Origin: Thermoplasmatales archaeon | GTDB taxonomy: Archaea; Thermoplasmatota; Thermoplasmata; Thermoplasmatales; Thermoplasmataceae | NCBI GenBank assembly: GCA_014874365.1 | Contig: JACWAH010000026.1 | Location: 1-64,000 of the forward strand | Direction of reading: 5' to 3' | DNA: 64,000 bases | Made by a program: the position numbers and the translations under genes | In this document: one piece after another, positions 1-64,000 of the stretch | Layout of the letters: every line of letters begins with the position of its first letter | How positions within the stretch are numbered: position 1 is the stretch's first letter | The notes under the pieces: model-generated | Told to the model about the DNA's origin: nothing | What the model saw: the letters and a program-made list of their open reading frames with translations, nothing else | Database searches by the model: none

Positions 1-1
1 A

Positions 2-1333
2 ACGCCTGAATTCTACACAATTGCCAGTTCATGGGCTGCACTTATCCCGCTTTCAAATGATCTGGAAAGCCTCGCTCTCTTTGCAGACTACCAGTATGTG
101 AACGGAAGTGACCTGTACATTTACCATTATTACAACACCATACCGTATGACCCGCACAGCATGGTATTTCAGACAGCCATGCCCGATGTCCTCTTGCCAT
201 TTCATCTGAAGCTCTATTTCAATCTGTCATCTCCGAGCCTGGTTCTCCCTTTCATATCTTACGAAAATGACGGTCAGACCCCGGCACAATCACCTTCAAT
301 AACTTATGGTGGAATTATTGGTGGAGGCGGGGGGAACTGTACGGATATGACTCAGGTCATAAACAGTACTTCCTTCTATGGCCCATTGCCAATCTCGCAG
401 GAAATCTTCCCAGTGCATGACAATGGCAGTTCACTACTTAGTGCGTCCTACTTGACTAATTCTAATTCCGTCAAGGAATCCCTTAACTTTACTGCCACGG
501 AGGTCTACAACCAGAAATCTGTGCTTATGTCCAGTTCACCCTCGTTCGGCACAAAAGATCTGCAAATTATGGAAAGTCTTTTTGGTATGTTAGCGGCCCC
601 TCAAAAATATGAAAACGCCAGCATGCTATATATGCAAAACGTCACATGGGCCCTTAGTCTGATCAAAACAACTTACTTTGCCTATACAAGTGGAGCCTGT
701 GGGTATTATGGGTATACGTACAACTTCTATCAGAGGATTGTCGCCATAAAAGGTACACAAAATAATACAGTTGATGTATTTCTCCACGACAAGGCGAATA
801 ATACTAACAACTTCCCTGGATGGAATAAACTGGCCACCCTGCTTGACCTTGGATCCACGTTCATTACAGAAGTGAACGATAACAACCAAAAGAAGATTAC
901 AAACGTAGAGGCCAATATCTCAGGATATAACAATGCAACCCAGGCAGAGCAACAGGCAACAGATAGCTTCGAATCTTATGTGCTCAACGGATTCGAATCA
1001 ACAGCTATTGATGCTGTGCTTGGGCTTATACCATATATCGGAGGATTGATATCGAGCGCATATACCGCATATAGTACAATCCAAAGTTATTATTCTTCCC
1101 TGAAAGTCAACTTTAGTATCGCAAATGCAATAACCTCCATAATGGTCTGGGTTAATTCAAATTTGAACCTCACCAATTTGTGGTTCGTAAATTTTGCGCT
1201 CGCTTATAATAATACTACTGGTTCTAACGTGAACGTTTATGCACTCACCGGAGCAACAAGCACTTTGCAAATAAACGGTAACGCCTATACCTTTACTGCC
1301 CCGGCCGACGTGTATGAGATAGAGAGCACTTAA
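2..1333 (+). CDS. Surface-exposed hypothetical protein, 5' end outside the window
   Basis: The reading frame is open from base 2 with no stop, so the gene starts left of the window; the GTG at 98 is only an internal in-frame candidate. The protein is rich in Asn, Ser, Thr and Tyr with many N-x-S/T sequons, typical of secreted or S-layer-like glycoproteins of Thermoplasmata. A Gly/Ile-rich hydrophobic stretch (LGLIPYIGGLISSAYTAY, encoded near 1020-1075) resembles a stretch in the broken surface protein at 59186 (DVIPGVDFVTIPLTVAEVAL), suggesting a related family. No catalytic motif is visible. The function is unknown; a cell-surface role is inferred from composition only. It ends with TAA at 1331-1333. 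Confidence 0.75.
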   Translation, partial: TPEFYTIASSWAALIPLSNDLESLALFADYQYVNGSDLYIYHYYNTIPYDPHSMVFQTAMPDVLLPFHLKLYFNLSSPSLVLPFISYENDGQTPAQSPSITYGGIIGGGGGNCTDMTQVINSTSFYGPLPISQEIFPVHDNGSSLLSASYLTNSNSVKESLNFTATEVYNQKSVLMSSSPSFGTKDLQIMESLFGMLAAPQKYENASMLYMQNVTWALSLIKTTYFAYTSGACGYYGYTYNFYQRIVAIKGTQNNTVDVFLHDKANNTNNFPGWNKLATLLDLGSTFITEVNDNNQKKITNVEANISGYNNATQAEQQATDSFESYVLNGFESTAIDAVLGLIPYIGGLISSAYTAYSTIQSYYSSLKVNFSIANAITSIMVWVNSNLNLTNLWFVNFALAYNNTTGSNVNVYALTGATSTLQINGNAYTFTAPADVYEIEST

Positions 1334-1639
1334 GTTGCACACCTGTCAGGTGATGGTGTTGCATTCTGACATGAAGATGAAAGGGTAGTAATGTATCGCC
1401 TAGCAGTTTCAATCCTCATGAGAAGGGTAGCTGTGAGTCCCTACTACCACAGCTCTTCCTCATACAGACCTCCGGCCAGGCTGTGGTTAAAACAGGAGGA
1501 CAGGCTCTGGCAGAACCGACTTTTCATGGGAAACTACTATGATCAGCCCTTATGCGATTTGTTAAAATATGAGTGGAACGACAGTTCGGGACTGTGATAA
1601 GCTGCATCCTTAGAATTCCCAGCTTGAAACTGGTTCCTA
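1334..1639. other. Intergenic stretch without a supported gene
   Basis: About 300 bases between the surface protein and the HIT gene. A 68-codon open frame (1391-1597, plus) has no recognisable motif and no convincing start signal. The stretch holds an inverted repeat, agctgtg near 1428 and cacagct near 1447, which could form a small hairpin. No RNA gene was recognised. Confidence 0.4.
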
Positions 1640-2110
1640 TCAAACTTCCTGGATACCCTCTATGCTCTCCTTGATTCTTACGGAAATTTCCTTCATTTCC
1701 TCTGGATTGAAGCTCTTTCTGTCCCATGAAATTCTCTCTTTTCGTATGTCGAATCTCGGTATCATGTGCAGATGGTAATGCATTATCCTCTGATTAGCAC
1801 AAGCTCCGTTATTCTGGCTGATATTTAATCCATCGGCACCTGTGGCCTTGATCAGTACTGGTGCAATCAGCCTGGCCGCTTCAGAAATTCTTCTATAATA
1901 TTCAGGGTCTATATCGAAAATATTCTCGAAGTGAAACCTAGGGATGATGAGAAGGTGGCCAAGCTCCACGGGCGCGTGATCCAGGAATATTGCTATGTAA
2001 TCGTCCTCATAAACAAAATATCCCGCTCTGTGGGTGAGTATGTTATCGCAAAATTCGCAACCTTTCTTTAGGTATTGTTCCGTTGCTCTTCTTGATTGCC
2101 TGTTTATCAT
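1640..2110 (-). CDS. HIT family nucleotide hydrolase/transferase
   Basis: A 156-residue protein of the histidine triad superfamily. The signature H-x-H-x-H is present as HYHLHMIPRF (His111, 113, 115); family members act on the alpha-phosphate of nucleotides (AMP-lysine or Ap4A-like substrates) in the cytosol. The upstream block GHLLIIPRFHFENI is the usual first HIT strand-helix. An N-terminal CxxC (Cys18, Cys21) followed by His27 fits the zinc site seen in many HIT proteins. It starts at ATG 2110 and stands alone on the minus strand. The exact substrate cannot be told from sequence. Confidence 0.93.
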   Translation of the reverse strand: MINRQSRRATEQYLKKGCEFCDNILTHRAGYFVYEDDYIAIFLDHAPVELGHLLIIPRFHFENIFDIDPEYYRRISEAARLIAPVLIKATGADGLNISQNNGACANQRIMHYHLHMIPRFDIRKERISWDRKSFNPEEMKEISVRIKESIEGIQEV

Positions 2111-2687
2111 CAGTCTTAACTCGATGTTTCTTATCGTGTTCTTCTCTATTTCTGGTGCTACCTTTATGATATCGGCTAGAGTGTGTTTATTCTTAATTGC
2201 CTTACCGAATCATAAGCTGATCTTACTTGTGTAATATGCGACACTATTTTACTGTAGTGAATTCCTATAAACAAAACTTAGAAAGGAAAAAGAAACTGTA
2301 CAAAAGAATACCTTTTCACTATATACAAATCCTGAAAGTTGGTTTTTCCCGGATTTCCCATTGATCACCCAAAAAATATCCTTTTCATATATTCCGTAAC
2401 TTCCACAACCCTTGGAAAGCTGGCGTTCCCTGATATCCGATCCACTGGAACCTACACAAAAGTCCAATGAATCATATCTATAAGGGTACCAATTTGTGAA
2501 TTCCACGTTTCCCTGAATGTTGTTCTTCACCTGATAAAATTACTTTACCCAACCAGAATAAGTGCTAATTTCTCAGGCCACATCTCTGCATGCAATTGCA
2601 ATCCAATTATTCGCTTAAGGTTGGTTCCTTGAGTATATTTCAAATTTCACCAAAAAATTTACGAGTTAGACCCTATTCTGTTTTATC
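2111..2687. other. 577-base intergenic stretch, no supported gene
   Basis: Lies between the divergent HIT and M13 peptidase genes and should hold both promoters. A 93-codon frame on the minus strand (2249-2530) has no recognisable domain, a Ser/Phe-rich composition and no start signal, so it is not called. No RNA gene, repeat or mobile element was recognised. Confidence 0.4.
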
Positions 2688-4700
2688 ATGCCACAGGAAG
2701 ATAGAAGTCGTTCCAGTCAAGCTGATTTGGTCCGCAAAGTTCCGGAAGTACCTGCGTTTTCCATAAAATACATGGATTTGCAATCATCTCCTGAAGATGA
2801 TTTTTATTCATACTCCGTGGGAAACTGGCTCAGGAATCACCCTGTACCAGCTGATAAAGCTGCATGGGGAGCGTTCGATGAGCTTCTTGAACGAAATAAT
2901 TACCTTCTTAGGGAAATACTTGAGAACTGTGCTTCCAATGAAACTAAAGAAGATACAGGATCACAGATGCTGGGCAGATTTTACGAGTCTGCGATGAACA
3001 CTGACATCATTGAAAATCTCAAATTTGGCCCAATTGCCAAGTTTATGGAAAAGATCGATAAAATCAGCACGGCTGAAGAACTTATTGTCACAGTTTCAGG
3101 GCTCCATTCAACTGGAATTCCTGCTCTATTTCACCCCTATTCTGATTCGGACAAGAAGAATAGTTCGATTTATGCCATGTATCTTGATCAGGGTGGGTTA
3201 TCGCTTCCAGACAGGGAGTACTACCTGTCCGAGAACTTCAAGATCATCAGGGAACAGTACGTACAACACCTGAAGAAAATGTTCATGTTTTTTGGCGCCA
3301 GCGAAATAGACGCACAATCATACTCAAAAATAATTATATCGCTGGAGACCGAAATTGCAAAATTCAACAGATCCCAGGCCGATCTCAGGGATGCTGAGAA
3401 AAATTACAACAGGGTAGAAATGGCAGAAATTGCCAAAAGATTTCCGGATTTACATCTCAAAGAATACTTTGGCAGTGTCGGTTTATCCGAAGTTGGATAT
3501 GTAGTGATTGGACAACCTGAGTTCTTTGAATCCCTCCAAAAACTGCTTCTGGATAGGCCCATAGAAGAATGGAAAGTCTATCTGCGCTGGGCTGTTCTGA
3601 ATTCGTCAGCACCATTCCTTCATTCGGCAGTTGAACAGGAACACTTTGATTTCTACAATAAGAAGCTGTTGGGACAGCAGGAGCCGGAACCTCGATGGAA
3701 GCTTGCGATTAGTGCGATTGATGGAAGCGTTGGAGAGGCCCTGGGTGAATTATACGTAAAAAAGTACTTTGGAGAAGAAGCAAAAAAACGCATGGCCGAA
3801 ATGATTAAGGACATCAGCGAAGTATTCAGGGAGAAATTGAAAAAACTTGCATGGATGAGTGAAGATACCAGGGAGCTTGCATTGAAGAAGTTCAACCGTT
3901 TTAGGACAAAAATAGGGCATCCGGAAAAATTCAGGGATTATTCTTCCATTGTTGTGAAAGAGGATGATTACCTGGGCAACCTGCTGAGATCAGCTGAGTT
4001 TGAATTTAATCGCCAGATCGCAAGGGTCGGCCGCCCGATTGACAGGAATGAATGGTACATGTCCCCTCCTACCGTCAACGCGTACTTTTCACCAACGGAC
4101 AATGAAATAGTATTTCCTGCAGGGATACTGCAGCCTCCATTCTTCGACGTGTCCATGGACGATGCTGTAAATTACGGGGCCATAGGCGGTGTTATTTCAC
4201 ATGAGATAACTCATGGATATGACGACCAGGGAAGGAAGTTTGATGCTGATGGAAATCTCAACGACTGGTGGAACCGGAGTGACGGTGAAGAGTTCAATAG
4301 CAGGGCCAAGAAAGTAGTCGACCTGTTCAGTTCGATCGAAGTATTACCGGGCATACACATCAATGGGCAGTTGACCCTTGGTGAGAATATAGCGGACTTT
4401 GGAGGAGTGAGTTGTGCTTACGAAGCCCTTCAGCGTAAGTTGGAGAGAAACCCTGAGTTGCGCACAGATATTGATGGCCTATCCCCAGAACAGAGATTTT
4501 TCATTTCCTGGGCGCAGGTGTGGAGGCAGAACATACGTGATCCGGAACTCAAACGAAGGATTACCATTGATCCGCATGCTCCCGATAGATACAGGGCGCT
4601 GCTGCCTGCGCAGAATCATCCAGGGTTTGATCTGGCATTCCGACAACGTGCTACTAAAAATGGCAGAGAGAAGGAAACTGAGAAAATTTCCATATGGTGA
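2688..4700 (+). CDS. M13 family zinc metallopeptidase (neprilysin/PepO type)
   Basis: 670 residues, the usual size for a soluble prokaryotic M13 peptidase. The zinc motif is HEITH (residues 505-509, within ISHEITHGYDDQG), and the third ligand block is GENIADFGG with Glu566 and Asp570, both diagnostic. The N-terminal M13 region (FYSYSVGNWLRNHPVP) and the NAYFSP and NEIVFPAGILQ blocks before the zinc site are present. There is no signal peptide or membrane anchor, so it is probably cytosolic and cleaves oligopeptides. The C-terminus departs from the usual Cys-x-x-Trp ending but still ends in Trp. ATG 2688 is the first in-frame start close to the conserved N-terminus. It is followed by a convergent ArsR gene. 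Confidence 0.95.
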   Translation: MPQEDRSRSSQADLVRKVPEVPAFSIKYMDLQSSPEDDFYSYSVGNWLRNHPVPADKAAWGAFDELLERNNYLLREILENCASNETKEDTGSQMLGRFYESAMNTDIIENLKFGPIAKFMEKIDKISTAEELIVTVSGLHSTGIPALFHPYSDSDKKNSSIYAMYLDQGGLSLPDREYYLSENFKIIREQYVQHLKKMFMFFGASEIDAQSYSKIIISLETEIAKFNRSQADLRDAEKNYNRVEMAEIAKRFPDLHLKEYFGSVGLSEVGYVVIGQPEFFESLQKLLLDRPIEEWKVYLRWAVLNSSAPFLHSAVEQEHFDFYNKKLLGQQEPEPRWKLAISAIDGSVGEALGELYVKKYFGEEAKKRMAEMIKDISEVFREKLKKLAWMSEDTRELALKKFNRFRTKIGHPEKFRDYSSIVVKEDDYLGNLLRSAEFEFNRQIARVGRPIDRNEWYMSPPTVNAYFSPTDNEIVFPAGILQPPFFDVSMDDAVNYGAIGGVISHEITHGYDDQGRKFDADGNLNDWWNRSDGEEFNSRAKKVVDLFSSIEVLPGIHINGQLTLGENIADFGGVSCAYEALQRKLERNPELRTDIDGLSPEQRFFISWAQVWRQNIRDPELKRRITIDPHAPDRYRALLPAQNHPGFDLAFRQRATKNGREKETEKISIW

Positions 4701-4777
4701 GCCTGGGATTTCTGTTCACACACACATAACAAACTTTTCCTTAAAGTACTCAGTCTCAGATATCCAAAAACCCGTTT

Positions 4778-5056
4778 TCATTCTGTTGATTGGGAAATTA
4801 TCGGCAGTCTTGTCAGGAGAGCACGATAATCTTCATTTATTGAATAGAATGCGTATCTCCAGTGCTCCCTCTTCTTAAGTATGCCAGCAAAGTAGAGTTT
4901 CCTGAGATACGTTGTTACCAGAGGTTGAGACATGTTCAGTGCAGGTACAAGTTCACAGGCACAGGCCTCACCGTATTTTAAGATTGCACTAACAATAGCT
5001 ATGGATGTTTTGTTAGCTAGAGCTCTTAGAATCCTTTCGGTTTTGTCAAATCGCAT
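4778..5056 (-). CDS. ArsR-type winged-helix transcriptional regulator
   Basis: 92 residues forming a single winged helix-turn-helix. The order is helix RILRALANKTSIAIVSAIL, recognition region ACELVPALNMSQPLVTTYLRKL, then the wing GILKKREHWRYAFYSI, as in ArsR/SmtB repressors. Two cysteines (GEACACEL) sit at the start of the alpha3 region, where ArsR-type metal sensors often place thiolate ligands, so a metal or redox input is possible but not shown. It lies on the same strand and downstream of the TauE/SafE gene (145-base gap) and may be transcribed with it or separately. Confidence 0.88.
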   Translation of the reverse strand: MRFDKTERILRALANKTSIAIVSAILKYGEACACELVPALNMSQPLVTTYLRKLYFAGILKKREHWRYAFYSINEDYRALLTRLPIISQSTE

Positions 5057-5201
5057 TACGTCTATCCTCTCAATCTTCTTTATTTCGCATGAGTCCTCTA
5101 TGCCAGTAATTACGTACCCCCCTCCATTTTTTTATTCTCGCGTTCGACTAATTTACCAATTCCGTTCGTATATTCCACTTTTTGCATTTGAGTTTAACCG
5201 C

Positions 5202-5957
5202 CTATATCAACAATGAATAAACCAGCTTCAGTGCGACCACTGCAATTATTACAATAATTATGTATTTTATTGTGCTGGACTTAAATCTGTTAACGAGGAA
5301 GGAAGCGGTTCCGCCACCTAATATGCCTCCTGCCAACACGATGATCCACAGTGTGTAATCTACACCATGCAGTATGCTCAGATAAGAAATGAATCCACTG
5401 GCAGAGCTGAAAAGGGCAACATAACCAGATGTACCGGAGACTTTCTTGTAATCAGTTTCCAGGTAGGTCAGTACAGGCAAGATGATCATTCCTCCACCCA
5501 CCCCAAGTAATCCACCCATGAATCCTGCTATTCCTCCTACAATCACTCCCAGATAGATCGCCTTTTTCTGGAAAATCATGTTCCTGTTTCCAGAATGCCT
5601 GGAAGTCAGAAGATTGAACAGGGTGTAAAGAAGAAATATTACAAATATTATCAGTAGAATATTCCTTGGAACATGCATGCCAAGTATGGCTCCTATCGGT
5701 GCCATTATCACTGCCGGGATCATGAAAATTGTACCTGTTCTCCAGTCTATGTGCTTGTTCTTCCAGTTATTTACGGTTGCCGTGGAAAGCGAGAATACGT
5801 TAAGGAGCAGGCCAGCGGCAGCGGCAATGGAAAATGAAATCCCTACGGAATAATACACTGGAATGAGAGTATTTGCGGCTCCCAGGCCTGCCATTGCGAA
5901 GACAGATGAAAAGACCCAGGTTACGAAAAGAATTAAAATGCTGAACCCTGAATTCAT
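5202..5957 (-). CDS. TauE/SafE family membrane permease
   Basis: 251 residues made of about eight hydrophobic segments. The two internally repeated Gly-rich blocks of the family are present: FAMAGLGAANTLIPVYYSVG in the first half and GFMGGLLGVGGGMIILPVLT in the second. Members export sulfite, sulfoacetate or other organosulfonates across the cytoplasmic membrane. The substrate here is unknown. It starts at ATG 5957, just downstream of the FmdE-like gene on the same strand (35-base gap). Confidence 0.93.
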   Translation of the reverse strand: MNSGFSILILFVTWVFSSVFAMAGLGAANTLIPVYYSVGISFSIAAAAGLLLNVFSLSTATVNNWKNKHIDWRTGTIFMIPAVIMAPIGAILGMHVPRNILLIIFVIFLLYTLFNLLTSRHSGNRNMIFQKKAIYLGVIVGGIAGFMGGLLGVGGGMIILPVLTYLETDYKKVSGTSGYVALFSSASGFISYLSILHGVDYTLWIIVLAGGILGGGTASFLVNRFKSSTIKYIIIVIIAVVALKLVYSLLI

Positions 5958-5992
5958 GTCACCTAGGTCCTCAAACCTTTAAAGCAACTAGG

Positions 5993-6622
5993 TTAAACCG
6001 AATTCCTGGGTATACCGTAATAATCAGGTTTGCAGATCAATTTATCATTTGAGACTTTAAGATCAGGCTCGTAGACGTATTCACTGCACTCAGAGCATTT
6101 TTTCCTTACACCGCTCTGCCTGACTGGCTTGAAGTGAAATCCCTGTATTATTTCATGCCGAAACATTTCTTTATATTCCAGTTTCAGCAGCCAATCGCTC
6201 AACAACTGGTCAACGACTCTCCCTGGAATATCTGAAGGCTCCTTTCCTGCCTTCCTTTGCTGGAAGAATTCTGCACCCTTTACCAATAAAGCATCAAGGA
6301 ATTCATTTGAAAGGCTGACCCTTACTGCATCCTTGCCAGGCCTGTATAACAGCATGGAAAGTTTGCCATAACCAAGAAGAGTCATCAGCCCCTTCCCGTA
6401 CGTGCAACCGGTAGATGCCTGTATTCCATCATTGAAGCAGCCATTGGAATCCTTTTGACTCATTTCGGAAAAGGCGTAAGTCTGGTGGTTCATTTCTTTG
6501 TCTATTTCAAGCAGTTCGAGTGCGTATTGACCAGCCAGAAATCCGATTGGCATAAATGGGCACCTGTGACCATGGAATTCAAACGCCCATTGAGGAATTT
6601 CATGATATTTTGTCCCTTCCAT
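5993..6622 (-). CDS. FmdE-domain protein with C-terminal zinc ribbon
   Basis: 209 residues. The N-terminal half is an FmdE/FwdE domain: FHGHRCPFMPIGFLAG carries the conserved His-Cys, and DGIQASTGCTYGKG carries the second conserved Cys. The C-terminal part holds CSEC and a later Cys (LICKPDYYG), a small zinc ribbon-like tail. Stand-alone FmdE proteins occur in many organisms that lack methanogenesis, and no other formylmethanofuran dehydrogenase subunit is in this window, so a role with molybdopterin or another metal cofactor is only inferred. It lies upstream of the TauE/SafE permease on the same strand, so the two may form an operon. Confidence 0.88.
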   Translation of the reverse strand: MEGTKYHEIPQWAFEFHGHRCPFMPIGFLAGQYALELLEIDKEMNHQTYAFSEMSQKDSNGCFNDGIQASTGCTYGKGLMTLLGYGKLSMLLYRPGKDAVRVSLSNEFLDALLVKGAEFFQQRKAGKEPSDIPGRVVDQLLSDWLLKLEYKEMFRHEIIQGFHFKPVRQSGVRKKCSECSEYVYEPDLKVSNDKLICKPDYYGIPRNSV

Positions 6623-6896
6623 TTATAACACTGCTGGGAGGATTGTATCGTTACATAATAACATACTGATATGACTATGTCATTATAATTTCTGTTAACA
6701 GAAAACCGCTCTTTAACGATAACAATTCAGTGCCCCAGGGAAAAATGCACGGACAGAATAAGCTGTTCAACCATTCATGTCCACAGTTTGCCTGGAATAG
6801 AACCACACAATTGGGTGTGGAATACGCTATTCTCACTTCGGGATCAGTAAGGTCAAAAAACCGCATTCCGTACTATACAGTTTATAAGAGAATGCG

Positions 6897-7871
6897 ATGA
6901 AGGAATTAGTGCCTGGCAATCTAAAATCACAAAGGATCAAACCCTTTCCATATTTGTCGTTCGCCAGGGAAGAGTGGAGATCTCTCAGGAATAACACCCC
7001 TCTCACGCTGACTTCGAAGGACCTGGAAGAGATAAAAGGTATCAACGAAAGAATCTCGCTCCTGGAGGTTGAGGAGATTTTTCTGCCTCTTTCAAGGCTC
7101 ATAAATATTTACTACAGGTCTGCAAGAGAGCTCTATGCCTCCAGAAAAGAGTTCCTTGGCACAGTTCATGAAAAGATTCCATTCATAATAGGAATTGCGG
7201 GAAGTGTAGCTGTTGGAAAAAGCACAATTGCCAGACTGCTGAAAACCTTGATCTCTGCCTGGCCGGAATCACCAAAAGTTGACCTGATTCCGACGGACGG
7301 ATTCATCTATCCCAACAGGATTCTTGAAGAAAGGAACTTGATGAATAGGAAGGGATTCCCGGAAAGCTACAATCTGCACGAGCTTATCCGTTTTCTTTTC
7401 GCCTTAAAATCCGGGTCCAAGGGGATTAAAGTGCCGGTGTATTCCCATCTCAAATACGACATAGTGCCTGGTGAGTTTCATGAAATTGCCGACCCTGATA
7501 TCCTGCTTCTTGAGGGGCTGAACGTTCTCCAGACCAAGTCCTCAAGCAGCAAGAACGAACCTGAATTCTTTGTTTCTGATTTCTTCGATTTCTCAATTTA
7601 TATAGATGCCCTTGAAGCGGACATTAAGAGGTGGTACATTGAGAGATTCAAGGTGCTGATGAAAACTGCTTTTCGGGATAAAGAATCCTATTTTCACAAG
7701 TATTCATATCTCTCGGAAAACCAGGCTGTAGAAATTGCGGGCCGAATATGGGATGAGATTAATGCAGTAAACTTAGTGGAGAATATTGAGCCGACAAAGA
7801 ATCATGCCCATTTAATCCTGGAAAAATTGCATGACCATTCGTTAGGCAAAGTCTACATGAGAAAGATATAA
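6897..7871 (+). CDS. coaA: Type I (bacterial-type) pantothenate kinase
   Basis: 324 residues, the length of bacterial CoaA. The P-loop is GSVAVGKST at about residues 102-110 in the context PFIIGIAGSVAVGKSTIARLL; the next blocks VDLIPTDGFIYPN, MNRKGFPESYNLHEL and YSHLKYDIVPGE match CoaA substrate-binding regions. It phosphorylates pantothenate, the first step of CoA synthesis. Most archaea use pantoate kinase instead; a type I homologue that is insensitive to CoA feedback has been characterised in Picrophilus torridus, so this gene supports a Thermoplasmatales origin. ATG 6897 precedes the conserved N-terminus. coaBC lies about 2 kb downstream on the same strand. Confidence 0.95.
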   Translation: MKELVPGNLKSQRIKPFPYLSFAREEWRSLRNNTPLTLTSKDLEEIKGINERISLLEVEEIFLPLSRLINIYYRSARELYASRKEFLGTVHEKIPFIIGIAGSVAVGKSTIARLLKTLISAWPESPKVDLIPTDGFIYPNRILEERNLMNRKGFPESYNLHELIRFLFALKSGSKGIKVPVYSHLKYDIVPGEFHEIADPDILLLEGLNVLQTKSSSSKNEPEFFVSDFFDFSIYIDALEADIKRWYIERFKVLMKTAFRDKESYFHKYSYLSENQAVEIAGRIWDEINAVNLVENIEPTKNHAHLILEKLHDHSLGKVYMRKI

Positions 7872-7957
7872 CTGAAAAAAGCCCTAAAAATGTTAAGTAC
7901 GGGAATTAATGAAAGTTGTTGGCATGTAAATCCGCATACCAACACCATTCAAAGAAA

Positions 7958-9283
7958 TTATTGATTTATGGCGTCCCTCTGTTCCTTTCCAATATCTTTG
8001 ATAAGGATCAGCCCGAAAATCATTACTAAGCCGGCAACGTAGAGATCTATTGTCCACGCGAGCTTCAAGTCCATGAATTTTGCCTCAAACAATAGGATTA
8101 CTATGGCCAGACCTCCAATTACTGCACCACTGTTATAAGACACACCTACGGCAGTTGTTCTATATTTCTTGCTGAAATTCTCGCTGAGAAAAGCTGGCAG
8201 TAGAGAAAATATCATTGCCTCGAAGAATGCCTGTATTGAAAATACGGCAGTGAAATCAATGAAGTTTGCCGAAAATCCCGAATATATGTAGATAGCGCTA
8301 GGCACGACGAATATGATTGCGAACATGAGCATCAAGTTCCTCCTGCTGGGGTAGTTGGAAAAAAGGATCCCGCCAGTCCAAACTCCCAGAAGGGAGACAA
8401 AATTGATGATCAATAGCGCATAGAGAGAATTGTTGCCTGGCATGGAAAGGGATCCACCGTTAGAAACCAGTACAGGATAGAACGAAAAAGTGGCAGTGTT
8501 AATGAAGAGCAAACCAGACATAACCATGATCATTGGAAGCATGGAACTGTAAGACTTTGTGACCATCTCCAATGCAGGAGATTTAACAGTCTCCTTCTTT
8601 TCCAGCATCTCTTCAAATACAGGCGATTCGTGAGATATTCTCCTTATTACAAGTGTAAAGATGCCCGGAATTAGTGCAAAGATGAACAGGTACCTCCATC
8701 CATAGGCAACGAAGTTTCCAGCACCGAGAACATTTGTGAGCGCAAGATCAACCAGGATGACAATAAAATATCCTGTCCCAAATCCACTCTGGACAAAAGC
8801 GCCAACTATGTTTCTCTTCTCCCTGCCTACGCTTTCCATTGCAAGGGAAGCACCTCCACCGTATTCAGCGCCTGCGAAAAGCCCAGCAAGACTTACAAGG
8901 ACGAACACCAGTATTGGGGCTAAAATACCTGCAGTTGCATAGCTAGGTACAAGTCCGATCAATGCAGTGAAAAGAGTAAATCCCACTATTGACCATGTAA
9001 GCAGTGACTTTCTCCCAATCTTGTCTCCAATGTAATTGCCCAGAATTGTGGAACCTGCAACCCTGGCCGTAGCACCAAATGCAACACCGCCAGCTGTTAG
9101 TACCAATGCCCATGTTGCAAGGTAAGAAGGAAATATAATATTGGCCAGCGTATATATAACCACAAGGTAAGCAATGGTAGAGTAGCCGTCAAGGAGCCAT
9201 CCTCCCCAAGCCGCAAATATCTGTTTTCGTACATTCCAACCTGATTTGAACGTGTCCACATTTTCTGTACCAGAATTCTCCAT
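7958..9283 (-). CDS. MFS transporter (metabolite:H+ symporter type)
   Basis: 441 residues with about twelve hydrophobic segments and a short acidic N-terminus. The first segment begins AAWGGWLLDGYSTIAYLVV, with the acidic residue in TM1 typical of the metabolite:H+ symporter and sugar-porter families, and the loop after TM2-3 holds GNYIGDKIGRKSLL, the G-x-x-x-D-x-x-G-R-K MFS motif. The FAGAEYGGGASLAMESVG block matches the TM5 region of organic acid and sugar symporters. The substrate is unknown. It is convergent with coaA. Confidence 0.92.
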   Translation of the reverse strand: MENSGTENVDTFKSGWNVRKQIFAAWGGWLLDGYSTIAYLVVIYTLANIIFPSYLATWALVLTAGGVAFGATARVAGSTILGNYIGDKIGRKSLLTWSIVGFTLFTALIGLVPSYATAGILAPILVFVLVSLAGLFAGAEYGGGASLAMESVGREKRNIVGAFVQSGFGTGYFIVILVDLALTNVLGAGNFVAYGWRYLFIFALIPGIFTLVIRRISHESPVFEEMLEKKETVKSPALEMVTKSYSSMLPMIMVMSGLLFINTATFSFYPVLVSNGGSLSMPGNNSLYALLIINFVSLLGVWTGGILFSNYPSRRNLMLMFAIIFVVPSAIYIYSGFSANFIDFTAVFSIQAFFEAMIFSLLPAFLSENFSKKYRTTAVGVSYNSGAVIGGLAIVILLFEAKFMDLKLAWTIDLYVAGLVMIFGLILIKDIGKEQRDAINQ

Positions 9284-9478
9284 TTTTAATCACCATATCT
9301 ATATTGGAGGCCTACCATACTTGGTCAGGCTTTAATGAAAATAACCAGATTACAAGTTCGACAGCCACTATGCATTAATATTACTTACTATGATAATCAA
9401 ATGCCTCCAATTTATTTAATCCGGGTACGAGTACTCAGCATTATCCTATTCTTCAGGTCAATTATTTAATATAAGTTA

Positions 9479-9492
9479 TCGACAATTGTCGA
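9479..9492. promoter_or_regulatory. Perfect 14-bp palindrome, candidate operator
   Basis: tcgacaattgtcga is a perfect palindrome at 9479-9492, about 55 bases before the 34-residue mini-protein gene and about 200 bases before the start of the divergent MFS gene. AT-rich TATA-like sequences surround it (tttaatataag at 9467-9477). A dimeric repressor site is inferred from symmetry and position only. Confidence 0.45.
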
Positions 9493-9546
9493 CTTGAAAG
9501 ATAGCTAAATTTATTAGTCATGAATATTTGTTAATGCTGGAGCAAA

Positions 9547-9651
9547 ATGAAATCACAGAAACTGATGGAAAAAGCATACATATGTAAAATGTGTGGTGCG
9601 GAACACGCCAGGGAGATAGAAGCAATTCAGTGTGGCTGCGGTTACGACTGA
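9547..9651 (+). CDS. 34-residue CxxC/CxC zinc-finger-like mini-protein
   Basis: A short frame with ATG 9547 preceded by ctggag (Shine-Dalgarno-like, about 5 bases upstream) and ended by TGA. The peptide carries YICKMCGAEH and then IQCGCGYD, four cysteines spaced as CxxC-x12-CxC, which fits a tetrahedral zinc or iron site; small archaeal zinc ribbons such as RNA polymerase Rpo12 are slightly longer and use CxxC twice. A perfect palindrome lies upstream. The coding call rests on the ordered cysteines, the ribosome site and the isolated position in a non-coding gap. Function unknown. Confidence 0.6.
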   Translation: MKSQKLMEKAYICKMCGAEHAREIEAIQCGCGYD

Positions 9652-9926
9652 GCAGATTAACTTTTCATATCTAACAACTGGACCAGTTAATCTAACGCAA
9701 TAAGACGAACGGCAATTTCCTTCATCCCACAGTTAAAAACGAATTCGTGAAATATACCGAACAGATAACTGGTGGTGGAAAGAGGTCAAGTAGTTTTTGT
9801 TATATTCCTCCGGGTTAGAGAACTTTTTGCAGCACCTGAAAGATTTGGTGCCCATTTATCCGCATTCAGGGAACTTGCCCTTACTGGTATGCCAGACCTA
9901 CCGTGCAAAGTAGCGGGGAACTGAAC

Positions 9927-11108
9927 ATGTGCAAGCATTGTTCCGGGGAATTCAGGAAGTTAAATGACGTCCAGGTTGTAATCGGCATAAATGCAAGTGT
10001 GTCGATCTACAGGATTCCGGATTTAGTGCGGGAGCTAATTAATGAAGGAGCTACCGTGCGTTGTGGAATGAGTGATTCCGCCCAGAAATTGGTGAACAAG
10101 GAGATATATAGATGGGCATCCGGGAATGAAGTAATAACCGAAATCACTGGAAAGGTTGAACACATCGCACTTTTCAGTAAACCATCAGAGACCGTACTGT
10201 TGCTTGCGCCTGCAACTTATAACCTCGTTGGGAAGATTGCTTCCGGAATTTCTGACAGTGTTCCCTCCCTGCTCTTCACCTACGCATTCGGTCATGGAGT
10301 GAAAGTCATTGTAGCACCAGCTATGCATGAAGACATGCTTCGCAATCCCATAATAGTTGAAAACATGGAGAAACTGGCCTCGCTAGGAGTCAAATTCGTT
10401 TCGCCAAGGATAGAGGATGAAAAGGCCAAGATTCCGGAAAATGATTACCTGATTGACGAAGTGTACCGGGCAATTCATGGAGACATCCTGAAGGACAAGC
10501 GAGTCCTCGTAATATCCGGACGGGGGGAAGAGCCGATCGATCCCGTCAGGGTATTGAGCAACAAATCTACTGGAACGACCGGTTATTGGATTGCGAGGAA
10601 TTTACACAGACTGGGTGCGAGCCACATAACACTTGTTGGGAATTCGGAGATGCCTCTACCTCGGTATGTCAACCACGTTAGGGCTACAGAAACCTCTGAA
10701 TTCTATTCAAAAACGAAAACCGAATTAAAAGAGGGAAAATTCGATCTTGTATTCGTTCCGGCAGCTCTTACGGACTTCAAGATACTATATTCAGAATCAA
10801 AAATCAAGAGCGAATCCAGGTTGAATTTGGAATTCACTCCAAGAGAAAAACTGCTGACACAGATAAGGAAAGAATATTCCGGGAAAATGATTTCATTCAA
10901 ATTGGATCATAAGAAACCTGAAAGTCTGGATGCGAGCGATTTTGTGGTTTACAATCGGCTGGTTGCCCATGGAAAGAACTTTGGGGATGAAGCTGTCGAA
11001 TATGAAATATTGAGCAGTGAAGGGTCTTCCAGTTTGTCTGCTCAAAACAAGGAAGAAGCCACCTGGAAGCTTCTTATGCATATATCCGGGAGCAGAAAAG
11101 ATGCCTGA
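9927..11108 (+). CDS. coaBC: Bifunctional phosphopantothenoylcysteine decarboxylase/phosphopantothenate-cysteine ligase
   Basis: About 393 residues covering both CoA steps: the flavin-dependent CoaC half (VVIGINASVSIYRIPDLVREL, then VIVAPAMHEDMLRNP with the His and Met of the active-site clamp) and the CoaB half (ILKDKRVLVISGRGEEPIDPVR, NKSTGTTGYWIARNL). GRGEEPIDPVR replaces the common GGTREPIDPVR. A CxxC (CKHC) opens the protein and is not part of the usual family core. ATG 9927 is preferred over GTG 9903 because cgggga lies upstream at ribosome-binding distance. It overlaps the next gene by 8 bases. With coaA it covers most of the route from pantothenate to 4'-phosphopantetheine. Confidence 0.93.
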   Translation: MCKHCSGEFRKLNDVQVVIGINASVSIYRIPDLVRELINEGATVRCGMSDSAQKLVNKEIYRWASGNEVITEITGKVEHIALFSKPSETVLLLAPATYNLVGKIASGISDSVPSLLFTYAFGHGVKVIVAPAMHEDMLRNPIIVENMEKLASLGVKFVSPRIEDEKAKIPENDYLIDEVYRAIHGDILKDKRVLVISGRGEEPIDPVRVLSNKSTGTTGYWIARNLHRLGASHITLVGNSEMPLPRYVNHVRATETSEFYSKTKTELKEGKFDLVFVPAALTDFKILYSESKIKSESRLNLEFTPREKLLTQIRKEYSGKMISFKLDHKKPESLDASDFVVYNRLVAHGKNFGDEAVEYEILSSEGSSSLSAQNKEEATWKLLMHISGSRKDA

Positions 11109-11883
11109 TCCGATCCCATTGAAAATTACGGGTATCGAAGCCCCTCTCATGAACCACGAAGATGCTCTAACGTGGATTGATGAGAAAGTAATATCAACCT
11201 TGAAACGGGAAAAACCTGATTTTCTATTACTTCCTGAAAAGTGGATAATGCAAAAGTATGAATTGAACGGGGCTGACCTTGACAGTGTGATTGACAGGTT
11301 CTGCCGGATTTCGGATGATTTTAAAACCACCATAGTTCCTGGTAGTTTCAGTTTAAGCCGGGATTCTAAACTGTTCAACAGTTCACCGGTGATTGCAGAT
11401 GGTGAAGTCCTGGGCTGGCAGGATAAGATTTCTCTCTATAGGTTCGAAAGAGGAGTATATTCTCCCGGCAATGAAATAAGGACTTTCAGGTCAGGAAAGA
11501 CCACATTCTCGGTTGCGGTCTGCTACGATCTTGATTTTCCTTATTTTGGAAAGGAAGCAATAAACAAAGGTGCAAGACTGCTATTCAACCCTTCCCTGAT
11601 CAAGAAAGAATACCATGAAATGTGGCACATTTACGTGCGAGGAAGGTCGCTCGAAAACAGGATACCGGTATTATCAGTAAATTCAGCTACTGAACCCTTA
11701 TCTGGTGGATCCATAGGGACCTACATGGAAGAGAAGGAGGACGGGATTATCCTTAAATCAGCGGAAGCAGACGAACAATCTATCAGTTATAGTGTGGACT
11801 ATTCCGGCACTGCAAAAATAATTGAGAAGAGACTGGCGGAGGACCCTGGCAGATATACACTAGGCAATGCCGATGAAAATTAG
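11101..11883 (+). CDS. Carbon-nitrogen hydrolase (nitrilase superfamily)
   Basis: 260 residues with the Glu-Lys-Cys triad of nitrilase-superfamily amidohydrolases: FLLLPEKW (Glu), GWQDKISLYRFERG (Lys) and SVAVCYDLDFPYF (Cys nucleophile), plus the post-triad LFNPSLIKKEYHEMWHIYVRGRSLEN region. Members hydrolyse C-N bonds in omega-amides, carbamoyl groups or similar. The start at ATG 11101 overlaps the end of coaBC (ATGCCTGA), which implies translational coupling and hints at a link to cysteine or pantothenate-derived amides, though this is inference. The substrate is unknown. Confidence 0.9.
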   Translation: MPDPIPLKITGIEAPLMNHEDALTWIDEKVISTLKREKPDFLLLPEKWIMQKYELNGADLDSVIDRFCRISDDFKTTIVPGSFSLSRDSKLFNSSPVIADGEVLGWQDKISLYRFERGVYSPGNEIRTFRSGKTTFSVAVCYDLDFPYFGKEAINKGARLLFNPSLIKKEYHEMWHIYVRGRSLENRIPVLSVNSATEPLSGGSIGTYMEEKEDGIILKSAEADEQSISYSVDYSGTAKIIEKRLAEDPGRYTLGNADEN

Positions 11884-11957
11884 TATTCCCTTTGAGTGGC
11901 CGGATGATCTTTTGTCAGGCGCATTCGGTTTTTGCTGTGTCCTAATCTAATTATAAT

Positions 11958-12809
11958 GTGAAACGATTCCATTGCATGCCTCATGGAACCATAAAGATGG
12001 ACAAACCTCCGCCACCACCAGTTATCCCTGCTCCCCAGAAGTCAACCAAATACAAGGGGGTGAAACACACCATCCTGGTCATGAGTGGCAAGGGAGGTGT
12101 GGGCAAGTCTACCTTTTCGGTAAATTTGGCGGTTACCCTTGCTTCAATGGGGAACAAGGTTGGAATCATTGATGCGGACATCAATGGCCCTGACGATCCA
12201 AAGTTGTTGGGAGTAGGAGAAATGAAGCTCTATGCCGATGAAAATGGCATAAGGCCTGTTCAGACGAAATATGGCGTAAGTGTAATTTCCATGGCTTTCA
12301 TGCTTCCGGATGAAAAGACTGCGGTGATATGGCGAGGCGCATTGAGGCATAAGGCAATACAGCAGTTTCTTGAGGATGTTGTCTGGCAGGACATGGATTA
12401 CGTAATAATGGACTTCCCTCCGGGTACAGGCGATGAAGCCCTGACAGTAGCACAGTTGATACCGGACGCCACAGACGGCGTGGTCATAGTAGTTACCCCC
12501 CAGGAGCTGGCTCTTCTCGATGCTAAGAAAGCGATTAACTTCGCAGAGACACTCAAACTTAAGTTGTTGGGAGTGGTTGAAAACATGAGCGGTTTCATAT
12601 GCCCCCACTGCGGAAATGAAATCCCTGTATTCAAGAAAGGCGGAGGGGAGGAAATTGCCAGAGTGAACAAGATCAAATTCCTGGGGAGGATTCCCCTTAT
12701 TCCCGAGATAGTACAGAATTCGGACGCTGGAATCCCTGCGGTTACCAGGAACGAGGCTCTTAAGAAAATTTATCAGGGAATAGCGGAGAATCTGATCAAA
12801 AACAACTGA
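11958..12809 (+). CDS. Mrp/Nbp35 family Fe-S cluster carrier ATPase
   Basis: 283 residues. The deviant Walker A of the MinD/Mrp group is SGKGGVGKST (residues 43-52), followed by GIIDADINGPDDPKLLG, Walker B-like DYVIMDFPPGTGDEALT, and the C-terminal CxxC pair in GFICPHCGNE that holds a bridging Fe-S cluster in the dimer. The usual NG(P)DxP motif reads NGPDDPKLLG. A Pro-rich N-terminal leader precedes the domain. The start may be GTG 11958 or ATG 11976. It assembles or carries Fe-S clusters in the cytosol; lipoyl synthase and Elp3 in this window are examples of clients such a cell needs. Confidence 0.93.
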   Translation: MKRFHCMPHGTIKMDKPPPPPVIPAPQKSTKYKGVKHTILVMSGKGGVGKSTFSVNLAVTLASMGNKVGIIDADINGPDDPKLLGVGEMKLYADENGIRPVQTKYGVSVISMAFMLPDEKTAVIWRGALRHKAIQQFLEDVVWQDMDYVIMDFPPGTGDEALTVAQLIPDATDGVVIVVTPQELALLDAKKAINFAETLKLKLLGVVENMSGFICPHCGNEIPVFKKGGGEEIARVNKIKFLGRIPLIPEIVQNSDAGIPAVTRNEALKKIYQGIAENLIKNN

Positions 12810-12993
12810 CCACCTCCCTCTGGTTACAGAGCCAGTCAGATAATCTTCTAATTCCGGTTTTCTACATGAAGGTGCGTATGACGCATTTTCTCCGGTATCA
12901 GGAAAATGGTCCTGTGGCAGTGAGATAGAAACCAGAACCGCGAAAAGCTTTACTGATGAGGGATAAGGAATACAAACTCCGTTATGATTTACA

Positions 12994-13003
12994 TATACGT
13001 ATA
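12994..13003 (+). promoter_or_regulatory. Palindrome tatacgtata just upstream of the HTH gene
   Basis: A perfect 10-bp palindrome (tatacgtata) overlaps a TATA-like tract, acatatacgtataaag, that ends about 10 bases before ATG 13015. Symmetry over the likely promoter of a DNA-binding protein suggests autoregulation; this is inference from position. Confidence 0.35.
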
Positions 13004-13014
13004 AAGTCACCGGA

Positions 13015-13629
13015 ATGCGTGGGATCAGGCAGGGCCAGGTTGAAGTCGTAATTGAGGTGTCGAGGAAAGATTGTGTTTTGAACGACATCCTAACCGGATA
13101 TAACTGCCTCATAGAACGACTGGCAATGGGACCGAAGATTACTCTTCACAAGGTTCTTTTTAATGGTGACGAGCGCGAGATAATGAGGAAAGTAGCAGCC
13201 ATTCATGTAAATTCCAGAAAAGCGGGACCCGGGGCACTCTGGGTAGAATCGAGCAGTTGTACCCCATGCGCTTTCTTTGCGTCTCCATTTTCGAATGTTC
13301 TTGGTTCCCGTGCCCTTTGCGATAACAGAATCCAGTACAGAGTTCTGCTTCCGTCAATAAAAGACCTCAGGGCGCTGGAAATACGAATGAAAAAGGCAGA
13401 AATTGACTACATGATCATAGGGATACTCCCGTACCTTCACCAGGAACTTACGGAACGACAGCGTGAGATACTGAAGATGGCCTTGGAAAATGGCTATTTC
13501 GCCGATGATTCAAGAACCTCGTTGAGCGACCTGGCTGACATTATAGGGATTTCGCCATCATCCCTGTCAGAGATACTTCGCAGGAGCCTCAAGAAATCCG
13601 TGAATTTCTACTTCGATCACAGGCCATGA
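13015..13629 (+). CDS. HTH transcriptional regulator, bacterio-opsin-activator (HTH_10) type
   Basis: 204 residues. The C-terminal third holds the archaeal HTH_10 layout: LTERQREILKMALENGYF, then SLSDLADIIGISPSSLSEILRRSLKK. The N-terminal part is an uncharacterised ligand or sensing region with several cysteines (SSSCTPCAFF, RALCDN), so metal or redox sensing is possible. It starts at ATG 13015, with a palindromic TATA-like tract just upstream. It sits alone between the Mrp ATPase and a methyltransferase. Its regulon is unknown. Confidence 0.85.
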   Translation: MRGIRQGQVEVVIEVSRKDCVLNDILTGYNCLIERLAMGPKITLHKVLFNGDEREIMRKVAAIHVNSRKAGPGALWVESSSCTPCAFFASPFSNVLGSRALCDNRIQYRVLLPSIKDLRALEIRMKKAEIDYMIIGILPYLHQELTERQREILKMALENGYFADDSRTSLSDLADIIGISPSSLSEILRRSLKKSVNFYFDHRP

Positions 13630-13717
13630 AATACTGAGTTTCAATTTACGTGCTTTACTTTATAACAACTATACTTCACCAAATTCTTTAGATCAGTCAG
13701 CATGGGATATTGTGCCA

Positions 13718-14347
13718 ATGGAAAACAAAATGATTCGAAATATGGAAGGAGATGGCCTCTACCTAAAAGGGGAGGAGAAATTCGGTTACATTAGCGCAAG
13801 ATTTTACTCTCTTTTTTCCGGTATGGCGACCTGGAAACCTTACAGGCAGATAATAGATCACGTGATTGCGATTAATCCAAATACGGTGCTGGACGTAGGA
13901 TGTGGGCCTGGAGATGTAATTCTTAAACTGGCAGAAAGAATGAAAAACACCAAGTTTCTAGGGATTGATCCTTCGCAGAACATGGTGGACCTGGTTAATA
14001 AAAGATCAAAGAAAAGAGGGCTGGAAGCACGGGTAGGAGCCGAGATTGGAAGCAGCAGGCAGTTAAAAAACGACAGAAAATTTGACATGATCATAGCTTC
14101 GTTTTCGTTTCATCATTGGAAAATGCAGAAAGAGAGTCTGTCTTATCTTACCGGGAAGGTTGAATCTGGAGGAAGGATCTCGATCTTTGATCTCAATGCT
14201 GAAGGATTCTACGGGCATTTTCCGGTAGCGCGTAAGCATACTCTCTCAGGAAAATATGGCAAAACATTCACGTTTTACGGCTTTACCACAAAGATTAGTT
14301 ACTCCAGCAATTTTCAACTTATAATCCTGGAGTTCTTGCGGAAATGA
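13718..14347 (+). CDS. Class I SAM-dependent methyltransferase
   Basis: About 209 residues with Rossmann motif I VLDVGCGPGDVILKLAER, motif II FLGIDPSQNMVDLV and motif IV-like FDMIIASFSFHHW, which is the UbiE/methyltransf_11 layout for small-molecule substrates. The C-terminal part (FYGHFPVARKHTLSG) probably caps the substrate site. GTG 13712 is an alternative start six bases upstream. The substrate is unknown. The decayed IS region begins about 45 bases downstream. Confidence 0.88.
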   Translation: MENKMIRNMEGDGLYLKGEEKFGYISARFYSLFSGMATWKPYRQIIDHVIAINPNTVLDVGCGPGDVILKLAERMKNTKFLGIDPSQNMVDLVNKRSKKRGLEARVGAEIGSSRQLKNDRKFDMIIASFSFHHWKMQKESLSYLTGKVESGGRISIFDLNAEGFYGHFPVARKHTLSGKYGKTFTFYGFTTKISYSSNFQLIILEFLRK

Positions 14348-14391
14348 AGAATTTGTCAAATTCATGTGGTACTGCCGTATTGAATAAATAC

Positions 14392-14505
14392 TTAAGTTAG
14401 CAGAAGCTTGAGTTGTTTTATTTCCTTTTCAGTTGGTATTACTTTCCACACCCTGTATTCTGACCTGTTTTCCTTCAGGAATTTTACCACATATTCTAGG
14501 TCTCC
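14392..14505 (-). pseudogene. Remnant of the IS passenger gene, C-terminal part
   Basis: Minus-strand translation gives VVKFLKENRSEYRVWKVI followed by PTEKEIKQL and a stop at 14392-14394. The intact passenger protein at 46119 has VVEYLKENGARIYKWEVP in its C-terminal region, with ten of 23 residues identical in an ungapped alignment that includes the Trp. It lies at the opposite end of the decayed transposase from where the intact element keeps this gene, so it comes from a rearrangement or from a second copy. Confidence 0.6.
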
Positions 14506-14514
14506 CCCTCCCTT

Positions 14515-15015
14515 TTATTTGCCAGGTTCCTCGCTCCGTAAAGGCATGCCGATTAGCTTCTTCCCTCTCACACGTGTGGTGATCAAAACGACCAGATGCT
14601 TCCTCTGCCTTGGAACCTGATCACCATGTTTTAGGACCCGATAGTATCCAGCATTTGATGTCTTCAGCCCGGAGTCGTTAAATACAGCCTACATGGCTTC
14701 GAATCCCGGTCCCCAACTCTCCGGAATGCTATCATGAATGCCGTGCCATAAGTTTGAATTGTCGGGATAATTTGGAATCAGCCTTATGGAAAATAGCCTG
14801 CTGCATATTCCCTCATAACCGCTATAATCTACAAGATGCTTCCATCCATGAGCAGAGAGACGAAACTCCTGGCTATCTCATACTTCCCAATCCTCTTTCC
14901 CTTATTCATGTCAGAGAACTCAGCACCCCAGTGCCTGGCGAAACCAAGACCCGGGTAATATTCACCTTTTAATCACAAGTTCCCCGTTGTATCTCTTACG
15001 GTTGCTCCTGTCCAT
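14515..15015 (-). pseudogene. Decayed IS5-like transposase
   Basis: Read on the minus strand in changing frames, the segment gives, in order: DRSNRKRYNGELVIK, GEYYPGLGFARHWGAEFSDM, NKGKR, VDYSGYEGICSRLF, LIPNYPDNSNLWHGIHD, GLKTSNAGYYRVLKHGD and RQRKHLVVLITTRVRGKKLI. Each matches the same place in the intact transposase at 45132-46085 (DRRDWKEYNEELVIRG, IIPDYGDYTTIWHRIHD, MKTNNAGTYRIMKYGD, HKRKHLVVIITADVRTKKII). At least one frameshift (near 14964) and stops near 14834 and 14690 break it. The C-terminal third with the catalytic Glu is missing. Confidence 0.85.
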
Positions 15016-15041
15016 GTAAAGTTTGCCTCATACACAAGAGC

Positions 15042-15140
15042 AGGAAGTTGTATGGTTATGACACGTATTCGAATTACAACAAGCACTTGAAAGACATGAA
15101 TGCGAGGGTATCTACGATCAGATATGCAATAGATATCGTA
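15042..15140 (+). pseudogene. Remnant of the IS passenger gene, central part
   Basis: Plus-strand translation gives RKLYGYDTYSNYNKHLKDM and then VSTIRYAIDIVMI. The intact passenger protein has RKLYGYNNSSHYGKYHSRI and GIRYIKYANGVILV. The orientation relative to the transposase remnant, divergent, is the same as in the intact element, which shows that the two genes travelled together. Confidence 0.7.
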
Positions 15141-15300
15141 ATGATAACGGAGTGTCACTCCGAACCAGGAAGAAAGAAGGCAACTCAAACTACATGCTGT
15201 TTAGATATTCATTCAGCACAGCAGTAAATACACTTTTAACAAGAATAATAAAAATAAAAAACGCTCAAGGGTAATATCCACCGGTATGGTTTTGTTTAGC

Positions 15301-15312
15301 ATGGATTGTGCA
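15301..15312. repeat. 3' arm of the pre-23S processing stem
   Basis: atggattgtgca at 15301-15312 is complementary to tgcacaatccac at 18215-18226 on the other side of the 23S gene: 11 perfect pairs plus a G-U pair in RNA. Archaeal pre-23S is cut at a bulge-helix-bulge in such a stem. No cleavage site was mapped. Confidence 0.65.
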
Positions 15313-18214
<2,902 letters not shown>

Positions 18215-18226
18215 TGCACAATCCAC
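18215..18226. repeat. 5' arm of the pre-23S processing stem
   Basis: tgcacaatccac, pairing partner of 15301-15312. Together they close the 2.9-kb 23S region, as expected for archaeal rRNA maturation and circular pre-rRNA intermediates. Confidence 0.65.
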
Positions 18227-18326
18227 TTTGCTCTATAAACTACATACCGGTTTCATCGGATTTTATTCCTCTTACCCTTCCCAATCAACAATGTTGAAAG
18301 GTGCATCAAGAGAGCGTAAGCCCTGC

Positions 18327-18337
18327 ATATTTAAAGC
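18327..18337 (-). promoter_or_regulatory. TATA box of the 23S rRNA gene
   Basis: On the minus strand the sequence is gctttaaatat, a strong archaeal BRE/TATA element, about 100 bases before the processing stem. Transcription should start about 25 bases downstream, near 18305, giving a leader of about 90 bases before mature 23S. The DUF99 gene is transcribed divergently. Confidence 0.6.
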
Positions 18338-18414
18338 CAATATAAGCCTTTAGGTGACATTGGTTTGTCGCTGTTTCCCAAAATCTTTAAGCCGATTTAA
18401 ATTGTCTGAATACG

Positions 18415-18990
18415 ATAAAGAAGGGAACTTTAGTTATTGGAATCGATGACTTTCCATTTGTTAGGGGTAAGGAAAAGAGAACAACTATTATTGGAACTTT
18501 AATGAGACTAGACCTTCGGATAGAGGGATTTGCCTCTGAGACAATATGGTTAGATGGAGACGATTCGACCGATGCCATTATTGCAATAAGAGACAGCTTC
18601 CAGGTTAGATCAGTATCTGCATTATTGCTTAACGGCGTTACATTTGGAGGCATGAACATTGCGGATATCGATAAAATATCCCGTGTGACCGATACACCAT
18701 TAATCTGTGTTTCAAAGAAGTCCCCCAACATAAAGTCTATGATTGAAGTGGTGGAAAATCATCAAATGAAGACCAAGGAAAAAGTGGCCCTACTTAGAAA
18801 ATTGGACCCTGTAAAAATTACGTTGAAAAATGGGAAATCCGTTTATGTAAATATTTCGGGAACAACTATTGAAAGCACTAGAGAAATTCTGGACATACAA
18901 TGCAAATCCAACTTGGTGCCGGAATCCATCAGGATTTCGCACCTGATCGGATCAGCGCTGGGAAAAAATAAGGATTCCAGGGTATTATAA
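18415..18990 (+). CDS. DUF99 family protein with apparent ATA start
   Basis: The frame encodes a full DUF99 protein: VIGIDDFPFVRG at the N-terminus, then WLDGDDSTDAIIAI, LNGVTFGGMNIADID, PLICVSKKSPNIKSMIE and a C-terminal VPESIRISHLIGSALG. The first ATG in frame (18502) lies after the conserved GIDDFPF and RTTIIGTL strands and would remove the core. Upstream of it the only codons before the stop at 18388 are non-standard; ATA 18415 gives M-KKGTLVIGIDD, exactly where the family starts, and about 191 residues. A TATA-like aatctttaag (18382-18391) would place transcription onset near 18413. DUF99 function is not established. A frameshift or sequencing error is the alternative. Confidence 0.85.
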   Translation: MKKGTLVIGIDDFPFVRGKEKRTTIIGTLMRLDLRIEGFASETIWLDGDDSTDAIIAIRDSFQVRSVSALLLNGVTFGGMNIADIDKISRVTDTPLICVSKKSPNIKSMIEVVENHQMKTKEKVALLRKLDPVKITLKNGKSVYVNISGTTIESTREILDIQCKSNLVPESIRISHLIGSALGKNKDSRVL

Positions 18991-18995
18991 AGATC

Positions 18996-19346
18996 CTATT
19001 CCTGGTACATCAAGGGCTCCAGTTCGGACTGTGCTTTGGCCTTCACAGAGTCAATATTTTTCATTACTTCGTCGAATTTTTCATATTCAACTGGAATATA
19101 TTTCATCTTCCCCTGGGACATGAAATAAGATCCTGGGCACAAATGACCCTCTTTTACAACGATCGCGTCGGCCTTGAGCGTCAAAATTGCTGCCATAGCC
19201 CTTTCTTTTCCGCCATGGGTGGCGCCGAAACCCGGATTTTCGTATTCCTTTATCTGCTTCGATTCATCGTCGACAATCATAATCGAATTGCCGTATTCCA
19301 ATGGCGCAATGTAATTCTCATCATCGACAACAGTCACGATTTTCAT
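18996..19346 (-). CDS. NifX/NifB-type Fe-Mo cofactor domain-like protein
   Basis: 116 residues from ATG 19346. The layout resembles the dinitrogenase iron-molybdenum cofactor fold: MKIVTVVDDENYIAPLEYG, IMIVDDESKQIKEYENPGFG, then a helix with HGGKERAMAAILTLKADAIVV and GHLCPGSYFMSQGKMKYIPV. The strand order and the AD-xx-V plus PG-x-Y/F turn agree, but similarity is weak. Such small proteins bind metal clusters; nitrogen fixation genes are absent here. A longer frame runs upstream to 19538, but a TATA-like ttttatta about 30 bases before ATG 19346 supports this start. It is convergent with the DUF99 gene (5-base gap). Confidence 0.7.
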   Translation of the reverse strand: MKIVTVVDDENYIAPLEYGNSIMIVDDESKQIKEYENPGFGATHGGKERAMAAILTLKADAIVVKEGHLCPGSYFMSQGKMKYIPVEYEKFDEVMKNIDSVKAKAQSELEPLMYQE

Positions 19347-19594
19347 TGTTATACAAATTGTTTTCAAGTAATAAAACTTAATTAAGAATTTAGTGCGACA
19401 TCGGTTGTTGAATCCTCTCAAAACCATTATTTCAATATAAGTCCTTCTTAAGCCCCATCTAAAGTTGAAAAAAGCGTAACTGTCAACTCTCTGTTGATAG
19501 ACTGTGATATCAGTATAATGTCCCATGAGGACCCTCATAGTTTTTGAATCTATTCACTTAGCAAAAAAAGAATACTACCTTCAAATTTAGGGGC

Positions 19595-20452
19595 GTGAAA
19601 CCCGAGTACACAAGGGTGCGTATTCCTTCTGGAGAGAACTATCTTTTTATAAAGAAGAATATCGCGGATAACTCCTTGCACACGGTGTGTGAGGAAGCCA
19701 GATGCCCGAATATTGCGGAATGCTGGGAAAGCGGCACCGCCACTTTTATGATCATGGGAGGAAACTGTTCCAGAGGGTGCAGATTCTGTTCCGTGACCCA
19801 TGGAAGGATGACCCCACTGGACGTTGAAGAGCCGGAAAGAGTTAAGGAAACAGTAAAACGGATGGGCTTGACCTATGCAGTGATAACTTCGGTGGACAGG
19901 GATGACCTTCCTGATCAGGGGTCGTCGCATTACGCGAAAGTTGTAAGAAAAGTGAAAGAACTGGGAATCCTAGTCGAAGTGCTAACTCCCGATTTTCAGG
20001 GCATTCATTCCCTCATTGACAAAGTCGTAGAATCCAGGCCCGATGTATACGCACATAATATTGAGACAGTCAGGAGGCTTACACCAGCAATAAGAGACAG
20101 GAGGGCAGGTTACGACCAGTCTTTATCAGTGTTATCCCATATCAAAGATAAATATCCGCACATGATCACTAAATCCTCAATAATGTTGGGATTGGGAGAA
20201 AGTGATAAGGAAGTATTATCAACAATGGATGATTTGAGGGAAGCAGGGGTAGATATTTTAACCATAGGACAGTACTTGCGTCCATCGAAGATGCAGATTG
20301 AAGTGCGTTATTATTCCCCAATGCAAAGATTTAAAGATCTTGAGGACCAGGCTTACCAAAAAGGATTCTCGTTTGTGGCCTCAGGGCCGCTGGTGAGAAC
20401 CTCGTACAAAGCATCTGAAGCCTGGGCGAGAAGGAGGATTTTGAATGCCTGA
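19595..20452 (+). CDS. lipA: Lipoyl synthase (radical SAM)
   Basis: 285 residues with all LipA landmarks: the auxiliary-cluster motif CEEARCPNIAEC (Cys-x4-Cys-x5-Cys), the radical-SAM motif CSRGCRFCSV (Cys-x3-Cys-x2-Cys) and the downstream VITSVDRDDLPDQGS and LMLGLGE-like blocks. The conserved C-terminal Ser is in SGPLVRTSY. It inserts two sulfurs into protein-bound octanoyl groups. The start is GTG 19595, right after a TAG. Its end overlaps pdhA by 8 bases, so it opens the dehydrogenase operon and supplies the cofactor for the E2 subunit encoded two genes later. Confidence 0.96.
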   Translation: MKPEYTRVRIPSGENYLFIKKNIADNSLHTVCEEARCPNIAECWESGTATFMIMGGNCSRGCRFCSVTHGRMTPLDVEEPERVKETVKRMGLTYAVITSVDRDDLPDQGSSHYAKVVRKVKELGILVEVLTPDFQGIHSLIDKVVESRPDVYAHNIETVRRLTPAIRDRRAGYDQSLSVLSHIKDKYPHMITKSSIMLGLGESDKEVLSTMDDLREAGVDILTIGQYLRPSKMQIEVRYYSPMQRFKDLEDQAYQKGFSFVASGPLVRTSYKASEAWARRRILNA

Positions 20453-21449
20453 AGACAGCGAAGAAAGAAACAAATTCATCAAAGCGTATACTGCAATGGT
20501 TCTCTCGAGAACTCTGGACAGGAAGATAGTTACTTCACAACGGCAGGGTAGGGTAGGTTTCTACACACCAACCATGGGACAGGAGGCTCTCCAGGTTGGA
20601 GCATCCATGGCAATGGAGACCGCTGATCTGATCTACGGTTACTACCGTGATGTTCCTCTAATGCTGCACAGGGGCGTGCCAATTGAAACGATAATAAACC
20701 AGATCATGGGGAATGATTCAGATAGGGCGAAAGGGAGGCAGATGCCCAGTCATTTCAGTTCAAAGGAGTTCAATTTCATGTCGGTTCAGAGCCCGGTTGC
20801 CACAAATTTGCCTCTGGCTACCGGAGCAGCGTATGCATTGAAGTACCAGAAGAAGAAGAACATTGTCCTCGCGACTTTCGGCGATGGATCGAGCTCCACT
20901 CCGGACTTTCATGCCGCCCTGAACTTAGCAGGAGTATTTGAGTTACCAGTGGTATTTCTCTGCGAAAACAACGGATGGGCAATATCCCTTCCTGTGGAAA
21001 GACAGACGAAGGTGGAGATCTGGACAAAAGCAGAGGCTTACGGAATAAAAGGGGTAAAGGCAGACGGGAACAATTTCGTAGACACTTACGAAAAAGTAAA
21101 TGAAGCAGTCAAAAGGGCCAGGGAGGGTAAAGGTGCGACCCTTGTAGAGGCAACAAGTTTCAGGATGGGACCGCATTCTACCTCTGATGATCCAACGAAA
21201 TACAGGACTGAAAACGTAGAAGAAGGGAGTGAAAAGGACCCAATTGTTGTCAGCGAAAAGATATTGAAACAGAGAAAGTACGTTGACGATAAGATGATTG
21301 AAAACATTAAATCCCGTACGCATAAGCTGGTCGAGGAAAAGTTTAATGAATGCGAAAAAATTTCGCCTCCGAACCCGTCCACCGCTTTTGAGGGAGTATA
21401 CAAAAATACAACGTGGATGCTCAAAGAGGAGGTTGAAGATATCCTATGA
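20445..21449 (+). CDS. pdhA: Pyruvate/2-oxoacid dehydrogenase E1 alpha subunit
   Basis: 334 residues. The thiamine diphosphate motif runs from FGDGSSSTPDFHAALNLAG to the closing ENN (VFLCENNGWAIS). The phosphorylation-loop region FRMGPHSTSDDPTKYR is typical of the alpha chain of heterotetrameric E1. With E1 beta it decarboxylates the 2-oxoacid and reductively acylates the lipoyl group of E2. It starts at ATG 20445 inside the lipA end and overlaps pdhB as ATGA. Whether pyruvate or branched-chain oxoacids are preferred cannot be told; the Thermoplasma acidophilum complex prefers branched-chain substrates. Confidence 0.95.
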   Translation: MPEDSEERNKFIKAYTAMVLSRTLDRKIVTSQRQGRVGFYTPTMGQEALQVGASMAMETADLIYGYYRDVPLMLHRGVPIETIINQIMGNDSDRAKGRQMPSHFSSKEFNFMSVQSPVATNLPLATGAAYALKYQKKKNIVLATFGDGSSSTPDFHAALNLAGVFELPVVFLCENNGWAISLPVERQTKVEIWTKAEAYGIKGVKADGNNFVDTYEKVNEAVKRAREGKGATLVEATSFRMGPHSTSDDPTKYRTENVEEGSEKDPIVVSEKILKQRKYVDDKMIENIKSRTHKLVEEKFNECEKISPPNPSTAFEGVYKNTTWMLKEEVEDIL

Positions 21450-22414
21450 CAGAAATGAACATGGTCCAGGCACTGAATTCCGCCATGGATCATTTGCTTT
21501 CCAAGGATAAATCCGTGATCCTGTTGGGCGAGGATATCGGAAAAGACGGTGGAGTGTTTAGGGTCACCGAAGGATTGCAGAGCAAGTACGGCGAGGATAG
21601 AGTAATCGATATGCCGCTAGTCGAAGTAGGCATTGTCGGGATGGCGATTGGAATGGCCCTTACCGGGCTGAAACCAATAGCGGAAATACAGTTCCAGGAC
21701 TTCATTTACACCGCAATGGACCAGATTATCAACCAGATGGCCAAGCTCCGGTACAGATCTGGCGGGGATTATACAGTTCCGATGGTACTTAGAACTCCTT
21801 ACGGTGGTGGAGTAAAAGGTGGACTTTACCACTCACAGAGTGGAGAAACCTATTTTGCCCACACTGCAGGACTTACTGTAGTTACCCCTTCAAATCCATA
21901 CGACGCAAAGGGACTTCTGCTTTCTTCCATGGAGTATGGAGACCCTGTTATATTCCTTGAACCGAAGAGGCTGTACAGATCCAGTAAAGGTGAAGTTCCT
22001 GATGGAGAATATAAGGTACCGATTGGCGAGGCAAAGAATATAAAAGAAGGAAACAGCGTATCAATTATAACTTACGGTTCAATGGTTCCAACTGTGCTAA
22101 ACATTGTTGAAAAGCACAAGATAGACGCAGATGTAATCGATCTCAGGACTCTTCTTCCGCTTGACATCAATGCTATACTTTCCACGGTAAAGAAAACAGG
22201 AAAGGTGGTGATTGTTCATGAAGCGCCAAGGACTCTGGGAATGGGCGCAGAGATTTCTGCACTGATTGCCGAAAAGGCTATTGACAGCCTGCTCGGTCCT
22301 ATCCTGAGGGTGACTGGCCCAGATTCGCCATTTCCATACAGGTGGGAAGAATATTATCTTCCCAATGAAAAGAGAATTATGAAAGCTGTGAACAGCGTAA
22401 TGACATATGGGTGA
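21446..22414 (+). CDS. pdhB: Pyruvate/2-oxoacid dehydrogenase E1 beta subunit
   Basis: 322 residues. Conserved E1 beta blocks: NSAMDHLLSKDKSVILLGED, MPLVEVGIVGMAIGMALTGL (with the catalytic-centre Glu), and IQFQDFIYTAMDQIINQMAK with the YRSGG loop after it. The C-terminal transketolase domain has VIDLRTLLPLD and VIVHEAPRTLGMGAEI. It forms the alpha2beta2 E1 with the preceding gene. It starts at ATG 21446, overlapping pdhA by 4 bases, and ends 4 bases before pdhC, so the genes are translationally coupled. Confidence 0.95.
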   Translation: MTEMNMVQALNSAMDHLLSKDKSVILLGEDIGKDGGVFRVTEGLQSKYGEDRVIDMPLVEVGIVGMAIGMALTGLKPIAEIQFQDFIYTAMDQIINQMAKLRYRSGGDYTVPMVLRTPYGGGVKGGLYHSQSGETYFAHTAGLTVVTPSNPYDAKGLLLSSMEYGDPVIFLEPKRLYRSSKGEVPDGEYKVPIGEAKNIKEGNSVSIITYGSMVPTVLNIVEKHKIDADVIDLRTLLPLDINAILSTVKKTGKVVIVHEAPRTLGMGAEISALIAEKAIDSLLGPILRVTGPDSPFPYRWEEYYLPNEKRIMKAVNSVMTYG

Positions 22415-22418
22415 TTGA

Positions 22419-23654
22419 ATGTTTGAATTCAGGCTGCCAGACATAGGGGAGGGAGTTGTAGAAGGAGAGATTGTAAAGTGGCACGTCAAGGCCGGCGATA
22501 CCATTTCAGCCGATCAGGACATGGTAGAGATCATGACCGACAAGGTAACAGTGAGGATTCCGTCCCCGGTAAGCGGGAAGGTAGCTGAAATCCTTGCACC
22601 AGAAGGGAAGGTGGCCAAAGTTGGAGATGTCTTAATCAATATTGACGACGGGCAGGCAAAGTTGACCGGTAATATGGAAGCAGGACACCTGGCAGAAACA
22701 TCCCAGCCTCAGAAAAAAGAGGAAGCTGCCCCGCACGTTGAAATGCAGAAGCCTTCAGCACAGAGAGCGATCGCGACTCCCGCAATCAGGAAGGCGGCAA
22801 AAGATATGGGTGTGGACCTGGAAAGGGTTGTTCCCACTGGAGAAGGTGGAAGGATCACAATGAAGGATCTGGAAACCTTTGCTGCTTTGCCAAAAGAAGA
22901 AAAGGAGGCCCCGATTGAAAAGACTGCAGAAAAAGAACCTGTAGAAGAAGCGCGCACCTCTGTTCTTGACATACGTCCAGGTATGGAGGAAGCATATGAA
23001 CCCAAGGGGCTAAGGAGGATCATATTCGAGAAGATGGCCAAATCAAAGTCCATAATTCCACATTTCACCATTGCTGAACAGATTGATTTCGCAAAATTGA
23101 GGGAAACGAGGGAAGACCTGAAAAGCAAGGACCAGAATGTCACCTTTACCCCAATTTTCGTTAAGGCAATCACTCTTGTATTGAAAGAATTCCCCCGGTT
23201 CAATGCAGTATATGACGAAAAGTCCAGAAGCTATTCAATCAAGAAATACTATAACATTGGCGTGGCTGTCGATACGCCCGATGGCCTTAATGTAGTGGTG
23301 ATCAAGAACGCGGAAAGGAAGAGCGTCATCGCAATATCTAACGAGTTGACTGTCCTGGCCGAAAAGGCGAGGAATAATAAACTAGCACTTGCGGATGTGC
23401 AGGACTCGACCTTTACAGTTTCTAACGTAGGAACCATAGGAGGAATATTTTCAACACCGATTATAAATTACCCGGAAGTAGCCATAATAGCCTTCCACCG
23501 GACACTGCTGGACGAAAAGCATAAATCCGAAAAAGAGACGATGTTTGTTACACTATCCTGCGATCACAGGCTTATAGATGGCGCAGATGCAGCTAGGTTC
23601 ATCAGCAAGCTGAAGGTATTGCTCGAAAAGCCATCGCTGATTTTCGTGGAGTGA
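22419..23654 (+). CDS. pdhC: Dihydrolipoamide acyltransferase (E2)
   Basis: 411 residues in the usual order: one lipoyl domain (1-80) with the lipoylated Lys42 in EIMTDKVTVR, a charged linker, a peripheral-subunit-binding domain near 116-150 (ATPAIRKAAKDMGVDL...TGEGGRITMKDL), a second Glu/Lys/Ala-rich linker, and the catalytic domain from about 190 ending with the active-site DHRLIDGADAARFI. It transfers the acyl group to CoA and forms the core of the complex. LipA and LipB from the same operon make its cofactor. The stop overlaps the lpdA start as GTGA. Confidence 0.96.
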   Translation: MFEFRLPDIGEGVVEGEIVKWHVKAGDTISADQDMVEIMTDKVTVRIPSPVSGKVAEILAPEGKVAKVGDVLINIDDGQAKLTGNMEAGHLAETSQPQKKEEAAPHVEMQKPSAQRAIATPAIRKAAKDMGVDLERVVPTGEGGRITMKDLETFAALPKEEKEAPIEKTAEKEPVEEARTSVLDIRPGMEEAYEPKGLRRIIFEKMAKSKSIIPHFTIAEQIDFAKLRETREDLKSKDQNVTFTPIFVKAITLVLKEFPRFNAVYDEKSRSYSIKKYYNIGVAVDTPDGLNVVVIKNAERKSVIAISNELTVLAEKARNNKLALADVQDSTFTVSNVGTIGGIFSTPIINYPEVAIIAFHRTLLDEKHKSEKETMFVTLSCDHRLIDGADAARFISKLKVLLEKPSLIFVE

Positions 23655-24982
23655 TAATCTTGGATTATGACGCAATTATCATTGGTGGAGGTCCTGGAGG
23701 ATATGCTAGCGCAATAAGGCTCGGGCAGAATTCCAAGAAAGTTGCCCTCATAGAAAAGGACAAGATTGGAGGAGAATGCCTTAATTATGGGTGCATTCCT
23801 TCCAAAGCCCTCATTGAAATGGCCAACTCAATAGGTTACCTGAAAGATCTTCCTGGAGTGAATCTGGTTCCTTCTATCGACCTGGAGAAATGGCAGAAAT
23901 GGAAATGGGAAATGATCAATAAACTTACTTCCGGCGTCGAGACCCTCTGCAAAGCTTACGGTGTAACGGTGATTAAAGGGGATGGAAAGATAGTTGACAG
24001 GAACACGGTAAGCGTTGCTGGAAAGAATATAACGGCAACAAATCTTGTAATTGCCACGGGATCTTCACCAGTAAAATTTCCTGCCTTTGAAGGAGTATCA
24101 TATAACAGGGAGATACTTGACATAACCAAACTTCCGAAAACGTTGCTAATAGTCGGAGGTGGTTACATAGGAATCGAGCTGGGGACTGCCATAGCCAAGC
24201 TTGGTTCAAAAGTCACAATCGTGGAAATGATGCCTGCCGTACTCCCGGGAGTGGAAAAGGAACTGGTAAATCCTGTGGAGAGAAAACTCAGGACGCTTGG
24301 AATCGATATATTCGTCAATACAAAGGTTGAGAAGATCCAGAGAAACGGGGAATCGTTTGACGCCGTCCTTTCAGGAGAGAAGAAAATTACTGTGGAGAAC
24401 GTGCTTGTCACTGTCGGCAGGAGGCCGAATACTGAAGGATTCGGATTGGAAAATATTGGCCCTGAAATGAATGGACGGTACATCAGGATTGATTCACACT
24501 GCGAAACTTCCATAAAAGGCGTTTATGCCCTGGGGGATGTATCAGGTGAACCCATGCTGGCACACAAGGCATTTTATCAGGCAGGAATTGTCGCTCAGAA
24601 CATATCCGGAAAGGATGCAGAGGTAGACTATCATTCGATGCCTTATGTCATATATTCGGACCCGGAAATAGCCTACACCGGGAAGAAAGGTACGAGAGAA
24701 ACCATATATCCACTTGCTGCAAACGGAAGGGCGCTTGGAATGAACTCTTCGCTCGGAACATACAGGATTTATTTCGACGATGATGGTACAGTTACTGGAG
24801 CAGGAATCGTTGCCCCGCATTCCTCAGAAATGATAAGCGAGTTGACTCTTTCTGTGGAAGCATCCCTGTCCGTGAACGATATTGCGCTAACGATACACCC
24901 GCATCCCACAGTATCTGAAGGAGTAATGGAATCGGCGGAGGGAGCCTTTGGAAAATCACTTCATTTCAAGTCCGGCCGTTGA
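23651..24982 (+). CDS. lpdA: Dihydrolipoamide dehydrogenase (E3)
   Basis: 443 residues. FAD-binding GGGPGGYASAIRLGQ opens the protein, the redox disulfide is GGECLNYGCIPSK (Cys43 and Cys48), the NAD-binding block is LLIVGGGYIGIELGTAIAKLG, and the dimer-domain His-Glu pair is in TIHPHPTVSEGVMES. It reoxidises dihydrolipoyl E2 with NAD+. The start is GTG 23651, overlapping the pdhC stop (GTGA); TTG 23660 is a less likely alternative. Its 3' end overlaps lipB by 35 bases. The Ala-rich interior and length match the family; nothing is missing. Confidence 0.96.
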   Translation: MIILDYDAIIIGGGPGGYASAIRLGQNSKKVALIEKDKIGGECLNYGCIPSKALIEMANSIGYLKDLPGVNLVPSIDLEKWQKWKWEMINKLTSGVETLCKAYGVTVIKGDGKIVDRNTVSVAGKNITATNLVIATGSSPVKFPAFEGVSYNREILDITKLPKTLLIVGGGYIGIELGTAIAKLGSKVTIVEMMPAVLPGVEKELVNPVERKLRTLGIDIFVNTKVEKIQRNGESFDAVLSGEKKITVENVLVTVGRRPNTEGFGLENIGPEMNGRYIRIDSHCETSIKGVYALGDVSGEPMLAHKAFYQAGIVAQNISGKDAEVDYHSMPYVIYSDPEIAYTGKKGTRETIYPLAANGRALGMNSSLGTYRIYFDDDGTVTGAGIVAPHSSEMISELTLSVEASLSVNDIALTIHPHPTVSEGVMESAEGAFGKSLHFKSGR

Positions 24983-25628
24983 TCTCGGTCTCCTGGAATA
25001 TGATAAAGCACTGACGCTACAGAAAAAGTTAGTTTCCGTAATCAAGAAAGGGATCCTGGAAAAGGCAATCATATTTGTCGAGCATCCTCCTGTATATACC
25101 ATTGGCAGGAAACCAGATCCGCAAAATTATGCAGGGATAGATCCAGTGGTAACTGAAAGGGGTGGCGACATTACGTACCATGGCCCGGGGCAGCTCGTAG
25201 TCTACCCCATAATGGATGTCAGGAGCGAAGGGAAGCTGGATATTCGTGCATTCGTGAACAGGATAATGGATACAGTGATCGAGACGCTTTCCGACCTTGG
25301 AATTCGTGCGGAGAAGGGAACTAATGAACCGGGAATCTGGGTCATGGGAAAGAAGATGGGATCTGTTGGAATCGCCATAGACGAGTTTGTTTCTTATCAC
25401 GGGATTTCGCTCAACATTTCAAGAGAGGTACTGGCAGGTTTCAGCAAGATACGCCCCTGCGGCATGGATGCTGCTGTGATGTCTTTCATGAACATTGAGA
25501 GAGAAGATATGATAAAAAGCCTTATGGCAAGATTTTCTTCTCATTTCGGGAATTACGTAATGGTTTCACTCCCGGATTTGAAAACCATTTTGTCAGGATT
25601 CCCTTCCGATTTCCCAGATGCTCTCTGA
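24948..25628 (+). CDS. lipB: Lipoyl(octanoyl) transferase
   Basis: 226 residues with the LipB core: RGGDITYHGPGQLVVYPIMD, then GKKMGSVGIAIDEFVSYHGI with the catalytic Lys near 136, and IRPCGMDAAV with the nucleophile Cys171. It moves octanoyl groups from a carrier to the lipoyl domain of E2, after which LipA adds sulfur. The start is taken as TTG 24948 inside the lpdA 3' end, because the next residues (VDLGLLEYDKALTLQ) match the family N-terminus and no ATG is available. It closes the operon and ends tail to tail, overlapping the cobalamin adenosyltransferase by 36 bases. Confidence 0.93.
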   Translation: MENHFISSPAVDLGLLEYDKALTLQKKLVSVIKKGILEKAIIFVEHPPVYTIGRKPDPQNYAGIDPVVTERGGDITYHGPGQLVVYPIMDVRSEGKLDIRAFVNRIMDTVIETLSDLGIRAEKGTNEPGIWVMGKKMGSVGIAIDEFVSYHGISLNISREVLAGFSKIRPCGMDAAVMSFMNIEREDMIKSLMARFSSHFGNYVMVSLPDLKTILSGFPSDFPDAL

Positions 25629-26132
25629 AATCCCTTTTCTCACGTTAGCCACAACTGACATCATAAAAAGCAAAGAGGATAGCCTGTTGAGATAGGACTG
25701 GATAGCCTTCGTTGTGTATACAGAACCTGCATATCTTACCACGACCCTCTCCAGGGTCCTGGCTGACGTTCTTGCCACATGCAGTATGGCTGATTCCGGC
25801 GATCCTCCCGGAATGACGAATAGCTTGATTTTGCCCGCTTCATGCCTGTACTGGATCGTACGATCCTCCAGCCATTTCGTCCTGTCTTCGGAAAGAGTTC
25901 TTTTCTTTCCGGCAGCAAGCATGTCTTCACCGATTGTAAAAAGATCGACCTGAGTCTCCTTCAGATCTGCAATAATGTCCTCCCACTTAATCACGGTGGA
26001 AGCGTACCCTATTACCGAGATCAGGGAATCGATTTCACCCTCAATCTCAACCAGCATGTCACCTTTGGAAATCCTTCCAAGTGAAGGGTTGTCAGTTTCC
26101 CCTGTGTCACCTTTCCTTGTAAACGTATTTAT
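25593..26132 (-). CDS. ATP:cob(I)alamin adenosyltransferase, PduO type, apparent ATA start
   Basis: The C-terminal signature YLNRLSSLLFMMSVVAN and the ARTSARTLERVVV helix identify the PduO family, which makes adenosylcobalamin. The first ATG (26057) would cut off the family's ATP-binding N-terminus. That N-terminus is present in frame just upstream: FTRKGDTGETDN and PSLGRISKGD. Going back, the only position that fits the family start is ATA 26132 (M-NTFTRKGD), which overlaps the TAA stop of alaX as ATAA, mirroring the ATGA overlaps elsewhere. This gives 179 residues, the normal length. A one-base change or error from ATG is the alternative. Confidence 0.87.
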   Translation of the reverse strand: MNTFTRKGDTGETDNPSLGRISKGDMLVEIEGEIDSLISVIGYASTVIKWEDIIADLKETQVDLFTIGEDMLAAGKKRTLSEDRTKWLEDRTIQYRHEAGKIKLFVIPGGSPESAILHVARTSARTLERVVVRYAGSVYTTKAIQSYLNRLSSLLFMMSVVANVRKGISESIWEIGRES

Positions 26133-26857
26133 GCACCTGCCGGAGGGATGGATATTACCATTCTCTTGTTGTTTCTCCCCTTGTTCTCGATTTTTACCAG
26201 AGATATTTCGCCTATTTCTGAGGTGTTTGCGACATGGGTACCGCCATCCGCCTGCCTGTCTACCCCTTCTATCTCAACAATTCTGATTGTATCCATCTTA
26301 AGCAGTAATTCTCTTCCCGGGACTGTTCTTGCAAGGTTCTCAATCCTCTTCGCCTCTTCTGCATCTATGAAGTATGAAATCACCTTGTGTTTTTCCTCAA
26401 TTACTTCATTGGTCTCCTTAATGATACTGTTGGCCAATTCAGGGTCCAGACTTTCCAGAGAAAAGTCCACTCTTGCACGATCTTCGTAGATCTGGCTCCC
26501 GGTTATCAGTCCGGCATATTCCGGATTCCTGTTTACTATTGCATCTATCAGATGTATGGCAGTATGGAACCTCATGTGCTGATATCTCCTTGGCCAGTTG
26601 ATCTCTCCAACAGTTTTCGCTTCATGACTTTCGCTTATGGAGTTGGTGATGTGAGCTATCCTGTCGTCTAATTTTCTTGTGTCTATTATATCGATTATTT
26701 TCCCGTCGACCATCAGCCTGCCTGTATCTCCCGGCTGTCCCCCGCCAGATGGGTAGAAAGCCGTGGAATCAAGAAATATGCCTTCCATTCCTGCATCAGT
26801 TATTACTGCTTCGAACCTCTTCAAATACGGGTCTTCCCAGAAGAGTTTTCTTGTCAT
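26129..26857 (-). CDS. AlaX-type alanyl-tRNA editing protein
   Basis: 242 residues homologous to the editing domain of alanyl-tRNA synthetase. Zinc and substrate sites: FHTAIHLIDAI (His-x3-His) and QADGGTHVANTSEIG, where the usual Cys of C-G-G-T-H is Asp, as in a subset of AlaX proteins. The N-terminal glycine-rich block DSTAFYPSGGGQPGDTGRL is present. It hydrolyses Ser or Gly wrongly attached to tRNA-Ala. It starts at ATG 26857. It is upstream of the cobalamin adenosyltransferase with a 4-base overlap. Confidence 0.93.
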   Translation of the reverse strand: MTRKLFWEDPYLKRFEAVITDAGMEGIFLDSTAFYPSGGGQPGDTGRLMVDGKIIDIIDTRKLDDRIAHITNSISESHEAKTVGEINWPRRYQHMRFHTAIHLIDAIVNRNPEYAGLITGSQIYEDRARVDFSLESLDPELANSIIKETNEVIEEKHKVISYFIDAEEAKRIENLARTVPGRELLLKMDTIRIVEIEGVDRQADGGTHVANTSEIGEISLVKIENKGRNNKRMVISIPPAGA

Positions 26858-27039
26858 GGCGGGTAATTTCGTGACCCCTTAATTATAGTGATCCTTTGTC
26901 CCCTTTGCGTCAGATCAGGGAAGCATTAAATTAATGGGCTTCCAGATTTGAAGTTGAGTCATGGGGACTGCATATTTACCAGGAAATCGGGAATGAAGGA
27001 AATACGCTGCACGGGTAAACAGATGAAATAATATTGCAC

Positions 27040-28023
27040 ATGGAATTACCATATGTGAAGTTCGGAGTAATCTCTCCCGGCCGGCACTTTATCAATAGAG
27101 TGTATCCAGCAATGGAAACCCTGAATTTTGAAGTTAATGCGTTCTTTTCCAGGAAGGGAACGCTGAAGGGGGAACTTTCCGCCATTTCTGGTAGTGCAGT
27201 TACGGACGACATTACAAGATTCACCACAGGTGACTTTGACTCCGTTTACATTTCCTCACCTAATTCACTTCATTACCATGATGCTGTGGCCTGCCTTGAA
27301 GCTGGGAAGCATGTCCTGCTTGAGAAACCAATGACCCTTAAGTTCGCGGAGGCGGAGAAACTCGTGGAACTTGCCAGGAAGAAAGAGCTGAAACTCGCAG
27401 TCGGTTTTCATCTAAGATTTCATCCTGCACTAATAGAAATAAGGGACATGATTGCCTGTGAAAAGATCGACCCTTCAGGCATTGCATACATTACTGCAGA
27501 GTGGGGCGGATACAGGGACAGACATGGAAGAGAGGGCACCTGGTGGGGAGTCGAAGAGATGGCGGGGGGAGGTTCAATGGTTGGAACAGGAGTGCATGTT
27601 CTCGATTCCCTTAACTTCGTTACAGGGAGGAGACCAGTAGAAATATTCGCAATGCGGTTTCCTGATATCATCCTTGAATATACGACCTCGATTCTTGCGA
27701 GATTTGACGAGTTTCCTGCTTATGCCACCGTTTCCGGCGGTGTCCAGTTCCCTGAGAATTCCCTCCGAATATTGACCGGAGAAGATACGATTGAAGTTTC
27801 AGATTTGTACGGAACGGAGATAAAAGGAGCGCTCAGGCGTAACGGCAGGGTTTTGAAAAGATACCCGAAGAGAAGTATCTATCTGGAAGAGTTGAAGGGG
27901 TTCAGGGATTTCGTTGACGGGAAGGAATCTTCAATAGCTACCGGGGAGGAAGGCGCATTTGTCACAAAGGAGATGGAAGCCGTACATAGGTCTGCCAGAG
28001 ATCGAAATGCAGTGAGGTTATAA
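27040..28023 (+). CDS. Gfo/Idh/MocA family NAD(P)-dependent oxidoreductase
   Basis: About 327 residues. The N-terminal Rossmann part contains FDSVYISSPNSLHYHDAVACL and the family signature GKHVLLEKPMTLKFAEAEKL, with the catalytic Lys of EKP. The C-terminal beta-sheet domain has GGSMVGTGVHVLDSLNFVTG, the usual Gly...D-x-x-H-like block (here GVHVLD). It oxidises or reduces a sugar or polyol; the substrate is unknown. ATG 27040 is preferred over TTG 27034. It is followed at once by an unknown gene and a methyltransferase on the same strand. Confidence 0.92.
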   Translation: MELPYVKFGVISPGRHFINRVYPAMETLNFEVNAFFSRKGTLKGELSAISGSAVTDDITRFTTGDFDSVYISSPNSLHYHDAVACLEAGKHVLLEKPMTLKFAEAEKLVELARKKELKLAVGFHLRFHPALIEIRDMIACEKIDPSGIAYITAEWGGYRDRHGREGTWWGVEEMAGGGSMVGTGVHVLDSLNFVTGRRPVEIFAMRFPDIILEYTTSILARFDEFPAYATVSGGVQFPENSLRILTGEDTIEVSDLYGTEIKGALRRNGRVLKRYPKRSIYLEELKGFRDFVDGKESSIATGEEGAFVTKEMEAVHRSARDRNAVRL

Positions 28024-28024
28024 G

Positions 28025-28690
28025 TTGCACCCCCAAACGGAAATTTTCTGGAAACAGCTGATAATGACCGAGGCATTCCAGAAAAGGGATCATGCAAGAG
28101 AAAAGGATTATGCTACCTATCTCATTCCATCGCCGGGTGAAACCAACAGATTCTTCCTGTCTTCACGGATGGATCCCGAAACTAACACCATCAGTAATAC
28201 TTTTTATGTAGGAAGTTCTTCAAGACAGGCCCTGGAAGCGATGGGGACTTACTTCTTCCTTTGCTACAACCTTGCAGCAAGGAGCATTGCACCGCAAAGG
28301 CTGGATGGACCCACGACAAGCTATGTCAGTGCAAAAAAGAAAAATGTAAAGGCAATGGAATTACAGGAAACTGGTTTCATTCGATCCGTGAGTTATCTGC
28401 CATTTTCAATGGACAATCTCTTAATGGATTATGAGGTCATCATCGTATCACATTCTTTCAGGAAGCGGACCAAGTTCTCGTTCATGGTTAAGATCACTCT
28501 TTCTGGAGGGGAAGAAGAAATCAGGAATGCGCAAAACGCGATGGGAATGAAATTTATGGAGCTTTACCATTCGATTGGAATAAAGCTGAAGCCTGTAAAA
28601 AAGAGAATCGTGGCATTCAGGAAAGGCGTATACGGCATTCCATTCAAGCTGACAACATTTGTCGCAATCCCGACAGATGAGGAAGCCTGA
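28025..28690 (+). CDS. Conserved-looking hypothetical protein of unknown function
   Basis: 221 residues, not recognised. It starts with TTG 28025, one base after the stop of the oxidoreductase, and its stop shares a base with the start of the methyltransferase (TGATG), so the three are probably one transcript. It is soluble, basic in the middle (VSAKKKNVKAME), with alternating strands and a C-terminal block KPVKKRIVAFRKGVYGIPFK. No nuclease or helicase motif is visible. Its tight coupling to a DNA-methyltransferase-like gene suggests a shared role, which is inference. Confidence 0.75.
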   Translation: MHPQTEIFWKQLIMTEAFQKRDHAREKDYATYLIPSPGETNRFFLSSRMDPETNTISNTFYVGSSSRQALEAMGTYFFLCYNLAARSIAPQRLDGPTTSYVSAKKKNVKAMELQETGFIRSVSYLPFSMDNLLMDYEVIIVSHSFRKRTKFSFMVKITLSGGEEEIRNAQNAMGMKFMELYHSIGIKLKPVKKRIVAFRKGVYGIPFKLTTFVAIPTDEEA

Positions 28691-29703
28691 TGATTCGGGA
28701 AAGCAACGTTTTGTGGGTTGAACAGACCCTGAATGAATCCATTGCGTCCGGGAATGTAAAAATAATACAGAATGCCATTGAAACTTCTATTGAGTACCTC
28801 AAGGATTTTACAGGAGAAGGGGCAGTAGTCTACTGTCTTGAAAAGGCAAAGAAAAGTTATTCCACCGAAAGAAAAACCCATTATTGCAAAAGGGCAATTT
28901 CACTGCTGCATGGAGAGGAGAGTCTCCCGTACAGTGACATTGTTCCCTCAAGATGGATGGATTATTCTGAAATTAAAACTGAGTCTTTATGGATAATGAA
29001 GGACAGGAAGAGGGACGATTTTCATGATGCGTCCTACTGGGGGAATTTTGTGCCCCAGATACCGGAACAGATAGTTACGCGATTCAGCAAGGAAGGGGAT
29101 GTGGTGCTGGACCCGTTCCTTGGTATGGGTACTACTGCTGCTGTAGCGCTCAGGCTGAAAAGGAAGATTATAGGGATAGAACTGTCAAACGACATTGCCG
29201 AAAAAGCGAAGAGTAAGTTATCCTCGGTTGGGCTGGTTAATGATTCAGCCAGAATTGTCAGCGGAGATTCATCCATTATTTCCGGCGAAGAGATTTTTGG
29301 TGACTGGAAGAGAGAAGTCGAACTGATAATCATGCATCCCCCTTATCATGACATAATAAAATTCTCCCGAAATCCGCAGGACCTGAGCAACGCCATTAGC
29401 ATTGATCACTTTCTGGAAAGACTTGAAGATGTACTGATAAACGTTGGGAAATATCTCCTGAAGGGGAGATTCCTCGCACTCGTGATTGGCGACAAGTATG
29501 CGGATTCCGAGTGGATCCCTTTGGGATTCAAGAGTATGCAGGTTGCTCTTAATAATGGATATAAACTGAAGAGCATAATAGTCAAGAATTATGAAGGCAC
29601 CAGGGGAAAGAGGATGCAGGAAAATCTATGGAAATACAGAGCCCTGAAGGGAGGATATTACACCTTCAGGCACGAATACATATTCATTTTCAAGAAGGTA
29701 TAG
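28690..29703 (+). CDS. DNA methyltransferase-like protein (N4-cytosine/N6-adenine type)
   Basis: 337 residues. SAM motif I is VVLDPFLGMGTTAAVALRL, followed by IIGIELSNDIAEKAKSKL (motif II), and the catalytic motif is HPPYHDIIKFS, in the position of (D/N/S)PPY. The order motif I then motif IV, with a short C-terminal part, suits a gamma-like amino-methyltransferase. The N-terminal 100 residues are unrelated to the catalytic domain. No restriction endonuclease is adjacent, so it is either an orphan DNA methyltransferase or acts on RNA. It is coupled to the unknown gene upstream. The 3' end overlaps the convergent Nudix gene by 14 bases. Confidence 0.82.
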   Translation: MIRESNVLWVEQTLNESIASGNVKIIQNAIETSIEYLKDFTGEGAVVYCLEKAKKSYSTERKTHYCKRAISLLHGEESLPYSDIVPSRWMDYSEIKTESLWIMKDRKRDDFHDASYWGNFVPQIPEQIVTRFSKEGDVVLDPFLGMGTTAAVALRLKRKIIGIELSNDIAEKAKSKLSSVGLVNDSARIVSGDSSIISGEEIFGDWKREVELIIMHPPYHDIIKFSRNPQDLSNAISIDHFLERLEDVLINVGKYLLKGRFLALVIGDKYADSEWIPLGFKSMQVALNNGYKLKSIIVKNYEGTRGKRMQENLWKYRALKGGYYTFRHEYIFIFKKV

Positions 29704-30124
29704 ACTCAAAACTAAGTTCGGCTATTTTGGCAACGGATTCCTTCATATGATCCCATTTCACCATTTCCATTGCCTGTGCCGGTTTTACCCACTTGAACCT
29801 ATCATGTTCCATGTCCGGGTTGAAGGAAATGTCAACTTTGACAGAACAATGCACTTTAACCGCGAAAACGCTTTCCACATAATTCAATCCTGACTTTTGG
29901 AACTCAAACTTCCCAAGGCGGATTACTTCAAGCATTTTGTCTTCTGGGATGTTGCATTCTTCCAGGAGTTCACGATGCAGGCATTCCATTTCACTCTCGC
30001 TTTCCTCCATGTTCGCAGTGAGGTTCTCCCAGTATGACCTGGGTGGCGAATAGTGCAGCACTAGTACTTCCATTGAAGGATTATCCCTGTAAATCACGAG
30101 TTGAATTTTGTTTTTCTGGTTCAT
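29690..30124 (-). CDS. Nudix hydrolase
   Basis: 144 residues with a Nudix box ESEMECLHRELLEECNI: E-x7-R-E-x2-E-E is intact, while the leading Gly of the consensus is replaced (TANMEES). The preceding RSYWENLTANME and the WVKPAQAMEMV C-terminus resemble NudB-like dihydroneopterin triphosphate or dATP pyrophosphohydrolases. The substrate is uncertain. It overlaps the upstream SDR gene by 4 bases, so the two are probably coupled, and it converges on the methyltransferase gene. Confidence 0.87.
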   Translation of the reverse strand: MNQKNKIQLVIYRDNPSMEVLVLHYSPPRSYWENLTANMEESESEMECLHRELLEECNIPEDKMLEVIRLGKFEFQKSGLNYVESVFAVKVHCSVKVDISFNPDMEHDRFKWVKPAQAMEMVKWDHMKESVAKIAELSFESIPS

Positions 30125-31035
30125 ACGCCACGCCTTATTACGTCGGATAAGGCCGGCATCAATTCTGGAAATTTAAAACTGAAACCTAATTGCTTCAATT
30201 TAGAGGAGGAAATTTTCCCGCCTTTGAAAATAAGATCGGCACTCTTTCCGAATCTAAGCCTGATTACGAATGATGGAATAGGGATTGAAGAGGGCCTGTG
30301 CATGACAACTCCGAGAATATCTGTGAATTCACGGATTTGCGTTGGATTAGGAGATGATGCGTTAATGGATCCTGAATAAGAATCATTGGTGAGTGCTGCT
30401 ATGATCAGGTTTACTTCATCGTCCAGATGGATCCACGAGAACCATTGTGAGCCCGGCTTAACGAACCCGCCAAAATACCACCTGAATGTTGGGTATAACT
30501 GCTTTAAGGCGCCTCCGTTTGTTGACAGCACAACACTTGTCCTGATGTTTACTACCCTTATTCCGATCCTGGAAGCTTTGTTCGCTTCATCTTCCCACCT
30601 GGACACAAGGTCTCCCCAATAGTCCTTCCCGGCAGGAACGTCCTCGGTAAGTTCTGTTTCAGGAGAGTTATCGTAACCGTAATATCCAGTTGCGCTTCCG
30701 TTGATGAACACTGATGGGGGTTTTGGTAACCCGCTTATTACATTAACAAGATTTTTGACGAATCCCACTCTGCTGGATTCAACGTCCTTGCTCTTTTTGC
30801 TGAAGATTGGGGAACCTGTGAAATTCAATACTGCCCCAATTCCATCGAGGTCTTCAGATAATGATTCCAGCGATCCTATCTTTTTGTACACTGCACCCGG
30901 AACGTTTCTCCTCGCCTTGTCAATATTTCTCGCGAAAACAACCACCATGTACCCTTTCGCACACAGTGCCCTCCCTACTGCGGACCCAATTAGTCCGGTT
31001 CCGCCGAAGAGCGCTACTTTCTCGTTTACCAGCAT
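30121..31035 (-). CDS. NAD(P)-dependent epimerase-like protein, TIGR01777/YfcH family
   Basis: 304 residues. The N-terminal nucleotide-binding motif is FGGTGLIGSAVGRAL, and the family markers INGSATGYYGYDN and SWIHLDDEVNLIIAAL are present, with the C-terminal DUF1731-like region (VIRLRFGKSADLIFKGG). These extended SDR proteins are found widely, but their reaction is unknown. It starts at ATG 31035 after a 41-base gap from the NfeD-like gene on the same strand and overlaps the Nudix gene. Confidence 0.9.
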   Translation of the reverse strand: MLVNEKVALFGGTGLIGSAVGRALCAKGYMVVVFARNIDKARRNVPGAVYKKIGSLESLSEDLDGIGAVLNFTGSPIFSKKSKDVESSRVGFVKNLVNVISGLPKPPSVFINGSATGYYGYDNSPETELTEDVPAGKDYWGDLVSRWEDEANKASRIGIRVVNIRTSVVLSTNGGALKQLYPTFRWYFGGFVKPGSQWFSWIHLDDEVNLIIAALTNDSYSGSINASSPNPTQIREFTDILGVVMHRPSSIPIPSFVIRLRFGKSADLIFKGGKISSSKLKQLGFSFKFPELMPALSDVIRRGV

Positions 31036-31076
31036 TATTTGGTTATATTGAGTTGGTTTAAAAATATTGCACAGAA

Positions 31077-31373
31077 TTATTTCAAAATAATGTCGACATA
31101 AAGTTTGTTTCCCTTAAGATCCATTATCCTTGCCTTGCTGCCGATCTTTGGTGGAATATCATTCAACACGATTGCATGCCATATCTGGGACTCGAATTCC
31201 ACTTCTACAAATCCTTCCTTAACTGCCGTTATCCTGACTACTCTTCCCTTCATACCCTCAATGCCTGTTGAAGCGCTTCTTCCGAACGGATACCTGGTCA
31301 AGAAGCGGCCAAGCCAGCCTCCTGTGAATAGTGAGACTGCGACTATGCCAATAATAAGAAGTAACTGGATCAA
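31077..31373 (-). CDS. Small NfeD-like membrane protein with OB-fold tail
   Basis: 98 residues: one N-terminal membrane segment (LLLIIGIVAVSLFTGGWLGRFL) and a small beta-barrel-like tail (GMKGRVVRITAVKEGFVEVE, then PPKIGSKARIMDLKGNKLYV) as in the soluble domain of NfeD/YqiJ proteins that accompany stomatins. No stomatin gene is adjacent. The soluble part probably faces the cytosol. It may be cotranscribed with the SDR gene. Confidence 0.7.
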   Translation of the reverse strand: MIQLLLIIGIVAVSLFTGGWLGRFLTRYPFGRSASTGIEGMKGRVVRITAVKEGFVEVEFESQIWHAIVLNDIPPKIGSKARIMDLKGNKLYVDIILK

Positions 31374-31470
31374 TAAAGGAAAATGCCTGAATTGTATTTA
31401 ATAGCACTGAGAATAGCCAGAATTTTCAGGCGAGTAGAAAATAAAAAGGCATTGAATATTGGAGACCAGT

Positions 31471-32064
31471 TCACATTTCCTTTTCGAAATCGAGTATGGA
31501 AGCGAATATAACTGCATGCAAATGGTTTGTTCCGCCTTTTATGTCAAGCTTCCAAACATCCCTTATTGCGGCGATCTTGTGCCTGACGGTGGCTATTTCA
31601 TTTCCGGATGGATCTACCATTGAATATTGCCTGCGGATAACGTTTCCCTGCGTCCGTATCAATGGTTGCCCTGACTGTGGGTCCTGCCATTCAGCCTGCA
31701 TCCCTCCAATCAGACTCCTTTTCAATCCTATTCCGCCAATTTTTTCGCTGCTTTCAGGTTCCACAATATCAAAATAAGACTTGAATGAACCGGGACCCTT
31801 CCTGATTTCCAACGCTGGTTGGTTGCTGGAATCGCTGACAGCGTAGGTGTATTTCATCATCCGGCCCACCATCCTTCCCCCTATTGAAGAAAGCATGTTT
31901 CCAGCCATGTTAGATTTCCAGTCCAGTCTCACATAACATAGCGGGTTCTGGTTTGAGTCCATTACTGTATAATTCTTACCCAGTTGCATGATCTTCTGCT
32001 TCATCAGCAATTCGTTGTTTCCTGCTAACGCGTTGGTGATATTGTCAAGCGCCTGTTTTGACAC
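31471..32064 (-). CDS. LURP-one/Tubby-like C2 family protein
   Basis: 197 residues made of repeated beta strands with the LURP-one-related pattern: LLMKQKIMQLGKNYTVMDSN, DSSNQPALEIRKGP, then GNVIRRQYSMVDPSGNEIATVRHK. This is the phospholipid-scramblase/Tubby-like fold. A Gly/Met-rich stretch (GNMLSSIGGRMVGRMMKY) interrupts the first strands. Its role in prokaryotes is unknown. It starts at ATG 32064; the 237 bases upstream hold its promoter. Confidence 0.75.
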   Translation of the reverse strand: MSKQALDNITNALAGNNELLMKQKIMQLGKNYTVMDSNQNPLCYVRLDWKSNMAGNMLSSIGGRMVGRMMKYTYAVSDSSNQPALEIRKGPGSFKSYFDIVEPESSEKIGGIGLKRSLIGGMQAEWQDPQSGQPLIRTQGNVIRRQYSMVDPSGNEIATVRHKIAAIRDVWKLDIKGGTNHLHAVIFASILDFEKEM

Positions 32065-32301
32065 GGAGAATACATGAAATGTATGTATATATAAACTATG
32101 AAATTTTCAAAGTGTAATTGTAAAATAAGACACGCAAAAAGCCCATTGCTCCTATTCAGATAACTTGAGGTTATGTCCCCACTTGACTGATTCAGCGATA
32201 TACGGGAATTTATAGCTACAAAACCGCTATGCGAAGCCAATTGATATTGAAAAATTCTCCAGATTCAATTCAGTTTCTGTCTCCAGCAGAAGTTCCAGAG
32301 G

Positions 32302-34257
32302 TTACTCTTCCTTGCCTCTGGTAAACTCGTATTGTTTCACAGTGTAATTCCTCTTCGTAGAAAATGGCGCGAATGCCTTGCCGTTGCCTCTGTAAAACTT
32401 CGAGAAAAACTCAACGTAAATCAGCCTTGCCCCCTGGATTCCCGGTTCGAACACTGCTATTGCAAGATTGAAAATCTGTCCAAGTATCAGGATGAACCCT
32501 CCAAAAATCATCATTGCCAGTGAACTGGTGCTTCCCTCAAATACGGAATCAACCACGTAAGCCAGGATAACTGACGAAAGCAGGATTCCAACAATTCTCG
32601 TATATGAAAGAACATGACTGATAATCGAAGGCAATTCCATTGCCCCCTTTGCCCCTTCAGCCACAGTGACTATCAGCAATCCCGCAATTGCAACTCCTAT
32701 GTATCCGTAGCTTAGCAGGTTATAATGGGAATGAAGCATGTCCAAACCGAACAAAGCAACTCCCCATGCAATCATCAGCCAGCCTATTTTTCCCATTGCT
32801 CTCTTATTTTCGTTGAGGTTGCGCTCTCCAATGAATCCCAAAATAAGTCCAAGGGAAACCATCCCAAGCCCTATGTATCCGGACATTACAAGCAATGTAG
32901 GAAGGTATACGATAACAACTGGTGTGTTGGTATTGTTAGGCAGGATCGAGGGCAAATACGGGATATTAAATCCGAACAGGGAATTGAAGAGTATTCCGAA
33001 CGCAATAGCAATTATGGAACCTGGTATAAGTGCTCTTGCCAGCGTCCTCAACGCATTGGGCCCCATTATCATCAGGACAAATTTTGAGATTTTCTTTGGA
33101 ATGTGCGAGACTCTGGGAGGATGCAATATTCTGTGGTTAAGCCATATGGAAACCAAGAGGATTATTACTCCATACCCTACGTCTCCAACCATAAGCCCGA
33201 AGAAAATTGGGAAAACCAGCGCAAAGATCAGTGTGGGATCAAATTCTGTCTCCTGCGGCAGCGAATAGAATCGAATGAAGAACTCGAACAGCCTTATTCT
33301 CCTGGGATTGAAAAGCATGGTCGGCGGGACCTCGTCACTTTCCGTTTTTGTGATGACTACTTTTCCCTTGCATATCTCGTCCATTCTTTCCGAGAGTTTT
33401 GAAATACTGTCATCCGGCATCCAACCTTCCATTACAAAAGAGGATTTTGTTGATGAAAGTTTTTCCGAAATCTCTGACTTCCGTAACTCGATTTCAAGCT
33501 GTTCCCTGATCTGGACAATTCTTTCAAGAAACTTCTCTGACATCTGCAATTGTTCCATGTGGACTCCTGCCAGCCTGCTCTTATTCAGCTTAAGTTTCTT
33601 TTCGAGTTCTTCCCTGTAAGTTGATGGAAGTCCGCTCATGTCTGGTATCTGGTTGATCTCGAGTCCGGCAGTTGTCGCCAGCTTGCCAATTAGATGCTCG
33701 CTTGACTTGGGAACGCTTACAATGCAGTGTTCCTCTTCTACGTAAATGACTCTTGCATCCGGGATTTCATTTGAAAGTACGGACTTGAATTCCTCTACAT
33801 CAGCTGTCTTGACCAGAAACGAAACGATGTTCTCCCCGTTGAGAATTCGCATATCATAACTGAATCCCGTCATCTGGTTGATAATACCCAGTCTCTTCTC
33901 TATCAGCTTGATGTCGCTGTCCAGGTCTTCCTCTTCCCTTTTCATTATCCATATTTTGGGTTCTACCTGGACTGTTTCAGCTTCCTGCAATAAACCATCC
34001 AGAGATGAGAACACCCTTCTTCCGGTAATGTGCAACTTTGGCAGTGCATTCTCGTATCCCCTGAATTTCTGAAGTGCTTCCTGAATCTTTCGATTCTTTT
34101 CGTCGGTTTTGCCCAGCTCAAGCAGTTCCTTGATGTCTCCAGAAATACCCTCAAGCTGAATAATCCCGAAATCATGCATAGCTGCCACTACTTTGTCCTT
34201 AACTGTATCAGAACCGATGATCCTGATGCGGGACATTTTTCGTGGCTTCAATACCAT
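32302..34257 (-). CDS. atpI: A-type ATP synthase subunit I (a)
   Basis: 651 residues: a long soluble, coiled-coil-rich N-terminal half and a C-terminal half with about seven or eight membrane segments, as in archaeal/V-type subunit a. FPIFFGLMVGDVGYGVI is the conserved start of the membrane part, and LSYTRIVGILLSSVILAYV contains the essential Arg that faces the proteolipid ring. It provides the ion half-channels. It is the last gene of the operon, 3 bases after subunit H. Confidence 0.95.
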   Translation of the reverse strand: MVLKPRKMSRIRIIGSDTVKDKVVAAMHDFGIIQLEGISGDIKELLELGKTDEKNRKIQEALQKFRGYENALPKLHITGRRVFSSLDGLLQEAETVQVEPKIWIMKREEEDLDSDIKLIEKRLGIINQMTGFSYDMRILNGENIVSFLVKTADVEEFKSVLSNEIPDARVIYVEEEHCIVSVPKSSEHLIGKLATTAGLEINQIPDMSGLPSTYREELEKKLKLNKSRLAGVHMEQLQMSEKFLERIVQIREQLEIELRKSEISEKLSSTKSSFVMEGWMPDDSISKLSERMDEICKGKVVITKTESDEVPPTMLFNPRRIRLFEFFIRFYSLPQETEFDPTLIFALVFPIFFGLMVGDVGYGVIILLVSIWLNHRILHPPRVSHIPKKISKFVLMIMGPNALRTLARALIPGSIIAIAFGILFNSLFGFNIPYLPSILPNNTNTPVVIVYLPTLLVMSGYIGLGMVSLGLILGFIGERNLNENKRAMGKIGWLMIAWGVALFGLDMLHSHYNLLSYGYIGVAIAGLLIVTVAEGAKGAMELPSIISHVLSYTRIVGILLSSVILAYVVDSVFEGSTSSLAMMIFGGFILILGQIFNLAIAVFEPGIQGARLIYVEFFSKFYRGNGKAFAPFSTKRNYTVKQYEFTRGKEE

Positions 34258-34260
34258 CTA

Positions 34261-34584
34261 TCACTCACCAATTATTTTTGCAATCATGCTATTGACAATC
34301 TTTTTGATATCTTTGTCAGTCAGGTTCAGCTTCAGTGCTGCGGCTTCAGTCCTGGCTTCTTTCATTACCTTTTCCCTGTATTCCTGGGTCTTGGCTGCCA
34401 GGATAGACTGAGATCGCTGGAATTCCTTATCCAGTCGTAAGTGAAGATCGCTTACTTCAGAATTGTGCCTTGCCACAAGTTCCATTATCTTCTTATCGTG
34501 CTCTTTCCTGGCACTTTCTATCTCAATTTGCGATTTCTCCTCTGCCTCTTTTATTTTCCGAATCATATCTGCATCCGAAGTCAT
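34261..34584 (-). CDS. atpH: A-type ATP synthase subunit H (peripheral stalk)
   Basis: 107 residues, almost entirely charged coiled coil (IKEAEEKSQIEIESARKEHD onward) ending in KKIVNSMIAKIIGE, as in archaeal subunit H, which pairs with E to form the peripheral stalk. ATG 34584 is preferred over ATG 34596 because it overlaps the stop of the small gene before it (CTATGA), the same coupling as elsewhere in the operon. Confidence 0.85.
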   Translation of the reverse strand: MTSDADMIRKIKEAEEKSQIEIESARKEHDKKIMELVARHNSEVSDLHLRLDKEFQRSQSILAAKTQEYREKVMKEARTEAAALKLNLTDKDIKKIVNSMIAKIIGE

Positions 34585-34754
34585 AGCACACCCCATATGT
34601 ATAATAAACCGAGGACACCGAATGTTACCGAAAAATTAACCAGGGTTATCAAAGACTTCACCCTTATGAATTTCTTCACTGCCGGACTCGAAAGGTCTAT
34701 AGCTTTCGGGATAAACCTGTTAGGGCCCTTATTGATATATTTCATTGGATCCAT
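34581..34754 (-). CDS. 57-residue single-span membrane protein inside the ATP synthase operon
   Basis: A frame from ATG 34754 (second ATG 34745) to TGA 34581-34583 lies exactly between subunits D and H. It overlaps the D gene by 26 bases and the H start as ATGA, so all bases are accounted for with operon-style coupling. The peptide has a polar, basic N-terminus ([17 protein letters not shown], then KKFIRVK) and one C-terminal membrane segment (SLITLVNFSVTFGVLGLLYI, then WGVL). No known archaeal ATP synthase subunit of this shape comes to mind. An accessory or assembly subunit of the membrane sector is inferred from context. Confidence 0.75.
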   Translation of the reverse strand: MDPMKYINKGPNRFIPKAIDLSSPAVKKFIRVKSLITLVNFSVTFGVLGLLYIWGVL

Positions 34755-35385
34755 TCGTGTTCTTCCTCCCCATGTTTCTCTTCACCGTTTTCAGAGTGGT
34801 GAACGTATCTCTCTCAATCTCATCCAGCCTCATCCTGATGTATTTTGAATTATCCTTAAGTTTAGGAATAAGAATGTTCTCGATTGCGTTGGATCTTCTC
34901 TTTGTCTTTTCTATTTCCCTGAGCAACCGCCTCAGGGAACTCTCCTTTTCTGCCACCTCAAGTATTAGTTTCATTAATTCCTCGAATTTTGAAATTGCTT
35001 CATTCGTGGCAACCGGAACTGATGTGGCCCGGTAGATTTCCGTAATCACGGACGTGCCCAGATTGATCTGAACCGAAGGAATCCTGACTCCCATCACGTT
35101 CTTCGTTGACACCGACGCCTTCGCTTCGGCATACATATTTGCTATTGCCTCCACGACTATCGAACCATCTATCACGTCAGCGGTGATAAGGGATTGAATC
35201 GCTTCAAGAAGCTTGATCCTCAGATCGGATCGCATTCCCTTGACTGTCCGGCTTATCTTGAAGAATTCCATTACGAGGGAAGATCGCTTCATCTTCAGCA
35301 AGTCCAGCCCGCGCTGTGCAAACTTGATCCTGCGGTTGGTGTTGATCAGTTCAATGCGGGTTGGCCGGACTTCAACTGACGGCAT
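34729..35385 (-). CDS. atpD: A-type ATP synthase subunit D (central stalk)
   Basis: 218 residues, two long helices forming the rotor shaft. The N-terminus [20 protein letters not shown], followed by [10 protein letters not shown], and the C-terminal [20 protein letters not shown] are typical. The start is put at ATG 35385, with ggag eight bases upstream; ATG 35409 is possible and would lengthen the overlap with subunit B from 14 to 38 bases. Confidence 0.94.
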
Positions 35386-36769
35386 CTTCTTCTTTTCTCC
35401 TCTTGCCATATTTGGCTACGTGTTCTCTCTTTACCCTCTTCATGTCGGATTCTGGTAATATCGAAAGCAGTTCCCATCCAAGATCAAGCGTTTCCTCTAT
35501 TGACCGATCTTCATCAAGTGCCTGGTTTACATATCGCTTTTCGTAATCGGTAGCAAATTTCAGGTAGGTCTTGTCGTTCTTGCTCAGTGCTTCTTCACCG
35601 ACGATTGCACTCAGTGACCTGAGGTCCCGCCCATTCGCATAAGCAGAATAAATCTGGTCAGCCAGGCCTCTGTGATCTTCCCTGGTACGGCCTGCGCCGA
35701 TTCCCTGGTTCATCAACCTGGACAGGGACGGAAGTACGTTAACCGGCGGGTATATTCCTCCCCTGAGCAAATCCCTGCTTAACACAATCTGCCCCTCGGT
35801 GATATAACCGGTCAGGTCCGGTATTGGATGGGTTATATCGTCTCCTGGCATTGTGAGTATGGGAATCTGGGTAATTGAACCACTCTTCCCCTTGATCTTT
35901 CCAGCCCTCTCGTAAATAGTGCTCAGGTCGGTGTACATGTAACCTGGGTACCCTCTTCTTCCAGGCACTTCTTCCCTTGCAGAGGATATTTCCCTTAGCG
36001 CCTCGCAATAGTTGGTCATATCTGTCAGTATAACTAGAATGTGCATTTTTTCAGTATAGGCAAGATATTCAGCAGTCGAGAGGGCTATCCTTGGTAGGAT
36101 AATTCTCTCCATTGACGGATCGGACGACAGATTAAGGAACAGTACCGACCTTGATATAGCCCCCGTGCTGCGGAACTCATTGATGAAATAATTAGCTTCT
36201 TCGCTGGTAATTCCCATTGCACCGAATATAACAGCAAAACTCTCGTCTTTCCCTTTTACTTTCGCCTGTCTTGCAATTTGTGCTGCAAGCTGGTTGTGAG
36301 GCAATCCTGATCCGGAGAAAATTGGCAGTTTCTGCCCCCTGACAAGAGTGTTCATCCCATCAATAGTGGAAACACCCGTTTCAATGAATTCAGAAGGTTC
36401 TTCCCTTGAATATGGGTTAATTGCGTCACCCACGATTTCAATTTTCTCCCCGCCGATTATACCTGGTCCGTCATCGGTGGGCTGCGCTAACCCGTTGAAA
36501 ACTCTGCCAAGCATCTGAGAGGATACTGATACCCTTGCAGTGCTTCCTGTGAACTTTACTCTCGTCCCAGTGGTATTCATTCCAAGTGTGGGGCCGAAAA
36601 CCTGCACGATTGCAATCCCTTTCCTGCTCTCCAGTACCTGGCCGGTTCGGGTTTCACCGTTTTCCATGGTTATTTCGACAATCTCGTTGTAGGCCGCATT
36701 TTCTATACCTTCAACGAAAAGCAACGGGCCGTTAATCTGCGATATTGACCTGTAATTTACGTTAATCAC
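35372..36769 (-). CDS. atpB: A-type ATP synthase subunit B (non-catalytic)
   Basis: 465 residues. It has the alpha/beta-barrel start [19 protein letters not shown], the degenerate P-loop region [20 protein letters not shown] (no Walker A Lys-Thr), and the conserved [19 protein letters not shown]. It alternates with subunit A in the A3B3 head and does not hydrolyse ATP. It overlaps subunit A by 8 bases and subunit D downstream. Confidence 0.96.
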
Positions 36770-38528
36770 TCTTCACACCTCCAGCGACAAGTGGTCTGAA
36801 TACCGTCTCAATCTCCTTTATGGAATCTTCGTAGTACTGCTTGAAATCCTGATCCTTAATCTCTTTCATCCTGGAAATTCTCTCTCTGACCTTTAGCCCC
36901 TGGATCTGCGCCATTAACGTACCCTTTTCAACTGCGTGCGTCTGCCATTCGCCAAAACTGGTGATCATGGAGAGCATCATTCCCTGTTTGCCCAAGGAAC
37001 AGTATGTATCAATTTCATCAAACGCACTTTGCTGCAGGAAGTCTTCCCTGATCAATCTCGCAGTATCCAGCGTAGCTTTCTCGATTTCGGGAAGCGCATC
37101 ATAACCTACCAGCTGGACAATTTCCTGCAGTTCTGCCTCTTTCTGCAGAATGCTCATAGCTTCAGCATATGTATCTGACCATCCTGCAGATACATTCTTA
37201 TTAAACCATGGGGAAAGATCGTTTCTGTACAGGGAATAACTGTTAAGCCAGTTTATGGATGGAAAGTGCCTTCTAGATGCAAGTGAAGCATCCAGTGCCC
37301 AGAATACCCTGGTTACGCGCAACGTATTTTGCGATACTGGTTCCGAGATATCACCACCCGCTGGAGATACTGCTCCTACAATCGTTATGGACCCCAGCCG
37401 TTCCTGTGAGGACCTGATTACACAATTTCCAGATCTTTCATAAAATTCAGAAACCTTTCTTCCCAGGTAAGCGGGATAACCTTCCTCGCCAGGCATTTCT
37501 TCTAATCTGCCTGATATTTCCCTCAATGCTTCAGCCCATCTTGACGTGCTATCAGCCATAAGAGCTATGTTGTATCCCATATCCCTGTAATACTCTGCTA
37601 TACTGATTCCAGTGTAAATGGAAGCTTCCCTGGCAGCAACCGGCATATTGGACGTATTTGCAATAAGAACCGTCCTTTCCATCAGCGGTTTGCCACTTCT
37701 CGGGTCGAGCAATTCAGGGAAAGTAGTCAGTATCTCCGTCATCTCGTTTCCTCTTTCACCGCAACCAACGTATACTACGATGTCGCTGTCAGCCCACTTG
37801 GAAAGCTGGTGTTGAACGACTGTTTTCCCGGACCCGAAAGGACCGGGCACTGCAACAGTTCCGCCCTTAGCAACAGGGAAGAAAGTGTCTATTACCCGTT
37901 GACCCGTGACAAGTGGCTCTGAAGGGGGTAATTTTCTTTTCACCGGCCGGATGTTCCTAACTGGCCAGTATTGCCTCATGTAAAGCTTTACGGAACCCTT
38001 GTCGGTCTTTACAGATCCTATAACATCTTCAATGGTAAATTTCCCTGACTCAAGCTTCTCCAGCTGTCCGGATATTCCCAGTGGGATCATGATCTTGTGA
38101 TTTATTAGATCAGTTTCCTGTACCTCTCCAACCACGTCTCCCTGAGAGACCCTGTCACCCACTCTGGCAGTTGGCCGGAATTCCCATTCCTTCTTAGTGT
38201 CCAGTGGCGGGGCGGTCAAACCTCTTCTTATGAAATCCCCGCTTTTTTCCCTGATTATGTTGAGGGGCCTCTGAATACCATCATAAATTGATTTCAGTAG
38301 ACCAGGTCCGAGTTCCACAGACAGGGGACGACCGGTGTTTTCGACCTTGTCGCCGGGCCTGATTCCACTGGTATCCTCATAAACCTGGATTGTAGTGTCA
38401 CCGGATGAAAGTTTGATTATTTCTCCAACCAGACCCAGATCACTTACTCTGACCACATCGTACATCTTCGCATTTTCTACGTCCTTGGCCACGACGACCG
38501 GGCCTGAAACCTTAACTATTATTCCCAA
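36762..38528 (-). CDS. atpA: A-type ATP synthase catalytic subunit A
   Basis: 588 residues from TTG 38528. The Walker A motif is [18 protein letters not shown]; the non-homologous insertion region of V/A-type A subunits is present (the VRQYWPVR-like [18 protein letters not shown]), as are the arginine-finger and [20 protein letters not shown] regions. No intein interrupts the P-loop, although the A subunits of Thermoplasma and Picrophilus carry one there. A strong AGGAGG lies 8 bases before TTG 38528, which gives [14 protein letters not shown] like other A subunits; GTG 38537 is the alternative. Confidence 0.96.
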
Positions 38529-38856
38529 TACCAGCACCTCCTATGTCAACACCGAGTATCCTCTTTGCAAGTGATTCTATTGATTCCTGATCGCTTTCCC
38601 CGGTAAAAGGCAGGAATACGACAAGGGGTTCCGTGGTTATGTCCACCTTAGAGAGAAACCTCCTGTCTATGTATTTCCGAATTGAATCCGAAGCTATTAT
38701 AACGGAAAATCTGCCGCTCTCAAATATTTCCACTAGTTTGGCAGCTCCTTTTTCTTCTATAAGAGAAAAGGTTTCCTCTATCCCGACTAAGCGGAATCCT
38801 TTCGCCATTTCCTGTTCTCCTATGAAAGCGATTCCCTTAAGTTTTGAACTGATCAT
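38512..38856 (-). CDS. atpF: A-type ATP synthase subunit F
   Basis: 114 residues with a small Rossmann-like fold: IAFIGEQEMAKGFRLVGIEE, FSVIIASDSIRKYID and PLVVFLPFTGE are the strands of the family. It binds the central stalk and regulates the head. ATG 38856 overlaps the stop of subunit C (ATGA). The 3' end overlaps the atpA start. Confidence 0.93.
   Translation of the reverse strand: MISSKLKGIAFIGEQEMAKGFRLVGIEETFSLIEEKGAAKLVEIFESGRFSVIIASDSIRKYIDRRFLSKVDITTEPLVVFLPFTGESDQESIESLAKRILGVDIGGAGIGNNS
38537..38542 (-). promoter_or_regulatory. Ribosome binding site of atpA
   Basis: AGGAGG on the minus strand inside the end of the subunit F gene. Its spacing of 8 bases to TTG 38528 decides for that start over GTG 38537, which overlaps the site itself. 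It allows high translation of the catalytic subunit within the polycistron. Confidence 0.6.
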
Positions 38857-39902
38857 TTAGTCAACCCCGTAAGAGAGAATATTCTCTTTTCGTCTAATGA
38901 GTACCGCTTGCCATTGATTATGCCTCTGAGCATTTCCCTCTCCATTTCTGATCTTATTAGAAACCACATAAGGAAATTCAGTGATGAAGTGGTGGAAGCC
39001 ATCGCCTGTAGATATTTTTCCCTTATACCATACCATAAGGAAAGCGATATATCAATGTCAAATTCAGTTCCATCGGCGATGTGAATTCCAAATGCGTTTC
39101 CAATATTTTGTACGAGGTCTGCCCTGGGGCTTGAATAAATCTGGAATAACTTATCTTCCGTAATTACTGAAGTCTCAGCAAAGTTTCCTTTAATCGAATC
39201 AAAATCCAATCCAAGCGTCTTGGCTTTCAGAATAATGTCCACGTTTCGTGCAGACATCAGTTCGTTGAAATATCGGCGGATAATCCACTCATCTCCTCTG
39301 AAAAATTTTAAAAGTGTAATAAGCTGTTTAATGAAATAGGAATCAACAGCGGAAAAGAACATTGAAACGTCCTTGTGCTTCCTGTAATTTTCCAGTTGAG
39401 AAAGGAAAATCTTTCCAGCGTGATAAGAAGAAACAGATTCTATTATCTGTTCCAGGGAGCTGTTATTGATTAAAGAACGGTAAACCTCATGCGGAATCAT
39501 TCCTCCAAACATTCCCATTGGCACGTCCCGGAAACTTAGGATGAAGTTCTCACTGACCGTCTGTTCCTGCCCAACCAGTTTGGATGAAATTATACTTTTA
39601 AGGTTGTCAATATCCCACTTAGACAGATAATACTGGATGAAATCAAGGACCTGGCCTGGGGTGCTCTTGAGAACGAGAAAATTTCTTGTAGCCAGTCGTC
39701 TGCTCACTGCCATTTCAAGAAGGTCAAAACCGTAATGCTTTCCCGATAGTGCGGAAATATCTTCTGAATAAGCGTATTCGGATATGGATGAGGTCATTCC
39801 GTCAAGATCCGAATCGACGAAAGTTCGAATGCGATCAACCGGGATAAAGGAAAGAGAATTTGCTTTCAGAATGCCGAAACTCCCCGTGTAGGTTAAATCC
39901 AA
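38853..39902 (-). CDS. atpC: A-type ATP synthase subunit C (d)
   Basis: 349 residues, all helical, similar to V-type subunit d. It begins YTGSFGILKANSLSFIPVDR and has the repeated short-helix layout that joins the rotor ring to the central stalk, including EWIIRRYFNELMSARNVDII (residues near 205-225). It starts with TTG 39902, six bases after the end of subunit E. No ATG is near the conserved N-terminus. Confidence 0.9.
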   Translation of the reverse strand: MDLTYTGSFGILKANSLSFIPVDRIRTFVDSDLDGMTSSISEYAYSEDISALSGKHYGFDLLEMAVSRRLATRNFLVLKSTPGQVLDFIQYYLSKWDIDNLKSIISSKLVGQEQTVSENFILSFRDVPMGMFGGMIPHEVYRSLINNSSLEQIIESVSSYHAGKIFLSQLENYRKHKDVSMFFSAVDSYFIKQLITLLKFFRGDEWIIRRYFNELMSARNVDIILKAKTLGLDFDSIKGNFAETSVITEDKLFQIYSSPRADLVQNIGNAFGIHIADGTEFDIDISLSLWYGIREKYLQAMASTTSSLNFLMWFLIRSEMEREMLRGIINGKRYSLDEKRIFSLTGLTK

Positions 39903-39908
39903 AAAGGT

Positions 39909-40472
39909 TCACCCGATTTTAGAAGAAAGGATTTCCTCAATTTCTTCCCTGACACTGGCAAACAAGTTCTCCAAAGACAGGTCGATTTCCATTTTGCCAG
40001 TTATGGTAGAGGCTATGAATCCTCCAGAGATACCTGATTCGGTGATCTTGATTCCTGTACCAGCCAGTTTATTGATAATGGGACTGTCAGCCTTCCTGCA
40101 TCGGATTTCACCTAACTTCCCAAGCTTTGTCTTTGCAATTTCCAATCCTTTCGAGAGGAATTCCTCATATTGCGCATCACTGGTAAATCCCCTAAATCCC
40201 TGACCTATTTTTTCCAGTCCGCCTTTCAGCAGTTCATATCTTGTGGTCTGGATAAGCTTTGATGCTTCGAGATCTGATAAATCAATTTCCCTCTTTTCAA
40301 AGTTCTTTAGTTCCCTGAACGACCTTTTACGGAATTCCTCTTCAATATTCTTTACTTCAACCTGAAATTCGCTTTCCAGTTCTTTCTCCTTGGATTGTAA
40401 TTCTTCGTTCAAGATGGAGATTGTTTTCTTTCTCGTTTCCTCGATCTCGTTTACTATTTCTTCAAGGCTCAT
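39909..40472 (-). CDS. atpE: A-type ATP synthase subunit E (peripheral stalk)
   Basis: 187 residues: an N-terminal charged coiled coil (IVNEIEETRKKTISILNEEL onward) and a C-terminal globular domain with GISGGFIASTITGKMEID, typical of V/A-type subunit E. It holds the head in place together with subunit H. It starts at ATG 40472, 8 bases after the proteolipid gene. Confidence 0.92.
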   Translation of the reverse strand: MSLEEIVNEIEETRKKTISILNEELQSKEKELESEFQVEVKNIEEEFRKRSFRELKNFEKREIDLSDLEASKLIQTTRYELLKGGLEKIGQGFRGFTSDAQYEEFLSKGLEIAKTKLGKLGEIRCRKADSPIINKLAGTGIKITESGISGGFIASTITGKMEIDLSLENLFASVREEIEEILSSKIG

Positions 40473-40480
40473 GAAAAAGC

Positions 40481-40702
40481 TCAGAGAATGTTAAGCAGTA
40501 GAACTATACCGAGGATAAACCCTATGATCCAGAGTGTTTCAGGAATGACGAAGAAAAACAGAACCTGACCAAATTTCTCAGGTTTTTCCGAGATAATCCC
40601 CATTCCAGCGGCTCCTATTCCCTGTTGGGCCATACCTGTTCCTATGAGCCCCCCTGCGATCGCGATTCCTGCGGCTAATGCTAAAGTTGGATCGGCTGCC
40701 AT
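40481..40702 (-). CDS. atpK: A-type ATP synthase proteolipid subunit K (c)
   Basis: 73 residues forming one two-helix hairpin: LALAAGIAIAGGLIGTGMAQ with the Gly-rich first helix, a polar loop (ISEKPEKFGQ), and a second helix FVIPETLWIIGFILGIVLLL with the ion-binding Glu in PET. It makes the rotor ring in the membrane. It is the first gene of the nine-subunit operon; a TATA box lies 33-43 bases upstream. Confidence 0.96.
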   Translation of the reverse strand: MAADPTLALAAGIAIAGGLIGTGMAQQGIGAAGMGIISEKPEKFGQVLFFFVIPETLWIIGFILGIVLLLNIL

Positions 40703-40735
40703 AAATTATTGCACCAAATCGTGATTGAAGGAGCG

Positions 40736-40745
40736 TATATAAAAG
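40736..40745 (-). promoter_or_regulatory. TATA box of the ATP synthase operon
   Basis: Minus-strand sequence cttttatata, preceded by a purine-rich BRE-like stretch. Its distance to ATG 40702 predicts a transcript with a leader of about ten bases. It probably drives K-E-C-F-A-B-D-x-H-I as one unit, since all these genes overlap or nearly touch. Confidence 0.65.
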
Positions 40746-40873
40746 TGAGAGACGTTTTTGATATCACTGGAATTAGTAATCCTTAGCGTGAAAATATAAA
40801 TATTGTACAACAATAGGCCGGTTAGATCAATTGCAATCCATATTGCTCTGATTTAGATGATGAGGCGCTAAAT

Positions 40874-40981
40874 TTGAAGAGAAGCTCAAGAGACTGGAAG
40901 AAACGCGGAAAGATGCGATGGAAGTGGAGAAAGAAGAGAATACGTAGACTTAAGCGCGCACGAAGGGCAAACAGAACCTGA
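40874..40981 (+). CDS. rpl41e: Ribosomal protein L41e
   Basis: A 35-codon frame of extremely basic sequence. From Met at 40913 it reads [18 protein letters not shown], the L41e pattern of Lys/Arg helix with early Trp. TTG 40874 is taken as the start because gagg lies seven bases before it and the extra 13 residues ([12 protein letters not shown]) are also basic; ATG 40913 would give a 22-residue form. L41e binds at the subunit bridge of the ribosome. A TATA-like aaatataaata lies at 40792-40802 and a hairpin terminator covers the stop codon. Confidence 0.8.
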
Positions 40982-40993
40982 AGGTTCTTTTTT
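40974..40993 (+). terminator. Hairpin plus T-run after rpl41e
   Basis: gaacc-tgaa-ggttc forms a short hairpin, followed by tttttt. It overlaps the stop codon of rpl41e. In archaea the T-run alone can end transcription, so the hairpin may be incidental. Confidence 0.55.
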
Positions 40994-41143
40994 CCATTTT
41001 ATTTTGTCCGAGCCGGATTGTCCTTTGGTTGAGATTAATTCAAGATTTTGACTGCAGCTGCTTTATAAGAGCATTTTCAATTGTAATTGCATGTCCTAAT
41101 ACTTACCGATAGATTTTTAATTGCAAGAGACTTAACTTCTTTT

Positions 41144-41428
41144 ATGTGGCCCTTTAAGAAGAAAGCAAAAGGAGAGAATGTTCCATCAAAGAGCGTTAGC
41201 GAACCTTCCAAAAGTACTACTTCACCACCAGACAAACCAAAGCCAACAACGAAAGGTGCTACTTCCAAAGAAACTGCACCCGTTGCTCCGGAATCTCAAG
41301 AACCTGCGAAAACCCTCGCCAAGCCAAAGAAGACACCGGCAAAATCTGGAGGATCGAAGGGCACTTCATCAAAGGGATCGGATAGCAAGAGTTCCAGTGC
41401 TAAGAAAACGACAAAGGGCGGAAAATAG
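41144..41428 (+). CDS. Lys/Ser/Thr/Pro-rich low-complexity basic protein
   Basis: 94 residues starting MWPFKKKAKGE, then a disordered tail of Lys, Ser, Thr, Pro, Gly and Ala with repeated PAK/KPK/SSK units, ending KKTTKGGK. The composition resembles histone H1-like tails and could bind nucleic acid or acidic surfaces. ATG 41144 is preferred over an earlier in-frame start at 41087 because a TATA-like gatttttaattg (41110-41121) would place transcription right at this ATG (leaderless). No domain is recognised. Function unknown. Confidence 0.65.
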   Translation: MWPFKKKAKGENVPSKSVSEPSKSTTSPPDKPKPTTKGATSKETAPVAPESQEPAKTLAKPKKTPAKSGGSKGTSSKGSDSKSSSAKKTTKGGK

Positions 41429-41492
41429 GACCCAGAGAATTGCTATTAGCCCCCAGTACATTTTTTACAACATTTATTTTTGTATTTTGAAT

Positions 41493-42131
41493 TTAACCAA
41501 GAATGGGAAAGAGGGTAGACACGCCTTCAGCGATGAAGGACACCCCCACTGCTGCAATTAGGAGCCCCATTATTCTTGAGAGAATCAGTGATCCTGTTTT
41601 CCCTATCTTCTCAAATATACGAACTGCATAGATCAGGATAACAAGAGAAACAACCAAAACAGCAGCGATTGCCAGAAAGACCAGAAGTCTGTCTGAAATC
41701 GAGACGCTCTTGAGGTTGAAGTAAATTATTGCCGTCGTAATAGATCCAGGTCCAGCTAATAATGGCGTTCCCAGTGGAACAACTCCTATCGAATCCTTCT
41801 GAAGCGATTCTTCCTGCTCTGTTGCCGTCAGCTTCGTATTCGATGTTTTCCCCTGCATCATGTCGAATGCAACCTTGAAAACCAATATGCCTCCTGCCAC
41901 CTGGAAGTCAGCAATGCTTATGCCAAGACCTTGGAATATATAGATTCCAAGGATTGTGAAACCGAAAAGCATCCCCCCGGCAACCATTATGCTCTTCCTT
42001 ATCACGCTATTCCTCTCATTCCTGGTGTAGCCCTCCGTCATGGACACGAGAATCGGTACGGCACCGACTGGATTCAGGATCGAGAATATTGCCACGAAAA
42101 CAGTAATAAAGAAGAGGATGGATGCGTACAT
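41493..42131 (-). CDS. MarC family membrane protein
   Basis: 212 residues with six hydrophobic segments. The family landmarks are SILNPVGAVPILVSMTEGYT near the N-terminus, FQVAGGILVFKVAFDMMQG, and VPLGTPLLAGPGSITTAI, which is the conserved P-L-A-x-P-G-x-I block. MarC proteins are integral membrane proteins of unknown transport function. It starts at ATG 42131 and stands alone on the minus strand. Confidence 0.93.
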   Translation of the reverse strand: MYASILFFITVFVAIFSILNPVGAVPILVSMTEGYTRNERNSVIRKSIMVAGGMLFGFTILGIYIFQGLGISIADFQVAGGILVFKVAFDMMQGKTSNTKLTATEQEESLQKDSIGVVPLGTPLLAGPGSITTAIIYFNLKSVSISDRLLVFLAIAAVLVVSLVILIYAVRIFEKIGKTGSLILSRIMGLLIAAVGVSFIAEGVSTLFPILG

Positions 42132-42223
42132 TTTCTACCGGCGAATCGAGGGTCGATTCTTAACACTTTGCGAGCAGGACCAGCCGTCGTGAATTATTAT
42201 AAGCCCTAAGTAATTATTGCAGA

Positions 42224-42664
42224 GTGTTCAGCGTAAACAGTTTGGTCATGAAATACCTTGAGTCCTGGAATAACATTCACTTTGACAAGAAAGTACCTGA
42301 GATGGCGGACGAAGTAAATTCAAAGAGAGAAAAAATAGAAAAACTTCTTGGAGCCAGTGCTGCAGATGAGAGATTAGCTATCGCTAAAGCATCCTTCGAC
42401 GATTATACTGCATCACTGGAAAGACTGATTGTAGCCAGAAAGCTTGAATCAGGTGTCACCACCTTTCTTTTTTCCTTCTACATTATAATTGGAAACCTTG
42501 GTGGATTGTTTTTGCAGTTTCTGGCCTATATCACAACAAGCGGAACTATTGGGCACATAATACTCGCACTTTCAATGCTTGGTTCCATTGTAGGAACCAT
42601 TTTCGCAATAGTTAGTTTGAAGAAGGAGAAAGCTTTCGTAACAAATCTGGGCAAGGGAATATAA
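42224..42664 (+). CDS. Small two-span membrane protein, unknown
   Basis: About 146 residues: a soluble helical N-terminal half (KREKIEKLLGASAADERLAI) and two C-terminal membrane segments (FSFYIIIGNLGGLFLQFLAY and ILALSMLGSIVGTIFAIVSL). No family is recognised. GTG 42224 fits a leaderless transcript from a TATA-like attattataag at 42191-42201; ATG 42248 is the alternative start. Confidence 0.7.
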   Translation: MFSVNSLVMKYLESWNNIHFDKKVPEMADEVNSKREKIEKLLGASAADERLAIAKASFDDYTASLERLIVARKLESGVTTFLFSFYIIIGNLGGLFLQFLAYITTSGTIGHIILALSMLGSIVGTIFAIVSLKKEKAFVTNLGKGI

Positions 42665-42738
42665 ACACTTAAGTTAGAATTGCCGCCTTATTGAATGGTT
42701 ATGAAAGTTGCCTAGGGCAGAATCTAGTGAGGGAATTT

Positions 42739-43263
42739 TCAAATGGGCAGGTGTTCCCAGTCAATCAAATCTGCATTGCTGGGCGTGCGAATTTCTAGCA
42801 CCTCAAGAATATCCGTGAACAAATCGTCCTCAATTTCCGTAATGTCGACCTTTCGATCGAATAATTTTGTGAGAAAAGTTCCAATCGCGTTGCTTGCCAT
42901 AGCTGCTTGCAGATTTTCCATGTTGGCAGATATATCCTTTATCTGTTGGACAAACTTGCGATCCAGTTCCTTTTTCTTCAGATCTTCAAGAAAATTCCCA
43001 ACCGCCTTGCTGACTAGCTTGTTGTGTTCCTCAGCAAGCAGGATGCGTACTTTGTAAGTTGGATTGAACTGTATATGATCACCGTCGACCTTGAACCATT
43101 TTGAAGCGTCTTTCTCAAAAAATACTTCTGCGAGTGCATCTGCCACTTTTTTGGAGTTGGAAAAATCCAAATTATTTGTGAGATTGTATACCACCATGGA
43201 CCCATCATCTGTCATTCTTCTCGATGCAACTATCGCGGAAACAAGGCTGCTGTCTTGGGACAT
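42739..43263 (-). CDS. Hypothetical soluble protein
   Basis: 174 residues, not recognised. The N-terminus SLVSAIVASRRMTDDGSMVV and the middle block AEEHNKLVSKAVGNFLEDLK suggest an alpha/beta cytosolic protein; the C-terminus is acidic (ITEIEDDLFTDILEVLE). There is no signal or membrane segment. It lies convergent with the small membrane protein gene and upstream of nothing obvious. The codon use looks like its neighbours, so the gene is probably real. Confidence 0.65.
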   Translation of the reverse strand: MSQDSSLVSAIVASRRMTDDGSMVVYNLTNNLDFSNSKKVADALAEVFFEKDASKWFKVDGDHIQFNPTYKVRILLAEEHNKLVSKAVGNFLEDLKKKELDRKFVQQIKDISANMENLQAAMASNAIGTFLTKLFDRKVDITEIEDDLFTDILEVLEIRTPSNADLIDWEHLPI

Positions 43264-43416
43264 AAGGGATAATCCAAACGAAAGTATTTGAATTGATCCT
43301 GTTGTCTTATGATGGATACTTATCTTTTGTTCTTACTCTCCATATGTTCGAGCAATGCTATCTGGTTCGACCCGAATGTAATAGGGTCCCGGTGAGGACG
43401 CCTGAAAAATCTCAGC

Positions 43417-43875
43417 CTAAATATGCTTGATTTCTCTAAATGAGGTAATTGTCAATGTCTTCGCGATACCTTTAATCTTATGCATTCTGTCGACCACTGC
43501 GTCTCCCACGTCTTCTATAGATTTGCCCCTGATTTTTGCTATTATATCATATTCTCCTGAGATAATGTGGACCTCTTCAACGTTTTCTATCTGGAATAAA
43601 GCATTAGCTACCTCGTTTTCTGAAACTTTACTGGAAGGATCATATGAAATCAGGACAAATGCAGTTGTTGGCATCCCCAGTTTGGAATGGTCCATTTTGA
43701 CTGTAAATCCTACTATTAACCCGGCTTCCGCCATCCTGTCTATCCTTGACTTTACAGTCGTTCGCGGAACATTCAGAATTCTTGAAATCACTGTTAGACT
43801 TGTCCTTGAATCCTTTTCCAGTAAATTGAGAATGTCATTGTCAATATTATCCAATTTCATTTGTTTATTTGTCAT
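43417..43875 (-). CDS. Lrp/AsnC family transcriptional regulator
   Basis: 152 residues. The N-terminal helix-turn-helix is DILNLLEKDSRTSLTVISRI followed by NVPRTTVKSRIDRMAEAGLI; the C-terminal RAM domain has EVHIISGEYDIIAKIRGKS and VVDRMHKIKGIAKTLT, which bind amino acids at dimer interfaces. The start is ATG 43875. It is divergent from the asparagine synthetase gene with 95 bases between the two starts, so it may control that gene and itself. Confidence 0.94.
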   Translation of the reverse strand: MTNKQMKLDNIDNDILNLLEKDSRTSLTVISRILNVPRTTVKSRIDRMAEAGLIVGFTVKMDHSKLGMPTTAFVLISYDPSSKVSENEVANALFQIENVEEVHIISGEYDIIAKIRGKSIEDVGDAVVDRMHKIKGIAKTLTITSFREIKHI

Positions 43876-43970
43876 TATGACAATAATACTATTAAATTCT
43901 CTGATTGATGTATCAAAATGTCAATATTTATTGGCAAACAATTAGATACGCTTATTTCATTTCTTTAAAG

Positions 43971-44930
43971 ATGTATAGCTCTTCCATCATAACCGGGGAA
44001 GAATTCAGGGAACTGAAGAAACTGCGCGGACGGATTTTATCTGAGAGATCCAGAAGAGTATTGCATGTCAACACTGAGGTCAGAAAGCTCCTGAGAGATT
44101 TCTTCATCGATGAAGGATTCTTTGAACTTTCACCTGTGATTATTGGACCAGTAACTGATCCTCTAAATCATCCAGTATCAAGTTCGAGTATCGATTATTA
44201 CGGTTACAGGTACAGCCTAACTCAGAGCATGATTTTCCACAAACAGATTGCACTACTGTCTTATCATAAGCTGTTCATATTTTCACCCAATGTTCGCCTG
44301 GAACCCATTGAAAGAAGTTCTACGGGGAGACATTTGGCTGAATTCACACAGCTGGACGTGGAGATCAAGGGTGCAACCAGGGATGAAGTAATTGCCCTGG
44401 CGGAGAGGATGTATTGCTATGTCATCGAACGGATCTCGGTTTCATGCAAAGACGATTTTGAATATTTTGGAAGGCTCCCAAGCGTTCCACAGAGACCTTT
44501 CAGGCAATTCGATTTTAGTGAAGCAAAGCTGAGATTCGGCGAGAGTTTTGAGACTGTACTTTCCAAAGATGCGCTTGATCCATTTTTTGTTGTGGACATC
44601 GGACTTAAGGATCGGGAATTTTACGACCGGGAGAAACCGGATCGACCAGGGATCCTGAATGACATGGATATGATATATCCGGAAGGTTACGGTGAAGCGT
44701 TATCCGGAGGGGAACGCGAGAACGAAGTCACAAGGATAAAGGAAAGGATTCAAATCAAGGGGCAGACAGTCGAGCAATTCAGGTACTACATTGCGATGGC
44801 AGAGATGGGGCTACCAAGATCTGCAGGTTTTGGGATAGGTATTGAGAGGTTTGTCAGGTTCTTGACCGGCATCGGGGACATTTCTGAATGTACATTATTT
44901 CCCAGGGTGATTGGAAAATTTAGTTTGTGA
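43971..44930 (+). CDS. Archaeal asparagine synthetase related to asparaginyl-tRNA synthetase
   Basis: 319 residues of class II aminoacyl-tRNA synthetase catalytic domain without an anticodon-binding domain. Motif 2 is NVRLEPIERSSTGRHLAEFT, with TQLDVEIKG after it, and motif 3 is GFGIGIERFVRFLTG. This size and lack of an N-terminal OB domain match the archaeal asparagine synthetase (AS-AR) known in Pyrococcus, which makes Asn from Asp by adenylation without tRNA. ATG 43971 leaves a short leader before motif 1; an upstream in-frame ATG (43905) would lie in the promoter region. An Lrp/AsnC regulator is divergent next to it. Confidence 0.87.
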   Translation: MYSSSIITGEEFRELKKLRGRILSERSRRVLHVNTEVRKLLRDFFIDEGFFELSPVIIGPVTDPLNHPVSSSSIDYYGYRYSLTQSMIFHKQIALLSYHKLFIFSPNVRLEPIERSSTGRHLAEFTQLDVEIKGATRDEVIALAERMYCYVIERISVSCKDDFEYFGRLPSVPQRPFRQFDFSEAKLRFGESFETVLSKDALDPFFVVDIGLKDREFYDREKPDRPGILNDMDMIYPEGYGEALSGGERENEVTRIKERIQIKGQTVEQFRYYIAMAEMGLPRSAGFGIGIERFVRFLTGIGDISECTLFPRVIGKFSL

Positions 44931-45003
44931 CCTGGACTTCAAAGGGATAATGAGGATGTAAAATACAGGGCAACAGACCCTGGGTGTAGGAACATATAAA
45001 AAA

Positions 45004-45100
45004 CAATGGAAACAGGAGGACATCAGCGTCAATTGTTCAACAGAGCACATTGAAACTGCTCTGTTGAACAAATAACTCCCATACCCTACTGTTTCCATTG
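45004..45100. repeat. Nested inverted repeats at the left end of the IS element
   Basis: Two pairs of arms share one centre near 45052: outer caatggaaacag (45004-45015) with ctgtttccattg (45089-45100), inner ttgttcaacagagc (45033-45046) with gctctgttgaacaa (45058-45071). The right half is the left end of the intact element; the left half looks like a diverged, inverted copy of that same end. In RNA it would form a long hairpin just past the transposase stop. Confidence 0.7.
45056..45074 (+). repeat. Left terminal inverted repeat of the IS element
   Basis: ctgctctgttgaacaaata; 18 of 19 bases match the reverse complement of the right end. Confidence 0.8.
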
Positions 45101-45131
45101 ATTCTTGATAATTTATTGCTTTCTTGATCTG

Positions 45132-46085
45132 TTATCCTGTATTTTTAATTCTCAATGCCTCCTTTGCACCATTATTTATGTAATCATATATCCACAATCT
45201 CTGGTATCCCTCAGCTTCCAGTCCTCTGGCGGACCTGCTGACACAGTTCTCACCAAATTTACGCTTCACTGCAGAGAATATGCCTTCTGTTCCCGGCCAC
45301 CTCATGCCGTAATGGTTCTCTTCCGCCCATGTCCTGTACCCTTTCTTCTGGTATTCCCTTATTTCCTTACGACGGTATTTGTTTCCCTTGTAATGATCAG
45401 TGGAAGCATTCTTCCTGATCTTTATGACAGGTTTTGCATTGATTTCATGCATTATACCAAAGAGATCATTGGTGTCGAAAGCACCATCACCATAGAATTC
45501 CCTCACATTGATGCCATTCATTATGGCATCTCTCAGGTGTTTCCCTGCAGTTTCCGGTTCTGATGGACCCGATCCTTCCACATGGGATTCAATCCCGATG
45601 ATCTTCTTTGTCCTTACATCTGCAGTTATGATGACAACGAGGTGTTTCCTTTTGTGTGCATCAGGATCGCCGTATTTCATGATCCTGTATGTACCTGCAT
45701 TGTTTGTCTTCATTCCAGTGCCATCTGTACCGAGATCTGCATATTTCAGGCCTGAAATGTCCGGTGCCGGTTTCATGTCATGGATGCGGTGCCATATGGT
45801 GGTGTAATCTCCATAATCAGGTATTATTCTCATGTTCACAAGTGATCTTGCCATGCCTTCCAGGGCACGGTAGTCCAGGAACTGTTTCCAGATCAGCATG
45901 AACTTCATGAATGAACCGGGGAATAGATACGGGGACCCTCTCTTCCCATGATTCATTTTCCTTAATTCAGAATTCCACTGGCTGACGAAATCAAGATCAA
46001 GGAAGAATGTGCCCCTTATCACCAGCTCTTCGTTGTATTCTTTCCAGTCTCTCCTGTCCCTGTACAGCCTGCCCCATCTTGCCAT
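45132..46085 (-). CDS. IS5-family DDE transposase
   Basis: 317 residues of DDE_Tnp_1 type. The first Asp is in DLGTDGTGMKTNN (Asp121), the second in EFYGDGAFDTNDLFG, and the Glu in RWPGTEGIFSAVKRKFGENC, the Y/R-E-x-x-F-S-x-x-K-R-K-F-G pattern of IS5 relatives. The N-terminal helical part (MARWGRLYRDRRDWKEYN) probably binds the ends. The frame is intact, so the element may be active. Relatives of every segment are found, broken, at 14515-15015. Confidence 0.95.
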   Translation of the reverse strand: MARWGRLYRDRRDWKEYNEELVIRGTFFLDLDFVSQWNSELRKMNHGKRGSPYLFPGSFMKFMLIWKQFLDYRALEGMARSLVNMRIIPDYGDYTTIWHRIHDMKPAPDISGLKYADLGTDGTGMKTNNAGTYRIMKYGDPDAHKRKHLVVIITADVRTKKIIGIESHVEGSGPSEPETAGKHLRDAIMNGINVREFYGDGAFDTNDLFGIMHEINAKPVIKIRKNASTDHYKGNKYRRKEIREYQKKGYRTWAEENHYGMRWPGTEGIFSAVKRKFGENCVSRSARGLEAEGYQRLWIYDYINNGAKEALRIKNTG

Positions 46086-46090
46086 TATAA

Positions 46091-46106
46091 CTGTATGTGC
46101 ATACAG
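46091..46106. promoter_or_regulatory. Palindromic operator candidate between the two IS genes
   Basis: ctgtatg-tg-catacag, 7-bp perfect arms, lies between the divergent starts of the transposase (46085) and the passenger gene (46119), next to TATA-like tcatatatttatat. A regulator bound here could control both genes. Confidence 0.5.
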
Positions 46107-46118
46107 TCATATATTTAT

Positions 46119-46454
46119 ATGGGTATTGCGATTCGATGTACTGTGAAAGGTTCCCTTATCGTTTTTACCATTGAAAGGTCCGGGAAAGGCGTCAGTCCTG
46201 CTTCATATTCCAGGTTCTACAGGAAGCTGTATGGATACAACAACTCTTCCCATTACGGGAAGTATCACTCCAGGATACCCGGGTTTCTTGACGGGATCAG
46301 GTACATAAAATACGCAAATGGCGTGATTCTGGTGAGAAGCGAGAACAGCGATCTTGTTGTCGAATACCTCAAGGAGAATGGTGCCAGGATCTACAAGTGG
46401 GAGGTACCGATATCCAGGAAGGAGGAATCTGATCTACGTGACGAGGGACGTTAG
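46119..46454 (+). CDS. IS passenger protein of unknown function
   Basis: 111 residues starting MGIAIRCTVKGSLIVFTIER. The middle block SYSRFYRKLYGYNNSSHYGK and the C-terminal block VVEYLKENGARIYKWEV are also found, decayed, in the old copy at 14392-15226, so this protein belongs to the element and is not captured host DNA. It is basic and probably alpha/beta. No DNA-binding or nuclease motif is recognised. Its divergent position over a palindrome suggests a regulator or transposition helper; an antitoxin- or resistance-like cargo is not excluded. Confidence 0.8.
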   Translation: MGIAIRCTVKGSLIVFTIERSGKGVSPASYSRFYRKLYGYNNSSHYGKYHSRIPGFLDGIRYIKYANGVILVRSENSDLVVEYLKENGARIYKWEVPISRKEESDLRDEGR

Positions 46455-46479
46455 CAGAGTGGGCGAAATTCCATTTATA

Positions 46480-46498
46480 TATTTGTTCAACACAGCAG
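46480..46498 (-). repeat. Right terminal inverted repeat of the IS element
   Basis: tatttgttcaacacagcag; its reverse complement differs from the left end at a single base. The decayed copy ends similarly at 15203-15226. Confidence 0.8.
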
Positions 46499-46505
46499 AC
46501 CCTGG

Positions 46506-46742
46506 CTAGAACTTCAACCGACCCTGAAGCTTATTGCCCGTTGGATAAATGAGGCTGCGATCCATGGATTCAAGTAAATATTCATCCAGAAAATGTAAAC
46601 CCCCGCCAGCCTTGTCGGAGTTCGGCGGGATGGTCGCAGCAAAGTTGTAACATAGCGAGCAGGGACTTACTTTAGATGAAAGCAAATAACAATTTGCATC
46701 TTCGTAGAAAATGCACCTTTTCTGGATTTCTATACGATTCAT
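46506..46742 (-). CDS. Small Cys-containing hypothetical protein, uncertain
   Basis: A 78-codon frame whose ATG overlaps the stop of the large TPR gene as ATGA, which is the best argument for it. The peptide has four cysteines (CIFYEDANCYLL, SPCSLCYNF) but no known fold. It ends only eight bases from the IS right end, so its natural 3' part could have been lost at insertion. Composition gives no clear coding signal. Confidence 0.35.
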   Translation of the reverse strand: MNRIEIQKRCIFYEDANCYLLSSKVSPCSLCYNFAATIPPNSDKAGGGLHFLDEYLLESMDRSLIYPTGNKLQGRLKF

Positions 46743-49351
46743 TTTACAATTCCCGAGTCACTCCTGACGCGATCCATTACCCTCGACGGTAGATGCATGG
46801 CTTCGATGCTTTCCAAATCTTCTGTTAGCGCTTCGTCATATCCGGTTACCCTCAGCACGCTCAATTCTAAATATAGCACAAGCAATATGAATATTTGGGA
46901 GACCCTATTTTTGTATTTCTCTATTATGAATTTGGTGTGTTTTCTGAAGTCATTCATCTGGGCAAAGCCAATTTTTTCGTATCCCTCGATCAATTCCTTA
47001 ATCATGTTTATAACTACTATACCTGTATCCTCTTCAAAGGCTCCCTTGAATATCTCAATACCTTTAAGAGGTTCATTTTCAGCAACTTTAGTCAGGGTTT
47101 GCACAAACAATGAAGCATGCCTGGCAAAATATTCTTTTACGTTTTCGCTGAATCTATCCATATTTGACAATGCCTTATTCCTCTTCTCCTTATCGCCAAT
47201 GACTTCGAAATATAGTCCTGCAATAATATAATAATACGAGAGAAAATCTTCAGGCTCCTGATATTCCTTTAACAGAAAATTCGTAATTTCTGAATCAATG
47301 GTTTCCCCGCTTAAGCCATGGATGACTCCATTTAATCCCTTCGCAATTTCTATCCACTGAAGATTCCCGGACTCTTCGGCAAAAGTCAGCGCACGCCCGG
47401 AGTATACCAGCGCCTTATCCATCTCCATTTCAAGCACATAGAACCTTGCGGCTGATCGGTTAAAGAAATAGGAAATCCTGCCGTCTCCCACCAGTTTTAC
47501 CAACTTCTCCTCGACGTCGATGTAATTCCTGCAATTCCACATTTCCCCGATGTTTTCTGATGTTTCAAAGAGGTTAAAGGTAGCGTATGCTCTGGCTCTT
47601 AGGTCACCTGTGTGAATGGATAAATCAAGAACTTTCTTGTAGAGTTCCACAGATTTTACATAATTTCCCCTGTAATCGTTTAACACTGCCAGGTTGTTCA
47701 AGACCTTTAACTGGATTTCCTGGCTACCTGAGCTCCTGGCGTATTCCAGAGCCTTGTTCAGGTTTCTTTCTCCTTCATCAAGGGAAAAACGACTCAGGGA
47801 TAAATTTCCGAGGGAAAGCAGGGCTGAAGCAGCAGAACCCAGGTCCTTCGCTTCACTTGCGATTTCAAGGACACTCTTGAACGTATTTTCGGCAGAGGAG
47901 TAGTCCAGAGACGCAAGCTGGACATTTCCTTTCAGAATTAAGGTTTTCAGCTTCAATTCTTCACTTTCCTGTGCAGATTTTTCGATCTCTTCGATTATTT
48001 TCATCGGTCCCTTCGTATCACCCAGCAACAGCATACAGTTAGCCTCCAGGAGGATTAGATCGTTGGTCTTTGGATGCCTCTTAAAATAAAGGTCCAGGCA
48101 GTCAATACTCTCATGAAGTCTTCCAGAAAGATAATATGCCTTACAAATAAGAGGCCTTATAACAGTCTCCCCTTCCGGACCTATCATCTTGAGACCGCTG
48201 TCAAGATAGCGCAGGAAAAAATCGTATGAACTCAATCCAGACAATATCTTTTCTCCTTTGGAATTAAGGTATGAAATAAGCCTGTCTGCATCTCCAGATC
48301 GAACCAGCAACATCAGGGCCATGGCTGATGGCAGATCTTCAAATCGTTTATGCCTGACAATGGTTTCCGCAATTTTATCGAGTACAACATTGTGCTGAGA
48401 GTTGCTGAGGAAGTCCATGAACTGGAGGCTCGAAATCGAAAGATAATTCCCGATATCGGAAATCATTCTCCTTTTGATCTGTTTGGTGACTATCTGAGAG
48501 ATCCTTTCTTGAGGGATTTCGGTGTAAGTCCCCAGTTGATCTTCTTTGACTCGCCCATCCATGGTCAGGATAAGATACAAAATTTCAATTTCATCCGGAG
48601 CAAGGCTCGTTACCATTGTCTCGTAGAATGCATCCATTGTGGGTGGGACGGGTATGTACCTGAGCATTACCTCGCTCATAGTTTTCCTGGCGTCTATATA
48701 ACCTATGCTCTCGTAGTATAGCAAGCTGTAACGCACCTGTGCTATATTTGCATCCGTCATCTGGTAAAGAGTGACTACAACTTCATCCGGAAGTTTGTAC
48801 CCCCACTCCTTGAGTATGAATTCCATATCATCCTGATCTGGATGCATAATCCGTACAATCTCCAGAGAATTAAGGGCCTCCAATTGCAGGACAAGATTGT
48901 CTTTAATCGCTTCATCTTCGAACGCAGTTGCGATAAATTTCACATTGCTTAAACCTGACAATTCAACAATAATCCTGAGGAAAAGGCCAAATGAAATCTG
49001 TGCCATGTTATTCAGGCTCTCCACAATTATTACATGCCTCTCACCATCTGATACTGACTTTTTAAAAATCCCGATGATTTCTTCCTCGTCTGTGGTAACG
49101 GTAGTACTACCAGTAATCTGATCAAGAAGCAACAAAAGTGGTTCATATGCCCGCATTTCGTAAATTCGAGGGCTTTTAACTGTGTAGACCCTCGCTTGTT
49201 TGCTGCTAAGGCTATCTCTTAATAGGTTCATTAATTCGCCTTTTCCACGGCCACTCGAACTGACGTAAACCAAAGGTAGCGTGACATTATCGTTCAGCGT
49301 AGATTCCAGGCCTATCTTATAGGCTTCCCTAAACGATGCTTCCTTTGCCAT
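46739..49351 (-). CDS. TPR-repeat protein with degenerate AAA/STAND-type ATPase domain
   Basis: 870 residues. The N-terminal 230 residues look like an AAA-type ATPase, but Walker A is reduced to VSSSGRGKGELM (no Thr/Ser after Gly-Lys) and the Walker B position reads HVIIVESLNNM, lacking the usual Asp. A winged-helix-like segment follows (MLRYIPVPPTMDAFY, then VKEDQLGTYTEIPQERI). From about residue 400 to the end there are TPR repeats (AASALLSLGNLSLSRFSLDE, VLNNLAVLNDYRGNYVKSVE, ARAYATFNLFETSENIGEMW). The layout resembles MalT-like signalling ATPases. Nucleotide hydrolysis is doubtful. A protein scaffold or regulator role is inferred. Confidence 0.82.
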   Translation of the reverse strand: MAKEASFREAYKIGLESTLNDNVTLPLVYVSSSGRGKGELMNLLRDSLSSKQARVYTVKSPRIYEMRAYEPLLLLLDQITGSTTVTTDEEEIIGIFKKSVSDGERHVIIVESLNNMAQISFGLFLRIIVELSGLSNVKFIATAFEDEAIKDNLVLQLEALNSLEIVRIMHPDQDDMEFILKEWGYKLPDEVVVTLYQMTDANIAQVRYSLLYYESIGYIDARKTMSEVMLRYIPVPPTMDAFYETMVTSLAPDEIEILYLILTMDGRVKEDQLGTYTEIPQERISQIVTKQIKRRMISDIGNYLSISSLQFMDFLSNSQHNVVLDKIAETIVRHKRFEDLPSAMALMLLVRSGDADRLISYLNSKGEKILSGLSSYDFFLRYLDSGLKMIGPEGETVIRPLICKAYYLSGRLHESIDCLDLYFKRHPKTNDLILLEANCMLLLGDTKGPMKIIEEIEKSAQESEELKLKTLILKGNVQLASLDYSSAENTFKSVLEIASEAKDLGSAASALLSLGNLSLSRFSLDEGERNLNKALEYARSSGSQEIQLKVLNNLAVLNDYRGNYVKSVELYKKVLDLSIHTGDLRARAYATFNLFETSENIGEMWNCRNYIDVEEKLVKLVGDGRISYFFNRSAARFYVLEMEMDKALVYSGRALTFAEESGNLQWIEIAKGLNGVIHGLSGETIDSEITNFLLKEYQEPEDFLSYYYIIAGLYFEVIGDKEKRNKALSNMDRFSENVKEYFARHASLFVQTLTKVAENEPLKGIEIFKGAFEEDTGIVVINMIKELIEGYEKIGFAQMNDFRKHTKFIIEKYKNRVSQIFILLVLYLELSVLRVTGYDEALTEDLESIEAMHLPSRVMDRVRSDSGIVK

Positions 49352-49741
49352 AATTTTTACATGCGGATAGACCTATTAAAGTTAATATAGAATTAAACGA
49401 AAACAATGTGCACTCACTCAGTATGCTGCTAACTGGGTACAACAAATAGCTACAGTTTACTGTACCGGCATTTGTGAGTATTCAAAAGTGATACTGTGCA
49501 CTTGAAAGATGGAGTTTTCTGGTCTTTTGGTTGCAAGTCAGTTATTTTAAGTGTATATTTTTGTCAATATGCATTGACTCACCATGCTTACGCAGGTTTA
49601 TTGATATAATGTGAAACCTATGGCAAGAAGATACAGGTTAATCCATAATGCCCTGTTCTGCACCGGCGTGTGGCACAATTCATTCAATATGGGTCGATTC
49701 TAGAATAGCGCCCCACACCCTGATAATAGAATGAAAGCGTA
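49352..49741. other. 390-base intergenic stretch
   Basis: AT-rich, no supported gene. It contains a perfect inverted repeat tacagt-tt-actgta at 49451-49464 and two copies of gtgcact (near 49412 and 49497, the second as gtgcactt) that may be regulatory. It must hold the promoter of the TPR gene (TATA-like attaaagttaatata close to 49374). No RNA gene recognised. Confidence 0.4.
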
Positions 49742-50350
49742 TCAAGTCCATTTACCAGATTCTGATCGAGTCGCTTTAACTGTAATGAATACCACACCCA
49801 AGAGGGCTCCAGTGACCATCGTCGCAATTGAGAGATAGGAAACCCACAGAGGTTGTTGCAGCAGCATAATTGAGCTAATAGATTCAGTTATGTTTGTGTT
49901 GAAACCTTTTCCACTCGCTGACGTTACGTTTAACAGGTATACCTCCGTAATATCCTGCGCTGCCCTGGCTTCTATTCTAGTACCTTCTGTTGCAGTTCCG
50001 TTTACAACAGGGTAATAGTAATGTTGTGTCGGCCCTATTCTGGGGGTAAAGATATCGAAAATTAAGATGGAATAGTTCACTTTATCCGACACCGGCATTG
50101 AAAATGTGAAATTTACCGTTATATATTGGTATCCTGGAAACTGTATAGATTGAGTGGAGTTATTCACTGAAATCAGTTTCGTGATTGAAGAAGTAATCAA
50201 CTGTTTTTGGGGTAAACTGTATTGATCCCCGGCATATCCAGCGAGTACTAGCAGGAGTGCCAATATCAGCAAGGTGTAAGATTTGAGCTTAATTTTTAAT
50301 TTTCTCAAAGGAGTGGGCTTCTGCTTCGTGACGGGAGCTAGGAAAGGCAT
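49742..50350 (-). CDS. Two-span membrane protein with external domain, unknown
   Basis: 202 residues: a basic N-terminus (KQKPTPLRKLKIKLK), a membrane segment (SYTLLILALLLVLAGYAGDQ), an outside domain rich in N-x-S/T (VNNSTQ, VNFTFS, VNGTATEG, LNVTSASG), and a C-terminal membrane segment (YLSIATMVTGALLGVVFITV). The topology suggests both ends in the cytosol. No family recognised. It stands alone, about 160 bases downstream of pyrK on the same strand. Confidence 0.75.
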   Translation of the reverse strand: MPFLAPVTKQKPTPLRKLKIKLKSYTLLILALLLVLAGYAGDQYSLPQKQLITSSITKLISVNNSTQSIQFPGYQYITVNFTFSMPVSDKVNYSILIFDIFTPRIGPTQHYYYPVVNGTATEGTRIEARAAQDITEVYLLNVTSASGKGFNTNITESISSIMLLQQPLWVSYLSIATMVTGALLGVVFITVKATRSESGKWT

Positions 50351-50511
50351 TACGGAATCTTGATGCAGGATTCTATTAAAATACTTGTTACACAGGTGTC
50401 TGGAAATGGGTTGTTTTCTTAATTTCTGAGGAATGTTAGCTCTATATTTAGTACCTGTTCCGGCTTTAATTTACAGGTGAAAGGATTCCAGCCATGTAAA
50501 CGCCTGTGATC

Positions 50512-51261
50512 CTAGATTTCGACTCGAATTCTCTTGCCCGAATGATCCAGTTTACTCCTGCCGAACTCTATTGAATTTTTTAGCCGTTCAATGCCAATTA
50601 CAGGGCCATCCCTGCACAACTGAATGCCATCTATGGAACACGAGTCGCATATTCCTATACCGCATTTCATGGAGCGCTCAAGTGAAAATTCCGCACGATT
50701 TTGCCTTGCAGACAGAATTCCCAGTACCTTGTACATCATGGCTTCGGGCCCGCAAACATAAACCATATGGAATTCCTTAGTGTCGAAATCCCTAAGAACT
50801 GTATCTGGGAACCCTCTGGTGCCCTCAGAACCGTCGTCCGTAATATATATGACATTTTCTGCATTGATTTTGCCTCTGTAAAGCAGTTCAGAAGCCTTTT
50901 TTGCCGAAATCATTACGGTTGATTTACTGTCAACCAGAGGCATTAGGCAAGCCATTCCAGATCCTGAGCCAATGATGAGTTTCCTTTCCTTGACTTCTGT
51001 GAATGGAACTCCATATGGACCCCTGAAAAAGAGCTTGTCATTAACCCCTAATTCCTGAAGCCTCGCAGATGGGGGGCCATAGGCTTTAACTGTGATCGCT
51101 TTTGGATTGCCTGTGTCTGAAATTGACATAGGGATCTCCCCGTATCCCGGAATCCAGATCATTATGAATTGCCCGGGAAGCACTGCGGCATCCCATTCAA
51201 ACTTCAACGTGCATGTGGAAGGTGTTTCCCTGATCTTTTCAGTAATTTTGGAGTGAATCAA
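50512..51261 (-). CDS. pyrK: Dihydroorotate dehydrogenase electron-transfer subunit
   Basis: 249 residues from TTG 51261, whose TTG overlaps the pyrD stop as TTGA; an in-frame ATG further upstream (51357) lies deep in pyrD and before the family start. The FAD domain (LPGQFIMIWIPGYGEIPMSI), the NAD-binding part (RKLIIGSGSGMACLMPLV) and the C-terminal [2Fe-2S] loop CGIGICDSCSIDGIQLC with four cysteines are complete. With PyrD it forms the NAD-dependent class 1B enzyme of pyrimidine synthesis. Confidence 0.95.
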   Translation of the reverse strand: MIHSKITEKIRETPSTCTLKFEWDAAVLPGQFIMIWIPGYGEIPMSISDTGNPKAITVKAYGPPSARLQELGVNDKLFFRGPYGVPFTEVKERKLIIGSGSGMACLMPLVDSKSTVMISAKKASELLYRGKINAENVIYITDDGSEGTRGFPDTVLRDFDTKEFHMVYVCGPEAMMYKVLGILSARQNRAEFSLERSMKCGIGICDSCSIDGIQLCRDGPVIGIERLKNSIEFGRSKLDHSGKRIRVEI

Positions 51262-52154
51262 AGAATCCCTGCCCCAACCATCTGATCCAGTTCCTGGAAT
51301 CCTTCCGCCTTCATGAACTCCCCAATCTCCCTGCTGATATTGCTGAAAATCTGGCAACCGTATTTCATTAATGCAGTGCCAATTTGAACCGCTGATGCAC
51401 CTGCCATAAAGTATTCAATTGCATGGATACCGTTCTCTATTCCGCCTACTCCAATAATTAAGGGGTCGAGTTCCTTTTTGACTTCATATACGTACCTGAT
51501 CCCTACAGGCCTTATTGCAGGTCCGGAAAGTCCGCCGAAACCGTTGGATAACACCGGTCTCCTGGCGTACACGTCTATTGCCATTCCCTTTACGGTATTT
51601 ATCAGAACCAGGCCGTCTGAATCAATAGCAGCATTTGCTATTTCCAGTACACTGTTAACGTTGGGTGAGAGTTTTGAAAAGACAGGGATCCTGAGCGATC
51701 CTTTCAGCGTCTTTACTATTTCCTTGACAAGCGAGGGATCGCTTCCTACTTCAGTGCCTACCCCCTTTACATGTGGACAGGACAGGTTTAATTCAACAGC
51801 GTCAACCCCAAAATCCTGCATGCTGGCTGCAAGGCTTAGAAATTCATCTGGCGTTGCTCCGAAAATACTTCCTATTACAGGTTTATTGGACTCCTTGGCA
51901 ATCTTGATTTCCCCTGAGATATTCCTTATTCCAGGATTACTTAGTCCTACGGCGTTAATGAGCCCACCTTCAATAACAGATACAATCGGCGGGACATAGC
52001 CACTCCTTGGTTCCTTGCCAATAGATTTAGTGACTGCCGCGCCTGCTCCTTTTTCTAGAATCCTTTTCATTGTATATCCGTTCTGGTCAAGAATACCGGA
52101 AGCCAGCATAAGCGGGTTTTCCAGCTTAATACCTGCCAGGCTCACGGATAGCAT
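51258..52154 (-). CDS. pyrD: Dihydroorotate dehydrogenase, class 1B catalytic subunit
   Basis: 298 residues, FMN-binding TIM barrel. Conserved blocks: LENPLMLASGILDQNGYTMK, the catalytic-loop region AVELNLSCPHVKGVGTEVG with Cys at the base position of class 1B, FSKLSPNV, LVLINTVKGMAIDV and the C-terminal GVGGIENGIHAIEYFMAGAS. It oxidises dihydroorotate to orotate and passes electrons to PyrK. It starts at ATG 52154. Confidence 0.96.
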   Translation of the reverse strand: MLSVSLAGIKLENPLMLASGILDQNGYTMKRILEKGAGAAVTKSIGKEPRSGYVPPIVSVIEGGLINAVGLSNPGIRNISGEIKIAKESNKPVIGSIFGATPDEFLSLAASMQDFGVDAVELNLSCPHVKGVGTEVGSDPSLVKEIVKTLKGSLRIPVFSKLSPNVNSVLEIANAAIDSDGLVLINTVKGMAIDVYARRPVLSNGFGGLSGPAIRPVGIRYVYEVKKELDPLIIGVGGIENGIHAIEYFMAGASAVQIGTALMKYGCQIFSNISREIGEFMKAEGFQELDQMVGAGIL

Positions 52155-52217
52155 TCACTACCGTATACAACTCCATTCTAATAGATTTTCAGAACCAGGA
52201 TTCAGAACACTTACCCT

Positions 52218-52802
52218 TCAGAAGATGTCAGGTTTGTTTATTTCGTCGGGAAAACCCTTCAGCGCGATTGCCTTATCGTTTGGCGGTTCAATTCCCACGC
52301 AATACAGGGAAGTGTAACTGGCAGGAATTGGCCCTCTTGTCAGGTATCTTGTTCCTCCAACTTTTTCGAAATCAGTGGCTTCCTGAAATGTTGAATACGG
52401 AAATACTATTTCTTCGGTGAGCCATGCCATCTGTTGCATCGTCTTGTATGGTAAAGAAGGAGGAATTACCACAGAAACTGCTCCGGAGATCAGTACATCC
52501 TGCAGTTGCCCGGTATTTCTTGGATAACACATAACATGAAGATCAAAGAATTTTGAAAGTTCGCCATAGGCTTTAGTGCTCATCTTCCCCCTTAGGATTG
52601 CGACTCTATCTATCAGGAATAAGGACCCGGCTCCACCATCAAGTTGTTCCCGGAGAATTCTCTGTATTTCTGCATTATCAATATTTGGAGATTCCAGGTA
52701 ATAACAGCTTATGGTTTCGGGCATAGGATGAATCTTCAGTCCACGGATTAAGAAATACTTTGCCATCCGTGGCCAAGCATCGGTTAGTCCCACAATCATC
52801 AT
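52218..52802 (-). CDS. Hypothetical protein upstream of pyrDK
   Basis: 194 residues, not recognised. The sequence is alpha/beta-like, with PETISCYYLESPNIDNAEIQ, GGAGSLFLIDRVAILRGKMS, HVMCYPRNTGQLQDVLISG and a Pro-rich C-terminus. It lies 63 bases before pyrD on the same strand and is probably cotranscribed, which hints at nucleotide metabolism but proves nothing. ATG 52802 is followed in frame by a second ATG. Confidence 0.7.
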   Translation of the reverse strand: MMIVGLTDAWPRMAKYFLIRGLKIHPMPETISCYYLESPNIDNAEIQRILREQLDGGAGSLFLIDRVAILRGKMSTKAYGELSKFFDLHVMCYPRNTGQLQDVLISGAVSVVIPPSLPYKTMQQMAWLTEEIVFPYSTFQEATDFEKVGGTRYLTRGPIPASYTSLYCVGIEPPNDKAIALKGFPDEINKPDIF

Positions 52803-53018
52803 TCAATTTTCTCAGTTGTGTGATTTCTGAACTTGTATGCCGGTACACCCTGGTGCATGCAACTATTTATTGCCGGCAGTCAGTAGCGAATTGTAAACCA
52901 CCTGCTCAATATTCTCAAATGGAGTTCTCAAGAATTTATAAGCCGGAATCAGTGTACTGAATAGATTCAATAAAATTTATATCCGGGAATTAATCTGACT
53001 TTCCCAGTTAGGGTAACC

Positions 53019-53105
53019 ATGACAATGGATGTCAATACTGAAATCAATTCAATATTTAATATAGAAAAGTCTTTAACGTTATTCTCGTTATTCTTTTGTG
53101 CTTGA
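53019..53105 (+). CDS. Possible 28-residue leader peptide before the USP gene
   Basis: ATG 53019 to TGA 53103-53105, overlapping the GTG start of the stress-protein gene by 8 bases. The peptide is MTMDVNTEINSIF, then NIEKSLTLFSLFFCA, with a hydrophobic end. A TATA-like aaatttatatcc lies at 52974-52985. The overlap would allow coupling, but a second TATA-like tttaatata (53055-53063) suggests that transcription may start inside it. Confidence 0.25.
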   Translation: MTMDVNTEINSIFNIEKSLTLFSLFFCA

Positions 53106-53919
53106 AGGTTCCTCCCGACCTCTCAATTTTAAAGTTGACAAAATTATAGTTCCAATGGCCAAGGGACAGCGATCCAGGAAGGCGTTGCGCCTTGCCATGG
53201 ATTTTTCAGATGTTTATAATTCTGAAATCACTGCCTTTACAGTCAAGGATTCATCCAGGGAACTCACCTGGAGCGATAAGGTGCACGTTGTAACAAGCGC
53301 ATATAAACTTGGCAGGGAGAGAAACATTAGGGTGGTACCGAAAGTCACAAGCAATAAGTCCGTAAAAACAGGAATTGTTGAAGAGACTAAGCTGAAGAAT
53401 TATGATCTCCTGTTAATGGCATCTGAGAGCAGGTCATTCTTTTCCAAGAAATTATTTGGGGGGATGGTGGACTATGTTATCAGGAATTCAAAGATTCCGG
53501 TTGCCGCTCTATCTATTAAGTCTCCAAATTACCCGTATTCTTCCATAGCTTTTCCTATGAGCGAAAAAGTCAACACCAAGGCGTCACTGGCTTTCGCGCT
53601 TTCCTTGAAGAAGGTTTCCGGAAAGGCCCTCAACGTCTATGATTTCAGATTCGCGGATTCCGCACCTGCGCATGGTTTTCGGGTTTTAAATGATCACTTT
53701 AATGGAATAGTGGAAACATACGGCGGGGACATTAACCTCATCAGGGTATCAGAGAACACTGAAATCAAGGATTTCATGATGAATGAATTAAAAAAGGAGA
53801 AGAACCCCCTATTTGTAATGGGAATAAGGGCAGATCAGAATGGCAAAGTAAAGATACCGGGTGAAATCAGGGAAATGGAAAGCGTGCTACCCTCAGACAC
53901 GATCATTGTTAAGCGATAA
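53098..53919 (+). CDS. Tandem universal stress protein (UspA family)
   Basis: 273 residues in two Usp domains. Domain 1 begins VDKIIVPMAKGQRSRKALRL and ends with the nucleotide-loop-like MASESRSFFSKKLFGGMVDY, then IPVAAL; the canonical G-x2-G-x9-G-S/T is not intact. Domain 2 starts SSIAFPMSEKVNTKASLAFA and ends LPSDTIIVKR. GTG 53098 is the start. It is convergent with kdpC (11-base overlap of the ends). KdpD sensor kinases carry a Usp domain, so a link to potassium sensing is tempting, but this is inference. Confidence 0.82.
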   Translation: MLEGSSRPLNFKVDKIIVPMAKGQRSRKALRLAMDFSDVYNSEITAFTVKDSSRELTWSDKVHVVTSAYKLGRERNIRVVPKVTSNKSVKTGIVEETKLKNYDLLLMASESRSFFSKKLFGGMVDYVIRNSKIPVAALSIKSPNYPYSSIAFPMSEKVNTKASLAFALSLKKVSGKALNVYDFRFADSAPAHGFRVLNDHFNGIVETYGGDINLIRVSENTEIKDFMMNELKKEKNPLFVMGIRADQNGKVKIPGEIREMESVLPSDTIIVKR

Positions 53920-54544
53920 AAGAAGACCCGTATTTCTGTTCGATTATCTGGAGGATTGAGAAATCCACCTGTATCACGTTGTCTATGAGACTTCCAAAAT
54001 AGAAAAAGTTCTGGGCTTCATTTTGAGTTACCAAATTCTGCAGGGTTGAGTTGTAATATTCGTAGGTGTGGTCGTTCATTAAAGTGAAGAGGGCAGCAGC
54101 AACTCTTGGCAGTTCGATTAAGGCAACTGAATAAGGGATATCTGGGTCTACTCCGGAACCTGAGAAAGTTATGATCGTGTAGGGAATCTGGGTCACGTTT
54201 ACGCCAGGGTTTTGGCTCATAAATTCCTGCAGATACATTTCAGTCTGGTTTGTAAAGTTAGCATTGTCGACAGTATAATTGTTCACGCCTGAATAGGAGA
54301 AATTGTAGTCAGTTGCCGATGGCCTGCTTTGAAAGAAGAATGACTGGTTGAATGCTTCTGCCAGATACTCAGAGCCATATAATGTTCCGTTTATAATCAC
54401 TGGATTCCCGTCGGCGGCATTTTTGTCTATCTCCAACACTATTAGAGATTCCACCGACGGCATGACAAAACCAACTACCAGCAGCAGCAAAACCACAAAC
54501 GCCCCTATTCTGAGAAAGGTTTCTACCTGTTGATTCTTCACCAT
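53909..54544 (-). CDS. kdpC: Potassium-transporting ATPase subunit C
   Basis: 211 residues: one N-terminal membrane segment (FLRIGAFVVLLLLVVGFVMP) and an external domain with NGTLYGSEYLAEAFNQSFFF, RPSATDYNFSYSGVNNYTVD and the VTQIPYTIITFSGSGVDPDI block that corresponds to the conserved SGSGLDPHIS region of KdpC. It stabilises the KdpFABC complex. ATG 54544 overlaps the kdpB stop. Confidence 0.94.
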   Translation of the reverse strand: MVKNQQVETFLRIGAFVVLLLLVVGFVMPSVESLIVLEIDKNAADGNPVIINGTLYGSEYLAEAFNQSFFFQSRPSATDYNFSYSGVNNYTVDNANFTNQTEMYLQEFMSQNPGVNVTQIPYTIITFSGSGVDPDIPYSVALIELPRVAAALFTLMNDHTYEYYNSTLQNLVTQNEAQNFFYFGSLIDNVIQVDFSILQIIEQKYGSSFIA

Positions 54545-56529
54545 CCCACCCCCACGAATGCAAGAGCCACGTAAATCAACTTGATTGCGATGAAGGGGAG
54601 AATCAACCCCCCGATCCCGTAGACAAATATGTTTCTCTTCAGCAACTCTGAAACCGAAGATGGTTTGAATTTGACTCCTTTTAGCGCCATTGGGATAAGC
54701 ACCAGAATTATGAATGTGTTAAATACCAGTGCGGAAGTTATTGCAAGTAGAGGATTCGTTAGATCGAGAACATTTAGAAAACTCAGGAAAGAAAACGAGG
54801 AGAATACAGCAGGCAGAATTACAAAATATTTTGAAAGGTCGTTTGCAAAACTGAATGTTGTCAGGGCCCCCCTGGTAATGAGTATCTGCTTCCCTATGAA
54901 GATGATATCAATCAACTTAGTGGGATCATTGTCAAGGTCGATCATGTTGGATGCATCTTTAGCGGCGGGTGTGCCTGAATTCATGGCTAAGCCTACGTCC
55001 GCTCTAGCCAGTGCTGGCGCATCATTAGTCCCGTCGCCAACCATGGCTACCATCCTGCTCTTGTTCTTTTCGTTGACAACTACGTTGAATTTGTCCTCGG
55101 GAGAGCTGTTGGACACGTATTCATCAATCCCCGCTTCAGAAGATATTTGTTTAGCGGTGATTTCATCATCCCCAGTGCACATTATAGTTTTAATCTGCAT
55201 CTTGTGAAGAAGTTCCAGTCTTTCCTTGATCCCTGGTTTCAGCATATCTGTCATCTCAATGACACCGACAAATTTGCCGCCAGCGGCAACGGGTATTGCC
55301 GTTCCGCCGGTGCTGGATATCTGTTTACAGATACCTTCTATTGACAGGTCCTTGATCCCGAACTTATTTTCCAGTGCCCTGAGAGAACCTTTGATAACGT
55401 AATCCTGGCCTTTGGTGATACCACTGTATTTGTTCTCCGCAGAAAACGGGATGAATTCGTAATCCTTGAAATCCTGCGCGTCTATGTCGCCCAATCTTCC
55501 CTTGCATGTTTTAACTATGGACATTCCCTCACGGGTTTGGTCGTTGATTGAGGAAGCATAGCAGTATCTTATGAATTTTTCAGCTGAAATGCCAGAAGCT
55601 GGATAGAATTCCTTTGCCTCCCTGTCCCCCATGGTTATTGTGCCTGTCTTGTCCAGTATTATGCTGTCGATATCGCCTGCGTTTTCGACAGCTCTGCCGC
55701 TCTTTGCCATCACGTTGAAGCTTGACATCCTGTTAACGGAAGCAATTCCGATTGCCGTCAGCAGGCTCCCAATTGTTGTAGGGATCAGGCAAATAAACAG
55801 TACTATGAGAAAAATCAAATTGGGTACAAGCCCAGTATATGATGATTCCGCATACAATACGGAAACGACCATGAGGAATATGAGGGTAAACCCGGAAAGG
55901 AGGACAGTCAGGGCAATTTCATTAGGAGTTCTCTCCCTGGAAGACTTCTTTACCAGATCGATCATCTTGTCAATGAACGTTTCTCCAGGGTCAGAGGTAA
56001 TCCTAACTTTTAGCGTGTCCGTCAGAAGGTGGGTGGACCCGGTAACACTATCTCCCAATACCTTCAGGACTGGCCTGGACTCCCCGGATATGTTTGCCTC
56101 GCTTACGTAGGCATTTCCCTCAACTACCTCACCATCCATAGGGATATCTTCTCCTCTGTTTACTATGACAAAGTCGCCCTTTTTCAATGTGGAGGATAGA
56201 ACCACCGTTGTTCCTTCGGAGGTAATCAGGTTTGCTGTGGACTCCTTCCTGAATTTCTGCAGAGAGTCGACAATTGACCTGCTTTGCCCTTCTGAAATTG
56301 CGTAGCCAAGATTCGCGAAGAATATCGTCAGGAAAAGCAGCAGGACAACGGCTACATAAAATTCCTGATAGCTTATGGAAAATGTTAATTGAAATGCAGC
56401 GTTAAATAAAATGGCGAAGATTGAGAGCACCATTGATATCTCAGTTATGAGGAGGATCGGATTCCTGTAAAGAAAATCAGGACGGAAACCGATTAAGGTG
56501 GTCTTCAGAATCTCCTTATAATTATTCAT
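54538..56529 (-). CDS. kdpB: Potassium-transporting P-type ATPase subunit B
   Basis: 663 residues. The phosphorylated Asp293 is in ILDKTGTITMGDREAKEF; the actuator motif is ANISGESRPVLK (SGES), and the hinge is MVGDGTNDAPALARADVGLA with the NSGTPAAKDASNMIDLDNDP helix typical of KdpB. Seven membrane segments are visible. It is the catalytic subunit that hydrolyses ATP. ATG 56529 overlaps the kdpA end by 4 bases. Confidence 0.97.
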   Translation of the reverse strand: MNNYKEILKTTLIGFRPDFLYRNPILLITEISMVLSIFAILFNAAFQLTFSISYQEFYVAVVLLLFLTIFFANLGYAISEGQSRSIVDSLQKFRKESTANLITSEGTTVVLSSTLKKGDFVIVNRGEDIPMDGEVVEGNAYVSEANISGESRPVLKVLGDSVTGSTHLLTDTLKVRITSDPGETFIDKMIDLVKKSSRERTPNEIALTVLLSGFTLIFLMVVSVLYAESSYTGLVPNLIFLIVLFICLIPTTIGSLLTAIGIASVNRMSSFNVMAKSGRAVENAGDIDSIILDKTGTITMGDREAKEFYPASGISAEKFIRYCYASSINDQTREGMSIVKTCKGRLGDIDAQDFKDYEFIPFSAENKYSGITKGQDYVIKGSLRALENKFGIKDLSIEGICKQISSTGGTAIPVAAGGKFVGVIEMTDMLKPGIKERLELLHKMQIKTIMCTGDDEITAKQISSEAGIDEYVSNSSPEDKFNVVVNEKNKSRMVAMVGDGTNDAPALARADVGLAMNSGTPAAKDASNMIDLDNDPTKLIDIIFIGKQILITRGALTTFSFANDLSKYFVILPAVFSSFSFLSFLNVLDLTNPLLAITSALVFNTFIILVLIPMALKGVKFKPSSVSELLKRNIFVYGIGGLILPFIAIKLIYVALAFVGVGW

Positions 56530-58286
56530 GGAAACATCACCAGAGAGAAATCCTTGGCGAAGCTGAAGAAAGGTCCCAAAACCAGGATCGGGAAGAATGA
56601 CAATATTCCCATGAAAATAATGACAAATAACATCATCATTCCGAAATTAACACTTCCAATCTGGATTGCATTAGAGCTCTCTCCCCTGGCTTTTTTCACT
56701 GAGAATGCCTGCGCTATCAGAAGTTCCAGGCCTATGATAAGGAAGCGCCCAAGAAGCATTGTTGCCGCATCAACATAGTTAAAGAAAGCAGTGAAATTAA
56801 AACCACCTATCTCTGAACCGTTGTTGGAAGCGGCACTTCCAAATTCATACAAAAGTGTCGTAATATTCTGAGCATGACTGTTAATAAATAAACTCATTAT
56901 GGATGGGATGAGGATAGCCACTCCAAATGGCACCAGGATAATGAGCGGATGAGTGATTATTGTCAGCGTGGAGTACCTTATTTCCTTTGAACCGAGCTTG
57001 ATGCCCATAATCTCCGGGAGTTTACCTACCATCAATGAAACCAGGAATGCAGTGAAAATAACGAACATGAAGATATTCATGACTGAAGTCCCAATTCCTC
57101 CAAGGGGATCATTCAACAAGAGGCCGGTAAGGACTCCAAGCATTCCAGTAGGCGTATAATCTATCAATGCGCTGTTTACTGCCCCAGTCGACGTCATTGT
57201 GGAAGCAACATTCAGCAAGATAGACTGGGATATCCCAAATCTGGTCTCCTTCCCGGACATATTCCCAGTAAAGATTCCAGCTATGTTTTGCATGGATGGA
57301 ATGCCAGAGTATTCAGAAAAGTAGGTGAGTAGAACAACGAAAACAAATATTATCATCACTACGCCAAATAGCAAGTTTCCGAATTTCTTGTTTTCAAAGA
57401 CCTTGCCCATTGCAAGAAGTGATGCGAATGGGATTATAGTCTCAGAAGTAAATAATACAAGATTCGTAAACCAGCCTGGATTCGCTAGAGGAAAAGCCAA
57501 ATTCGCTGAATAGAACCCTCCTCCGTTAGTGCCTAACTGCTCGATCGCATCCCACGAAGCCACCGGACCCAGTGGAATCTGCATTAAATTTGTGCTGAAA
57601 GGAAGCCTGGCATTGAGATAGTGGGTGACCGTTTCTGGAACTCCTGCAAGGACAAGAATGAGAGTCAAAAGCAAGGTCAACGGGATGAATAATTCAACCA
57701 AACCACGGGTAAAGTCCCTGAAAAAGTTGCCAAGGTGACCTTTGTCAGTAAGAATTCCCCTCACGAAAGCCATTGACGCGGCGAATCCGCTAATCGGCGC
57801 GATATAAAGAAGGCCAATAAAGATGAATGTCTGGGAAAAATACGAAAGTTGGAGTGGAGAAGAGTAGTGTTGGATATCTGTATTCGTAAGGAAGGAGACA
57901 ACAGTGTTTACAGCGAGAGAAGGGGAGAACTGTTGACCTCCTCCAATCAATGGCAAAAATGTTTGATAATAAAGAAGAACGAAGGAAACGATCCCGGCAA
58001 AAAATGAGAATGAAAGAAGTGAAACGAAGTATTCCTTGAACTTCATGTCCTTGCCGGCGATAGGACCGAGGACTTTTGAGACGTATTTATACACCCTGTC
58101 CGTAACAGGGGTCATAAACGTTCTTTCGTCCCTGTAAATCTTTGAAATGTAAGGGTAAAGAATGAAAGCGAAGATTGTCATAATCGCCAGGTAAATTACT
58201 ATTATGGCCAACCCTGAGACTTCCCTGTTATTCAAAAAGAATGGCGCCCAGAAAGATCCTGAGCCAGACGATGAAGAAATACTCAA
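56526..58286 (-). CDS. kdpA: Potassium-transporting ATPase subunit A
   Basis: 586 residues with about ten membrane segments and four pore-like repeats; NTVVSFLTNTDIQHYS, EQLGTNGGGFYSANLAFPLA (N-G-G-G-F selectivity block), GAVNSALIDYTPTGML and GSAASNNGSEIGG are the filter regions. It carries K+ through the membrane. It starts with TTG 58286, which overlaps the kdpF stop as TTGA; the N-terminus is longer and more Ser-rich than in E. coli. Confidence 0.97.
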   Translation of the reverse strand: MSISSSSGSGSFWAPFFLNNREVSGLAIIVIYLAIMTIFAFILYPYISKIYRDERTFMTPVTDRVYKYVSKVLGPIAGKDMKFKEYFVSLLSFSFFAGIVSFVLLYYQTFLPLIGGGQQFSPSLAVNTVVSFLTNTDIQHYSSPLQLSYFSQTFIFIGLLYIAPISGFAASMAFVRGILTDKGHLGNFFRDFTRGLVELFIPLTLLLTLILVLAGVPETVTHYLNARLPFSTNLMQIPLGPVASWDAIEQLGTNGGGFYSANLAFPLANPGWFTNLVLFTSETIIPFASLLAMGKVFENKKFGNLLFGVVMIIFVFVVLLTYFSEYSGIPSMQNIAGIFTGNMSGKETRFGISQSILLNVASTMTSTGAVNSALIDYTPTGMLGVLTGLLLNDPLGGIGTSVMNIFMFVIFTAFLVSLMVGKLPEIMGIKLGSKEIRYSTLTIITHPLIILVPFGVAILIPSIMSLFINSHAQNITTLLYEFGSAASNNGSEIGGFNFTAFFNYVDAATMLLGRFLIIGLELLIAQAFSVKKARGESSNAIQIGSVNFGMMMLFVIIFMGILSFFPILVLGPFFSFAKDFSLVMFP

Positions 58287-58372
58287 AATCTATCCGCTCC
58301 AATAATTGAATAAAGAAGATACGCTCCTATAAGTATTACAATAGAAGCCAGCACGTAAACCGTCGCATCCAC
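58283..58372 (-). CDS. kdpF: Potassium-transporting ATPase subunit F
   Basis: 29 residues from GTG 58372: MDATVYVLASIVILIGAYL, then LYSIIGADRF. One membrane helix ending in a Tyr-x-x-I-x-x-A-x-x-F pattern, the same length and shape as E. coli KdpF (29 residues, ending ALINAEAF). The stop overlaps the kdpA start (TTGA). KdpF stabilises the complex in the membrane. Confidence 0.88.
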   Translation of the reverse strand: MDATVYVLASIVILIGAYLLYSIIGADRF

Positions 58373-58398
58373 TTGATTTCGAGTTCAATTTTACCCGA

Positions 58399-58408
58399 TT
58401 ATAAAAAG
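58399..58408 (-). promoter_or_regulatory. TATA box of the kdpFABC operon
   Basis: Minus-strand sequence ctttttataa. It predicts transcription onset near 58378, leaving only a few leader bases before GTG 58372. No kdpDE genes are in the window to regulate it. Confidence 0.55.
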
Positions 58409-58520
58409 GTTTATGACAAATGATAACCAAAGACTGCTAAATTCCGGTTGATTTTCACAACTTCTGTCCCCAAGTCCTAACTGGAGAGAACCTTTTAATA
58501 GAACTGTTAGATCGATTCTG

Positions 58521-59189
58521 GTGGCGTTGCCGAAACCCAGTGTTATCATCATTGCCATACCTGTCGCAGCCCTCATCGCTGCACCGGCATACTACTTTCT
58601 TGTAGCGAACAACAATCCAGTACACTCCCTGCCCCTCATAAAGGCTACAAGCGCAACAACTGAATATAAATGGACGGGGGGCTTTTCCAATCAATCAGTG
58701 GCATGGTTCTTCCTCAACCAGTCAGTCTGTTCTAAGATTTACGGCAATTTGACGATGCAGCAGCAGAGTTTTCCAGCTTCGCATATATACGCCCATATGG
58801 AAGCTGGATTTTTCCAGGAGACTTACACACTGTCAGTAGTCATCAATATTACTGGAATAATGTACCTGAATCCAAACCCAAGCACACTTACTATGGTTTT
58901 TACTGAAGACCTTTTAGGGGCTTCCGCAAATTATTCAGCTATTCAATACAACAACACAACCACAGCGAAGGATACACTGGGACTAACGCAACTCAACCTA
59001 CATAACGGTTCTGGACTGCAGCCCGATCATGCTTACAATTTCTGCATAAGATGGGTTGGCACCACTCAAATTTACTTTCCCTTTGAGTACAACACCTCCT
59101 GCTTTTTTGAGATGAAGATCACGGTCGGCGGTCTCTATGTTCCGGTGACCTCCACTTTTCTGGTAAATTTTACGGATGTGAAATCATGA
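58521..59189 (+). CDS. Surface-anchored hypothetical protein
   Basis: 222 residues with an N-terminal membrane anchor or signal (VIIIAIPVAALIAAPAYYFL) and an outside domain rich in Asn/Thr (GGFSNQSVAWFFLNQSVCSK, QYNNTTTAKDTLGLTQLNL). The start is GTG 58521; a TATA-like ccttttaata at 58489-58498 would make the transcript nearly leaderless. Its stop overlaps the next gene as ATGA. No family recognised; it probably works with the large surface protein downstream. Confidence 0.75.
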   Translation: MALPKPSVIIIAIPVAALIAAPAYYFLVANNNPVHSLPLIKATSATTEYKWTGGFSNQSVAWFFLNQSVCSKIYGNLTMQQQSFPASHIYAHMEAGFFQETYTLSVVINITGIMYLNPNPSTLTMVFTEDLLGASANYSAIQYNNTTTAKDTLGLTQLNLHNGSGLQPDHAYNFCIRWVGTTQIYFPFEYNTSCFFEMKITVGGLYVPVTSTFLVNFTDVKS

Positions 59190-61758
59190 AAATTAGGTTA
59201 AGGAATATGAATGGTTCGTCCTCTGTATTGCTCGCACTGCTAATGATTCTTTCCTCTCTTGCCGTTGGCATATCCGTGTTGCCAACATCTTCAGCCCAGA
59301 CGGTGAACTCTGATCTGGTCCAAGGGGCTCCTATACATTATGGCTGGGTTGGCTATTTGGGCAATAATACCGTATATCTGTCTTCTGGCCCTCAGGGTCC
59401 CCTAGTTTTTTCATCCAATATGACTGGAAATGGCGGAGTCGATACGGTTACCGCACATACAGAATACCACAATGCTAGTTCTGATTCGTCCGAACTTTTG
59501 AATGTGAACGTAACCAATTCAATAGACATGGGAGCAGGAGGAGCCATCACCATTGGCGGCCAGGGAAACAGCTTTCCTTTTGAGGAACAATATATCTATC
59601 CAAATTACCTTACGGTCCAAGTCCCATTAATAGTCATGACCAAGTCCACAACTTTCAACGAATCAAATCGGGTTGATGGCCCTTCGCTCACTTGGCAGAA
59701 CATTTCAGCGTTTGGTGTCAATGTTTCATCTCAAATCTCCGGAATCAATCAGACGCCAACCGCGGTCTCTCAATTTGAGAATGGCGCGTACGATGAGGCG
59801 GTGAATTCTACCACTTCTATCTATAGCTCCACTGTAGGTGGAGGTTACTCGAGGACCATCATTGGAATTGCCAAAGCGTCCGTTCCTGAGCTGGACACTC
59901 TACTTAGTGCGGACGTTATACCGGGCGTTGACTTTGTTACTATCCCACTTACTGTAGCTGAAGTAGCCCTTGGTGCGTATGATTTTGTGCAGGGGTATAA
60001 CGGCGCTCAGGAACAAACTGTTCGATCCCCCGAATGGGTCACTAATTCTTGGGGGCCAAACCCAATATACCACAATTATACTGCGCAGAACGGAACTTTC
60101 TGGGGATCCAACTGGTCCGAGACTGCAGGGGAGTTTCAAAACAGTATTTATTCGGATCGGTACAATGGAAGTACTAGTCCCTCAACTATAAACTACACCA
60201 ACGTCTTCTTCTCGAGTGAGATGCTCCTTTACAATATCCCCAATTGGTATTTTAACCGGTATTTGAACATTAACCTGAAGGCTCAGGACTATGTTTCCCA
60301 GAAAATACCAGCATATGACGCAAGTAGCGAATTCCTCAACGCCTTTCCTAGCACCGACACCCCGATTCCCGGGGCCAGTTCCACTCTGAGCATTCCTATG
60401 GTACCATCAAACATGCTTTGGGGACAGGCACAATCTATTGGTGGCTTTACCTTTCAAAATCAAAACATACTAATAAAACAGACCGACAGCAGTAACGGGA
60501 GTGTTTCGTATTTCTATGAAAAGACTGATCAGAATGGTAATTACAGGTTCATGGCACATCCGGGCTGGAATTACTCCATACAGGCAGTTACTCCCTATGG
60601 ACTATTAGGTGTGAGCCCTACAGTCAAGCCTACAGGAAATTACGAAACAGAATTAAACGTAATTGTCTACAAATCCGAATTTGAGATATCTTTTATCGAG
60701 AACGGGTTACCCACTGGAACGGAATGGGGTGTCACTTTTGACGGTAATAAAAGCAGCAGCACATCCCAGACAATTTATTTCAACGAGACCTTTGGTCAAG
60801 TTTACTCATATCTTGACGTTTATTCAGCCAATCCCTACTACAATCTTACGCCAAACAGCGGTAATGTAACACCTTTAAACTATTCACCAACTGTCGAGTT
60901 GAATGCCATTCCTGTTACCGAGAGTATAGCTTTCCAGGAAACTGGATTGCCTTCTGGAAGCGGATGGTCCGTGTATCTTGAAGTCCCGTCTCAAAAAATA
61001 AGCACCACCAGTTCTGGAATACACTTCACTAACATGCCTTATGGGCCAGACACGTTCACCATCTCACCTCCAATCGATTACACTTCAACGCCGAATAAGA
61101 CTACAGTAGACCTGCATTCCTCATCTGTGGTGGTTAACACTACTTTCTCCCCTGTGCCACTGACACAGTATTCCATTACCTTCAAGGAGTCTGGTTTGAA
61201 CTATGGAGCAGGCTGGGCAGTGAGGTTCAACGGTACCATGATAAGTTCCACTACTGCTACGATCACCTTCTATGCGGTCAACGGATAATTCGTATTCAGC
61301 ATACTCGAATCGAATAGCTATGGCACCTATGATCCATTTCCGTCAAGCGGTTCAGTTCTGGTGAAAGGTGCCGGCCAGACAATAAGCGTCTCCTACTACT
61401 TCAATCAAAATTCCTGCGTCAACCTCACCACTCCAATACTCATGGCATACAACGCTTCTTCGGGTCAGTTGCAGCCTGAAACAACCCAGCTTGCATACTT
61501 CACTCTTCAGTCTGGACAGGTGACCATCAACGGTTACATGAACATTGCACCGGATCAGAAAGTCCTCATGAAGGATGGTTATCAGGAGGCAATGAACCTC
61601 ACGGTGGGAGAGAAAATCTAAGATGCGTTTACCGGTCACTGGGACAAGATAAGATCACTGAATGACCAGTCAGGTCGTTCGCGATGGTGGACTTCTACGT
61701 ATTGATAAACCATGACTATGTTGCTTGGTTCTACGTGATGGAAGATAAGATCATCTGA
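59186..61758 (+). pseudogene. Broken surface protein with GLPxGxxW repeats and Hint-like C-terminus
   Basis: The intact first part (59186-61288, 700 codons) has a signal segment (LLALLMILSSLAVGISVLPT), a long glycosylation-rich domain, and three repeats of the form F-x-E-x-G-L-P-x-G-x-x-W (FIENGLPTGTEWGVTF, FQETGLPSGSGWSVYL, FKESGLNYGAGWAVRF). TAA at 61286-61288 then stops it inside the third repeat, but the same frame continues to 61621 with the rest of the repeat (YDPFPSSGSVLVKGAGQTIS) and a further domain beginning NSCVNLTTPILMAYN and ending IAPDQKVLMKDGYQEAMNLT, then VGEKI and another TAA. After a frame change, VDFYVLINHDYVAWFYVMED follows. These blocks resemble Hint (intein/hedgehog) modules. 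Confidence 0.78.
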
Positions 61759-62081
61759 AGTTGAACTCACCCATCATGTGTGGATTATTTAAAATCTCTA
61801 TACGTAACTGAATTTGAAACAGAAGTCCGCTAACTCTTCTGCAGCATAAGATTTCACACAAAGTTTAAATTCCGTAAAGCAGGGTCACTCCTCTTTCCCT
61901 GCGTGACCAATTTTATGCACAAATCCTGCGACATGATCGATGTTGCAGCCAACGGTCCGTCAAGGTTGATACGATCCTCAGCGAATAAGAGGCAGTTATA
62001 TGAATCTAAGAAAGAGTTAAGTGAGATGCAAGGTAAATTATTGCAGCTCAATTATCGACAAAGAGTTGGAATAGTCAACAA
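61759..62081. other. 323-base intergenic stretch
   Basis: No supported gene. A plus-strand frame from 61903 into the end of elp3 contains ANKRQLYESKKELSEMQGKL, vaguely like a basic helix of transposase accessory proteins, but no family is recognised and it overlaps elp3 antisense. A TATA-like gattatttaaaatc lies at 61783-61796. Confidence 0.35.
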
Positions 62082-63716
62082 TTATCCTTTCAGAGACTTG
62101 CACATATAGGGCCCAAGCAACTCGTATTCCCTCTTCCGGAAATATGGTCTGACCCCAACTCCACTAATCACAAGCAACTTTGACAGCCCAAGCTCTTCCC
62201 TGGAAATGCGCTCAGCTTCAGCCAGGAGTGCGTCACCGTAACCCTTGTGCTGCCAGTTCTTACTGGCATGAGTCCCCACAGAAACCGTTTCCCCAAAAAC
62301 CTTGATCTCCCTGACGATGGTCGAATCAAATAATTCCTGCCTGTGTGCATTTTCCGACGGAACACGGAGCCGCAGGAATCCGACCAGTGTCTCTTCCTCG
62401 TTTTCAAAACTAAGGTAAATTTCCCTTCCACCGCCTGCATCATAATCGAGTCTATTCAATGTGAAATTGGTGGATCCACTATCTGTGAACCCAATTTCCC
62501 TGGATCTGATTTCATGTGTCTTGATCTGATTTTTTCTGCTCCTCTCCTCAGCCATGTTTCTTAGATCGCTCCTTTTTACACCGGCTTCTATAAATTTGAC
62601 AGGTATGTCCCTCTGCATCCTCTGTATTCTGATCCATGGGGGAATTTCAGCAAGGTACGCGGAAATAAGTGAAGAAGCTGTCTCCGAATCCATTGGGACA
62701 AACTCTCCTCTTTTCCAGATATGGTAAAGACCCGTTCCTTTTACTACAAGGGTCGGATAGATCTTAAGCATGTCCGGCTTGAACCTTGAATCGGAAATCA
62801 TCGTTCTGAAGCTTCTTAAATCTTCCTCGGGAGAGGAGCCATACATTCCCGGCATCAGGTGGTATACGATTTTGAAACCGGCGTCTCGCGCAATTGCGGT
62901 TGATCTGGTTATTTCATCAATTCCATGCCCGCGATTATTGAGCCTGAGTATCTCCTCGTTTAATACCTGCACGCCGAGCTCGACTTTGGTTGAACCGTAT
63001 GAAAGAGAGAGATCGACATCCTTTTCCATGAACCAGTCCGGTTTGGTTTCTACAGTCAGCCCAACACATCTTCTTTCCGCCTCTTCGTTGAGCATCATGC
63101 TTTCGGTCAGGGAACTGGAAATCTCTCTGTTCATCCCATCGTAACAGCCTTTGACAAATTCAATCTGATATTTTCTTGATCTTGCAGTAAAAGTACCGCC
63201 CATCACGATCGCATCGACCTTGGTGGTGTCATGTCCAATAGTTTCTAGCTGTTTCAACCTGCTGAACACCTCATTAAAAGGGTCGTAAGCATTGTTCCTG
63301 CCTCTTAGAGCAGCAGGTTCGTGACCAGTATACGACTGGGGCGAGTTGTTCTCTAATCCACCAGGACAGAAAATACATTTTCCATGCGGACAACGTTCTG
63401 GGGAAGTCATTAAGGCAACGACTGCGACGCCGGATGCAGATCTGGTTCTCTTTATCCTTAGCACTTCCCTTATCTCTTCACTAAAATCCCCATAGTTCAA
63501 TATTTCAACATCGCCGGGAATCGCATCCAGTTCATACAGTTTAGATAGCCTGACCTTTGCTCTCTGCAGTTCATCCTTATTCCTGATTGAACCAGACTCG
63601 AGTTCCTTTGAAAGCTCTTCAAAGAAAAGGCCGGGATTAGACATCGATTCGCAATTTATGCATGAATAATGTACTTTTCCAGTCTGCGAGATTGTTGAAA
63701 TTCGCAGGTCAACCAT
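62082..63716 (-). CDS. elp3: Elp3: tRNA uridine(34) acetyltransferase/radical SAM enzyme
   Basis: 544 residues. The radical-SAM motif is CPHGKCIFCPGG (Cys109, 114, 117), followed by SYTGHEPAALRGRNNAYDPF; the C-terminal GNAT domain has GTHASKNWQHKGYGDALLAE, where the Q-x-x-G-Y/H-G acetyl-CoA loop is clear. An extra CINC pair sits at residues 19-22. It makes the carboxymethyl side chain on wobble uridine of tRNA. It starts at GTG or ATG near 63716, upstream of the divergent tRNA-Arg gene. Confidence 0.96.
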   Translation of the reverse strand: MVDLRISTISQTGKVHYSCINCESMSNPGLFFEELSKELESGSIRNKDELQRAKVRLSKLYELDAIPGDVEILNYGDFSEEIREVLRIKRTRSASGVAVVALMTSPERCPHGKCIFCPGGLENNSPQSYTGHEPAALRGRNNAYDPFNEVFSRLKQLETIGHDTTKVDAIVMGGTFTARSRKYQIEFVKGCYDGMNREISSSLTESMMLNEEAERRCVGLTVETKPDWFMEKDVDLSLSYGSTKVELGVQVLNEEILRLNNRGHGIDEITRSTAIARDAGFKIVYHLMPGMYGSSPEEDLRSFRTMISDSRFKPDMLKIYPTLVVKGTGLYHIWKRGEFVPMDSETASSLISAYLAEIPPWIRIQRMQRDIPVKFIEAGVKRSDLRNMAEERSRKNQIKTHEIRSREIGFTDSGSTNFTLNRLDYDAGGGREIYLSFENEEETLVGFLRLRVPSENAHRQELFDSTIVREIKVFGETVSVGTHASKNWQHKGYGDALLAEAERISREELGLSKLLVISGVGVRPYFRKREYELLGPYMCKSLKG

Positions 63717-63816
63717 CGAATAAAAGCTGGCAGGGCCTGGCTAGAACCTGATACTGAACTCCTGGTTAGTCTTCGATGGCGTACATACAAATCTATCATC
63801 GTATTAACGTTGAATG

Positions 63817-63888
63817 GGACCCGTAGTGTAATGGATATCACCCAGGCCTCCGGAGCCTGAGATTCGGGTTCGAATCCCGGCGGGTCCG
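63817..63888 (+). tRNA. tRNA-Arg (anticodon CCG)
   Basis: A complete cloverleaf: acceptor ggacccg/cgggtcc with discriminator g, D arm with aatggata loop, anticodon stem caggc/gcctg with loop ctccgga (anticodon CCG, codon CGG), and T arm tcggg-ttcgaat-cccgg. CCA is not encoded and there is no intron. Confidence 0.95.
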
Positions 63889-63924
63889 TTCCGTTAATGG
63901 TAACTAAAACGTATTCACAAAGCC

Positions 63925-63931
63925 TTTTTTT
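63925..63931 (+). terminator. T-run after tRNA-Arg
   Basis: A run of seven T about 36 bases past the tRNA end, the usual archaeal termination signal. Confidence 0.4.
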
Positions 63932-63940
63932 CTCTCCTTA

Positions 63941-63948
63941 TTTATATA
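63941..63948 (+). promoter_or_regulatory. TATA box before the last gene
   Basis: tttatata, about 40 bases before ATG 63988, predicting a short leader that contains ggtg upstream of the start. Confidence 0.5.
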
Positions 63949-63987
63949 CTCAGGTTATAACTTACCTAAAAATTTGTGGTGTAAAAA

Positions 63988-64000
63988 ATGAAAAACTGTA
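63988..64000 (+). CDS. Start of a gene cut by the window end
   Basis: ATG followed by codons for Lys-Asn-Cys, then the window ends. Supported only by the TATA box and short leader upstream. Identity cannot be told. Confidence 0.4.

Follow-up and report, generated by a model that had tools for sequence, protein, structure and literature searches.

The two solved structures closest to the protein considered here, ST1454 (1woz) and TA0546 (1nog), are PduO-type ATP:cob(I)alamin adenosyltransferases, and both begin one residue before a conserved phenylalanine. Near-cognate start codons are rare in prokaryotes. CUG accounts for 0.024% of bacterial starts and has less than 1% of the efficiency of AUG (PMC11497404), and among 61,358 AUG starts in 36 groups of related prokaryotes two changes from AUG to CUG and one to AUU were recorded, with ACG being absent from the text of that study (PMC5622118). 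Published near-cognate counts rest on annotated starts, and a general under-annotation in archaea is possible. Our literature search found no direct archaeal precedent for starts at ACG or at other near-cognate codons, and, to our knowledge, ACG starts have hardly been recorded in this domain.

In this study, we examined a pduO-type gene in a 64,000-nucleotide window (the whole stretch of DNA that was analyzed) from the metagenome assembly of an uncultured Thermoplasmatales archaeon, a draft in 26 contigs whose genome is labeled G000. The predicted gene (25593..26126, minus strand) was delimited by its PF01923 match, its homologs and the start position in its relatives. It follows alaX (26129..26857, minus strand), which encodes an alanyl-tRNA editing protein-like product and was recognized from its open reading frame, matches to PF07973 and PF01411, and the gene order in same-genus relatives. 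On the other side, the 3' ends of pduO and the convergent lipB (24948-25628, plus strand) overlap by 36 bases (25593-25628). The pduO frame runs from an upstream stop at 26276-26274 to its closing stop at 25593, is open for ~47 codons upstream of the ACG discussed below, overlapping the alaX frame, and has no ATG, GTG or TTG between the upstream stop and its first ATG (26055..26057, minus strand). That ATG is internal to the gene, and its use would remove the ATP-binding motif. As the original prediction had held, and as frame reading and the PF01923 match confirmed, this ATG is preceded in frame by the ATP-binding N-terminus FTRKGDTGETD, so that a conserved N-terminus is present with no canonical start available for it. 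The Pfam match covers residues 4-161 of the ATA-to-stop translation and positions 2-170 of the 171 in the profile, its score of 134.6 bits (E 4.6e-39) clearly exceeding the cut-off of 24 bits, and FTRKGDTGETD corresponds to the family motif F/Y-T-x-x-GD-x-G-x-T as aligned with 28 relatives.

Comparison with homologs located the family start. Of 41 genomes of the order, 29 have a homolog of pduO, and three of these homologs come from the same genus and show 66-77% identity. The start was read from the bases preceding the conserved F/Y-T/S motif in those Thermoplasmata relatives, 28 in number, that had a readable 5' end (including L002, a Thermoplasmata MAG); two entries that are pieces of one broken pduO copy, L033 and L034, were left out of the count. 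The codon aligned with the window's ACG (26124..26126, minus strand) is ATG in 23 of these relatives and GTG in the other five. Residue 4 (F) of the ATA-to-stop translation aligns with residue 2 of both ST1454 and TA0546, and therefore ACG corresponds to the first residue of both structures. An ATA (26130..26132, minus strand) had been proposed as the only fitting start; it does share bases with the alaX TAA at 26131-26129, as claimed, but the ACG had been overlooked. After the ATA, the pduO frame reads AAT (26129-26127), ACG (26126-26124) and then TTT ACA AGG AAA GGT (F T R K G), within the sequence ...CCGGCAGGTGCATAAATACGTTTACAAGGAAAGGTGAC... Judged from the aligned sequences, the codon at the exact family start is thus ACG, two codons downstream of ATA, and a start at ATA would lengthen the protein by two residues absent from the relatives. 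In each of the three same-genus relatives, two bases separate an alaX-type stop from ATG, and the window has TAA, AT and ACG, with the alaX stop ending 2 nucleotides ahead of the ACG.

The position of the ribosome-binding signal agrees with this assignment. The 3' end of the 16S rRNA in G000 is ...GGATCACCTCC, which gives a Shine-Dalgarno (SD) consensus of GGAGGTGAT, and at unambiguous canonical starts common to G000 and its same-genus relative G003, SD matches peak at a register spacing of 3-5. A complementary AGGTG (26134..26138, minus strand) lies inside the end of alaX at a spacing of 5 to ACG and, counted identically, -1 to ATA, which is normal for ACG and too close for ATA. The family start position thus holds an ACG with an initiation signal at normal spacing. 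We consider it probable, at roughly 0.78, that pduO is translated from ACG 26126-26124 as part of a tolerance for near-cognate starts in the genus. In this mechanism, the AGGTG inside the end of alaX would place the 30S subunit at the ACG, ribosomes that finish alaX at its TAA, two bases before the ACG, would very likely help, and the ordinary initiator Met-tRNA (CAU) would start at a codon with one mismatch, in the middle position, and insert methionine, giving a predicted N-terminus of (M)FTRKGDTGETDNPSLGR. Co-transcription of alaX and pduO, their translational coupling, the insertion of methionine and production of the protein are what we infer from this arrangement. That the pduO gene is real and lacks a canonical start is firm; its ACG start is a well-supported prediction from sequence.

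A genome-wide comparison indicated that pduO is not an isolated case. We compared 1.454 of the 1.476 Mb of G000 (98.5%) with 0.98 Mb of G003, pairing stop-to-stop frames by reciprocal best hit and removing shadow frames, which left 747 pairs; the comparable gene pairs numbered ~730. Initial scans for start-less genes yielded too many shadow frames, shifted starts and stretches of promoter DNA to be useful and were replaced by a strict scan, in which one genome lacks ATG, GTG and TTG for a conserved N-terminus and the other has one, and by a second scan demanding a conserved SD at the same column. The strict scan flagged eight genes of G000 and ten of G003. On codon-level reading, the convincing cases in G000 were pduO (ACG), a presenilin-type protease (ACG) and purB (CTG), and those in G003 were a POR-domain subunit (ACG), a lumazine-synthase-type gene (CTG) and a Ta1207-family gene (ATC). 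The SD-based scan again picked out the protease, POR, lumazine-synthase-type and Ta1207 cases, and it added two genes with CTG, namely ABCE1 and a C19 gene. Some of these cases were judged by eye, and the comparison involves few genomes.

Several of these starts have informative counterparts. The presenilin/signal-peptide-peptidase-like protease (L063:19579-19581, G000:C4:39579-39581, plus strand; SD GGAAGGTGA) has ACG in G000, ATG in G003 and GTG in G001 and G002, all at the same distance from the SD. The ACG of the POR-domain subunit (L159:17569-17571, G003:C19, minus strand) stands behind the SD AGGAGGTGA and is ATG in the G000 ortholog, as is the ATC of the Ta1207-family gene (L144:18380-18382, G003:C26, minus strand; SD AGAGGTGAT), while the CTG of the lumazine/riboflavin-synthase-type gene (L171:9717-9719, G003:C15, plus strand; SD AGGTGAT) is GTG in G000. 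For purB, encoding adenylosuccinate lyase (CTG at L076:650-652, G000:C13:40650-40652, minus strand), G003 has TTG, and there is no canonical start upstream. In G000, transketolase-N (tkt) and arsB probably also start at ACG, judging from their sequences. Among these eight near-cognate starts (pduO, protease, purB, tkt and arsB in G000; POR, lumazine-synthase-type and Ta1207 in G003), five have an SD of at least 5 nucleotides, compared with 21% at canonical starts (binomial probability 0.012), and five either fall within the terminal part of an upstream gene or are no more than 25 nucleotides away from its end. These two features point to SD-placed, partly coupled initiation by Met-tRNAi.

Other candidates are less clear. 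ABCE1 (RLI) has CTG at the family start (L068:18297-18299, G000:C4:138297-138299, plus strand; also L178 and L180) in G000, G001 and G002, and TTG in G003, so that the CTG recurs in three species; only start codons were used for this gene, since the tail of the query after its first 30 residues was approximate and identities mean little. ABCE1, thiL and G000:C19:56343, all CTG cases, were kept as ambiguous because each has an in-frame GTG three codons upstream, within the SD. For a RIO-kinase gene (G000:C19:41982-41984, plus strand; G003:C7), both genomes lack a canonical start in the vicinity of the conserved N-terminus; in G000 a TTA stands at an SD spacing of 5, and in G003 it is close to the SD. 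A conserved gene (G000:C10, frame 29786-30890, plus strand; G003:C9) has ATT at an SD spacing of 5 in both genomes; its first TTG follows 3-5 codons later, and by sequence a start at ATT is possible. Start usage in G000 is relaxed in general. Only ~75% of 417 unambiguous shared starts in G000 are ATG, the remainder being GTG and TTG.

The alternative that fares best is a metagenome consensus error or strain polymorphism, with the true or majority pduO codon being ATG. We regard it as unlikely, even though ACG is one transition from ATG and the sequence is an assembled draft in 26 contigs; since all three congeners have ATG, a T-to-C error or strain variant is possible for pduO alone. Across ~222,000 aligned residues of each genome, however, no internal stop was found in either G000 or G003, and frameshift-like breaks numbered zero in G000 and one in G003. 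Nonsense targets were computed to outnumber start-loss targets by ~15 to 1, which with zero nonsense changes implies at most ~0.2 error-made start losses per genome. At least three such losses in a genome would have a probability of ~0.001, and three or more near-cognate starts were observed in each genome. Moreover, the other near-cognate starts have good SDs at correct spacing. Sequence error therefore does not explain the near-cognate set as a whole, an argument that supports the set and not each case.

Recent decay of pduO into a pseudogene, or translation of a short form beginning at ATG 26057, is quite improbable. That ATG does exist, and decay typically begins with a change such as the loss of an ATG, but the frame is otherwise intact and conserved, with no stop and with the within-genus identity noted above, and the SD has been retained. 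The short form would also be without the FTRKGDTGETD segment, which all relatives have.

Initiation at ATA 26132-26130, as in the original prediction, with its ATAA overlap with alaX and a protein two residues longer, has very little probability left. The codon lies in the pduO frame, shares bases with the alaX stop and differs from ATG by a single transition, but no relative starts there, and the register of the SD is one base too close. The prediction had also extended to a second conserved gene of the window and to a lineage initiating at AUA. Among the ~730 gene pairs of G000 and G003, which comprise genes with a counterpart in the 0.98 Mb of G003, none needs ATA as a start and no excess of ATA was found at conserved N-termini without a canonical start; the same applies to every window gene comparable with that part of G003. 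Where an ATA is opposite a relative's start codon, it adjoins an ATG or lies within the gene, among the cases listed. The broader idea of a lineage with unusual initiation stands in part: a conserved start-less gene is present and near-cognate starts recur as ACG, CTG and ATC, but the codon is not ATA. Weakest of all, and hardly credible, is a fusion of PduO to AlaX by ribosomal frameshifting near the end of alaX, which the overlapping open frames would allow, but the congeners have separate genes with ATG two bases past the alaX stop, and no slippery sequence was seen by eye.

Inspection of the initiation machinery, which had been suggested as a check on AUA initiation, gave no indication that it is altered. 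The tRNA set of G000 includes three CAU tRNAs, one of which is, by eye, an initiator candidate with A1-U72 and three G-C pairs in the anticodon stem, and one of which is probably the AUA-reading isoleucine tRNA. With a tRNA-Thr(CGT) in the set as well, internal ACG codons would be read as threonine, and neither the tRNA set nor aIF1 bore any sign of a recoded genome. The aIF1 (SUI1) of G000 is present, with the lowest score among the 30 genomes with a match; its loss, or an odd initiator tRNA, was ruled out as a cause, since aIF1 is encoded and the tRNA looks standard. According to in vitro work that PMC6237735 cites, archaeal aIF1 destabilizes complexes on non-AUG codons and stabilizes SD-bearing mRNAs, behavior that would fit a weak start kept workable by its SD.

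Returning to the ACG start of pduO, the wider proposal is that the genus tolerates near-cognate starts, mostly in SD-bearing genes. That this relaxed stringency involves ACG, CTG and ATC (possibly ATT and TTA) in up to ~1% of genes, mainly SD-bearing genes in operons and with ACG the commonest, is a reading to which we give slightly better than even odds. Should this be real, these genomes are being annotated with N-termini missing, catalytic motifs such as that of pduO among them, or with entire genes overlooked, since gene finders accept no start codons other than ATG, GTG and TTG. The genus would also offer a natural system in which to ask how a mismatch at the middle position is tolerated by archaeal initiation, with its aIF1, aIF2, Shine-Dalgarno and coupling. 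The approach of combining a conserved start column with a conserved Shine-Dalgarno is applicable to any group of related genomes.

The proposed starts resemble the rare near-cognate starts of prokaryotes (CUG, AUU) in that they too are single-mismatch relatives of AUG that would be read by the initiator tRNA, but they differ in occurring in an archaeon and in the prominence of ACG. Their rate of ~0.5-1% of comparable genes looks higher than that published, based on small counts that were obtained partly by eye and within this one genus. The arrangement at the window locus is like that of stop-start coupled, SD-led operon genes, with an AGGTG within the 3' end of the upstream gene and a stop and start 2 nucleotides apart; unlike in those genes, the start would be ACG, and coupling is a prediction from the arrangement. 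Finally, the predicted protein is similar to the PduO-type adenosyltransferases (PF01923; TA0546/1nog and ST1454/1woz) over its full length, in its N-terminal motif and in its start position, and it is set apart from its relatives, which start at ATG or GTG, by its proposed ACG start.
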